Assembly: GCA_001821295.1 (NCBI GenBank)
Contig: MHSK01000035.1
Coordinates: 1-38,814, forward strand
Source: Candidatus Taylorbacteria bacterium RIFCSPLOWO2_12_FULL_43_20
GTDB taxonomy: Bacteria; Patescibacteriota; Minisyncoccia; Phycocordibacterales; HO2-43-120
DNA: 38,814 bases
Direction: 5' to 3'
In this document: one piece after another, positions 1 through 38,814 of the stretch
Position numbering within the stretch: the first letter of the stretch is position 1
Layout of the letters: each line of letters starts with the position of its first letter
The notes under the pieces: generated by a model
The model's database searches: none
What the model was told of the DNA's origin: nothing
Seen by the model: only the letters and a program-made list of their open reading frames with translations
Position numbers and translations under genes: made by a program

Positions 1-43
1 ATGATTGGTTTGTAAATATCACTGACGAGGTGATATCCAAATT

Positions 44-469
44 TTAGCAGAGTGGGTCTAGAAGGTCAGTGTGAAGTTCATCCAATTTCTTATATAGATC
101 AGCCAACTCATTGTTTGAGAGTTTTTTTAGAAACCCCGAACTAATCTGCTCGGAAAACTTCTTGAACTTCTTCGAAAGCCGTCTTATCTCGCTGTTAATT
201 TTTTCGCCAAACTTCGGATCATCCAAAATTAATTTCAAAATATGTTTAGCCAGTTCATCCGAATCTTTTTCGCCGTAATAAAACTTGAGGTTGTAGCCTT
301 TGTAAACGCAAAGAATTTTTTTGTAACTTACCCCGATGCTCCTTTCAATGTCATTTACGAAAGAAGACAGCCAGATTTGAGAAAACTGAAAATCAATATC
401 GGGAATTTCTTCCGCAAGCATCCACTTATCTCCATCATTAAGATATTTTGCTTTCTTTACAGTGTCCAT
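44..469 (-). CDS. PEP-utilising-enzyme-like protein, central-domain fragment (141 aa)
   Basis: The start codon lies 2 nt after the stop of the upstream dikinase, so the two are probably translationally coupled. The second half (residues about 95-140, rich in K, E and L with an 'SNNELADLYKKLDELH' stretch) resembles the central helical region of the upstream protein ('SNDGLAQLYMEFTELQ'). It therefore looks like a partial paralogue of the middle, substrate-binding part of a PEP-synthase/RPH-type enzyme. No ATP-grasp motif and no catalytic His are present. After the TAA stop, another frame stays open to the window edge, so the gene may be frameshifted or continue as a separate piece outside. The function is not recognised beyond this resemblance. 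Confidence 0.5.
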   Translation of the reverse strand: MDTVKKAKYLNDGDKWMLAEEIPDIDFQFSQIWLSSFVNDIERSIGVSYKKILCVYKGYNLKFYYGEKDSDELAKHILKLILDDPKFGEKINSEIRRLSKKFKKFSEQISSGFLKKLSNNELADLYKKLDELHTDLLDPLC

Positions 470-471
470 AT

Positions 472-3078
472 TTATGACTTTTTTAACATTCTCACTAATC
501 CATTGTCCGCATCCACCTCTATTTCATCCCCGTCTTTCAGAACCTGGGTTATTGTTTTTATTCCAGTAACACAAGGAGTTTTAAGCTCTCGCGCAACAAT
601 TGCCGCATGACAAGTGATACCTCCGTCTTCCGTAATGATAGCTACTGCTTTTTTCATGGCCGGAACGAGCGAAGGAAAAGTAGTATGCGCAACCATGATG
701 TCGCCTTGATTCATCTTACCCATCTCTTCCGGTTTATTGATAATTTTAACGATTCCTTTTGCGTGCCCTGATGAGGCACAGTTCCCCTTGAAAGCATCGG
801 CATCAATATCAATTTCCTCTTTTTTAATTACCTTGTCTTTCAAAAATTCTTCCGCATCCGGACCGACAATAACCTCAAAATCTAATTCATTTTTAGGTAG
901 CATAATGGCCTTACCCTTTCTTTTTTCTGTTTCCTCTGTATTGAATTTCATTTCTCCGCGCAACAATTTATATATTTCAACGTAAGTAAGAAGAGAAAGT
1001 TGTTCCTCAGTGACGTTCATCCTGGAAACTATTTCTTTTGCCAAAAAAGAATGCGCGTAAAAGCACATATACGAACAGTCTTTTCTATAACCTTTCAAGA
1101 ATGTCATATCCGCCGCAATGTCGTAAATTGTTTTATCTTTTTCAGATATTTTCAACTCTTTCACAATCTGATCCTTTTGTTTTAGGATTTCTGATTTTCT
1201 ATTTTGAAGCTGTAATATCGCGGAAGCCGCATTGAAATTCTCTTTTATTAATCCCGACCAAATACTCAAGTAATAATCCAGATTATAAGCCGGACCGGTA
1301 TAACCGAACGGAACCCATCTCCACTTTTCAAAATGATCTAAAATTTCTCTTCCAATTTCCTGATTTAATTCTGAAGGAAGAGTTTGAAATGAAGCCAACT
1401 CTTCGAAAACTTTCTTTGCCTTTGGATCTTCTGCGATTTTCTTTAAAATTTGCAAAGAAGCTAATTCTTCTTGTATAGCAAAACTTTCTTTTTCCGGTGT
1501 AGTCAAAACTGTGAACACTTCTGAAGGATTGAGTTTGGAATTATTGCGATCTACTATATCCTTTGTATTTTCAAGAAGCTTATTTGCAAACAACCCACCA
1601 GTACTGTCCACAAACCATGTTGTCGCAAGAGAATATGCATGAGCTTTTTCCTGAAGCTCTGTAAATTCCATATATAGTTGCGCCAACCCATCGTTGCTGT
1701 ATTTTGAAAAGTCTGTCTTTGATAGTTCTTTTGAGCGATCAAATAGTCTCGCGTTCAAAGAATATGACTCGCTGTGATTATTCCAAACCCTATCAGGCTG
1801 TGTATAAATAAATTCAAGGATATCTTCCGCGAAGTCTGAAAGATCGTTCTCTGGGTAATACATCCCTTCAAGTTTTCTACCATTTAAGAGATAGAAACGC
1901 CTGCTGAGATAACGGTTTTTTTTCCTTCCATCAAACGCCTCCTCGCCGACCTTCATACCAAATCCTATAACTGGAGACATTACCTGGTAGCTTGCTTTTT
2001 CAATTGAGGCATTATTCACCCATACTTCTTTTACATCCTCGACAGCATCGGATCCAGCCAAACTCAAAGTGGTAATCGGGCGGGATTGGGTGATATAAAA
2101 TTTGCTCTTCTCATAGGCCCACTCTATATCGCACGGAAAGCCGTAGTGGTTTTCTATTTTAAGAATCAGTTCGGTAAGCTCCAAGATCTCGGCATCCGAA
2201 AGCTTTTGCGCAGAGCCTGTTTGTGGCTGTATCTCTACCCACTCATTTCCAGACTCTCTTGACTCCTCATCTTTTTCCTTTGCTACTATTCTCTTATTCT
2301 CACGAATAAGCCGATAGAGTCCGCGGTCTTGTTCGGAGATATTTTTGTCTATGATCCGACGTGTGGTTCGACCCGGCTCACCATCTGACGAGTTTTTTTC
2401 TACTACATAAGAATCCGGCGTAATCTGCCCGGAGACTATCGCCTCTCCAAGACCGAGCCCTGCTTCAATAATTAGCTGGTTTCTGTCTTCTGTCACTGGA
2501 TGAACGGAAAAAGCGATGCCGGAAATTTCTGACTCCACCATTTTTTGTATCACTACAGCAACGGAAATTTTTGTCCTGTGGAGTTCTTTTTCAAATCGAT
2601 AAAAAATAGCCCGCGGTGTAAAAAGCGATGCCCAGCATCTTTGAACATTTTCCAGCACTTTATCTTCTGTTGTATTCAAATAACTATCAAGCTGACCCGC
2701 CCATGCGGCTTCTGAGGAATCTTCGGCAGTAGCAGATGATCTTACAGCGACAAACTTAGCACCTAATTTTTTGAAATTCTTTTCTATTTCTTCCGCAATA
2801 TCATTCGGCATTTGGGCTTCCTTGATAAGCGATTGAATTTTTTCTGAAGCTCCTTCCACCGTGTGCATTTCCCTGTGATCCACCGTGTGCAATATTGAAT
2901 CTATCTCCACATTTAAATCAGTCTCTTCCAAAAATTTCTCAAAAGCTTCAGAAAGCAAAACAAAACCGGGAGGGACGGGTATGCCGGCTTGCGTCATCTC
3001 GCCCAAAGAAGCGCCTTTGCCGCCCGCGAGTGCCGCATCACCCTTGGTTATATTTTCGAATTTTCTGATTAGTTCCAT
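472..3078 (-). CDS. PEP synthase / rifampicin phosphotransferase-like dikinase (868 aa)
   Basis: ATP-grasp plus swivelling phospho-His enzyme. The N-terminal ATP-binding domain (about 1-345) shows GGKGASLGEM at 19-28 and VRSSATAEDSSEAAWAG at about 112-128. The middle region (about 350-760) is helical and divergent. The C-terminal mobile domain carries the catalytic His at residue 824 in 'EDGGITCHAAIVAREL'. The protein ends right after this domain, so the C-terminal PEP/pyruvate TIM barrel of true PEP synthase is absent. Order and length (ATP-grasp, middle, His; about 865 aa) match rifampicin phosphotransferase and related PEP-utilising proteins; the substrate is unknown. The ATG at 3078 is chosen because homology begins there; the 32 preceding open codons look like non-coding spacer. 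It is followed by a coupled 141-aa gene. Confidence 0.88.
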   Translation of the reverse strand: MELIRKFENITKGDAALAGGKGASLGEMTQAGIPVPPGFVLLSEAFEKFLEETDLNVEIDSILHTVDHREMHTVEGASEKIQSLIKEAQMPNDIAEEIEKNFKKLGAKFVAVRSSATAEDSSEAAWAGQLDSYLNTTEDKVLENVQRCWASLFTPRAIFYRFEKELHRTKISVAVVIQKMVESEISGIAFSVHPVTEDRNQLIIEAGLGLGEAIVSGQITPDSYVVEKNSSDGEPGRTTRRIIDKNISEQDRGLYRLIRENKRIVAKEKDEESRESGNEWVEIQPQTGSAQKLSDAEILELTELILKIENHYGFPCDIEWAYEKSKFYITQSRPITTLSLAGSDAVEDVKEVWVNNASIEKASYQVMSPVIGFGMKVGEEAFDGRKKNRYLSRRFYLLNGRKLEGMYYPENDLSDFAEDILEFIYTQPDRVWNNHSESYSLNARLFDRSKELSKTDFSKYSNDGLAQLYMEFTELQEKAHAYSLATTWFVDSTGGLFANKLLENTKDIVDRNNSKLNPSEVFTVLTTPEKESFAIQEELASLQILKKIAEDPKAKKVFEELASFQTLPSELNQEIGREILDHFEKWRWVPFGYTGPAYNLDYYLSIWSGLIKENFNAASAILQLQNRKSEILKQKDQIVKELKISEKDKTIYDIAADMTFLKGYRKDCSYMCFYAHSFLAKEIVSRMNVTEEQLSLLTYVEIYKLLRGEMKFNTEETEKRKGKAIMLPKNELDFEVIVGPDAEEFLKDKVIKKEEIDIDADAFKGNCASSGHAKGIVKIINKPEEMGKMNQGDIMVAHTTFPSLVPAMKKAVAIITEDGGITCHAAIVARELKTPCVTGIKTITQVLKDGDEIEVDADNGLVRMLKKS

Positions 3079-3164
3079 AAGAACATCATGCCATAGAAGC
3101 ACCAAATTACAAGCTAGAGCAAAAACAACACAAATCCACAAATAAGAACGAATGCCACAAATGG

Positions 3165-3385
3165 AGAAAAACATTTGACATGGACAATTGACAGCTGACG
3201 GGATTGTTCGAAATTTTAAATTTGTATTTTAAATTTTAAAATAATTTTTTAATTATAAATGAGCACCCCATCGCCTCGAAGCGAGGTTCTTCCCCTCTAA
3301 TGAGGGGAAGAGGAAGAGGGGAAAAATCCTCCGGTTCATGAGAATGAACCACCTCCTTTAGGAAAGGAGGAAGAAGAGAAGATAA
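3165..3385. repeat. Composite intergenic repeat block
   Basis: This is the spacer between the dikinase and the UMP-kinase gene. It strings together three modules that recur elsewhere in the window: an AT-rich module ('gacatggacaattgacagct' followed by poly-AT; also near 11455, 14674 and 16989), a module reading 'caccccatcgcctcg' then 'cttcccctct' and its complement (also near 4260, 14840, 29035, 29830, 35295, 37190 and 38197), and an 'atcctccgg ... ccacctccttt ... aaaggagg' hairpin module (also near 14783 and 31660). No gene is seen. Confidence 0.85.
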
Positions 3386-3393
3386 CCCATTGA

Positions 3394-4095
3394 TTAGGAA
3401 GTGATTTTTGTTCCGGTGAAATCTCTGTCGGAGAGATAGTTGTCGAGTTCGTTTAGGTTTTTTCCGTTTATTATCGCAACTTCCATTTTTATCTCATCGG
3501 CGAGTTTCGAGGCCACGGGATCAAAAGGAGATGATAAACCGGGACTCCATTCACTTGGTATTAATTTCCTGAACTCTTGCCAGGTAATGTTGCGCAAAGG
3601 TTTAGCATCATCAAATTTGTTTGGGTCTTTATCGTAAACATAATTGATGTTTGAAAGGTTGACCATTTTTTTTGCATCAAGATTTCTTGCCAACAATATC
3701 GCATCATAATCTGTAGAAAAACCGGGCTTCCACCCAGCGGCCACCAAAATGCTTTCTCTGAAGCGCACGTCTTCGTGAGGATTTTTGACAATTTCAGGAT
3801 GCGCGTGATCGTGGAATATAGTCCTCACCAAATGTCCGTTCAACCGTGTGCTATGAATTCCAAGCCAATCCAAGTCATCCGCGGTCAAAGATTTCACTTC
3901 CCTCGCGGCGTCCTGGTAATGTCTCGCTGTCTTGCCGCCTCCGCATATAATCACGAAACGTTTGCCATTCCCTATGTGCTTGAGAATGATATCTTTGAAA
4001 GTCCGTAGAAATTCCACGTCTATCGCATTGGGAACGATAAGAGAGCCTCCCACGGAGATAATAATCGGAACAGAATTTTCTTCGGAGTTATTCAT
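3394..4095 (-). CDS. pyrH: UMP kinase-like amino-acid-kinase-family protein
   Basis: About 233 aa with the amino-acid kinase fold: N-terminal 'IIISVGGSLI' (phosphate-binding Gly loop), 'FVIICGGGKTARHYQDAA' (about 50-67), and a nucleotide-binding section with 'NLSNINYVYDKDPNKF' near 150-165. The pattern is closest to the compact archaeal-type UMP kinases (UMP + ATP to UDP + ADP) rather than the longer hexameric bacterial PyrH. It would supply the UDP/UTP branch used by the CTP synthase at 29.9-31.6 kb. The ATG at 4095 is preferred over a GTG three codons upstream. The symbol is tentative because other amino-acid kinases share the fold. Flanked by repeat blocks, so probably a single-gene unit. 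Confidence 0.72.
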   Translation of the reverse strand: MNNSEENSVPIIISVGGSLIVPNAIDVEFLRTFKDIILKHIGNGKRFVIICGGGKTARHYQDAAREVKSLTADDLDWLGIHSTRLNGHLVRTIFHDHAHPEIVKNPHEDVRFRESILVAAGWKPGFSTDYDAILLARNLDAKKMVNLSNINYVYDKDPNKFDDAKPLRNITWQEFRKLIPSEWSPGLSSPFDPVASKLADEIKMEVAIINGKNLNELDNYLSDRDFTGTKITS

Positions 4096-4188
4096 GTATA
4101 TCACTTATTTGTAACAGAATACCACACCTTTGGTAAGCATCAAATAACAAAAAATAATACCAATATACGGATTAATACGAATATACGA

Positions 4189-4335
4189 CTCCGACGCTTC
4201 GGTCGGAGCCCCGACCAAAGCGTCGGGGATGGATATACGAATAGGAAGAAGAAATAAAGACACCCCATCGCTCCGCAGAATTTATCCGATAAATTCTGCG
4301 GAGCACTTCCCCTCTAAAGAGGGGAAGGGGAGGAA
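4189..4335. repeat. Palindromic hairpin (GACGCTTCGGTC family) plus pyrimidine-rich repeat module
   Basis: Positions 4189-4228 hold one of six copies of an approximately 38-bp palindrome ('ctccgacgcttcggtcggag' and its near complement). In this copy the second arm has 'ccaaag' instead of 'ccgaag', so it is slightly decayed. It is followed by the 'caccccatcgc ... cttcccctct ... agaggggaag' module, which ends just before the stop of the protease gene. Confidence 0.85.
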
Positions 4336-4339
4336 AGGA

Positions 4340-5542
4340 CTAGCGTGGAGCAAATTCTCCAAGTTTTACACTTGTGGTAAACTGCCGACCGTCTCTCAGA
4401 ACAACAAGGGTGATCACATCACCGGCATTCTTGTCTCGCACCAATGAACTCAAACTTTTACCTGAGGTGATTTCTACCCCGTCAATTTCTAAAATAATAT
4501 CTCCCTCTTTTATGCCTGATTTATCCGCCGGCCCGCCCGGCACCACCGCGCGCTCTACGGGCCCAACTCCACTTACCACCCAAGCTCCTCGCGATGAAGA
4601 TAAAGAATTTTCTTCCGCAATTTCCGGCGTTATCTGGACATATCTTATACCCATGTATGGCCTGATTATTTTTCCTTGCCTTCGGACAGAGTCCACCGCG
4701 CTCTTTATGTTGTTGGAGGGAATGGCAAAACCGACATTTTGCGATCCAGACGCAACAGCCACATTCATACCGACGACCCGACCACTGAGATCCAGTAATG
4801 GGCCACCCGAGTTGCCAAAATTTATGGCCGCGTCTGTCTGAATCGCCTGATCCACCACTTCCGACTGACCTCCCAAACTTCCCGCTATAATAGTTCTACC
4901 CAAGCCGGATATCACTCCGGTAGATACTGTATTCCTGAATTCGCCCAAAGCATTACCTATTGCTATGACGCTCTGACCCACTTCAAGATTATTGGAATCA
5001 GCAAAGGAAAGATAAGGATGGTTTCCGCCACTGATTTTTATTATGGCGATATCCAGAGCGGGGTCTTTGTCAATTATTTCCGCGTCATGTTTCTTTCCAT
5101 CGTTCGTAAATACGGTATAAGTGGCATTGGGATCCTCAACCACGTGCCGATTGGTCACTATGTAGCCATCCGTTGAGATTAGAAAACCCGAACCACCGCC
5201 TATCTCTCTTTCTTCAAAATTTCTCTCCTCATATCTTTCCGAGGGGACGCCGAATATTCCACCAAACAAATCCTCATCTTCATAATACCGCTCTATGAGC
5301 GGAACATTTTTTCTGACAGTAATGGAGATAACCGCGGGATTCGCATGCTTCACCGTATCTACGACCACGGACTCAGTTTCTCCAAGATAGGCCTGTTCCG
5401 CTCTGCGCGTTTCTTCCGCTATAGGCGACAGCGCGCTTCCACCGACAGATATGCTCGCAAACACGGAAATAACGATCAGCGTGGTGACTAAACTGGTAGC
5501 CAAAGATATGAAAAACGGCGATTTATGAAAAATATTGTTCAT
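4340..5542 (-). CDS. HtrA/DegP-type serine protease, membrane-anchored, one PDZ domain
   Basis: 400 aa S1C protease. Residues about 10-36 form a hydrophobic anchor/signal segment, so the catalytic part lies outside the membrane. The trypsin-like domain spans about 60-285, with the triad visible as His133 ('VTNRHVV'), Asp164 ('PALDIAIIKI') and Ser245 ('NFGNSGGPLL'). A single PDZ domain covers about 290-395 ('GDIILEIDGVEITSG'). Expected role: envelope protein quality control. The acidic/aromatic loop at about 85-112 is longer than in many homologues. It is followed by a repeat block and preceded by a gene-poor spacer, so it is likely monocistronic. Confidence 0.93.
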   Translation of the reverse strand: MNNIFHKSPFFISLATSLVTTLIVISVFASISVGGSALSPIAEETRRAEQAYLGETESVVVDTVKHANPAVISITVRKNVPLIERYYEDEDLFGGIFGVPSERYEERNFEEREIGGGSGFLISTDGYIVTNRHVVEDPNATYTVFTNDGKKHDAEIIDKDPALDIAIIKISGGNHPYLSFADSNNLEVGQSVIAIGNALGEFRNTVSTGVISGLGRTIIAGSLGGQSEVVDQAIQTDAAINFGNSGGPLLDLSGRVVGMNVAVASGSQNVGFAIPSNNIKSAVDSVRRQGKIIRPYMGIRYVQITPEIAEENSLSSSRGAWVVSGVGPVERAVVPGGPADKSGIKEGDIILEIDGVEITSGKSLSSLVRDKNAGDVITLVVLRDGRQFTTSVKLGEFAPR

Positions 5543-5898
5543 ATTGATTTATATATGCGGTGCACAATTCTCCTTCGCCCAAATTCTTCTTCGCCCAAAT
5601 TAATGAATCGTTACTATCTATTATGCAACATGCAAGGTGTCTAACAGATGAACACCAAAATCACCTCTCCTTTGTCCTCCCCTCTTATTAACACGGAAGA
5701 GGAGAGGAGGTAGAGATGTTTTTTGTAATATTAACCACGCGCCAATTCTGCTATTGTCCGGCGGAGCCGGGTAGACAGTCATTAGCGAGCGATCCAAGGA
5801 ACACGATGCACCTATTAGATGATACTTTAGCGAACATTAAGAATGGATTAAGATTAATGGGATTCGGAGATGGAAGATGGGGAATATTTAAAAAAAAG
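5543..5898. other. Gene-free spacer upstream of the HtrA gene
   Basis: It contains a short tandem ('cttcgcccaaatt' twice near 5573-5601), a C/T-rich stretch and its complement around 5665-5712 ('ctcctttgtcctcccctctt' then 'gaagaggagaggagg'), and no convincing coding region. A plus-strand open frame beginning at 5716 runs antisense into the metallophosphoesterase gene and shows no family resemblance. Confidence 0.6.
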
Positions 5899-7026
5899 TC
5901 AAACGAATGTGATTTCTACAATTTCAGATACTGTTCCTACGCGAAAAGGAGGGCCCCATGTACCAACTCCGCTTGACGTATAGACGTGCGTTCTGCCGAA
6001 TTTTTTTAAGCCATAGCCATACCCTCTATAGATGATGTCCGGTAAAAATTGAAACGGAAATATCTGCGCGTTGTGAGTATGGCCGAAAAGCATCAAATCT
6101 ATATCGTTAGTGGCCGCCACTTCAATATGCTCCGGTACATGCTTAATCACAACGGTCGTCTTGTTTCCGGCAAGCGCCAGTTTTGAAATAAAATTAAAAA
6201 ATCGATTTTTGTCATCGCTCTCAATATAACCGGCCCCGACAATATCAATTCCATTTACGTCTATTTTTTTCCCGTCCAGACACACTAAATTATTTGCCGC
6301 GAGTAGGTCAATAACCGACAGTCGGCATCTTGTCTCGGTATAAACCTCGTGGTTGCCTGTAATAAAATAAACTCCATGTACCGCTTTCAAGCGACCAAGC
6401 CGTTTCGCCATGTCTTCAAAATTCACTACGGATCCGTCAAAAATGTCACCGCCGATGAGAATAATGTCCGGATTCATACTATTAATCTTGTCCACAATTT
6501 TATTCGCTTGTAGTCCACCTATGATTTGTCCGAAATGCGTATCGCTAAAAAAAATCATCTTTTTTTTCTTCCAGTCATCTGGCACGTTGTCAATTTTTAA
6601 TTGGAGTTTTTTTATTTTTAGAGTAGCCGCGTTAAAGTATCCATAAAGGCAAACAGCCAAAGCTGAGGCGATAAAGACCATCGCTACGATTGACATATTT
6701 ATGGACAAACCTACAAAATCAAAGATAAGCTGAAAAGCGGATGCCAGAGAGATGAAAAAAAACACATATATAATCACGCCCGACCAAACAGCCGCTGTAC
6801 GATATACAAGCCGAGAAAAAAATGTATTACGGTCAAAAGTCGCAAAAAACGCCGGGACAAAAGAAAAACAAAGGATCAAAAAACAAAGCCCCAAGAGCCA
6901 TTTGAAATATCCTGAAATTGCGGGGATAAAAGTGGCGACAAACAAGAAAACTAGAACGTGAATGATAATGTAAACCAGCTGGAAGAATCCCAACGCTGAA
7001 TAAAATACGATTTTTTCATCTTTCAT
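5899..7026 (-). CDS. Membrane-anchored metallophosphoesterase (YaeI/YkuE-like)
   Basis: About 375 aa. The N-terminal third has four to five hydrophobic helices. The rest is a calcineurin-like phosphoesterase with all metal-binding motifs in order: 'FFSDTHFGQ' (DxH), 'ILIGGDIFDG' (GDxxD-like), 'ITGNHEVY' (GNHE) and 'LFGHTHNAQIFPF' (GHTH). Proteins of this layout hydrolyse phosphoesters at the membrane; some relatives act on lipid or UDP-sugar pyrophosphates. The exact substrate cannot be read. The ATG at 7026 is chosen because upstream in-frame codons run into the large palindrome at 7053-7109. Confidence 0.88.
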   Translation of the reverse strand: MKDEKIVFYSALGFFQLVYIIIHVLVFLFVATFIPAISGYFKWLLGLCFLILCFSFVPAFFATFDRNTFFSRLVYRTAAVWSGVIIYVFFFISLASAFQLIFDFVGLSINMSIVAMVFIASALAVCLYGYFNAATLKIKKLQLKIDNVPDDWKKKKMIFFSDTHFGQIIGGLQANKIVDKINSMNPDIILIGGDIFDGSVVNFEDMAKRLGRLKAVHGVYFITGNHEVYTETRCRLSVIDLLAANNLVCLDGKKIDVNGIDIVGAGYIESDDKNRFFNFISKLALAGNKTTVVIKHVPEHIEVAATNDIDLMLFGHTHNAQIFPFQFLPDIIYRGYGYGLKKFGRTHVYTSSGVGTWGPPFRVGTVSEIVEITFV

Positions 7027-7052
7027 TCCGACATAATATACCAACAGCTTGC

Positions 7053-7109
7053 ATTCTTCCACCCCAAGAATGTCAACGCTTAGCGTTGACATTCTTGGGG
7101 TGGAAGAAT
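7053..7109. repeat. 57-bp perfect palindrome (28-bp arms, 1-nt centre)
   Basis: Arms 7053-7080 and 7082-7109 are perfectly complementary around a single T. The core 'aagaatgtcaacgct' arm and its complement recur at 34647-34681 with 17-bp arms. It sits between the promoter side of the metallophosphoesterase gene and the terminator of the zinc-ribbon gene, and could form a cruciform or RNA hairpin on either strand. Confidence 0.9.
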
Positions 7110-7137
7110 AAAAAACACCTCGTTTGTTTAACGAGGC
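7109..7137 (-). terminator. Intrinsic terminator of the T-box operon, overlapping the stop codon
   Basis: On the minus strand the stem GCCTCGT / ACGAGGT with a short loop is followed by TTTTTT. The TAA stop of the zinc-ribbon gene lies at the edge of the stem loop, so translation ends inside the terminator. The same stop-in-terminator arrangement occurs at 38129-38154. Confidence 0.85.
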
Positions 7138-7310
7138 GTCAATGGTTTCTTACGACCTTTCATCGGCGCAAGAAAATAATCAAAGTCGTTCGGATTGTAT
7201 GGCGGAATGAACGGAGCGCGGCAATACGGGCAGATTGGGTACGTACCGTTAACGCGCACCCTCAGAACCTTAGAGCACGAACGGCACCAAAGTGATTTTA
7301 TTCTGATCAT
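7128..7310 (-). CDS. Small zinc-ribbon protein (60 aa)
   Basis: The protein has two CxxC knuckles, 'WCRSCSK' near residue 10 and 'ICPYCRAP' near residue 27, which would bind one zinc; the basic C-terminus ends 'KGRKKPLTPR'. The ATG at 7310 is supported by GGAGG about 6 nt upstream, one of the clearest ribosome-binding sites in the window. The start overlaps the upstream cistron's stop as ATGA. The terminator follows immediately. The family is not recognised; small size and zinc knuckles suggest a nucleic-acid- or protein-binding accessory factor (inference). It is the last gene of a transcript that begins with a T-box leader. Confidence 0.75.
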   Translation of the reverse strand: MIRIKSLWCRSCSKVLRVRVNGTYPICPYCRAPFIPPYNPNDFDYFLAPMKGRKKPLTPR

Positions 7311-7504
7311 TTCGGCCTCCCTGCTAAACCCCAACACTGTGGAGATAGACTGCTAGAACATCGGAGCACATCGGTACACTCCAAGATAAAGATTTCCCTT
7401 TCGCAGAGGCAACATTTGTAAACAAACACCGGATCTTGCCCTCCGATAGTAAGGGAAAGCTTTAGCTCACCTTCGCAACTACACTTTATTGCATTTTTTT
7501 TCAT
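7307..7504 (-). CDS. Small cysteine-rich hypothetical protein (65 aa), first cistron after the T-box
   Basis: The sequence contains 'KCSCEGE' near residue 8 and 'YKCCLCERE' near residue 29, spaced like two metal-binding knuckles; a further Cys pair lies in the C-terminal third. The ATG at 7504 lies about 40 nt downstream of the T-box terminator hairpin. The TGA stop overlaps the next ATG (ATGA), suggesting translational coupling. The C-terminal 20 residues are less convincing, and no strong ribosome-binding site is seen. No family is recognised. Coding status is supported mainly by position and by the paired Cys motifs. Confidence 0.5.
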   Translation of the reverse strand: MKKNAIKCSCEGELKLSLTIGGQDPVFVYKCCLCEREIFILECTDVLRCSSSLSPQCWGLAGRPK

Positions 7505-7542
7505 AATTTTAAACTTTGATTTTGCAAAGAACTTTTTAAACG

Positions 7543-7765
7543 AAAAATCCCGTCCTCTTCACACAATTAAAAATTGCGTGATAAGGACGGGATTTTGGTC
7601 AGTATCTCTCACCATAAAACCGTGGTGCCACCTTAATTTAGAACGCGAAAATCGCATTAACTCTCATTGACTCTGACTCCTCACGGACGACATCAATTAT
7701 CTCTATTACGGGAGATCCCGGATTCCCACGCCTCATGAAAATGAATTGCAGGAATCGTCCAGCCC
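7543..7765 (-). promoter_or_regulatory. T-box riboswitch leader with antiterminator/terminator
   Basis: Read on the minus strand. The T-box sequence AAGGTGGCACCACGG is at 7620-7634 (family consensus AGGGTGGNACCGCG). The antiterminator is visible: UAAGG (7631-7635) pairs with CCUUA, then the UGGC bulge, then ACGG plus UUUU pairing with AAAA and CCGU. The competing terminator is a 13-bp stem (7544-7556 with 7584-7596) followed by TTTTT. A stem III-like hairpin occupies 7642-7658. A 5' domain is closed by GGACGA/UCGUCC (7755-7760 with 7685-7690). The variable base C in UGGC predicts a tRNA with discriminator G73. The specifier is not assigned; AAUUGAUG on the 3' side near the base offers AAU (Asn) or GAU (Asp). 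Confidence 0.85.
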
Positions 7766-7854
7766 CTAAAAAGCTTCGGCGGAGCAAGCAAGACCCAACC
7801 CTCCGGAATACCGGAGGATCTTGCGGACTTTATGGATTTGAAATTCAACTGGTT

Positions 7855-7885
7855 ATTATAATACACGCACTAAACACAATGTCAA
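7855..7885 (-). promoter_or_regulatory. Sigma-70-type promoter for the T-box leader
   Basis: TTGACA at 7880-7885 and TATTAT at 7858-7863 with a 16-bp spacer (an overlapping TATAAT sits at 7855-7860 with 19 bp). It lies just after the end of the DUF3008-like pseudogene and about 90 nt upstream of the recognisable T-box 5' domain. Confidence 0.7.
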
Positions 7886-7894
7886 TCTTTCGAT

Positions 7895-8077
7895 TCATGA
7901 TTTTTTGCGGAGAAGATTTTTACGCTTGGTTTTTGCCACATCCCTCAACTAGTTTTCCGACATAAACTTATACATTCCTCTTGACGCGCCCTTCAGGGAT
8001 TTGCCACTTCGTTTTCCCCTTTTTGAGGATAAGGCAGCTCCAGCCGCCATTTGTTGTTTTTTTGATTTTGCTGGCAT
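7895..8077 (-). pseudogene. DUF3008-like small basic protein, interrupted by an in-frame TAG
   Basis: The frame starts ATG at 8077 after an AAAGGT ribosome-binding site and reads 'MPAKSKKQQMAAGAAL' and so on, the typical start of small lysine-rich DUF3008-like proteins common in CPR genomes. After 'MYKFMSEN' a TAG stop (7949-7951) interrupts it. The same frame then continues with the expected tail 'LRDVAKTKRKNLLRKKS' to TGA at 7895. Intact relatives usually read through here with a sequence like SEKELRDFA. A nonsense mutation is the simplest reading; sequencing error or stop readthrough would look the same. Confidence 0.8.
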
Positions 8078-8084
8078 AGTACCT

Positions 8085-8345
8085 TTAAAATATTAAATTT
8101 ATAATGGCTAAGAGAATGATTGCGCCGACAACCGCCCACATAAAACTCATAAGCCCGGTCGGCCTGTCTGGTCCGACTCCGCCAGAACCTATTTGTACTT
8201 TATCAGCAATCCATCCTCCTATAAAAGCACCCACGATACCAACCGTGATATTTCCAATAATACCTAAACTCGGATCATTGCCCGTGATCAAGCTGGCTAT
8301 CCACCCGGCAAGACCTCCAAATATGAGCCAAAGTAAAATATTCAT
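8085..8345 (-). CDS. GlsB/YeaQ/YmgE-family stress-response membrane protein
   Basis: 86 aa with three hydrophobic helices and the glycine-rich pattern of the transglycosylase-associated protein family: 'LIFGGLAGWIASLITG' at the N-terminus, 'GIIGNITVGIVGAFIGGWI' centrally and a hydrophobic C-terminus. Members are small inner-membrane proteins induced by envelope or general stress; biochemical function is unknown. It precedes the interrupted DUF3008-like gene by 7 nt, so the two may have been co-transcribed. Confidence 0.85.
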   Translation of the reverse strand: MNILLWLIFGGLAGWIASLITGNDPSLGIIGNITVGIVGAFIGGWIADKVQIGSGGVGPDRPTGLMSFMWAVVGAIILLAIINLIF

Positions 8346-8457
8346 ATGTTAAATATTTTATAGTGATAATTTATAACTGTATTCGAGTTAGATTAAAGTT
8401 TCGTTAAACAAAGTTAAAAAAACGCGCTTTCGCGCTGACGAAACTGAAAAATCACAC

Positions 8458-8493
8458 TACCGCTATTTGTCGCTATAGCGACAAATAGCGGTA
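8458..8493. repeat. 36-bp perfect palindrome
   Basis: Arms 8458-8475 and 8476-8493 ('taccgctatttgtcgcta' and its exact complement). A decayed second copy lies at about 17110-17150. It lies between the VIT-type gene and the GlsB-type gene. The surrounding 8346-8578 spacer also holds 'cgcgctttcgcg' and a partial 'ccgcttaac' repeat, but no gene. Confidence 0.9.
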
Positions 8494-8578
8494 TGTGAAC
8501 ATTCGACAAAAAACAGTAGGTGCCGCTTAACAAAAAGAGGTGTCTACTGTCAAAAATGTAATGAGTAAGTAATGGTTA

Positions 8579-9091
8579 TTATGGATTTATTACTCCCCTC
8601 AAGAAATACCCGACACTATAAGCAATAACAGCGGCGGCACCTCCAACAAGCAATGTCTCCAGAGCGGATGAAAAATGATTTTTTTCTACCACTATTCCTT
8701 TGGTCCAGCCGATGCCAAAAAACGCCAGGGCTGTAAGTATTATTGAAATAATAAATTTATGAGAGTCCACAAAGCTTGAAAATGGCGCAACGACGAAAGA
8801 AAACAGAGGAATGAAGCCGATCACGACAAACGAAACAAATGTCGCCCAAGCGGTTTTCACCGGAAACTTTTCAGAATTAATAACCAATAAGTCATTATTG
8901 GATTTAGTGGACAGATAATTTGAAACGGCCATTGAGAAACCGTCTGCGAAGAGATTGGCGAAGCCCAGAATCAATATAACAGCGGGGCTCAAGGACGCAC
9001 CGAGAGCGCCAGCGATAACCGCGAAAGTAGTAACAGTTCCGTCTATTGCTCCGTACACAAATTCCGCAAGATATTTTCTAAGATAGCTCAT
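8579..9091 (-). CDS. VIT1/CCC1-family iron/manganese transporter-like membrane protein
   Basis: 170 aa with about five hydrophobic segments. The diagnostic first helix 'GAIDGTVTTFAVIAGALGAS' and second helix 'LGFANLFADGFSMAVSNYLS' match the VIT1/CCC1 family, which moves Fe2+ or Mn2+ out of the cytosol. The cytoplasmic metal-binding helix domain found in eukaryotic VIT1 is absent; the loop after 'YLSTKSNND' is short. The ATG at 9091 is chosen because the family signature starts there; eight hydrophobic codons upstream belong to AT-rich spacer. It may help oxidative-stress defence alongside the msrB gene upstream (inference). Confidence 0.87.
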   Translation of the reverse strand: MSYLRKYLAEFVYGAIDGTVTTFAVIAGALGASLSPAVILILGFANLFADGFSMAVSNYLSTKSNNDLLVINSEKFPVKTAWATFVSFVVIGFIPLFSFVVAPFSSFVDSHKFIISIILTALAFFGIGWTKGIVVEKNHFSSALETLLVGGAAAVIAYSVGYFLRGVINP

Positions 9092-9115
9092 AAATACTAA
9101 TATAAGAATATACAA

Positions 9116-9155
9116 CTCCGACGCTTCGGTCGGAGCTCCGACCGAAGCGTCGGGG
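9116..9155. repeat. GACGCTTCGGTC-family palindrome, copy 2
   Basis: An intact 40-bp hairpin element, 'ctccgacgcttcggtcggag' followed by its complement. Copies lie at 4189, 16921, 18713, 28965 and 35225, each next to 'aatacgaata'-type AT-rich spacer. Confidence 0.9.
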
Positions 9156-9220
9156 ATGAATACGAATAATTAGAAGTCGACTCTTGCGGTATATCTTCTT
9201 AATTCTTACCGTTCTTTTTA

Positions 9221-9334
9221 AGAGCCCATCCACTATCTCCTTCGAGTTCCTCAGGATGGTGAAGCAATTGAACCATAATGGCAGGCAAGCCATGTCTTGC
9301 TTTATATCTGGTGGTTAGATCGTGGATGGGCTCT
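9221..9334. mobile_element. MITE-like element with 13-bp terminal inverted repeats
   Basis: 'agagcccatccac' at 9221-9233 and its exact complement at 9322-9334 bound a 114-bp segment. A related element with the same AGAGCCCATC ends lies at 18310-18496, and a solo end is at 17198. The interior contains 'ttcctcaggatggtgaagca', which also occurs at 14899-14937. The right end lies inside the 3' end of msrB and supplies its last codons, as expected for an insertion. Confidence 0.7.
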
Positions 9335-9718
9335 AAGATCGAGACAGACAGAGTTCATGCAATAGCGCTTCCCTGTATTCGTCGGACCATCATTAAAAAC
9401 ATGGCCAAGGTGGGAACCGCATTTCGCGCAAACAATCTCTGTGCGCGCCATACCGAGCGATCGATCTTCACGCTCAGTAATGGATCCCGGTAAAGCTTCA
9501 TCAAAAGACGGCCAGCCGGTACCGGAATCAAATTTGGCTTTGGAGGAAAATAAATGATTACCACAAGCGGCGCAGGCGTACGTGCCGTCTTTGTTCTCAT
9601 GCACGTACTTGCCGCTATAAGGCGCTTCCGTACCCTTCTCGCGCATTACGCGATATTCTTCTTCGGTCATCTTTTCCTTCCATTCCGTATCACTTTTTGG
9701 CAAATTTTTTTCTTCCAT
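9302..9718 (-). CDS. msrB: Peptide-methionine (R)-S-oxide reductase MsrB
   Basis: 138 aa, the usual single-domain MsrB size. It reduces methionine-R-sulfoxide in proteins. Visible features: structural zinc pairs 'YACAACGN' and 'IVCAKCGSH', the core 'FDSGTGWPSFDEAL', and the active-site region 'GKRYCMNSVC' with the catalytic Cys in RYC. The last residues ('LRAHPRSNHQI') are encoded by the terminal inverted repeat of the adjacent MITE-like element, replacing the normal C-terminus beyond the catalytic Cys. The catalytic core is intact. A decayed msrA lies just upstream. Confidence 0.93.
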   Translation of the reverse strand: MEEKNLPKSDTEWKEKMTEEEYRVMREKGTEAPYSGKYVHENKDGTYACAACGNHLFSSKAKFDSGTGWPSFDEALPGSITEREDRSLGMARTEIVCAKCGSHLGHVFNDGPTNTGKRYCMNSVCLDLRAHPRSNHQI

Positions 9719-9817
9719 AACATCATCTTACCACAATAATTACGTCAGTAAGAAGTACCCGGGTAAGCACACTAAAAATAAATTCCTAATTCCTAATATC
9801 TAATTCCTAATGGAGAA

Positions 9818-10089
9818 TTATTTTTGTAACAGTTTAGAGAATTCCTTTTGGACTTTCTCCAGCTTGGGGTTTATGACAAGCTCGCAATATGGCTCTGATT
9901 TGTTTTTTTCGTAATAATTCTTGTGGTAATCTTCAGCTTCATAAAATTTATCAAGAGGTTCAACTTCAGTGGCAATCGGTTTGCCTTCTTCGCTTGATTT
10001 ATTAAGCTCCTTTATAAAATTATCGGCTTCCTCTTTTTGACTGCCTGCTCGGCCTTCCCGCGAAATGCCTTTTCATCGTAATTATATTA
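9818..10089 (-). pseudogene. msrA: Decayed msrA (C-terminal remnant with frameshift and nonsense)
   Basis: The last 73 codons (10045-9818) read as an MsrA C-terminus: 'EEADNFIKEL', then 'KPIATEVEPLDKFYEAEDYH' and 'KNYYEKNKSEPYCELVI'. The preceding frame ('YDEKAFRGKAEQAVKK') also fits MsrA but is one base out of register: the A-run at 10034-10038 has five As where six would restore the frame. Further up, TAA at 10087-10089 sits where homologues have the Q of GTQY. The N-terminal GCFW catalytic motif is not found. It lies beside msrB, the usual partner. Confidence 0.8.
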
Positions 10090-10315
10090 CGTCTCAGGCC
10101 ATTTCACGCTCCAGACCGTCGCATCCAATTCAAAAATCCTCTATTTATGCTAACTAACCTATGTGAGAAAGGTCAGTATATTCAATCTTAACGGATTTAT
10201 ATTCATAATCAAATTGTTATCAACAGTTCATAAGAAAAGGGAGGTGTACAGAAATATTTATCAATGATAGGATGAAAACGTCGAACCCATTAACAGATTT
10301 TAATTTGCATTTATC

Positions 10316-10411
10316 ATGGACGAGACAACAAACCCAAATGGCGGTAATGATAACGGCGCTCCTTCTACAGAAGAAAATACTCCAGAAACTGAAACTGAGC
10401 AAGCGATGTAG
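10316..10411 (+). CDS. Tiny acidic protein (31 aa)
   Basis: ATG to TAG frame reading 'MDETTNPNGGNDNGAPS' and then a Glu/Thr-rich tail ending 'TETEQAM'. The composition is strongly acidic, with Pro, Thr, Asn and Gly, so it is probably disordered. A strong intrinsic terminator starts 8 nt after the stop, which supports a real transcript end. No good ribosome-binding site is directly upstream; 'gggaggtg' at about 10239-10246 is too far. It is not recognised as a family; coding status is moderate to low. Confidence 0.4.
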   Translation: MDETTNPNGGNDNGAPSTEENTPETETEQAM

Positions 10412-10418
10412 TATTTAT

Positions 10419-10448
10419 AAAAAAAAGACCCGCACGGGTCTTTTTTTT
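10419..10448. terminator. Bidirectional intrinsic terminator
   Basis: The stem 'gaccc/gggtc' is flanked by eight As and eight Ts, so it works on both strands: for the tiny plus-strand ORF ending at 10411 and for the minus-strand membrane protein whose stop is at 10469. Confidence 0.9.
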
Positions 10449-10468
10449 ATCAGTTTAAGCGACGATGC

Positions 10469-10837
10469 TTAAAATGACACATACATATACACGCCGAGAA
10501 TTATTGCAACTATTGCCCAAACAATAAGCCATGGTCTTAATTTTTTTACAGAAAGTTTTGAAAACGCGTCGGGGATAAATGTGTACGTAAGACCTTTCGC
10601 GAGGACTATCCAACCAATTACCGTGAGCCACCCCTGTTCCACTGTCTCAAAAGTATTTGTCCCGACAATAATTAGAGAACCGAACAATACAAGAGCCATC
10701 GCCGCCAAATATATAATTGCCGGATGGTCAAAAAAATCTTTTAATATAAGTGGCAAGGTCTTGCCTTTAACGAGCAAGAACAAGCCGCTTACAGCTAAAT
10801 AAATACCGAACGCTTTTACAAGTATAGATAGATCCAT
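10469..10837 (-). CDS. Four-helix integral membrane protein, hypothetical
   Basis: 122 aa with four hydrophobic segments at about 5-22, 38-60, 70-88 and 101-120, and few charged residues apart from a Lys/Arg patch near 95 ('SKLSVKKLRPW'). No catalytic motif is visible. The layout resembles conserved small membrane proteins of unknown function found in CPR and Gram-negative genomes; no firm family call is made. The transcript ends at the shared terminator at 10419-10448. The upstream spacer has short 'taatttctaat' repeats. Confidence 0.75.
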   Translation of the reverse strand: MDLSILVKAFGIYLAVSGLFLLVKGKTLPLILKDFFDHPAIIYLAAMALVLFGSLIIVGTNTFETVEQGWLTVIGWIVLAKGLTYTFIPDAFSKLSVKKLRPWLIVWAIVAIILGVYMYVSF

Positions 10838-10904
10838 ATTATTAAAGTACTAAATTATAATATCTAATTTCTAATGATAATATTATAGCTCCACATTAAT
10901 AAAT

Positions 10905-11363
10905 CTAGTAGGTATAGTGTGGCTGACTTCTGAGCTCTTCTCTTATTTCCATCCAAATTTTTCCCATTTGATTCTCCCCTTCTCCATTTTCGCCATCGTC
11001 CCAAAAACCGTCTCCCGGAGGATAGGTAGTTATGTGTTTTACAATTGGAGCATCTCCGGAATCCAGAAGCGCCTTCCTCACCTCCTCATGCTGAAGCGCC
11101 CTGGCTCTCATGAGATTTTTCATAATTTCTCTTTTTCTTGGCCTAAAGTCCGGTTTTTGCAAATGTTTATATTTGCATGAGGTTTGCCACGCTTTAACAG
11201 GACTCCGCGCGTTTATTATCTCTTTGGTGATTTTTTCATCAGTGTAGCGCATGCACTGATAGGCGTGCTCAACTGTCGGATATATGACTCCGTCCACATC
11301 AACTGCGTGCGCGGTATAGGGCGAAAAATATATGGCAAAAATATGAAGCGGGAGAGCGTTCAT
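10905..11363 (-). CDS. NADAR-domain protein (YbiA-like)
   Basis: About 152 aa. Family hallmarks: 'DGVIYPTVEHAYQCMRYTD' near the N-terminus (the NADAR YPTVEHxYQ signature), 'ARSPVKAWQTSCKYK', 'IMKNLMRARALQHEEVRKAL' and the C-terminal 'DGFWDDGENGEGENQMGKIW'. NADAR proteins are N-glycosidases: YbiA clears damage-prone riboflavin intermediates, and others remove ADP-ribose from nucleic acid. Which role applies here cannot be decided. The ATG at 11363 is preferred over a TTG seven codons upstream. Isolated gene between repeat spacers. Confidence 0.87.
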   Translation of the reverse strand: MNALPLHIFAIYFSPYTAHAVDVDGVIYPTVEHAYQCMRYTDEKITKEIINARSPVKAWQTSCKYKHLQKPDFRPRKREIMKNLMRARALQHEEVRKALLDSGDAPIVKHITTYPPGDGFWDDGENGEGENQMGKIWMEIREELRSQPHYTY

Positions 11364-11394
11364 TATAGTGTTTAATTTATTCAAACTTTAGTTT

Positions 11395-11570
11395 ATACCT
11401 GCTGGAAAAATAACACAAATCAACGAATGGGGAACAAATGCTAAAAAAGAAGAAAAACATTTGACACAAACAATTGACAAAGAAACTTCTTTGCAGCTTG
11501 CTCGAAGTTTTAAATTTATAATTTTAAATTTTTAAATAATTTTAAAGTCTGTAATTATAAATGAAAGAAA
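11395..11570. repeat. AT-rich intergenic repeat module
   Basis: A divergent copy of the 'acatttgacac/tggacaattgac' plus 'ttttaaatttataattttaaat' module seen at 3170, 14674 and 16989. This copy has 'aaagaaacttctttgcagcttg' inserted in the middle. No gene is seen. Confidence 0.75.
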
Positions 11571-11584
11571 AAAGAACGGCATTC

Positions 11585-12046
11585 TTATGACTTTGCCAAA
11601 AGACCATGTACAACGTGGTCATAACCCGGGACTAGATTGTAATCTTTGAGCTCGCTGGGTTTTATCCATTTAAAATTTTCTGCTTCCCAGTCCAACATGA
11701 TCTCGTCCGTATCAACATCAACCAAAACAGGATAAATGATCCATGTTTTGCTGTATTTTTCGTCTTCTTTTTCAAAAATTTCGCCCCGCCTTAACGCACT
11801 AATTTGGGAAGGTCTTATACCAATTTCTTCTACAAGCTCCTCTTTGGCTTTATCTTCAACTTTTTTTTCATCATCGAGAAATCCAGATATACCATTCCAC
11901 AGATCAGGATAAAGTCTCATCTTAGAAGTTCTCTGCACAATTAATATTTTTTCTTTGTACCTGACGACACAGTTCAGCACCGGCGCATACCTGGCGTTGG
12001 TATAATCCACTTGTCCTTTTTTCGGCATAAATGAGTGATGCTCCAT
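11585..12046 (-). CDS. Nudix hydrolase-like protein with an altered Nudix box
   Basis: 153 aa. The Nudix fold is clear from 'PVLNCVVRYKEKILIVQRTS', 'LWNGISGFLDDEKKVEDKA' and 'KEELVEEIGI'. In the 23-residue box (G x5 E x7 R E U x E E x G U) the three metal-binding glutamates of the REUxEE core are present, but the first E is Lys and the R is Glu. These non-conservative swaps may lower or change activity. Nudix enzymes hydrolyse nucleoside diphosphates linked to another moiety; the substrate is unknown here. The C-terminal half ('KTWIIYPVLVDVDT') resembles the usual outer strands. Isolated gene. Confidence 0.85.
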   Translation of the reverse strand: MEHHSFMPKKGQVDYTNARYAPVLNCVVRYKEKILIVQRTSKMRLYPDLWNGISGFLDDEKKVEDKAKEELVEEIGIRPSQISALRRGEIFEKEDEKYSKTWIIYPVLVDVDTDEIMLDWEAENFKWIKPSELKDYNLVPGYDHVVHGLLAKS

Positions 12047-12114
12047 ATTTAATAGTATATACCGCTTAACGAAAAGCGCACACGAATGGGGGAGAGGCTT
12101 TTAGCCCTCAGACA

Positions 12115-12783
12115 TTAGCTATTAGCGAATTCCATGCTCCTCAAAATTTTTTTCGCCTCTTCCCAATCTCTCTCGTCAATTGTGCCAGACCATAGGATTT
12201 GATGGTCGTCGGTAAGGGGATCGCACCGCTCTTCCGGTATCGTCTCGCCAGATTCATCCACGCATTTCGTCTCTAGGTTACTGATGCGCGCTCTCACCCA
12301 GATAAAACCCGCCTCGCCCCAATTATCCGGAGGATTAGCCGGGCGAATATATGCTGCAAACGGCACACCATCATCCTTCAAGAAAAGCATGGAGTCCGCG
12401 GTATAAGCAAAACCCGGATCAAAATCTACCTCTCTTGCGGGCGCGAACAACCCTTCCGTCGGAATACCATTGGGAAAAACGGATACGTTGGTCTCGTTAT
12501 CATGATGCGTCAAAGGAATCGTCGTGCTTCCCGTTTTAATTTTATATACGTTCACCGCCGGTGTCATGGCTAATATCGCTTGGTCCGAGACCCCCCAATC
12601 GGAAGGATAGCGGAGAGAAAAATTGAATTCCTGGCTCTTGTAACTTTCTGAAATTGAAGCTGGCTCGTTTTCCATTCCATTGTTTTTTTCCGGAACGGTT
12701 TCGCTGGTTTTCAGTCCATACGACAGCAGTAGGGTTAAAATAAGGATGGCGATAATTATTAAAGTTCTGGTAGTGTGTTTCAT
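12115..12783 (-). CDS. Membrane-anchored exported hypothetical protein
   Basis: About 222 aa. An N-terminal hydrophobic helix (about 6-24) follows the positively charged 'MKHTTRT', with no lipobox Cys, so it is probably a type II membrane anchor. The soluble part starts with a PsbP/DUF1795-like motif 'FNFSLRYPSDWGVSD' and ends 'EEAKKILRSMEFANS', a pattern common in CPR surface proteins that begin 'YPxxW' and end with a short helix. Two Cys near 180-190 could form a disulfide. The ATG at 12783 is preferred over an upstream in-frame start at 12801. Function unknown. Confidence 0.75.
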   Translation of the reverse strand: MKHTTRTLIIIAILILTLLLSYGLKTSETVPEKNNGMENEPASISESYKSQEFNFSLRYPSDWGVSDQAILAMTPAVNVYKIKTGSTTIPLTHHDNETNVSVFPNGIPTEGLFAPAREVDFDPGFAYTADSMLFLKDDGVPFAAYIRPANPPDNWGEAGFIWVRARISNLETKCVDESGETIPEERCDPLTDDHQILWSGTIDERDWEEAKKILRSMEFANS

Positions 12784-12846
12784 AATCTCTATTATCGGCA
12801 ATGCATATTAACTCCCGATGAACTTCCCCAAAACCCCACCCATTGT

Positions 12847-12864
12847 CTAATTCGTACGAATTAG
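12847..12864. repeat. 18-bp perfect palindrome between two minus-strand genes
   Basis: 'ctaattcgtacgaattag' reads the same on both strands. It lies about 65 nt upstream of the exported protein start and 43 nt past the helicase stop. It could be an operator or a terminator-like hairpin; no T-run follows directly. Confidence 0.6.
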
Positions 12865-12907
12865 CCGATAGGGAGTAAACAACTTTTTGGCCGAACAGGA
12901 AAATGCC

Positions 12908-14620
12908 TCATTTGTCTTTATTGAAGAGGAGACGCGCGAGGCGGAGCGTGTCGTATGAATACAGACCTTCATGATGTTCATACACGGGCTTTAGTTTGTC
13001 GGCCCCCAATTTTTCGAAAGTCTCGTGTATTGAAAACATGTCCGCTCTCCCCTTCTCGTCGCGCGGAGCCAAGTGAGCGATACGGCTTTCATCAATTTTC
13101 TTAGCAAAGAGCAGATCGTATATATGGTCAATTATTGTGCTTGCCTTCAAATTTCTGGAGGCGGCAATCTCTGAAACAGACTTGCCATCATTCAGCATAT
13201 CAAGAGTAATTTCTCGAGTGTTTTTCGCGGGATCGGACGAACGCCTAGACTTGCCGGCCGCTCGCGGCATCTTTTTTCTATCTTCGTCGGAAACATATTT
13301 TCCGCCGAGCGCGCGAATAAAGTTTCTGTGCAAAAGGTCAAGCTCGTCCCCTTCCATTGGCTCAAACTTCGCGCGAGCCGCCGCTGACTGTTTTTTGTAC
13401 TCAATATCCTTGCCGAGTATTTCGGGATGTACTTGAAGCGACTTCGCATTGTACCCCGATAGATAAAGGCCGGAAAATCGCCGCACACGGGAAAGAGCCA
13501 CATATCCCTGTCCATATTCAAAGACATCCGAGAGATCCATTACCGCGGCGTCCATGGACATGCCCTGGCTTTTGTGAATCGTTATCGCCCACGCCAAGCG
13601 AAGAGGTATTTGTACCACGCGAGCCAAAATTTTGCCGCCCTCTTCCACCGCCCACTCCGCCGGTTCCATTTCAATAAGACGTCCACCTCTAGTCTTTATA
13701 ATCGGATAGCCGGTCTCTCCGGCAAATTTTACCACTTGCCCCAACGTGCCGTTCACGTATCCGACAGCAGGATTATTCTTGGTACACATCACTGCCGCGC
13801 CCACCTTGAGTTTCAAAATCTCCGGCGAAAGACAGCCCCGCTTCAATGTGTCCGCGATCTGCGCCCGGCCGGAAGTTTCCATTTCAAAAATTTCCTCTTT
13901 TGCTTCAATCTCGGCCAAGCGCTTGGTGTTGAGACCGTCCACGTCAACATTGTGCGAGAAAAGGCGCGGCATATCGGCGTTGCCTTCGTGTCTGCCCACC
14001 CTGCTTCTCATAAGCGATTCGTGGTCTTCGCCGCACTTGTTCTTCCTTATCGCAGAGAGCACGGAAAGATATTCTGCGTCATCTTGCCTATGCTGTTCGC
14101 TCAAATAACAAACTATCGGTTTCGCGTCCCTCCAAGTTTTAGAATGGAATGAAAAAGATGATTCCGGCTCGCCGTATTTTGAGATGGGAGGAAGCTGAAA
14201 AAAATCCCCGACAAATACTACCTGCATTCCGCCAAACGCTTCCATGGGGTTCCGCCGCGCTTCGCGGCACACGACATCGGCAGACTCCAAAGTATCCGCG
14301 TCCAACATTGAAACTTCGTCAATAATAAGCACCGACGTGCGGGAAATTCTCTTATATACATGATTTTTTCCCGCTATAGCTTCTATGTCATAGCTCGACA
14401 GATTTTTCTTTATACCTATACCAGACCATGAGTGCAGTGTCATGCCGTGTATGTGCGTGGCGGCAATTCCCGTAGAAGCTGTTATTGCCGGCTCAATGCC
14501 CGAGTCGCGCAGATAACTGACGTACTCGCGTATTGTGTGCGATTTACCGCTACCGGGTTCGCCCGTCAAAAAAACATTCGCTCCTGTTTTTAAGATTTTT
14601 AAAGCGGTATCTTGAGTCAT
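12908..14620 (-). CDS. Pif1-like SF1 helicase with C-terminal HTH_40-like domain
   Basis: 570 aa. Walker A 'LTGEPGSGKSHTIREY' near 22-37, motif Ia 'ITASTGIAATHIHGMTLHSW', Walker B 'VLIIDEVSMLDA', motif III 'VVFVGDFFQLPPI', and C-terminal motifs 'LAWAITIHKSQGMSMDAAVM' and 'GQGYVALSRVRRFSGLYL' identify a 5'-3' Pif1/RecD-family DNA helicase. Residues about 465-520 ('TREITLDMLNDGKSVSEIA') look like the helix-turn-helix domain also found at the end of RecQ-type helicases. The ATG at 14620 is chosen because the conserved part begins 'MTQDTALKIL'. Likely role: DNA replication/repair, resolving difficult secondary structure. Confidence 0.93.
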   Translation of the reverse strand: MTQDTALKILKTGANVFLTGEPGSGKSHTIREYVSYLRDSGIEPAITASTGIAATHIHGMTLHSWSGIGIKKNLSSYDIEAIAGKNHVYKRISRTSVLIIDEVSMLDADTLESADVVCREARRNPMEAFGGMQVVFVGDFFQLPPISKYGEPESSFSFHSKTWRDAKPIVCYLSEQHRQDDAEYLSVLSAIRKNKCGEDHESLMRSRVGRHEGNADMPRLFSHNVDVDGLNTKRLAEIEAKEEIFEMETSGRAQIADTLKRGCLSPEILKLKVGAAVMCTKNNPAVGYVNGTLGQVVKFAGETGYPIIKTRGGRLIEMEPAEWAVEEGGKILARVVQIPLRLAWAITIHKSQGMSMDAAVMDLSDVFEYGQGYVALSRVRRFSGLYLSGYNAKSLQVHPEILGKDIEYKKQSAAARAKFEPMEGDELDLLHRNFIRALGGKYVSDEDRKKMPRAAGKSRRSSDPAKNTREITLDMLNDGKSVSEIAASRNLKASTIIDHIYDLLFAKKIDESRIAHLAPRDEKGRADMFSIHETFEKLGADKLKPVYEHHEGLYSYDTLRLARLLFNKDK

Positions 14621-14653
14621 AAAAAAATAATACAAATCTACTAATGGGGACAA

Positions 14654-14940
14654 ATGCTACAAATGGAGAAGAACATTTAACATGGACAATTGACAGCTGA
14701 CGGGATTGCGCGAAATTTTAAATTTGTAATTTTAAATTTTAAAATAATGATTAATATTAAATTTTGAATTTGGGGATAAGAAGAAATCCTCCGGCCAAGG
14801 GCCACCTCCTTTATGAAAGGAGGAAGAAAAGAGAAGACACCCCAACACCTCGCTGACTCGGCACTTCCCCTCTAAAGAGGGGAAGAAGAAATTTCTCCTT
14901 CGCGTTCCTCAGGATGGTGAAGCAACTGAACCATAATTTC
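14654..14940. repeat. Composite intergenic repeat block
   Basis: Same modules as at 3165-3385, in the same order but with different joints: AT-rich 'catggacaattgacagctga' module, 'atcctccgg ... aaaggagg' module, 'caccccaacacctcg ... cttcccctct' module, then 'gttcctcaggatggtgaagc', also present inside the MITE-like element at 9221-9334. No gene is seen. Confidence 0.85.
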
Positions 14941-14945
14941 TATGA

Positions 14946-15851
14946 TTACGGTTTTCTGCTGAAAAGGTCAATAATCGCCTTAACGCCTTTAAGATTTCTT
15001 TCCCATTCAATAGTCTCGTGAGTTTTAAGTTCTACGGTTATAGCCGGGATGCCGATTGAGGCAAGCCAGCCTTCAGCGTCACCGTTGATCTCATAATGAT
15101 CAAAAGATTCTACAGGTTTGTAACCTGTAGCTTTTGCGTAAAGATTCATAATATCCAAAGTCTCCGCAAGAATTCCCTCTTTGCATTCCGAAGCGTAAAC
15201 AGCATCTGCCTGACTGTGCCAGAAGATTACAGCTTTAGGGTTGGACTGTAAAACAAAATCTCTAACAGCTTTAGCCTCCGGCTCGGAAAAAGGCTCAGAA
15301 CCCGCGCTTACAGTCTTGCCTCGCCAGGTACTTTCAGGTTTCCATTCGCAATCAAAATTTCTGTTCAGATCAACATTATTGGCGTTGAAACGCCCGGGCG
15401 CAGTATCAACATCAGCAGGAACATCTTCCGCGGAAAACCGACCTTCTTTGCCGATGATTTTATAGACGCCGTCAGGATTGGCAGACGGGATTACCGTAAC
15501 AACAAGATTGTCGGCAATCGCGTCGGGATTATTATTGAAATAATCCACAAATTCATAAGCCAGAACTACGCTATTCCATTCATATCCGCCATGCACACCG
15601 CCGACGAACAAAAGATGCTTTTTTTCGCCGCTTTCCGCCGCAGCGGCAGAAACATAAGTATAGGATTCAATTTTTCTGCCTTCTACTGATTTGCCTATCA
15701 CTTTGTATTCCGGCCGGTAGGCTTCTTCCGCGACTTGCTCTATCGGTACAATCGGAGTTTCGTCTTTCTTATCAAAAGCAACAAACGCAACCGCGCTCAA
15801 GACGACAATACCCGCGATCAGCAAAGCGGTTTTTTTAAAAAAAGGACTCAT
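14946..15851 (-). CDS. M14 zinc carboxypeptidase, membrane-anchored
   Basis: 301 aa. The signal/anchor helix (about 7-27) places the enzyme outside the membrane. M14 landmarks: 'GGVHGGYEWN' with His87 and Glu91 as likely zinc ligands (spacing HxxxE rather than the usual HxxE), 'NPDGVYKI', substrate-binding Arg164 in 'DLNRNFDCEW', third ligand His212 in 'IFWHSQ', and catalytic Glu274 in 'ITVELKTHE'. Cys168 and Cys223 may form a disulfide. Expected role: trimming peptides, possibly peptidoglycan stem peptides. It is the second gene of a tandem pair, 7 nt after the stop of a paralogue that has lost most catalytic residues. Confidence 0.9.
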   Translation of the reverse strand: MSPFFKKTALLIAGIVVLSAVAFVAFDKKDETPIVPIEQVAEEAYRPEYKVIGKSVEGRKIESYTYVSAAAAESGEKKHLLFVGGVHGGYEWNSVVLAYEFVDYFNNNPDAIADNLVVTVIPSANPDGVYKIIGKEGRFSAEDVPADVDTAPGRFNANNVDLNRNFDCEWKPESTWRGKTVSAGSEPFSEPEAKAVRDFVLQSNPKAVIFWHSQADAVYASECKEGILAETLDIMNLYAKATGYKPVESFDHYEINGDAEGWLASIGIPAITVELKTHETIEWERNLKGVKAIIDLFSRKP

Positions 15852-15858
15852 AGAGAGA

Positions 15859-16794
15859 TTATTCGCTCGCCTTCTCGGCGTAATATTTCATCAATGCGTC
15901 AACGCCCGCTCGGTTCTTGCTCCATTCGGTGTCCGCGTGGGTCGTGAGGAGCACGCTTATCGCGGGGATGTTATTTTTAGCTAGCCAATTTACCATATCT
16001 CCGGTGATAGCATAATAGTCAAAATTTTTGTACGCCTTATATCCGGACGCTTTCGAGTAAGTATTAAGGATTGTGTCGGTCTCCGGTAGCACGTCATTGT
16101 GACAACTGGAAGCATAAACTCCGCCGGCCGCGCTGTACCACACGACCACGGCATTAGGTTCATTCGTCTCTATGTAATTTTTTATCGCCTGGCTTTCCGG
16201 TTCGGAAAACGGCTGGCTTCCGCCGTCTACAGACTGGCTTTGCCACACACCCTCTGACTGCCAATCGCAGTCAAAATTTCTGTTTAAGTCAACATTGTTG
16301 GCATTGAAGCGGCCGGGCACTGTGGCTTCGCCGGAGAGCTTGACATCAGCTTTGGCGAAAACGCCGGAAGTACCCACTATTTTGTTCAAACCGTCGGGAT
16401 TCAACACCGGAACGACTGTGACTTTGATATTATCCGGAACCGCGTTGGGATTTTTTTCCAAATAGTCCATGAGCTCATAGGCAACAAGCGCGGTGTTCCA
16501 GCTATAACCGCCATGAATACCTCCAATGAAAAGCAGTTTTCTGTCCCCGTCGCCGTAATTATAAGCGATGATTTCTCTTTCTTGGACAGACTTACCCAAA
16601 ACAGTTTCCTTTTCGCCGATTTTATCGGCCTCATCGGGCTCTCTCCTCGCGGTATCAATATCCACCTCGCCGTTCGCAGTCGGCGTCAAATTCTCACCCT
16701 GATTCACCTCAATGTTACTTGACGAACCGCGCGTGAAAAAGTATATGCCGGCCGCCGCTATAATGACAATAAGAATAACTATGTATTTTTTCAT
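15859..16794 (-). CDS. M14 carboxypeptidase-like pseudoenzyme, membrane-anchored
   Basis: 311 aa paralogue of the following gene, with the same anchor and fold. Aligned positions show loss of key residues: 'GGIHGGYSWN' has Ser98 where the active copy has the zinc-ligand Glu, 'VVWYSAAG' has Tyr220 in place of the zinc-ligand His, and 'ISVLLTTHA' has Leu282 in place of the catalytic Glu. Arg172 in 'DLNRNF' and both Cys are kept. It therefore probably binds but does not cleave peptides, or regulates its partner (inference). No frameshift is present, and conservation of the rest argues for selection. A low-complexity linker follows the anchor (about 22-60). Confidence 0.85.
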   Translation of the reverse strand: MKKYIVILIVIIAAAGIYFFTRGSSSNIEVNQGENLTPTANGEVDIDTARREPDEADKIGEKETVLGKSVQEREIIAYNYGDGDRKLLFIGGIHGGYSWNTALVAYELMDYLEKNPNAVPDNIKVTVVPVLNPDGLNKIVGTSGVFAKADVKLSGEATVPGRFNANNVDLNRNFDCDWQSEGVWQSQSVDGGSQPFSEPESQAIKNYIETNEPNAVVVWYSAAGGVYASSCHNDVLPETDTILNTYSKASGYKAYKNFDYYAITGDMVNWLAKNNIPAISVLLTTHADTEWSKNRAGVDALMKYYAEKASE

Positions 16795-16859
16795 ATTTTT
16801 GAACTTATAACTCTAATATGGACGCTTTAGTGCAATCTTATCACAGATGTGGGGGAGGA

Positions 16860-17150
16860 AGAAGCTTTTAGCTGTCAGCTATTAGCTATTAGCTCGCTAG
16901 TTAAAAACACAAATCAACGACTCCGACGCTTCGGTCGGGGCTCCGACCGAAGCGTCGGGTATGATGACGAATGCTACAAATGGAGAAGAACATTTAACAT
17001 GGACAATTGACAGCTGACGGGATTGCTCGAAATTTTAAATTTGTAATTTTAAATTTTAAAATAATGATTAATATTAAATTTTGAATTTGCGGATGAGGAG
17101 AAATTCCTACATACCGCTATTTGTCGCTATAGCGTAAAATAACGGTATGT
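16860..17150. repeat. Composite repeat block with palindromes
   Basis: In order: 'gctgtcagctattagctatt' module (also at 28916 and, modified, 34571), a GACGCTTCGGTC-family palindrome (16921-16960), AT-rich 'catggacaattgacagctga' module (16989-17065), and a decayed copy of the 36-bp palindrome of 8458-8493 (about 17110-17150). No gene is seen between 16795 and 17288. A solo AGAGCCCA end of the MITE-like family is at 17198. Confidence 0.85.
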
Positions 17151-17288
17151 CGCGAAAATGCTGAGGGAATATCAAGGTTAAACCTCGATATTTTCTAAGA
17201 GCCCACCCAGATCTACAATCAAGCAAGATCCTTTTTATCTTACCTAAAAACACGCTCTGTCTGTAACGAACATTGAAGGGCGGCGTAA

Positions 17289-17354
17289 AAATCCGTAGGA
17301 GTTAGACTCCTACGGATTTGATTTGCACAAAAAACCGCCAGAGGGCGGTTTTTT
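17289..17354 (-). terminator. Tandem intrinsic terminators
   Basis: Hairpin 1 (17329-17354) has stem CCGCC/GGCGG flanked by A6 and T6. Hairpin 2 (17289-17319) has 13-bp arms ('aaatccgtaggag' and complement), with TTTTT after it on the minus strand. Both lie downstream of the secreted protein gene ending at 17383. Confidence 0.88.
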
Positions 17355-17382
17355 GTAATGTCTTATAATTGAATGTCTTCCG

Positions 17383-18252
17383 CTATCTATTGCCAGAAGC
17401 ATTCTCGTTTGCAGTAACATAGCTTATACAATCCCCTTGATTTTTGAATTCCGGATTATTGGATGCCTGCCATCCGCCATCCTTACATCCTTCTTTGTCT
17501 GCCGGCGGATTAACAACCGGCACAATGTCTTCTTTCGAAGAATTGTCTATCTCAAGCATCGGGAAATCGCTTGTCACAAACCAGCCGTATCTGTTGCCTC
17601 CCACAGTAGTTCCTATTACGTCCGATGAATCAGAAAGAGTCCACGAGTCAAGAACCGTTCCGCTTGAGTCTTTGACCTCCATGATAACCTCCAATACTCC
17701 GGAGCCATCATCTTGGAATGTATGGCTGAATGTGTACCATCCTGTTGTGTCAATGAAGAGAGGATCCCTCGCCGGATCGGAAGGCCATCCCGGAGCATTG
17801 TTGCTCGCGCTCACCGCGAACTGCCCGGTAACCAAAGGATCTGTTCCAACACTGAAGATAAAGTCTCTCCTGTGATTGCCCCCGGGGTCGTTCACTGCTG
17901 ATGAATAGTCAAAACGATCGTCTGTGCCGAGTACAGAATTGTCCGCCGTATCAAGATAGACATCTACTTCCGTAACATAACCGTTTGAAGGAAAGACACT
18001 TTCATATCCTCCCCAGCGGGTAAACACGCCGGTGAAATCCGCCCCTACTTCAACTTCAGCATGGTAAGAACCGTCCGCCGATGGAACTCCGTTTGTTCCG
18101 CTCGCCACTCTTGTAATAACTCCCCCGTTGCTAAACCAACCATCCGTATCTGTTTCAAATCCATTAAAAAAAGAGCTTACGGCTCCTACTTGAGTGACTG
18201 CTGTCGCCAGCGCTATCGCTCCGACGAATAAAAATGTTGCGATTTTTTTCAT
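17383..18252 (-). CDS. Secreted beta-sandwich protein with C-terminal CKDGGW/GDC motif
   Basis: 289 aa. A clear Sec signal peptide (about 1-24, 'MKKIATFLFVGAIALAT') with cleavage expected near 'VGA-VSS'. The body is rich in Gly, Ser, Asp and Thr with alternating strands ('GWFSNGGVITRVASG', 'LEVIMEVKDSSGTVLDSWTL') like a concanavalin-type or jelly-roll fold. After a Pro linker the C-terminus reads 'CKDGGWQASNNPEFKNQGDC', a short Cys-bounded motif shared by many exported actinobacterial and CPR proteins. No anchor follows, so it is likely released or surface-bound. Function unknown. Tandem terminators follow. Confidence 0.8.
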   Translation of the reverse strand: MKKIATFLFVGAIALATAVTQVGAVSSFFNGFETDTDGWFSNGGVITRVASGTNGVPSADGSYHAEVEVGADFTGVFTRWGGYESVFPSNGYVTEVDVYLDTADNSVLGTDDRFDYSSAVNDPGGNHRRDFIFSVGTDPLVTGQFAVSASNNAPGWPSDPARDPLFIDTTGWYTFSHTFQDDGSGVLEVIMEVKDSSGTVLDSWTLSDSSDVIGTTVGGNRYGWFVTSDFPMLEIDNSSKEDIVPVVNPPADKEGCKDGGWQASNNPEFKNQGDCISYVTANENASGNR

Positions 18253-18309
18253 TTTTTATTTGAGTTTTTAATTTAATTTATAATTCTTCTTATGCTTATA
18301 ATTTATCTT

Positions 18310-18496
18310 AGAGCCCATCTCCAATCTAAGCGTAAAAGTATGAATAAAAATCAATACTTGCCTGCCGAAATGTCCAAAATTCTGCTGCAAATTGCGTCTT
18401 TTTCGTCAGCGTATCTTGATATGCTTCCTCAAAATACGCAATTTTCGCAACGAATTTTTAATATTTCGGCTAGCCATTAGATTGGAGATGGGCTCT
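18310..18496. mobile_element. MITE-like element with 20-bp perfect terminal inverted repeats
   Basis: 'agagcccatctccaatctaa' at 18310-18329 and its exact complement at 18477-18496. The interior is itself an imperfect inverted repeat: 'gccgaaat'/'atttcggc' and 'gcaaattgcgt'/'acgcaattttcgc', so the whole 187 bp could fold into one long hairpin. It carries no ORF of note. It shares its AGAGCCCATC ends with the element at 9221-9334. No transposase is in the window, so any movement would be in trans. Confidence 0.75.
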
Positions 18497-18604
18497 TATA
18501 TTTCTATATTTTTTCTATTTTTAAATTAATCTAATAATTGCTCCCCTATGTTAGGAGAGCGTGTGGCTATGATAACTCACGAACATTAAGAATAAATGAC
18601 GAAA

Positions 18605-18646
18605 AAAAATCATATGAATAATCATATGATTATTCATATGATTTTT
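18605..18646. repeat. 42-bp perfect palindrome
   Basis: Arms 18605-18625 and 18626-18646 are fully complementary, built from 'tcatatgaat' and its complement around 'atcatatgat'. It contains four overlapping CATATG sites. It lies in the spacer past the terminator at 18676-18698. Confidence 0.9.
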
Positions 18647-18675
18647 CTCAAAATCCGTTTTCTCACGAAAAAGAA

Positions 18676-18698
18676 AAAAAGAAGCATTGCTTCTTTTT
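18676..18698 (-). terminator. Intrinsic terminator
   Basis: The stem 'aaaaagaagc'/'gcttcttttt' (10 bp, 3-nt loop), with a longer T-run on the minus strand. Placed about 75 nt after the hypothetical gene ending at 18774. Confidence 0.75.
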
Positions 18699-18712
18699 GT
18701 TGATGGTAGATA

Positions 18713-18750
18713 CCGACGCTTCGGTCGGAGTCTCGACCGAAGCGTCGGGG
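18713..18750. repeat. GACGCTTCGGTC-family palindrome, copy 4
   Basis: 'ccgacgcttcggtcggag' then 'tctcgaccgaagcgtcgggg'. The centre differs from other copies (TCTC). It lies between the stop of the hypothetical gene and its terminator, so it would be transcribed as a 3' UTR hairpin. Confidence 0.88.
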
Positions 18751-18773
18751 TTAATAACGTCACTCGGTACCGC

Positions 18774-19142
18774 TTAGCCCAAACCGACCGCGACCGCGAA
18801 CATTCCGTCCTCTTCCATCTCGCCCTCAAACCATTCTGCTATCTCACGATAGAGAGAAGATTCTTGGACGGGACGTTTGCATTCTTTATATGGGAGCTTA
18901 CTCAGGAGAATATGATTCTCCGACCGATCGCGTGCCAAAAACGCAATTTTCGCTTTGGAGTTCTTTGTCTCATGACTAACGCTGACAATGATTGGATGAT
19001 AATTATATCGAGCGATCCACCCCATCACAAGCTCAGAATCGGTCATAATCTGACCGCCGCGTCGTTTGACACCAGCAACGACTTCAGCGACAGAGCGCCA
19101 AATCGGATGATATTCAATAACATTGATTGTATGTGTTTTCAT
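18774..19142 (-). CDS. Hypothetical protein (about 122 aa)
   Basis: A mixed alpha/beta soluble protein reading 'MKTHTINVIEYHPIWRSVAE', then a basic patch 'GVKRRGGQIMTD', a hydrophobic core 'YNYHPIIVSVSHE', and an acidic C-terminus 'WFEGEMEEDGMFAVAVGLG'. No catalytic motif is recognised. In-frame ATGs at 19142 and 19157 and a GTG at 19190 are all possible starts. It has its own well-formed promoter (19252-19280) with palindromes and a terminator, so it is probably a regulated single gene. A plus-strand frame overlaps it, but composition and signals favour the minus strand. Confidence 0.6.
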   Translation of the reverse strand: MKTHTINVIEYHPIWRSVAEVVAGVKRRGGQIMTDSELVMGWIARYNYHPIIVSVSHETKNSKAKIAFLARDRSENHILLSKLPYKECKRPVQESSLYREIAEWFEGEMEEDGMFAVAVGLG

Positions 19143-19211
19143 GCCATTTGCCGCCATGTCAGAGCACCGAAGCAAACGGCAAGAAAACACTGAAGAACTT
19201 TTTTACAACAC

Positions 19212-19287
19212 GTCAATACTGTATTGATTTTTAAGTATTCACCTATGATAAAATTTACATACTATATATATGTTTGTCAAATTTGAC
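19212..19287 (-). promoter_or_regulatory. Promoter with two palindromic operator candidates
   Basis: TTGACA at 19275-19280 and TAAATT at 19252-19257 with a 17-bp spacer point at the gene ending at 18774. The 12-bp palindrome 'gtcaaatttgac' (19276-19287) overlaps the -35 box. A second, 'tcaatactgtattga' (19212-19226), sits just after the expected start site. This is the geometry of repressor operators. Confidence 0.6.
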
Positions 19288-19416
19288 TACAAAATAATAC
19301 GAGTAAGGGGAGAAAAAGGAAATAGGACCCATGGGACTAATTGGTCGTACGGGATACTTTTTTTGATATGAAATTTAAGTAATTTTTTGACTTTGGTTTA
19401 AATTCTTTAAAATACA

Positions 19417-19572
19417 ATGTTTCAAAACCGTGCTTTGCTAATAGGGCTTGATTTAAATGATAATTTACTGGCTAGTCTGAACAAATTCCGAGCTTTTGTC
19501 GTCACTATTATCTCAAAACTGCATATCTTAAAGTTACAATCCCACTCTCTGCTTTATCAACAGACGTTTTGA
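19417..19572 (+). pseudogene. Possible decayed plus-strand gene (51-codon ORF)
   Basis: The ORF reads 'MFQNRALLIGLDLNDNLLAS' and then 'SKLHILKLQSHSLLYQQTF', then stops. A neighbouring frame continues with 'KRYYETTGITHTYPNYL' up to the convergent gene. The start vaguely resembles 2'-5' RNA ligase-like (2H) proteins, and 'QSHSLLYQ' could be a degraded HxT motif, but this is weak. A broken gene is the best guess. The rest of 19288-19615 shows only a 'gaaataggacccatgggact' repeat (also at 29767). Confidence 0.25.
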
Positions 19573-19615
19573 AGAGATATTATGAAACGACAGGGATTAC
19601 TCACACCTACCCCAA

Positions 19616-20629
19616 CTACTTAACTTTTAGAGAAGAAAGAATTTCGGCAAAAATTTTTTCATTTTGATATGGAGTAATTATGCCAGGAAGACGCTGTACG
19701 TTAGTATCAGGGGCAGTAGTAAATTCAGGAATAAGAGAACGGCTGATTATCAAGCTTTTATTTTTAGAGACAGGAAAATAATAGACATCTGATCCACATC
19801 CCTCTAATCCTTGTGTTACTCTGTATCCGTCCCAAGAGCCGAACTTGAAAATATTTTTCGAGACATAATCCCAACTTGGATATGAACTACTTTGCAAATA
19901 TGTTTTTAGATTTTGATTAACAATTTTTATCGAAACACCGAAATCAGTGAATCTATCAAGAAGTGGGGCATCACCCTTAAAATCGCAAGCATACGAATGT
20001 TTATAGGCAATAGAGTGATTTAATATGACAGCTCCATCGGATTGACCTACTGACAGTAGAGAAGAATATTCAAATAAAATAGAGGTATCAGAATAAGTTT
20101 TCAATCCATTTGCGGGGACTATCGTAAAATTTTTACTCTGTCCGATGATGTTTTTATTTTGCGCGTCATTTATAGTTATGTATGCAACATAATCGAGATC
20201 AACTGGCGTGCTGTTCAACTCATCAAATGATTTAGGGACTTTCCATGTAAACGATCCGCTATTCGGTACTGTAATATCAGCTCCAGAATCAGGAGCAATA
20301 ACTTGTTGGATACCAGAAAGGTGAAGCGTGAGCAATACTCGATTAGATACATTAGTGCTATCCCATTTTATCAAAAACGACGATCCGGCTGACACACGTT
20401 CGCCAGCGCTTGGCGACACAACTGTTATAGAAGAGGTTGCCTTATTAGTGGCAGGTGGAGTTTGGGTTGTCTGCTGTTGAATTTGATTTGATTGCTGTTT
20501 TTCAGTATCAACAACAGCAGGAACTTCTGATCTCTTACTATAATAAACGTAAACACCACCGCCAACAACTAGCAACGAAATGACTACCAATAGCACTGGA
20601 ACAATAAAACCTTTCTGCGAATTTTTCAT
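19616..20629 (-). CDS. Membrane-anchored surface protein with Ig-like domain
   Basis: 337 aa. The N-terminal 'KNSQKGFIVPVLLVVISLLV' is a single hydrophobic anchor common in CPR surface proteins; it resembles a type IV prepilin start but lacks Glu at +5. A Gln/Thr/Pro linker (about 42-66) follows. Residues about 67-172 ('SITVVSPSAGERVSAGSSF', 'IKWDSTN') form a Kre9/KNH-type Ig-like sandwich. The C-terminal 160 residues ('LFEYSSLLSVGQSDG' onward) resemble the ligand-free half of exported hypothetical proteins and contain two Cys that may pair. Probably an envelope or adhesion component; function unknown. Confidence 0.78.
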   Translation of the reverse strand: MKNSQKGFIVPVLLVVISLLVVGGGVYVYYSKRSEVPAVVDTEKQQSNQIQQQTTQTPPATNKATSSITVVSPSAGERVSAGSSFLIKWDSTNVSNRVLLTLHLSGIQQVIAPDSGADITVPNSGSFTWKVPKSFDELNSTPVDLDYVAYITINDAQNKNIIGQSKNFTIVPANGLKTYSDTSILFEYSSLLSVGQSDGAVILNHSIAYKHSYACDFKGDAPLLDRFTDFGVSIKIVNQNLKTYLQSSSYPSWDYVSKNIFKFGSWDGYRVTQGLEGCGSDVYYFPVSKNKSLIISRSLIPEFTTAPDTNVQRLPGIITPYQNEKIFAEILSSLKVK

Positions 20630-20660
20630 GTTTTTATATTACCACATTAATATAAAATAA

Positions 20661-20930
20661 GAAGTTAAAATTTGGCAAGTTCCAGAATTAATTGCAACAC
20701 TTGATTTAAGAGCTAAACTATTCAAGTATACACAAGAAAAAAAACAACAAAGGCGGCAAAGCCATTTTCTTTCCGAGAGCGAAGCGTTATTGAGATCAGG
20801 TGAGGCAGAGATTCAAAACAATAACCGGCATTGCTATAGAATTAGCGTAGTTTTCATTTCAATAAATCTTTTATGGCTCGTCATTTTTTTCATTTTTTAT
20901 TCGGGTTGGCTGTCTCGTGCTAGACCCTGA
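20661..20930 (+). other. Open frame without ATG, one membrane helix; possible gene remnant
   Basis: A plus-strand frame of 89 codons runs from a TAA at 20658 to TGA at 20928. It contains no ATG. It encodes a charged N-terminal part ('KYTQEKKQQRRQSHFLSESE') and then a strongly hydrophobic helix ('VVFISINLLWLVIFFIFYSG'). A TTG in the middle is the only plausible start. It may be a truncated membrane-protein gene. Nothing else is seen in 20640-21030. Confidence 0.25.
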
Positions 20931-21030
20931 GGAACCAAGCCCCGTAATGCTATTTTAGCACTTTTTCTGGTTTCAAAACGACGCGACTCGAGCACCAAAT
21001 AAGATTGCTATTTATTAGCTACGGTTAAGG

Positions 21031-21942
21031 TCAAGAATACTTCCACTCACCATCAGGCAGCCAAGTGTTTAAATTTCTCATTGCCCTTAAGAAAGAGGGA
21101 TGTACTCTATCTTCCTTCGAGAGACGTTCCGAGTAAGCTGCCAATTCTTGAACGATTGCCCAAGTGCGCGATGCCCGGATATCTAATGTTCTACCTGTAA
21201 GCTCTTGATATTTTTCAATAGCTGCAGTTAGCACCCTATCGTTAATGCGATATAACTGACGGAACTCTTGTTCAGGAGACCCAATATTCGTATCTCCAAA
21301 ATCCAATACTCCAACCAGCTCTTTATTATCGAAAATCATATTCTCGTTATGCAAATCGTCATGCACAACTACCAGATCCGTTTCTGTATGCAATTCCTGC
21401 CAAAGACTGTAGTACTTTTTAGCTAATTCTGTTTGATAATCAGTAGGAAACTTATACTCAAATACCATCTTTCTTAGATATCTATCCCAAGGTTCTTCCT
21501 CTAGTTTATCTAAACCGAATTGTTTTCTAAGTTTCAAAGTTTCTTCTATTGATAACCTTGCATGCATTTCGTATGCGAATACGGCGACTTTTTTTCCAAA
21601 GTTTATTTGCTCCTGCTCTGAAAAATTTCTAATCTCCGCCAATGAGTAATGCTTGCCTTCAAGAAAACCGGTTATCATATAGGGGGGAGAATCACCATCA
21701 CCAAGTACTTTTGGAATATTCACGGAGGTAATCCCCCCAAGCTCTGCAAGTACCTCTCTTTCATACTTGCTGCGCGCATAGGCATTTTCATTTCTCGGGA
21801 ATCTTACGGCGTATGTACGGTCAACAAGACCGACCACATTATCATATCCGTGTTCAACCAAATCTATTTTAGCCGCAGTAGGATACAGATCCTTTAAAAC
21901 TTTTTTTGCAACTGTTACGTCAGCAAAAATTAATATTTCCAT
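21031..21942 (-). CDS. APH-family small-molecule phosphotransferase
   Basis: 303 aa, protein-kinase-like fold of the aminoglycoside phosphotransferase family. 'TYAVRFPRNENAYARSKYE' carries the ATP-anchoring region, 'MITGFLEGKHYS' the hinge, 'VVVHDDLHNENMIFD' the catalytic HxDxxxxN loop (Asp is the base), and 'VGVLDFGDTNIGSPEQEF' the Mg-binding DFG-like motif. Members phosphorylate aminoglycosides, macrolides, choline, sugars or amino acids; none can be chosen here. The gene starts with ATG at 21942 and is not linked to obvious partners. It sits just outside the 47-bp repeat that bounds the RloAB region. Confidence 0.87.
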   Translation of the reverse strand: MEILIFADVTVAKKVLKDLYPTAAKIDLVEHGYDNVVGLVDRTYAVRFPRNENAYARSKYEREVLAELGGITSVNIPKVLGDGDSPPYMITGFLEGKHYSLAEIRNFSEQEQINFGKKVAVFAYEMHARLSIEETLKLRKQFGLDKLEEEPWDRYLRKMVFEYKFPTDYQTELAKKYYSLWQELHTETDLVVVHDDLHNENMIFDNKELVGVLDFGDTNIGSPEQEFRQLYRINDRVLTAAIEKYQELTGRTLDIRASRTWAIVQELAAYSERLSKEDRVHPSFLRAMRNLNTWLPDGEWKYS

Positions 21943-22038
21943 GTGATGATTGTATCACCTTAAACAGTTTTGCTAAGCAACGCTCTTCGGGCGGTCAAGA
22001 CCTATAGGCATCTCGAGCTATCTCAAACTGGCTGACCA

Positions 22039-22085
22039 TCTCGAGCTACTTGTCCTGAATCTGTTGAAGGAGAACCGTGGTCGGT
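22039..22085. repeat. 47-bp direct repeat, left copy (bounds the RloAB/methyltransferase segment)
   Basis: Begins 'tctcgagctacttgtcctga' and ends 'aaccgtggtcggt'. An identical 47-bp copy is at 25032-25078. Both are preceded, about 55-70 nt upstream, by 'ttgctaagc'. A weaker 'atctcgagctatct' lies just upstream at 22009. The remainder of 21943-22354 holds no gene. Confidence 0.9.
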
Positions 22086-22354
22086 AAGCGACCCAAATTT
22101 CTTGAGCGAAGCGATTAGAAATTAGAAGTACTCTTGTGGTGCCCTACTTGACGAATTGAGCATATTTTAACACTCCAAACAATGCGTCTCGTATAGCTTA
22201 ATCCCATGTAATCCTTTTGCAACGGCGCTCATCCTTTAGCCACGGACGCCCTAGCGGAAATGCCCGATGCGTAAATACATGTGCGCTTGCGTCCGTCCGT
22301 AGTCTTGACGAAGGCGGGACCCATCCTCCCGTTCGCGTACAAGCCAAACGCTCC

Positions 22355-22888
22355 CTAGTGTTCCATTAGAGAAAGTAGAGTATTCAGCTCAGAAATATTT
22401 GCTCGTTGGGCATCAAGTGTAGTTTTAGAAAATATTTTTCCATATTCACCAATTTCTGTCCGCTTTTTCTTATCAAGATAGTTTGATTCAAATTCACTCT
22501 TACACCAAGCAGATGTTTTGTTTGAAAAAGATTGTCCGTTTCTTAAAATTGACAAGAGGGTTGCCTCCAAGCATGGAGAATTTTCCAAAAGCTCAACTCC
22601 TCTTTGTTTTGCCTCCGTACGCGCTTGATTCATTTCTTGCTCATTTTTATCATTATCCAAGATAACAATTCTCCGATCAAATGCACCGGGTTCATTTACT
22701 GCATTTGTAATAATGTTTGTTGCAGTGCCACCCTTGCCATTGCGTATTGTTACTGCTACTCCGCTATCGCGAGAGTAGAGTCCGCGGAGATATTTCAAAA
22801 ACATTTCTTCACCAAGACCCTCTCCATACATTAACAAAGTTCGGCTGGCACTGCGACGTTTTTTCTTGTAAGGATTTGTTCGAGACAT
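22355..22888 (-). CDS. RloB-like TOPRIM nuclease (defence pair with RloA)
   Basis: 177 aa. After a Lys/Arg-rich N-terminus, 'LLMYGEGLGEEMFLKYL' gives the TOPRIM-type catalytic Glu (E23). 'RRIVILDNDKNE' supplies an acidic pair (D78, D80), and 'ENSPCLEATLL' matches the conserved SxPCxE segment of RloB. RloB proteins act with an AAA ATPase (RloA) in abortive-infection-like phage defence; AbiL and PARIS systems use related pairs of ATPase plus TOPRIM-like effector. Here the RloA-like gene is 5 nt upstream in the same operon. The predicted role is an effector that cleaves RNA or DNA when the ATPase senses infection (inference). Confidence 0.82.
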   Translation of the reverse strand: MSRTNPYKKKRRSASRTLLMYGEGLGEEMFLKYLRGLYSRDSGVAVTIRNGKGGTATNIITNAVNEPGAFDRRIVILDNDKNEQEMNQARTEAKQRGVELLENSPCLEATLLSILRNGQSFSNKTSAWCKSEFESNYLDKKKRTEIGEYGKIFSKTTLDAQRANISELNTLLSLMEH

Positions 22889-22893
22889 AAAGT

Positions 22894-24102
22894 TTATATC
22901 TTTGGAACAGCCCCGTAAGCCCCAGCAATATATTTCGAATAATAATTTTCATCAGAACGAACATCGGAGACCTCATCTAAACGCCAAGCTTCGCTTCTGC
23001 CGTTTTCTTCTTTTTCGACTAAGACAATTTGGTATTTATCAAGTTTACTCAAAAGCATGTGACTATGAGTACTCAATAGTAGTTGAGCATTGTTTGGGTT
23101 TGTTTCCGGTTGTATAAATAAATCAAAAAGTGCCATAACCATTTCGGGGTGGAGATTGACATCGAATTCGTCAACAACAGCCACACTTCCATTTTGTAAA
23201 GCTAACAGTATTGTTTTCAAAAGCACGAAAAGTTGTTTAGTTCCAGATGATTCATATTGAACAGCCAGATACTGCTTCTCTCCATTGAACATGTGAGCCG
23301 CACGGACATTAAGAGAAAAACCATTTTCCTTTTTCTCCTTTTTTATCTCAAAACCACTTAGACCCAAATCAAATCGACAAAGAAGTTTTTCCGCCTCCTG
23401 TTTTAGCGCGCTATTATCGCTAAAGAAATCAAAAGCTTCTCCTAATTGAGCAATTGAATTAGGGAGTAAGTGATCACCAATCCAACCAGCTTCAATAACA
23501 TTTGTTTCAATTCGTTGCCAAAATTTTGCAATTTCCTGACTCTCATTGTGGTTTAATCGAGCGGCTGTACCAATAACGCTTGCGTTTGAACGCAGGAGAT
23601 TTTCAAAACCTTTTGGTAACTCAAAATTTTCTCCGTTAAAATCATACTTGCTTGTTTCATTATTCCAAGTTCGTACAAAAATCTTTTTACTTGATTTCTT
23701 CTCTTTTACAAAACTTGTCAATTTAAGTTCTTCATTAAGGATACGCTGTTTGGTAAGTGTGAACGCGTACGAATAAACTTTTCCATCAATCTCAAACACA
23801 ACAGATAATTCCGTTGGTTTATCTTTTGATTCACCAAACGCAAAAGACTGAACCACAATTGGGTCTTCCGGCTTTGTATTAAATGAATCAATAATCAACC
23901 ACTTCAAAAATGGCAAAACTTTGAGTACATTTGTTTTACCAGACGCATTTGGTCCAATGACAGTTTCGACTTTTGAAAGACGGCTTCCCGATTTAGCTTT
24001 AAAATACCCATTGTTTTCTGGAGCATTGTCGTTCACCACAAAATCGAGGGTTGTGAGTTCCTCAAATGAGTAGAAATTCTTACATGAAAATGAATGGATC
24101 AT
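22894..24102 (-). CDS. RloA-like AAA ATPase (OLD/AAA_15 type)
   Basis: 402 aa ABC-type ATPase of the SMC/Rad50-like AAA_15 group. The N-terminal 'MIHSFSCKNFYSFEE' is the usual 'KNFxSF' start, Walker A is 'VIGPNASGKTN' (about 49-58), the signature-like 'QYESSGTKQLF' is near 280-290, Walker B 'VAVVDEFDVNLHPE' is at about 307-320, and 'LLLSTHSHMLL' is the switch His region. It lacks its own TOPRIM domain; that function is provided by the RloB-like gene 5 nt downstream. This ATPase-sensor plus small-effector arrangement is typical of RloAB/AbiL-type defence. No clear promoter is seen in the AT-rich upstream spacer. Confidence 0.87.
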   Translation of the reverse strand: MIHSFSCKNFYSFEELTTLDFVVNDNAPENNGYFKAKSGSRLSKVETVIGPNASGKTNVLKVLPFLKWLIIDSFNTKPEDPIVVQSFAFGESKDKPTELSVVFEIDGKVYSYAFTLTKQRILNEELKLTSFVKEKKSSKKIFVRTWNNETSKYDFNGENFELPKGFENLLRSNASVIGTAARLNHNESQEIAKFWQRIETNVIEAGWIGDHLLPNSIAQLGEAFDFFSDNSALKQEAEKLLCRFDLGLSGFEIKKEKKENGFSLNVRAAHMFNGEKQYLAVQYESSGTKQLFVLLKTILLALQNGSVAVVDEFDVNLHPEMVMALFDLFIQPETNPNNAQLLLSTHSHMLLSKLDKYQIVLVEKEENGRSEAWRLDEVSDVRSDENYYSKYIAGAYGAVPKI

Positions 24103-24321
24103 ATGTTTGTATAATTTTGACCTTTAATCTCGACACCCCCATTTTAGCAGGTAATAGATAAAATTGCAAGAACTTTTACAATAATTTGTGGATAACTGCT
24201 CAAAATAGCCATTTTAAGCCCATTTTTACTATATATTCTCCAGAACCATATATTTTTTCAGTTGCAAATAAATTTTTTCATCAGTTGCAGGTAATCTGTA
24301 AACTGTCATTGAGGCAAAAAG

Positions 24322-24951
24322 TCATTTCAGTTTTCCGACAAGCAATATCTTGTTGTAAGTAAACTCATTGGGATGTTGTGCTGACCTGCGCTTGAAATCC
24401 ACAATTTCGAAGCCATGGCGCGCAACAATTTTTTTCAGTTCATCTTCGGCATATAAATGAATGTATATATTTCTGCCAGGTAAGAATGGTTCGGGCACAT
24501 CGACTTTCCCTTCTCCTTCCTGCATAACAAGTCCTAAAATTCCGCCTGATTTTAACCATATCTTTATATTTTCGATAGTTTGCTCAAAGTCTATTTGGTC
24601 GAAATGGAACATTGAGTAGCCAGCCCATACCGCATCTGCATCCTGAAGAGGTTTGAAAATTCGCATGTCCGCTATTGAAAACCGAATGGCAGGATAGTTC
24701 TTCTTGGCAATTCCGATCATTCGAGAGGAAAGATCGCAACCCTCGACCTTCATCCCTTTCTGAACCAACCACTCTGCGGAAAAGCCGGTGCCGCAACCAA
24801 TATCAACTAGGTATGATCCACGTGGGACATGGGAGAGGAAAGTATTGAGAAATATCAAATCTTCCTCACCATCTATGGAATCATAGTTTTTAGCATAGTC
24901 TTCTGCTATTTCGTCGTAAATCTCAACAGCATTTTTATTCTTTTCATCCAT
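24322..24951 (-). CDS. Class I SAM-dependent methyltransferase
   Basis: 209 aa. 'AVEIYDEIAEDYAKNYDSID' is the typical start of small-molecule methyltransferases. Motif I is 'YLVDIGCGTGFSAEWLVQKG', motif II has the acidic 'VEGCDLSSRMIGIAKK', and 'FSIADMRIF' and 'AVWAGYSMFHFDQIDF' complete the SAM-binding Rossmann core. The substrate cannot be told. The ATG at 24951 is chosen; 22 upstream in-frame codons run into the spacer that carries the 47-bp repeat. It lies inside the repeat-bounded segment with the RloAB pair but is separated from it by 219 nt, so shared function is uncertain. Confidence 0.88.
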   Translation of the reverse strand: MDEKNKNAVEIYDEIAEDYAKNYDSIDGEEDLIFLNTFLSHVPRGSYLVDIGCGTGFSAEWLVQKGMKVEGCDLSSRMIGIAKKNYPAIRFSIADMRIFKPLQDADAVWAGYSMFHFDQIDFEQTIENIKIWLKSGGILGLVMQEGEGKVDVPEPFLPGRNIYIHLYAEDELKKIVARHGFEIVDFKRRSAQHPNEFTYNKILLVGKLK

Positions 24952-25031
24952 ATTCCCAATTATATAACTTTCAGCGACTTTGCTAAGCGACACGTTTCGC
25001 GCGCGATGACCGATCAAAAATTCGCTGGCCG

Positions 25032-25078
25032 TCTCGAGCTACTTGTCCTGAATCTGTTGAAGGAGAACCGTGGTCGGT
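25032..25078. repeat. 47-bp direct repeat, right copy
   Basis: Identical over 47 bp to 22039-22085 and in the same orientation. The two copies bound about 2.9 kb with rloB, rloA and a methyltransferase gene. Confidence 0.9.
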
Positions 25079-25254
25079 CAAAATGGTTAAATTATTTGTT
25101 TGTATTAAAAGACAGCAATGTCCATTTTTTTTGATTTTCATATAAATTTTAAGAGCTGCACCGCAGGTGTTACTCATTCGTATTATTTTTTGGAATTTGG
25201 TATTTGGTGCTTGGTGCTTATTTTTGTGTGCTTCTCTTTAAGCGGTATCTACTA

Positions 25255-25530
25255 TTAATCTTTAAGTGAAATTACCTGAATCCCTTTTTCGTCTATATCT
25301 TCCCGCGGCCAAAACATCGTTAAATCCTCAACTTTCCACTTACCAACAAATCCAACTTCTTTCTCAAGTTCTCGACCTGTATAGTCTTCAGTTTTAGGAT
25401 CCCATTCTTTCAAAACGAGAGTATCGCCCTCGTTTATCTCAAAGTCGTTAAGGCGTACCTCAAAAGTCTTCTTGTGATCAAGAATTTGTTGAAAGTATTC
25501 AGGCCAGACTTTTTTCTCAATTCTGTTCAT
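25255..25530 (-). CDS. DUF3850/ASCH-like PUA-fold protein
   Basis: 91 aa. 'KVWPEYFQQILDHKKTFEVR' and 'GDTLVLKEWDPKTEDYTGRE' match DUF3850, a small ASCH/PUA-like domain that binds RNA or modified nucleotides. ASCH domains are often linked to translation, RNA processing or phage accessory loci. The ATG at 25530 is preferred over a GTG two codons upstream. Single small gene between AT-rich spacers; a partial 'ctttaagcggtat' repeat lies at 25237. Confidence 0.8.
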   Translation of the reverse strand: MNRIEKKVWPEYFQQILDHKKTFEVRLNDFEINEGDTLVLKEWDPKTEDYTGRELEKEVGFVGKWKVEDLTMFWPREDIDEKGIQVISLKD

Positions 25531-25664
25531 GCTCACATATTAACAGAAAATCTGGGCATTTGCTTTTTTGTGAAGCTTCACGATCTTACAGTAGTGGCTT
25601 TCTGGGGCCACGGTAAATCAGAGCTAGCTATATAAGAAAGAAGCTGAAAATCATCTCAGGAATT

Positions 25665-26186
25665 CTAGGTCCAAATCTTTGAATACCCGAACCTTTTCAA
25701 TTCATTGCTGATATCCTCGTAATTTTTACCACAAAGCATTCCCCCTGCCACAAAATTTTCCTGGGTGACTTCCGCGAGGACCCACGGAGGCGGAGTAAAA
25801 TTGTTTTTTTCCTTGTGCGATTTAAATTCTATATCAACCAGAACTAAACCCCTTAGACTGCCATGGAACACATCAACCTCGTACATGTAGTTCCCCTCTT
25901 TATAAAAATACCTGATCTTAGAAACTCTTTTGCCTTTTAGTAGATTCAGTTCGGAAAACTCTTCCTGTGTAAGGGGGATCGTGGTCTCAAGTTGATGAGA
26001 AGCGTCTTCGTCTCTAATCGGTGCCTTTTTTGTGATTTCGCACCTGTCGCCGGATTTTCTAATTCTTAACGTAGGGTGTACTGATGATGCGGGAATATAT
26101 ATGTCCAGCATCTCCTTGAAAGGACTGTCTTTCAGTCTTGGTATGATGCTTTCCTTTGCAAGATATGTGAGCTCAAATTCTTCCAT
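25665..26186 (-). CDS. CYTH-domain (triphosphate tunnel) protein
   Basis: 173 aa. 'EEFELTYLAK' supplies the ExExxx start strand of CYTH/TTM enzymes. 'PTLRIRKSGDRCEITKKAP', 'KIRYFYKEGNYMYEVDVFHG' and 'RGLVLVDIEFKSHKE' give the paired basic and acidic strands that line the tunnel. TTM enzymes hydrolyse triphosphates (inorganic tripolyphosphate, thiamine triphosphate, or ATP to cAMP). The first signature is ExELTYL instead of ExExK, so the Lys is missing. The product of the reaction is unknown. Confidence 0.82.
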   Translation of the reverse strand: MEEFELTYLAKESIIPRLKDSPFKEMLDIYIPASSVHPTLRIRKSGDRCEITKKAPIRDEDASHQLETTIPLTQEEFSELNLLKGKRVSKIRYFYKEGNYMYEVDVFHGSLRGLVLVDIEFKSHKEKNNFTPPPWVLAEVTQENFVAGGMLCGKNYEDISNELKRFGYSKIWT

Positions 26187-26321
26187 GTAAGGATTATATA
26201 GAAATCAGTGTGGAGTACAAAGAAAACAAAGCGCTTATTTCTTTTGATGCGATGTGTGCCAGTTCGATATATTATTCCAAAGATCCTTTATATTTCTATC
26301 CTTCTTCCAATATTCCAGGAT

Positions 26322-27152
26322 CTATCTTCGATCTATCCATTCTTCATGAACAGATGTCAGAGTTTGATCGATTTCATTAATTTTTTCATAACTATCTTTT
26401 ATTGATTGCTTTTCTTCATCGGTCAAACGACCATGCTTCATTTTTTCGTATATTTCCATATACTTCCTTCCCTCATACACAAACTTCTTTCTAAAGCCCT
26501 CTTTCAATAGATGCTTCTTATCTTTCTCCCATCTAAATACGGCCAAGGGCTTTTCGATATATCCGAAATTATACTTCTCGCTTATCCTGTTCCACAGCTC
26601 GGTATCTTCATGAATTTTCAAATCTTCATTGAAATAACCAATCTCCTCAAAGATACTCTCTCTGATCATTACCGAGGAAATGTGAATGGGCATATGTTGC
26701 ACAAAGCCTGGCAAATTAAACTTAGTCTTCTGTTCTTCAGAAACAACTTCTCTATTGAACCTCGTCTTCTCCAAGTTTTTTCCATCAACTTCAATGTATT
26801 GGTCCGTATAAACTAAAGGGATTTCAGGATGAGACTGAAGATATGCCAGTTGATTTTCCAAAATTCCCGGTAGCCATAAATCATCGGAATCTAGAAAGGC
26901 AACATATTCACCTTGAGCAATCTTGATTCCAGCATTGCGGGCACTGGAAACTCCGCCATTTTCTTTTCTTAAAAGTATGATGGGAAGATTGAGAGATTTG
27001 AGATAATCTTCAGTCCCATCGGTAGAACCATCGTCTACTACAATAACCTCAAAAGTTTTAGACTCTTGTTCCAGAGCGCTTTTTATCGCTTCAATAACAA
27101 TATTTTTTCGATTATAACTCGGAATGATAACACTGATGAGCGGTGTAAGCAT
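26322..27152 (-). CDS. Glycosyltransferase family 2 protein
   Basis: 276 aa GT-A glycosyltransferase. 'SVIIPSYNRKNIVIEAIKSA' opens the nucleotide-sugar-binding fold, 'VIVVDDGSTDGTEDYL' the uridine-binding Asp pair, 'ENGGVSSARNAGIKIAQGEY' the core, and 'VAFLDSDDLWLPG' the DxD metal site. A conserved 'EDTELWNRIS' is the usual acceptor/base region. The C-terminal 60 residues are charged and helical, with no membrane segment, so the enzyme is cytosolic or peripheral. Expected role: surface polysaccharide or protein glycosylation. No other sugar genes are nearby, which suggests accessory status. Confidence 0.9.
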   Translation of the reverse strand: MLTPLISVIIPSYNRKNIVIEAIKSALEQESKTFEVIVVDDGSTDGTEDYLKSLNLPIILLRKENGGVSSARNAGIKIAQGEYVAFLDSDDLWLPGILENQLAYLQSHPEIPLVYTDQYIEVDGKNLEKTRFNREVVSEEQKTKFNLPGFVQHMPIHISSVMIRESIFEEIGYFNEDLKIHEDTELWNRISEKYNFGYIEKPLAVFRWEKDKKHLLKEGFRKKFVYEGRKYMEIYEKMKHGRLTDEEKQSIKDSYEKINEIDQTLTSVHEEWIDRR

Positions 27153-27247
27153 GGCGATAGTTTAGAGCATTTGACGATTGACTTTTCGAGAACCTCTATG
27201 CTAAGATATAGATATTACGACGAAAGAGGTTCCGAACGGCTCGCTGC

Positions 27248-27778
27248 CTAAGGAGCCTTTTTCTTTACCTCAATCTTGGCTCGTACGTCGGGAGCATCCA
27301 AAGTAGCAAAGTACTGTGCTCCTATTTTCTTATAAAGTGACGATGCTCTTTTACCATCGGGGAACAATATCTTTTCAAATCTCTTTTCTTCTATCAAAAA
27401 ATCAACCATTCGTTTGTAATCACCGTCGCCGGATACGAGTACCACTTTTTCAAAATCCTCCTTCTTATAAAGCTTCTTCATTACATTGAAAATAATGTCT
27501 GAGTCTACATTACCTTTCTTGGTCCCAAGCATGGCGGGATTATGTTCTCGGAAAAGAAGTAGGAACCCAGCCTTTTGGATTTCTTCATATAGATCATTGT
27601 TTTCAGCTTGAACAAAACCGAGAAAGTAATATGCTTTTGTTGCATGATATTTTTGTTCAAGATAAATACGAAACCGAGCAAGGTCTACATCCCAGGGACT
27701 AACCTTTCGTTTTGAAATGGCCATGTAGAGATTCTGGCCGTCTATGAAAGCGATATTTTTATCTTTTGTATTTTCCAT
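27248..27778 (-). CDS. NYN-domain (LabA/DUF88-like) putative RNase
   Basis: 176 aa PIN-like fold. Acidic active-site positions are visible: 'NIAFIDGQNLYMAI', 'GNVDSDIIFNVMKKLY' and 'VVLVSGDGDYKRMVDFL'. NYN proteins are metal-dependent ribonucleases. The ATG at 27778 starts right before 'ENTKDKNIAFIDGQN'; 22 upstream in-frame codons are ignored. The C-terminal tail is basic ('KIEVKKKAP'). Confidence 0.87.
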   Translation of the reverse strand: MENTKDKNIAFIDGQNLYMAISKRKVSPWDVDLARFRIYLEQKYHATKAYYFLGFVQAENNDLYEEIQKAGFLLLFREHNPAMLGTKKGNVDSDIIFNVMKKLYKKEDFEKVVLVSGDGDYKRMVDFLIEEKRFEKILFPDGKRASSLYKKIGAQYFATLDAPDVRAKIEVKKKAP

Positions 27779-27850
27779 GCGCGTTCTTTTATTACCCCTT
27801 TCGGGGAGGGCCGAAGCTGGAGTGTTGCTAGTATACCAGAACAATTTAAG

Positions 27851-28057
27851 TCAACAAAAACTTCCAGTTATGCTCTCTGCCAGCTTTTCAAATTCTACTC
27901 GGTCAATCTTACAACCTTCCAATGCGCTTGAGTAATACGCATGCTCAACATCCAAGGCTATTTCAATCTCTCGTTTCTCCTGTAGACTCATGCGGGCAAT
28001 CATCTTGTGAGCCTCTCGGCCAGAGAGTATTACTTTATTGATGAGAATGTTTTTCAT
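27851..28057 (-). CDS. Small helical protein with (S/T)xxxEG-like motif, second gene of a coupled pair
   Basis: 68 aa, mostly helical. It contains 'YYSSALEGCKIDRVEFEKLA', where S-SAL-E-G fits the (S/T)xxxE(G/N) pattern of Fic-inhibitory helices; no Fic enzyme is seen in the window, so this is only a resemblance. Its ATG overlaps the stop of the upstream 115-aa gene by 4 nt (ATGA). Size, coupling and lack of neighbours suggest a toxin-antitoxin-like cassette (inference, low confidence). Confidence 0.6.
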   Translation of the reverse strand: MKNILINKVILSGREAHKMIARMSLQEKREIEIALDVEHAYYSSALEGCKIDRVEFEKLAESITGSFC

Positions 28058-28401
28058 AAACTTTTGTCATAAAAGGTCGTCCATTCAGTCTCTGGTTTTG
28101 ATAAGCCAATCGATAATGCCCATTCTTTTACTGCACGATCAGTTTCCTCGTCAAAAATAAGAAATGTTCTATTGGGGAATATAAGAACATTTGATTTCTT
28201 ATCAGGGAATTTTATATTAACATAATTATATGGAGCACTTAGATATTTTGTGATTATTTTCTGGAAGGTCTCTATATCAGTGTGTAGAACGCTTACCTTT
28301 AAAGTATCTCCTTCTAATTGATACTCAAGATTATAAGCTCCTAATTCTTTTTGAAGCTCATGCGGTTCGGTTAGGGTTCTTAATAAAATTTTGGTATTCA
28401 T
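28054..28401 (-). CDS. Hypothetical protein (115 aa), first gene of a coupled pair
   Basis: An alpha/beta soluble protein starting 'MNTKILLRTLTEPHELQKEL' and ending 'SKPETEWTTFYDKSL'. Strands such as 'LKVSVLHTDIETFQKIITKY' and 'SNVLIFPNRTFLIFDEETDR' suggest a compact domain. No known motif is identified. The ATG at 28401 is preceded by AT-rich spacer; the stop overlaps the next gene's start. See the finding on this pair. Confidence 0.6.
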   Translation of the reverse strand: MNTKILLRTLTEPHELQKELGAYNLEYQLEGDTLKVSVLHTDIETFQKIITKYLSAPYNYVNIKFPDKKSNVLIFPNRTFLIFDEETDRAVKEWALSIGLSKPETEWTTFYDKSL

Positions 28402-28428
28402 GACCTTTGTAAATGGATTGGGATCTAG

Positions 28429-28624
28429 TCAAAACTGAAATAAGAAATCCTTAAAGTAAATTTTTTCATCCTTATCTGGAGCCCAAGTCTCATCATTGCC
28501 ACCAAAGAAGACTGCAAATTTGAACATGTCGATCCCAAAGGAGTCATCTTTCCTGAACCTTAACGTCAACGGTAACCTATTTATTATCGAACCGTGGCAT
28601 CCTTGGTAACAGTTTCAACTATCT
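28429..28624 (-). pseudogene. Open C-terminal gene fragment, no ATG start
   Basis: A frame with protein-like composition runs from just after a TGA to TGA at 28429. It reads 'RLPLTLRFRKDDSFGIDMFK', then 'FAVFFGGNDETWAPDKDEKI', ending 'YFKDFLFQF'. It has no ATG at its beginning; a TTG near 28575 is possible. Probably the 3' end of a lost gene or a small unrecognised one. Confidence 0.3.
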
Positions 28625-28839
28625 AAAGGGCTAACAGTCGCTACTCGACCAGCCCGCCCGAACGTAACGTTTCGGTACGGGCGGGTGCCCCTTTCCGATT
28701 TGTTCGGATTGAGAAATCCTCACAAATAACGGAGAAGGGCTTCGAGTCCCTGACGCGAATAAAATTATTCCTATCCCTCGCCGAGACGGCTCGGGACGCT
28801 GAAATTTTATGGTCGCTTCGCTCGTTAAAATTTCGCGGC

Positions 28840-28908
28840 TGCGGGACTTGGATTCGAACCAAGGTGACGACTTTCAGAGAGTCGCATCCTACCACTAGAT
28901 GATCCCGC
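28840..28908 (-). tRNA. tRNA-Gln (CUG)
   Basis: Cloverleaf folds on the minus strand: acceptor GCGGGAU with GUCCCGC (one U-G pair), anticodon stem CGACU/AGUCG with loop CUCUGAA (anticodon CUG), and T-arm CUUGG-UUCGAAU-CCAAG. Discriminator is A, and the CCA end is not encoded (GCC follows). Short, 69 nt, with a compact D-loop. Confidence 0.93.
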
Positions 28909-28910
28909 AT

Positions 28911-29110
28911 TTTAGTTGTCAGCTATTAGCTATTAGCTCGCTAGTAAAAAACACAAATCAACGACTCCAACGCTTCGGTCGGAGCCCCGACCGAAGCGTC
29001 GGGGATGAATACGAATGGGAAAGAAAAGAAGACACCCCATCCCTCGTACCCCTTCGCTCGAAGCGAGCTTCGGCGGAGCAAGAGAGGGGAAGAGGGGGCG
29101 GGGAGAAGAA
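28911..29110. repeat. Composite intergenic repeat block
   Basis: 'gctattagctattagctcg' module, a GACGCTTCGGTC-family palindrome (28965-29004, with 'ccaacg' for 'ccgacg' in the first arm), then the 'caccccatc ... cttcgctcgaagcgagcttc ... agaggggaag' module. The remaining 29111-29258 holds no gene; 'ttcaag ... cttgaa' around 29173-29203 could be a small hairpin. Confidence 0.85.
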
Positions 29111-29258
29111 ATTATTCGATCTGCAACAAAATATTGCTTCGTACAGCTTTAAAATACCTTAAAATTTGATCATGTTCAAGTGTCTTCTGGCGCTGCTTGA
29201 AATAAATCGGTATTTATAGCACAATCTGGCAAGAAATGTTCAAATCGTGAATTGAGTT

Positions 29259-29738
29259 ATGAAAAAAATTAAAGAATCGCCAATACAGAGGTCGGTGTAC
29301 ATAATCAAACCGGAGGCACAGATACACTCACCAAATGAAGTGTCGGAAATCCTTGAAAGCCACGGTTTGGCTATCATAGAAAGAAAGTGGCCAAAAATGA
29401 CTCCGAAATTGGTCGAGGAGATCTATCGTGGAATGGACGATCAAATCTTACAGGTTATGGTCACATACTTGGATGATAAGGTCTGCGAGGTCGGGTGCGT
29501 TGAAGGGCCAAAAGCGATTCAAGCATTGGCTGAAGCCATCGGCACAGAAGAAGACCCGAGTAAATGCTTTTCACTGTCTTTAAGATTCTTGCACGGGGCC
29601 AATCGTCCTACCATGATAGGGAAGAAAAAATTCTGGCTAAACGCGTTTGATTACGCAAAGAATGAACGAGAAGCCAGTCGCCTCATGGGAATCTTCTGTT
29701 TTGAGCACGCCGCCGTTCACACGTCCATCGCAAGTTAG
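29259..29738 (+). CDS. Nucleoside diphosphate kinase-like protein lacking the catalytic histidine
   Basis: 159 aa. The start 'RSVYIIKPEAQ' matches the NDK 'RTFxIIKPxAV' strand, 'GLAIIERKWPKMT' the second, and 'VGCVEGPKAIQALAEAIGT' the conserved VxxxEGxxAI region. The active-site segment, normally N-x-x-H-G-S-D, reads 'LNAFDYAKNE', so the phosphorylated His is replaced by Asp and the SD pair is gone. It is probably not a functional NDK; a binding or regulatory role is possible (inference). It lies convergent to pyrG. The start codon ATG at 29259 has no clear ribosome-binding site. Confidence 0.8.
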   Translation: MKKIKESPIQRSVYIIKPEAQIHSPNEVSEILESHGLAIIERKWPKMTPKLVEEIYRGMDDQILQVMVTYLDDKVCEVGCVEGPKAIQALAEAIGTEEDPSKCFSLSLRFLHGANRPTMIGKKKFWLNAFDYAKNEREASRLMGIFCFEHAAVHTSIAS

Positions 29739-29921
29739 CGGTGGATTTTTTAATTCGCAAACTGGTGAAATAGGACCCATAGGACTAATTGGTTGGATAG
29801 GACCAATGGGAGGGAAAAGAAAAGAGAAGACACCCCATCGCCTCGGAAACCGAGGCACTTCCCCTCTAACTTCCCTTCGCTCGAAGCGAGCTAAGGCGGA
29901 GCAAGGGAGGGAAAGGGAGGG
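29739..29921. repeat. Intergenic repeats between NDK-like gene and pyrG
   Basis: A GGA/CCT hexamer-like stretch ('gaaataggacccataggact', also at 19320) followed by the 'caccccatcgcctcg ... cttcccctct ... cttcgctcgaagcgagct' module. No gene; an antisense frame here would encode a Pro/Gly/Ile repeat and is rejected. Confidence 0.8.
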
Positions 29922-31595
29922 TTATTTTTTGAGCGTGGAGATTATGAACGCGGTGAAAAGAGGATGGGGATTCAGTGGACGAGCCAGGAACTCAGGGTGG
30001 AACTGGGTACCGAGGAAAAAAGGATGGTCTTTCGTATTCAACTCCGCGATTTCCATGAGAGCGCCGTCGGGCGATACGCCGGAAAAGACAAGGCCTGCTT
30101 TGATAAGCTCATTTATATATTTTGGATTCACTTCATAACGGTGCCTGTGGCGTTCATTAATTAGCTTATGGCTTTTGGCTTCTAGCTTATAGCTTGGGGA
30201 TTGAGAATCCGCGTATGCATCAAAAGCAATTGTTCCGGGGTTTAATTGACAAGGGTAACCACCAAGCCGCATGCTCGCTCCGTAATTTGCTTTTTTCAGT
30301 TTTTCTTTCTGGTCAGGCATGATATCAATGACGAGATGTTTTGACGCGGGATCAATCTCAAACGTGTTCGCGTCTTTCCAGCCCAGCACGTTTCTTGCGT
30401 ATTCTATAACCATAAGCTGCATGCCGTAACAAATGCCGAGGTAAGGAATTTTTTTCTCACGGGCGAATCGTATAACCTCCAATTTACCCGCAACACCAGT
30501 CTTGCCGAAACCTCCGGGCACCAAAATACCGTCATATTTGGCAAGATCGCCGACTTTGTATTTACCGCTTTCAACGTCTTTTGAATTTACGTATTCTATG
30601 ATCGCCTTTCTTCCCTCTTTGTACGCCGAATATTTGATGGCCTCAATCACGGATATGTAAACGTCTCCCAAGACAAAATCCCCGGAGTCAAAATATTTGC
30701 CGACTATGGCGATCTTGATCTCCCCTTTCGTGTTTCTGGATGACGAAACAAATTTTTTCCACGAATCAAGATTGGTTTTAATGTGGTTTTTCAACCCCAG
30801 TTTTTTGCTTATTATCACACCCAGATTATCCCTCTCAAAATTGACTGGCACGTCGTAAATACTCTCCACATCGGGCGCGGATATTACATTTTCCGGCTTA
30901 ATATTGCAGAAAAGAGCGATTTTATCTTTTCTTTTTTGATCCAAAGGCAGCTCGCTTCGCGCGATTATTATGTCTGCCTGCAAACCCACGCCGTTTAATG
31001 TTCGGGAAGCGTATTGCGTCGGCTTTGTTTTCATCTCGCCGATCTTTGAGGGCATGGGGAGATAAGAGAGCATGATTATGATTACATCATCCGCAAGTTT
31101 TGTCTTCATCATTCTCGCCGCTTCCAGAAAGATTATATTTTGGTATTCGCCTATAGTGCCTCCGATCTCCACGATCGCCACGTCAGCTTCGGCCAAGTCG
31201 GCCGCGCGCTCAATCCTACTTATGACCTCAAGGGGAATGTCCGGAACGACTTCCACGTTCTTGCCTTTGTATTCCAAGTTTCGCTCTTTTTCAATGACGG
31301 TCTGATAAACCCTGCCGGTCGTCATGTAGTTCATCCGAGACAAATCAACATCCATAAACCTCTCGTAATTGCCCATATCCTGATCGGTCTCATCTCCGTC
31401 ATTCAGCACGAAAACTTCTCCGTGCTCTGTCGGATTCATCGTTCCAGCGTCAACATTGATATAAGGGTCAATTTTAAGCGCAGTGACCTTCAGTCCGCGC
31501 GCCTTTAAAATCGTGCCTATGGAAGACGAGGCAATACCTTTTCCCACTCCGGACATCACGCCGCCGGTTACAAATATATATTTGCGCTTGGACAT
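29922..31595 (-). CDS. pyrG: CTP synthase
   Basis: 557 aa, full-length two-domain enzyme making CTP from UTP with ATP and glutamine. The synthetase domain (about 1-270) has 'FVTGGVMSGVGKGIASSSIG' (P-loop), 'KIDPYINVDAGTMNPTEHGE' and 'ETDQDMGNYERFMDV'. The glutamine amidotransferase domain (about 295-557) has 'DGILVPGGFGKTGVAGK', the nucleophile Cys in 'YLGICYGMQLMVIEYAR', and the His-Glu pair in 'GTQFHPEFLARP'. Length is normal. It is a core gene, separated by repeat spacers from its neighbours. Confidence 0.97.
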   Translation of the reverse strand: MSKRKYIFVTGGVMSGVGKGIASSSIGTILKARGLKVTALKIDPYINVDAGTMNPTEHGEVFVLNDGDETDQDMGNYERFMDVDLSRMNYMTTGRVYQTVIEKERNLEYKGKNVEVVPDIPLEVISRIERAADLAEADVAIVEIGGTIGEYQNIIFLEAARMMKTKLADDVIIIMLSYLPMPSKIGEMKTKPTQYASRTLNGVGLQADIIIARSELPLDQKRKDKIALFCNIKPENVISAPDVESIYDVPVNFERDNLGVIISKKLGLKNHIKTNLDSWKKFVSSSRNTKGEIKIAIVGKYFDSGDFVLGDVYISVIEAIKYSAYKEGRKAIIEYVNSKDVESGKYKVGDLAKYDGILVPGGFGKTGVAGKLEVIRFAREKKIPYLGICYGMQLMVIEYARNVLGWKDANTFEIDPASKHLVIDIMPDQKEKLKKANYGASMRLGGYPCQLNPGTIAFDAYADSQSPSYKLEAKSHKLINERHRHRYEVNPKYINELIKAGLVFSGVSPDGALMEIAELNTKDHPFFLGTQFHPEFLARPLNPHPLFTAFIISTLKK

Positions 31596-31830
31596 ATGTT
31601 TGGATAGCTTTTAGAGTAAAAAACACCTGACATGAACAATTGACGGGGAAGAGAGAGAAATCCTCCGGTCTACGACCACCTCCTTTGCCCCTTCGCTCGA
31701 AGCGAGCTTCGGCGGCACAAAGTATGAAAGGAGGAAGAAGAGGAGACATCTCATCCTTCGGTCTTACCGACGTTCGAGCGAAGACGAAATAAAGATTCAA
31801 TACCGCGAGGGGCTTCGTCCCGAGAAAGCT
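31596..31830. repeat. Composite intergenic repeat block
   Basis: A short AT-module fragment ('acctgacatgaacaattgac'), then the 'aatcctccgg ... ccacctcctttg' module interrupted by 'cccttcgctcgaagcgagct'. This shows that repeat modules insert into one another. No gene is seen. Confidence 0.8.
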
Positions 31831-32757
31831 TTATATTTTCAAGTATCTTCTGACGGCAAGAAAGCTGGAAACCGCTCCCATAAGAATTCCCGAACATACT
31901 ATAAGCAGGAAAATTTGAGCAAAATTCGCAATATAGTACTCAAATAAATTTATGCCCGTGAAAAAATTTTCCGTAACTCCCTTAAGAGAAAGAGTGACAG
32001 GATAAAAAATTAAAAGCGTTAAAACGGCAGAGATGATGCCATAGATGATTCCCGACACCACGAACGGCCCCCTTATGTACATATTGTTGGCCCCCACGAG
32101 GCGCATTACCGATATCTCTTCGCGAGATGTAAAGATCGTCAGGCGTATAGTATTGAATGTGATGATTACTGAAAGGACCACGAGAAGAATCGTCAGTCCG
32201 AATGACACCTTCTCCGCGGATTGAATGATTTTCGTCAGCTTGTCTATGGCGTTTTTGTTCTGGTAATAATTAATCTTGTCTATTATAGATGATCCGTTGC
32301 GAGACAAAGCGTCATCACTTTTGAAAAAAGCCGCTATTGCCTCATACTGCGAAGGGTCTTTGGCTTTGATATTCAATGCCGCCCCCAAAGGATTGTCATC
32401 CAACTCTTCCAACGCCTGCAGAGTCAATTGATCATTCTTGTGCCGTTCTTCAAATTTAGCCAAGGCATCCTCGCGCGAAACATACTCTACATTAGCCACT
32501 TCGGCCAACCCCTCCACAGATTTTTTGACGGCCAAAACATCGCCCTCCACGGCTGTGGTGACGAAATACACATTTATATCAACCTTGTTTTTGAGCTGTG
32601 CCAGCGAAGACTGCAAAACAGCTCCTAGAAATATGGCGGAACCGATCACAAAAAGCGTGATCACCATTATTAGAACTGACGAAAGAGAGATGAAACCGTT
32701 CCTCCAAAAATTGGTAAATCCCGATCTTATAATTCTTTTTGTGTTTGTCCAAAACAT
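31831..32757 (-). CDS. ftsX: Cell division protein FtsX
   Basis: 308 aa. Four membrane segments are visible (about 22-48, 188-212, 236-258 and 278-300) with a large extracytoplasmic loop after the first ('NVYFVTTAVEGDVLAVKKSV', 'ANVEYVSREDALAKFEERHK') as in FtsX. 'FTSREEISVMRLVGANNMYI' is the conserved FtsX/MacB cytoplasmic loop. With FtsE it forms an ABC-type complex that controls peptidoglycan hydrolases at the division site. It lies 83 nt after ftsE in the same direction. Confidence 0.94.
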   Translation of the reverse strand: MFWTNTKRIIRSGFTNFWRNGFISLSSVLIMVITLFVIGSAIFLGAVLQSSLAQLKNKVDINVYFVTTAVEGDVLAVKKSVEGLAEVANVEYVSREDALAKFEERHKNDQLTLQALEELDDNPLGAALNIKAKDPSQYEAIAAFFKSDDALSRNGSSIIDKINYYQNKNAIDKLTKIIQSAEKVSFGLTILLVVLSVIITFNTIRLTIFTSREEISVMRLVGANNMYIRGPFVVSGIIYGIISAVLTLLIFYPVTLSLKGVTENFFTGINLFEYYIANFAQIFLLIVCSGILMGAVSSFLAVRRYLKI

Positions 32758-32840
32758 ATCTTATGGTGAAATTTCTAATATCTAATTTCTAATTCCCAAT
32801 TTACCTCTATAAGACTTACGTAATTCGGTTTATTTTTTAT

Positions 32841-33521
32841 TTAAAGACTGTATTTTCCCTCTTTGTCATCCCTTACGATCTTGCCCTGATCCAAGGTCAC
32901 CACCCTTTTACCTATGGAATCAATCACTCCTTTGTTGTGAGTGGTCAAAATCACAGTAGTGCCAAGCGAATGTACTTTCTTCAAAATCTGGACGATCTCA
33001 TACGTATTGATAGGGTCCAGATTGCCTGTCGGCTCATCGGCAATAATTATATCGGGGTGATTGACAATAGCCCTGGCTATAGCCACTCTCTGTTTCTCAC
33101 CTCCGCTTAATTGATGCGGAAAATTATGCATTTTGGGAGTGAGATCCACAAGCTCAAATACATACGGCACATCGGCTTCTATCTCTTCATCGCTTCTGCC
33201 GGCAACTTCCATGGCAAAAGCGATGTTCTCGTAAGCGGTTTTGTTTGGTAACAGTCTGAAATCCTGGAATATTGTGCCAATCTTGCGTCTGAAATGATTG
33301 ATCTCGGATTTGCGCAAGCTGTTTATGTTGACTGACTCGTAAAAAACTCCTCCCTTGGTCGGTTTTTCCTCCGCCAATATCATTTTAAGCAAAGTCGTCT
33401 TTCCCGCGCCGGAATGGCCGACTATGGAAATAAACTCCTGCGGCTCCACGCTGAACGTTATGTCCTCCAGCGCGACGCAGTTGCTTCCGTAAAATTTTGA
33501 TACTTTATCAAAGTATATCAT
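32841..33521 (-). CDS. ftsE: Cell division ATP-binding protein FtsE
   Basis: 226 aa ABC ATPase. Walker A 'IVGHSGAGKTTLLKMI' (about 33-48), Q-loop 'GTIFQDFRLLPNKTAYENI', signature 'LSGGEKQRVAIARAIV', Walker B 'DIIIADEPTGNLDP' and switch His in 'VILTTHNKGV'. The 'FRLLPNKT' stretch is typical of FtsE. It partners with FtsX downstream. prfB is upstream, and the prfB-ftsE-ftsX order is common in several bacterial groups including CPR. Confidence 0.95.
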   Translation of the reverse strand: MIYFDKVSKFYGSNCVALEDITFSVEPQEFISIVGHSGAGKTTLLKMILAEEKPTKGGVFYESVNINSLRKSEINHFRRKIGTIFQDFRLLPNKTAYENIAFAMEVAGRSDEEIEADVPYVFELVDLTPKMHNFPHQLSGGEKQRVAIARAIVNHPDIIIADEPTGNLDPINTYEIVQILKKVHSLGTTVILTTHNKGVIDSIGKRVVTLDQGKIVRDDKEGKYSL

Positions 33522-33617
33522 AAAAAATAGCTTCCATAGCTTTGTGTAGCTTCAGAATCAATAGAACACCAGATGATTATATCAATATGCTGAGAAATTT
33601 CCAGTCGCGTGTAGCGG

Positions 33618-34511
33618 TTAGGAAGCTAAGGGCCCTAAGTCTTTTTCTGCTTCTATAAACTCATCAATTTTACCTTCCAAAACATCATCTATTCGGGCGG
33701 TCTCCACGCCGGTCCTATGGTCTTTAACCATTTTATACGGATGTTCAACATAGGATCGGATCTGATTGCCCCATTCCACGCTGGTAGTCTTTGAAATCTG
33801 CATGCCTTTTTCCTTTGCCAGACGTTCTTCTTCCATTATTTTGTAAAGTTTTCCGCGCAATAGCTCCATCGCTTTTTCTTTATTTTGCGCTTGCGAGCGT
33901 TCGGTCTCCACGTGTATGGCGATCTTGGTAGGCATGTGAACAAGCCGAACGGCTGTTTCCCTTTTGTTGACATTCTGCCCGCCCGGTCCGCTCGATCTCG
34001 CGTACGTGATCTCTATGTCGTTCGGCGAAATTTCTATTTCGTTGGACTTTTCCAACTGAGGAATAACCTCAACCATGGAGAAAGACGTGTGGCGAAGTTT
34101 TTTGGCGTTAAACGGAGAAATGCGCACCAGCCGATGAACGCCGGACTCATTCTTGAGGATGCCATACGCGTTCCTGCCATTAACCTCAAAAGTGAGATTC
34201 CTAAAGCCCCCGTGATTATTCTCATTCGCGTGCAAAATATTGATAGACCATCCTTTTTGCTCCGTGTATTTTCGGTACATTCTGAAAAGCATAGCGGAAA
34301 AATCTTCGGCATCATCCCCTCCCGCCCCGGAAAATATGGTCAATACCGCTCCGCTTTTATCATATCTGTTTTGTTTTCCTCCGCTTTCCACCTCCTCTTT
34401 GAGATCACCGAGCTCCTTTACGAAGCTCCGCGCTCTTTGCTTATCATCCCAAAAATCCTGCTCCATCATCGCCTTCTCTATTTCTTCTATTCTTTTTTTG
34501 GCTTCTTCCAT
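33618..34511 (-). CDS. prfB: Peptide chain release factor 2, short N-terminal domain
   Basis: 297 aa, against about 365 in typical RF2. 'VRISPFNAKKLRHTSF' contains the SPF stop-codon-recognition tripeptide of RF2 (UAA/UGA), and 'SSGPGGQNVNKRETAVRL' holds the GGQ catalytic loop. The N-terminal helical domain is compressed: 'EQDFWDDKQRARSF' is followed after about 30 residues by 'AVLTIFSGAGGDDAEDF'. The ATG at 34511 is preceded in frame by TAA, and no 'CTTTGAC'-like programmed frameshift site is seen, so autoregulation by frameshifting appears absent. Confidence 0.95.
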   Translation of the reverse strand: MEEAKKRIEEIEKAMMEQDFWDDKQRARSFVKELGDLKEEVESGGKQNRYDKSGAVLTIFSGAGGDDAEDFSAMLFRMYRKYTEQKGWSINILHANENNHGGFRNLTFEVNGRNAYGILKNESGVHRLVRISPFNAKKLRHTSFSMVEVIPQLEKSNEIEISPNDIEITYARSSGPGGQNVNKRETAVRLVHMPTKIAIHVETERSQAQNKEKAMELLRGKLYKIMEEERLAKEKGMQISKTTSVEWGNQIRSYVEHPYKMVKDHRTGVETARIDDVLEGKIDEFIEAEKDLGPLAS

Positions 34512-34646
34512 GTATGTAGATTAGCATAAAATGGAAAATACAAATATACGAATGGGAATAAAACTTATAGCTGTTAGCTATTGGCTGTTAGCTTGCTGGT
34601 AAAAAACACCTGACATGAACAATTGACAATTGACGGGGAAGGGAGT

Positions 34647-34681
34647 TCAAGAATGTCAACGCTTAGCGTTGACATTCTTGA
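34647..34681. repeat. 35-bp palindrome, second copy of the 7053-7109 core
   Basis: Arms 34647-34663 and 34665-34681 ('tcaagaatgtcaacgct' and complement) around a single T. It lies just past the terminator of the structured RNA. The spacer 34512-34646 has 'agctgttagctattggctgt' and 'acctgacatgaacaattgac' modules. Confidence 0.9.
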
Positions 34682-34694
34682 CCACGAAGGAATT

Positions 34695-34730
34695 AAAAAA
34701 TCGCTGTCTATCAAAGATAAAGACAGCGAT
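34695..34730 (-). terminator. Intrinsic terminator of the structured RNA
   Basis: A 10-bp stem (34721-34730 'agacagcgat' with 34700-34709) followed on the minus strand by TTTTTT. It ends the putative RNA transcribed from the promoter at 34939-34967. Confidence 0.88.
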
Positions 34731-34932
34731 TGTCGTGAGCCGAAGCCCAAAAATAGCTCCTAAGGGGCCGAAGAACACAGGTGGCGGCTGCGGATATTGC
34801 CGAACATTGCAAATCCAACGCGTTTGCTACCGCGACAGCAAACAGCCAGCCCTGGCTGCTCATTAGATGAGCCGCTACAGCCGCCACCTCCTCATACTCA
34901 CGAACGCCCGGCAAAAAAGGCATCCGTGTAGC
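34695..34932 (-). ncRNA. Putative highly structured small RNA, about 235 nt, family not identified
   Basis: The GC-rich transcript has its own promoter and terminator. Nested helices (plus coordinates): outer helix 34897-34903 with 34733-34739 (7 bp, perfect); closing helix 34878-34889 with 34779-34790 (12 bp, perfect). Inside are four hairpins: 34858-34863/34867-34872 (6 bp), 34844-34848/34853-34857 (5 bp), 34822-34828/34837-34843 (7 bp) and 34792-34800/34809-34816 (8 bp, one bulge). Signature motifs of tmRNA, SRP RNA and RNase P RNA are not seen. A 70-codon frame overlaps it, but it has no ribosome-binding site and little leader, so an RNA gene is the better reading. Confidence 0.68.
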
Positions 34933-34938
34933 ATATAA

Positions 34939-34967
34939 AGATTAACAAAGTTTTAACCTTGTGTCAA
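34939..34967 (-). promoter_or_regulatory. Sigma-70-type promoter of the structured RNA
   Basis: TTGACA at 34962-34967 and TAATCT at 34939-34944 with a 17-bp spacer. The start is expected near 34932, at the 5' end of the folded region. Confidence 0.72.
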
Positions 34968-34978
34968 ATTGTTGAGAA

Positions 34979-35003
34979 TGCTTAACGAAAAACGCACACG
35001 AAT
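34979..35003. repeat. 'gcttaacgaaaaacgcacac' repeat
   Basis: Also found at about 12062-12086 and 38164-38188 as 'accgcttaacgaaaagcgca'. It carries a small internal hairpin ('cgctt ... aagcg') that is lost in this copy. Confidence 0.75.
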
Positions 35004-35016
35004 AGAGGGTCTTAAA

Positions 35017-35097
35017 TAGACTTCTTTCAAAACTCAATCAGTAATGGATCAAAACAAGGTTTTCTAGAAGATAATGGTTATTTTTGAAAGAGGTCTA
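35017..35097. mobile_element. Small element with 16-bp terminal inverted repeats
   Basis: 'tagacttctttcaaaa' (35017-35032) and the near-complement 'ttttgaaagaggtcta' (35082-35097; 15 of 16 match) bound a 49-nt interior with no ORF. Looks like a miniature inverted-repeat element or a solo remnant of an insertion sequence, just 3' of tRNA-Thr. Confidence 0.6.
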
Positions 35098-35107
35098 ATT
35101 GATAATG

Positions 35108-35183
35108 TGGAGCCGAAGGCGAGAGTCGAACTCGCGACCTACCGCTTACGAAGCGGTTGCTCTACCAACTGAGCTACTTCGGC
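35108..35183 (-). tRNA. tRNA-Thr (CGU)
   Basis: 76 nt on the minus strand with encoded CCA (35108-35110). Acceptor GCCGAAG/CUUCGGC, D-arm 'GCUCAGUUGGUAGAGC', anticodon stem ACCGC/GCGGU with loop UUCGUAA (anticodon CGU), and T-arm GCGAG-UUCGACU-CUCGC. Discriminator U. Confidence 0.95.
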
Positions 35184-35464
35184 ATTTTTTAAATACAAAT
35201 ATACGAATTAATACGAATATCCATCTCCGACGCTTCGGTCGGAGCCCCGACCGAAGCGTCGGAGATGTATACGAATAAGAGGAAAGAAGAAGGAACACCC
35301 CATCGCCTCGCAGACTCCCCCTTCGCTAGGAAGCTAAGGCGGGACACGGTCGGCACTTCCCCCCTAACTCCCCTTCGCTCGAAGCGAGCTTCGGCGGAGT
35401 AAAAGAGGGGAAGAGGAAGACAAACAGAATGTTCGAGTACTGTCCGTGTGAAGTTTATCAGAAA
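35184..35464. repeat. Composite intergenic repeat block
   Basis: 'aatacgaatat' spacer, a GACGCTTCGGTC-family palindrome (35225-35263), then the 'caccccatcgcctcg ... cagactcccccttcgctagg' and 'cttcgctcgaagcgagcttc' modules, almost the same as in 37188-37310. No gene is seen. Confidence 0.85.
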
Positions 35465-36976
35465 TTATTGTTTTTTAGGAGATACTGATGACTTGGGAAG
35501 AACAAAACTGAAAGTTGAGCCGGACCCCGGCGAGCTTGAAACATAGAGCTTGCCTTGGTGTTTTGCTATTATCTCCTTGGACAAGAAGAGGCCTATGCCT
35601 GCGCCTGAATACTCTTCACTGACTCTATATAGACGCTTGAAAATTTTTTTGTGATCTTTTTTATTAATACCGATGCCAAAATCACGTATATCCACGCGAG
35701 CTTGGCGAACGCTCTCGCTAAGCTCCACCTCCACGTTTCTTGACCGCGGAGAATATTTTATGGCATTGGAAAGCAAATTTATCACTACTTGATATAGGCG
35801 GCCTTCGTCTCCGCACATGTAGCCGGATATGTTTCCTTTCACACTGACCGTGTACCCCTTGCCGTTGATGTCTTTGATGTGTTCCGCGGCGGTTCTAACC
35901 ATCTCCCTCATGTCAAACCAATCCTTGTTGAGATTTATCTTGCCCGTCCTGATCTGCGTCAAGTTCAGCAAATCGTCTATAAGTTTACCCTGCCTATCCA
36001 CTTGATCCATCATATTTTTCAACACTGACTGCACTCTTCCGTTATACCTTGTTTTTTTCATCTCCAACTCAAGCTGTTCGGTATAAAGCCGCATAAGAGA
36101 CAAAGGCGTTCGCAATTCGTGCCCGGCAATTGTGACAAATGTATCTCTGCGTTTTTCAAACTCATGCTCTCTGGTGATATCTCTCCAAATAGATATTTGA
36201 TGCCTGTCCGGCAGAAGTTTATTATGCCTCTCAATAACGGCGTATGAGCCGTCTTTGCGCTTCAAACGTCTGACTGTAGTCATGCTCTTCTTCCGCTTCA
36301 AAAGCGCAGCATACATTCTGACATTTTTCCTATCGGCAGGATGAACACTGTCAAACAATCGCTTACTTAAGAGCTCAGACTTCGTGTATCCCAATATTTT
36401 GGCCGCGGCTTTATTGGAATAGAGCACCCTCGTCTCACTGTCTGACTCCACCACCCCTTCAGACACCTCCTCCAAAAGAGCCGTGTATCTCTTCGCTGTT
36501 TCTTCCTCAACTTCTTGCCAAGCGTAAACCCTTTTCAAAGCGGCGGCCATCAGACGCACAAGATGCGCCATATACCGGACAGGGACCATGTCTTCCCTGC
36601 CCTTCTGCAAAATAATCGCGGCGCGGCGAGAATCGGAACATAAGATTAAAATTGAAATGATACGTTTTGTTAACAAACGGTCATACCAATCGCTACGGCC
36701 AATATGTTTAAGCTGTACACAATTTTCGTCCTTCAATCCATATTTAAAAATTGATTGCCGGCTTCTGTTTTCCAAGAAACCTTTCACATTGTCCGGAACA
36801 TACTTGCCTCCCGTTTTTTTATACAGCGCCACGGCACACGAACCATTGCCTACAAAAAAAGACAATTTTTTCAACACGCTGGCAATTTTATCTTCCGTAT
36901 ATAGCCACGAGAGCTCCTGTTCCATAGAAAACAATCTCTTCTGAAAGCTTTCATTTTGTAAATTGTCACTATTCAT
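35465..36976 (-). CDS. Orphan sensor histidine kinase with PAS domain
   Basis: 503 aa, no membrane helices, so a cytosolic sensor. Residues about 1-160 form a divergent GAF-like sensor region ('LSWLYTEDKIASVLKKLSFF', 'LVRLMAAALKRVYAWQE'). A PAS domain follows (about 165-280; 'GVVESDSETRVLYSNKAAAK', 'SVHPADRKNVRMY'). HisKA has 'IAGHELRTPLSLMRLY' with the phospho-acceptor His. The HATPase has N box 'QVVINLLSNAIKYS', G1 'DFGIGINKKD' and G2 'YSGAGIGLFLSKEI'. No response regulator is adjacent. The ATG at 36976 is preferred over a GTG two codons upstream. Confidence 0.92.
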   Translation of the reverse strand: MNSDNLQNESFQKRLFSMEQELSWLYTEDKIASVLKKLSFFVGNGSCAVALYKKTGGKYVPDNVKGFLENRSRQSIFKYGLKDENCVQLKHIGRSDWYDRLLTKRIISILILCSDSRRAAIILQKGREDMVPVRYMAHLVRLMAAALKRVYAWQEVEEETAKRYTALLEEVSEGVVESDSETRVLYSNKAAAKILGYTKSELLSKRLFDSVHPADRKNVRMYAALLKRKKSMTTVRRLKRKDGSYAVIERHNKLLPDRHQISIWRDITREHEFEKRRDTFVTIAGHELRTPLSLMRLYTEQLELEMKKTRYNGRVQSVLKNMMDQVDRQGKLIDDLLNLTQIRTGKINLNKDWFDMREMVRTAAEHIKDINGKGYTVSVKGNISGYMCGDEGRLYQVVINLLSNAIKYSPRSRNVEVELSESVRQARVDIRDFGIGINKKDHKKIFKRLYRVSEEYSGAGIGLFLSKEIIAKHQGKLYVSSSPGSGSTFSFVLPKSSVSPKKQ

Positions 36977-37405
36977 AAACACTCAACAGAATACCATATT
37001 TTTCGAGTGTTGAACAGCAAGTGGAGAAGTTGTTAGTTGATAGTCATTAGTTGTTAGTAATAACAGATACCAATACCCATGAAAGTACGAAGCATGAAAT
37101 CCTGGTTCGACAAGCTCACCATCCTGAAGAATTTGAAGGAGAAATTCGAAAAAATTGTAAATTCAAAAAAGACGGGGTAAAAAAAAGACACCCCATCGCC
37201 TCGCAGACTCCCCCTTCGCTAGGAAGCTACGGCGGGACACGGTCGGCACTTCCCCTCTAGCTCCCCTTCGCTCTAGGAAGAGCTTCGGCGGAGTAAAAGA
37301 GGGGAAGAGGAAGAGGGAAGAAATCCTCCATGCTCCGACTATGCCGACTACGTGGATCATAAAGTAATAGAGCCGCGATTGCTGGCTAGCCAATAAGAAG
37401 GAAAT
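36977..37405. repeat. Intergenic repeats, gene-free
   Basis: 'gttagttgatagtcattagt' repeats (37030-37060), 'ttcgacaagctcaccatcct' near 37109 (a sequence related to 'ttcctcaggatggtgaagca' read on the other strand), then the 'caccccatcgcctcgcagac' module (37188-37320). No gene is seen. Confidence 0.8.
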
Positions 37406-37438
37406 GTGTACAATCAGCGTAGAAGGAGATCATTGATT

Positions 37439-38140
37439 ATGAGTACAGCTGAAAATAAACCGTTGGCTTTTTTGGAAATCGGGGGTGTGGCTATTAGGAT
37501 TTCCAACCATGAGGAAAGAAGGGTTTTCAAGAAATGGTTCAGAGATCCTCGCGTCGCCTGGTCGATGAAGGTTGATGAGCCATATGTAAATCCCGAGATG
37601 GAAAAACGACTCTATCAAGAAATTGATATGCTACCACCCCTTGTAGATGACGAGTTGCAAAGCCCTAAAACAGAGCTTGCTTTGCAGACGCCTGAGAAAA
37701 AAAAGAGGAGGAGGGACAGGGTAATGGATATTACCTTCGCAATCCTAGAATTGCCGGGATTTGCCTTAAAAGGTGCAATCCAGTTGAGCCAAGTCAGCTG
37801 GATACACGCCCTGGCGCATGTCAGAACAATAATTCCACCAGGGTATCAAAGCGGGGGGCTATGCGCCAAAGCCAAGACGCTTGTCCTAAGATACGGCTTT
37901 GAGAGTTTAAAATTGGATAAAATTAGTTCCTATGTATTGGCAAACAATATCCCGAGCTTTCTGTGCAATAAAGCTTGCGGTTTCAATGTAGAAGCCAGAC
38001 TTCAAAGGGAATTTCAGCAGGAAAATAATAGGATTGACTTGCTGTGTATGTCAATATTTGCTGAAGATTGGCCGGATGCCAAACGTCTTTTCAAAGAGCG
38101 TCTAAACAGAAAGACGGTTCGTCGATCGCCACACTCATAG
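37439..38140 (+). CDS. GNAT-family acetyltransferase
   Basis: 233 aa. AAGGAG lies 11 nt before the ATG at 37439, one of few good ribosome-binding sites here. The C-terminal half has the RimJ/RimL-like GNAT pattern: 'IPPGYQSGGLCAKAKTLVLR' (acetyl-CoA pyrophosphate loop; Q-x-x-G-x-A-like), 'YGFESLKLDKISSYVLANNI' and 'CNKACGFNVEARLQREF'. The N-terminal half has an unusual charged insert 'PEKKKRRRDRV' around residue 90. The substrate is unknown: proteins or small molecules. The transcript ends at a terminator overlapping the stop. Confidence 0.82.
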   Translation: MSTAENKPLAFLEIGGVAIRISNHEERRVFKKWFRDPRVAWSMKVDEPYVNPEMEKRLYQEIDMLPPLVDDELQSPKTELALQTPEKKKRRRDRVMDITFAILELPGFALKGAIQLSQVSWIHALAHVRTIIPPGYQSGGLCAKAKTLVLRYGFESLKLDKISSYVLANNIPSFLCNKACGFNVEARLQREFQQENNRIDLLCMSIFAEDWPDAKRLFKERLNRKTVRRSPHS

Positions 38141-38154
38141 AGTGTGGTTTTTTT
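38129..38154 (+). terminator. Intrinsic terminator overlapping the GNAT stop codon
   Basis: Stem 'ccacact'/'agtgtgg' (38129-38135 with 38141-38147) followed by T7. The TAG stop lies in the loop. Confidence 0.9.
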
Positions 38155-38158
38155 ATAG

Positions 38159-38260
38159 TGAATACCGCTTAACGAAAAGCGCACACGAATGAGAAGCACC
38201 CCATCGCCTCGAAGCGAGGCACTTCCCCTCTAAAGAGGGGAAGAGGGGGGCACCCTGCGG
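38159..38260. repeat. Repeat modules downstream of the GNAT gene
   Basis: 'accgcttaacgaaaagcgca' module, then 'caccccatcgcctcgaagcg' and 'cttcccctctaaagagggga' module, then 'caccctgcggtg'. Confidence 0.85.
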
Positions 38261-38284
38261 TGCCACTCATAAAACTTATGCTTT

Positions 38285-38454
38285 AATCACAGGCCATGAA
38301 TGCTGGAGCCAATGGCCGGGACATCACTCGTTCGCAAGCATCACTCTTTAGAAACCCACGGTTTCTAATCCCTCGAAGACTCGGTTTTCCTCCACGGGAA
38401 ACTCCCGTTTCCCGACCCCTTCCCCGGTTCAATCACCGGCCATGAATGCTGGAG
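38285..38454. repeat. Pair of 24-bp direct repeats with intervening hairpins
   Basis: 'aatcacaggccatgaatgct' (38285) and 'aatcaccggccatgaatgct' (38431), each followed by ggag, differ by one base over 24. Between them are short hairpins: 'agaaacc cac ggtttct' (about 38350-38366) and 'cgggaaac tccc gtttcccg' (about 38396-38415). No coding region is seen. Confidence 0.7.
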
Positions 38455-38506
38455 TGTCTTTACGACTTCGCTCGAACCTATTTTATCAAAAATTCGTAAT
38501 GAACGA

Positions 38507-38795
38507 AAGCCCCGCCACTGCCTCGCTCCGCTCGGCAACCCCAAAGAAAAATGTTCCTTGCTTTTCGGATTTGCACGCGACTGATTTTTTCTGAAAATGG
38601 AAAGGACATTTTTCTTTTTAGGGTTCTGCCCGAAAAGATATTCGGGCAGTGTGGCGGGGCTTCAATTCGGACTCGGCAAAGCGGAAAGCATATTTTCTGG
38701 GGAAAAGGATTTCCGCTTTGCCTCGGCTCTTTTCAGAACGGCTGGGATTTTGGTATCCGCCATGCAGGAGGGTGCGGGAGGAATGTGTGGCGGAT
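38507..38795. repeat. Three large consecutive hairpins at the window's right end
   Basis: Hairpin A: 'aagccccgccactgc' (38507-38521) with 'gcagtgtggcggggctt' (38646-38662), its interior also self-complementary ('aaagaaaaatgt' with 'acatttttcttt'). Hairpin B: 13-bp perfect arms 'ggcaaagcggaaa' (38675-38687) and 38710-38722. Hairpin C: 'atccgcca' (38755-38762) with 'tggcggat' (38788-38795). No ORF of note lies here; possible repeat cluster, structured RNA or mobile-element end. Confidence 0.65.
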
Positions 38796-38814
38796 TTGCG
38801 GGTTTGGAAAAAGA

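What the first reader, a model, noticed from the sequence alone, without database searches (positions are those of the whole stretch)
34690..34967. Candidate structured non-coding RNA with its own promoter and terminator
Between prfB and tRNA-Thr, a 235-nt GC-rich minus-strand segment folds into a nested multibranch structure: 7-bp outer helix, 12-bp perfect closing helix and four hairpins. It is bracketed by a TTGACA-17-TAATCT promoter and a 10-bp-stem intrinsic terminator. It does not show tmRNA, SRP or RNase P signatures. Perfect long-range helices at this density are unlikely by chance in a 238-nt stretch. It may be an undescribed CPR RNA or a divergent member of a known orphan family (the raiA motif RNA and 6S RNA should be tested).
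Basis: partly seen in the sequence, partly recalled or inferred. Interest (0 to 1): 0.85.

Follow-up and report, generated by a model that had tools for sequence, protein, structure and literature searches.

The report
Orphan structured small-RNA gene beside prfB
A stretch of DNA between a threonine tRNA gene and the release-factor-2 gene of a Paceibacteria (Parcubacteria) genome most likely encodes a small, strongly folded RNA of about 235 bases with its own promoter and terminator; it matches no known RNA family and no relative of it could be found, so its function is open.

Summary
On the minus strand, between tRNA-Thr(CGU) and prfB, lie a TTGACA-17-TAATCT promoter with an extended TGn motif, a GC-rich segment with a 12-13 bp closing helix around hairpins, and an intrinsic terminator. 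The promoter motif is the only one of its kind in the 38.8-kb window (0.05 expected). The whole unit folds better than every dinucleotide shuffle (z about -6), but much of that is terminator and leader hairpin; core z is -3.4. The proposed 7-bp outer helix is not favoured in the full transcript: a leader hairpin beats it by 8.6 kcal/mol. "Unlikely by chance" is overstated, because this genome is full of palindromes and other spacers fold more extremely. No Rfam family matches. RNase P lies elsewhere; SRP RNA, Ffh and 6S are undetected in the order. A covariance model hit only the sequence itself among 397 genomes, so covariation cannot be tested. Other genomes carry unrelated promoter-fold-terminator units upstream of prfB, but a control on other spacers gave no clear enrichment (p=0.07). 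Best reading: a lineage-specific, independently transcribed small-RNA gene, function unproven. Interest moderate to low.

The parts
34962..34967 (-). -35 element TTGACA
   Evidence: sequence
34939..34947 (-). extended -10 TGTTAATCT (TAATCT at 34939-34944)
   Evidence: the only TTGACA-N-TGnTAnnnT in the window, 0.05 expected
34899..34928 (-). leader hairpin (11 bp), just after the inferred start near 34932
   Evidence: MFE and pairing probability 1.0; -19.7 kcal/mol on the minus strand against -7.7 on plus
34877..34889 (-). 5' arm of the closing helix AGGUGGCGGCUGU
   Evidence: pairing probability about 1
34779..34791 (-). 3' arm of the closing helix GCAGCCGCCACCU
34858..34872 (-). hairpin 1 GCUCAU-CUA-AUGAGC
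   Evidence: probability 0.73; absent from the MFE
34845..34856 (-). hairpin 2 GCCAG-GG-CUGGC
   Evidence: probability 0.93
34822..34843 (-). hairpin 3 GUUUGCU...AGCAAAC
   Evidence: probability 0.73; absent from the MFE
34792..34816 (-). hairpin 4 GGAUUUGC...GCAAUAUCC, stacked on the closing helix
   Evidence: probability 0.93
34744..34769 (-). 3' tail hairpin GGCCC...GGGCU
   Evidence: MFE
   Evidence: 8.6 kcal/mol worse than the leader-hairpin fold in the full transcript
34695..34731 (-). intrinsic terminator, 11 bp + 3 bp stem and six T
   Evidence: sequence and fold; the tool's strict scan missed it
34695..34932 (-). inferred transcript, about 235 nt
   Evidence: inference from promoter and terminator

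Best explanation
A lineage-specific, independently transcribed small-RNA gene. Transcription starts near 34932 from the TTGACA/TGTTAATCT promoter. The RNA folds into a leader hairpin, a domain closed by a 12-13 bp helix holding two to four hairpins, and a tail hairpin, and ends at the terminator near 34695. The closed, GC-rich fold would make it a stable RNA that most likely acts in trans, by pairing through its exposed loops and linkers or by holding a protein, rather than a messenger or a leader of prfB. Shown: promoter and terminator sequences, strand-specific folding of the leader hairpin, no known family, no Pfam match in its frames. Inferred: that it is transcribed, and any function.
For: The promoter motif is unique in the window and correctly placed; a terminator lies at the other end; the full fold beats all shuffles and the leader hairpin is strand-specific. 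The long-range helix is stronger than in every shuffle. Neither the 70-codon nor the opposite 78-codon frame has a Pfam match. A promoter-like site (TATGCTAATCTACATAC-ATG) abuts prfB, which argues against a simple leader. Structured promoter-fold-terminator units also occur upstream of prfB in relatives.
Against: No homologue by blastn in 98 relatives or by covariance model in 397, so there is no covariation or conservation evidence. The -10 hexamer is only 3 of 6. Core z is -3.4 and the genome is rich in palindromes. No transcript data.
Confidence: 0.6

Rival explanations
1. A non-functional or weakly expressed mosaic of palindromic spacer DNA: this genome accumulates inverted repeats in spacers, and a promoter and a terminator happen to flank one.
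For: Three dispersed palindrome families in the window, one with 31 half-site hits in the genome, a copy sitting just past this terminator; other windows fold with z to -12; no homologue.
Against: The RNA core is single-copy in the genome and not one of those palindromes; the promoter motif is unlikely by chance; the leader hairpin is strand-specific.
Confidence: 0.22
2. A 5' leader of prfB: the terminator works as an attenuator and the fold senses a signal to adjust release factor 2.
For: It lies directly upstream of prfB on the same strand, with a terminator in between.
Against: The terminator is about 190 bp from the prfB start with a palindrome in between; a promoter-like site abuts prfB and similar ones are seen in relatives. 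No obvious anti-terminator pairing with the terminator stem in the fold. Many relatives have tRNA-Thr abutting prfB with no room for such a leader.
Confidence: 0.1
3. A divergent member of a known housekeeping RNA (6S, SRP, tmRNA, RNase P, raiA).
For: 6S and SRP RNA are not recognised in this order, and no tmRNA passes the cut-off in this genome.
Against: No sub-threshold match to any of them here. An RNase P candidate is found at contig C7. Ffh's RNA-binding domain is undetected too, so no SRP RNA is expected; loss of SRP in Parcubacteria is published (PMC4508563). No tRNA-like domain here.
Confidence: 0.05
4. A member of an order-wide RNA gene kept by position upstream of prfB whose sequence changes very fast.
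For: About a dozen genomes carry a promoter-fold-terminator unit there, most with z below -2 without the terminator.
Against: No shared motif, and no pairwise similarity beyond one weak pair; presence varies within a genus (G062 against G329); rate in other spacers is not clearly lower (4 of 15 against 6 of 70, p=0.07).
Confidence: 0.1

Closest known systems
Orphan bacterial intergenic sRNA genes (own promoter, intrinsic terminator)
   Same: promoter, compact GC-rich fold, terminator, no ORF with known domain
   Different: no expression evidence and no homologue here
raiA motif / ModT RNA (PMC11706538)
   Same: GC-rich, multibranched structured RNA of about 200 nt (size from memory)
   Different: no Rfam match; raiA RNA is reported from Bacillota and other phyla
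6S RNA (RF00013)
   Same: stand-alone transcript of about 200 nt
   Different: no match; fold is a multibranch domain rather than a long rod with a central bubble (recalled architecture)

Membership tests
Independent bacterial sRNA gene | own promoter and terminator | tested here: met
   as sequence motifs: promoter; terminator
Independent bacterial sRNA gene | discrete transcript | not testable with these tools
   no transcriptome held
Independent bacterial sRNA gene | conserved structure with covariation | tested here: inconclusive
   no homologue found in 397 genomes
Any Rfam 15 family incl. raiA, GOLLD, ROOL, HEARO | score at or above gathering threshold | tested here: not met
6S RNA | match to RF00013 | tested here: not met
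   no match here; none over cut-off in 51 genomes
SRP RNA | match to RF00169/RF01854 and an Ffh partner | tested here: not met
RNase P RNA | match to RF00010 at this locus | tested here: not met
   the genome's RNase P candidate is at C7:10952-11491, 51.8 bits, below the 100-bit cut-off
tmRNA | tRNA-like domain, match to RF00023 | tested here: not met
Small protein gene | known domain in the frame | tested here: not met
   70- and 78-aa frames without Pfam hit; conservation of the frame not testable

The most novel reading that the evidence does not exclude
The spacer upstream of prfB in this Paceibacteria order holds a structured RNA gene kept by position while its sequence turns over almost completely even within genera; the RNA in the window is one such member, possibly serving a global role in lineages without SRP and detectable 6S RNA.
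Probability: 0.1. Interest if true: 0.6.

Novelty: new member of a known kind. Interest (0 to 1): 0.3.

Why it matters
I found no published catalogue of small RNAs in Paceibacteria among the papers searched here, and the standard 6S and SRP RNAs are not recognised in this order. A well-delimited candidate with promoter and terminator is a concrete target for RNA-seq. The control also warns that strong folding alone is not evidence in these palindrome-rich genomes.

Tried and rejected
Rfam at gathering and at E up to 10: nothing relevant. Blastn in 98 relatives: only self; the rest are hits of about 15-40 nt. Single-sequence covariance model R1 in 397 genomes and on neighbouring loci: only self. 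SRP hypothesis: rejected. Insertion at the tRNA-Thr 3' end: the 9-nt repeat CTTCGGCTC is not significant (p=0.29), although clear duplications exist in other genomes. Shared motif among the prfB-upstream RNAs: none beyond shuffles; G008 against G091 aligns weakly (p=0.008, terminators included) and no other pair stands out. Phages, plasmids, viral contigs: nothing; the viral scan was an exact 20-mer only. The strict terminator and promoter scan reports neither feature because of its loop and -10 rules.

Full report
WHAT IS THERE. The window is contig 35 of a 1.0-Mb genome of the Paceibacteria/Parcubacteria lineage: the named records with the nearest prfB include Candidatus Paceibacterota and Parcubacteria MAGs. 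Minus-strand order is a PAS histidine kinase, tRNA-Thr(CGU), the candidate, prfB, an ftsE-like ABC ATPase, ftsX. The candidate has TTGACA at 34967-34962, a 17-nt spacer ending in TGT, TAATCT at 34944-34939, and a terminator stem at 34731-34699 followed by six T. TTGACA with an extended -10 occurs once in the whole window against 0.05 expected; without the TGn requirement there are four sites against 1.2 expected, so the extended motif carries the weight.

FOLD. The transcript of 34690-34940 folds at -108.1 kcal/mol, z -6.07, no shuffle as good. By parts: core 34733-34903 z -3.4, closing helix with hairpins z -4.5, terminator alone z -6.5, leader hairpin z -4.4. The closing helix has pairing probability about 1. 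The 7-bp outer helix is displaced by an 11-bp leader hairpin, which is 8.6 kcal/mol better. That leader hairpin is far more stable on the minus strand (-19.7 against -7.7 kcal/mol; G-U pairs on one strand become A-C mismatches on the other), which favours the minus strand as the RNA.

IS IT MORE THAN CHANCE? Yes against shuffles; less so against this genome. The window holds dispersed palindromes: CCGACGCTTCGGTCGG six times as a hairpin, AAGAATGTCAACGCT twice as a hairpin and 31 times as a half-site in the genome, TACCGCTATTTGTCGCTA twice. Many windows reach z of -6 to -12. Three perfect long-range repeats of 12 bp or more exist in the window against 0.3 expected. The candidate core, however, is single-copy and is not one of these palindromes.

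KNOWN FAMILIES. Rfam finds only the two tRNAs, and at E up to 10 only irrelevant short hits. The genome's RNase P candidate is at C7 (51.8 bits, below the 100-bit cut-off). Small and large SRP RNA are undetected in 40 and 31 genomes, and the Ffh M domain in 31 (controls 14 of 14); published work already reports loss of SRP in Parcubacteria (PMC4508563). 6S is not over the cut-off in any of 51 genomes. tmRNA passes the cut-off in 44 of 51 genomes, not in this one.

RELATIVES. Only one other genome of the same genus is held (prfB 74% identical). blastn in 98 genomes and a single-sequence covariance model in 397 found only the window itself. A single-sequence model with 0.59 bits per position cannot reach strongly diverged RNAs, and genomes in this order diverge deeply, so absence is weak evidence.

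POSITION. tRNA-Thr next to prfB is widespread in the order; in many genomes they abut. In about a dozen others, promoter-fold-terminator units lie upstream of prfB; 11 of 14 such RNAs without terminator have z below -2, four with a long-range helix rarely matched by shuffles. They share no motif and no pairwise similarity stands out except a weak one between G008 and G091. These 14 were picked by eye. Strict units were 6 in 84 regions against 0.15 in shuffles, though one of the six (G115) overlaps a protein gene. The proper control is other spacers: units occurred in 7 of 72 spacer-strands of 20-kb stretches from relatives, one of them prfB's own spacer, and the corrected comparison is 4 of 15 against 6 of 70, p=0.07. 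The ORF mask used there removes GC-rich RNA regions, so that test is weak and inconclusive. Rapid turnover of bacterial sRNAs in reduced genomes is known (PMC8557413).

CONCLUSION. A lineage-specific small-RNA gene is the most likely reading (0.6). Spacer DNA without function is the main rival (0.22). A prfB leader is unlikely because of the distance, the second promoter-like site next to prfB and the lack of such a leader in most relatives. Function is not shown.

Noticed in passing
window 4191-4226, 9118-9153, 16923-16958, 18713-18748, 28967-29002, 35227-35262: Dispersed hairpin CCGACGCTTCGGTCGG-N4-CCGACCGAAGCGTCGG, six copies: a REP-like palindrome family.
   Followed up: partly
window 7053-7109 and 34647-34681: Second palindrome family AAGAATGTCAACGCT; 31 exact half-sites in the genome, none of the reversed control; one copy lies just past this terminator and one half-site about 60 nt past the RNase P match on C7.
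   Followed up: partly
window 8458-8493 and 17109-17150: Third palindrome family TACCGCTATTTGTCGCTA.
   Followed up: no
whole genome G000 and 30-40 relatives: No SRP RNA and no Ffh M domain in any genome tested; SRP loss in Parcubacteria is already published (PMC4508563).
   Followed up: yes
whole genome G000: No tmRNA over the Rfam cut-off although 44 of 51 genomes searched have one; could be a contig gap.
   Followed up: no
L042 1262-1460, L184, L049: Elements of about 110-170 nt between tRNA-Thr and prfB flanked by an exact 19-21 nt copy of the tRNA 3' end, as after site-specific insertion.
   Followed up: partly
L186 and L166, upstream of prfB: Short unit in two genomes: TATAAT promoter, hairpin with the shared stretch CCTGGCGGACGTGCC and a T-run; looks like a small conserved RNA.
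   Followed up: no
window 9200-9360: A 13-bp long-range inverted repeat with z -3.2, overlapping the 3' end of a 138-aa minus-strand frame.
   Followed up: partly
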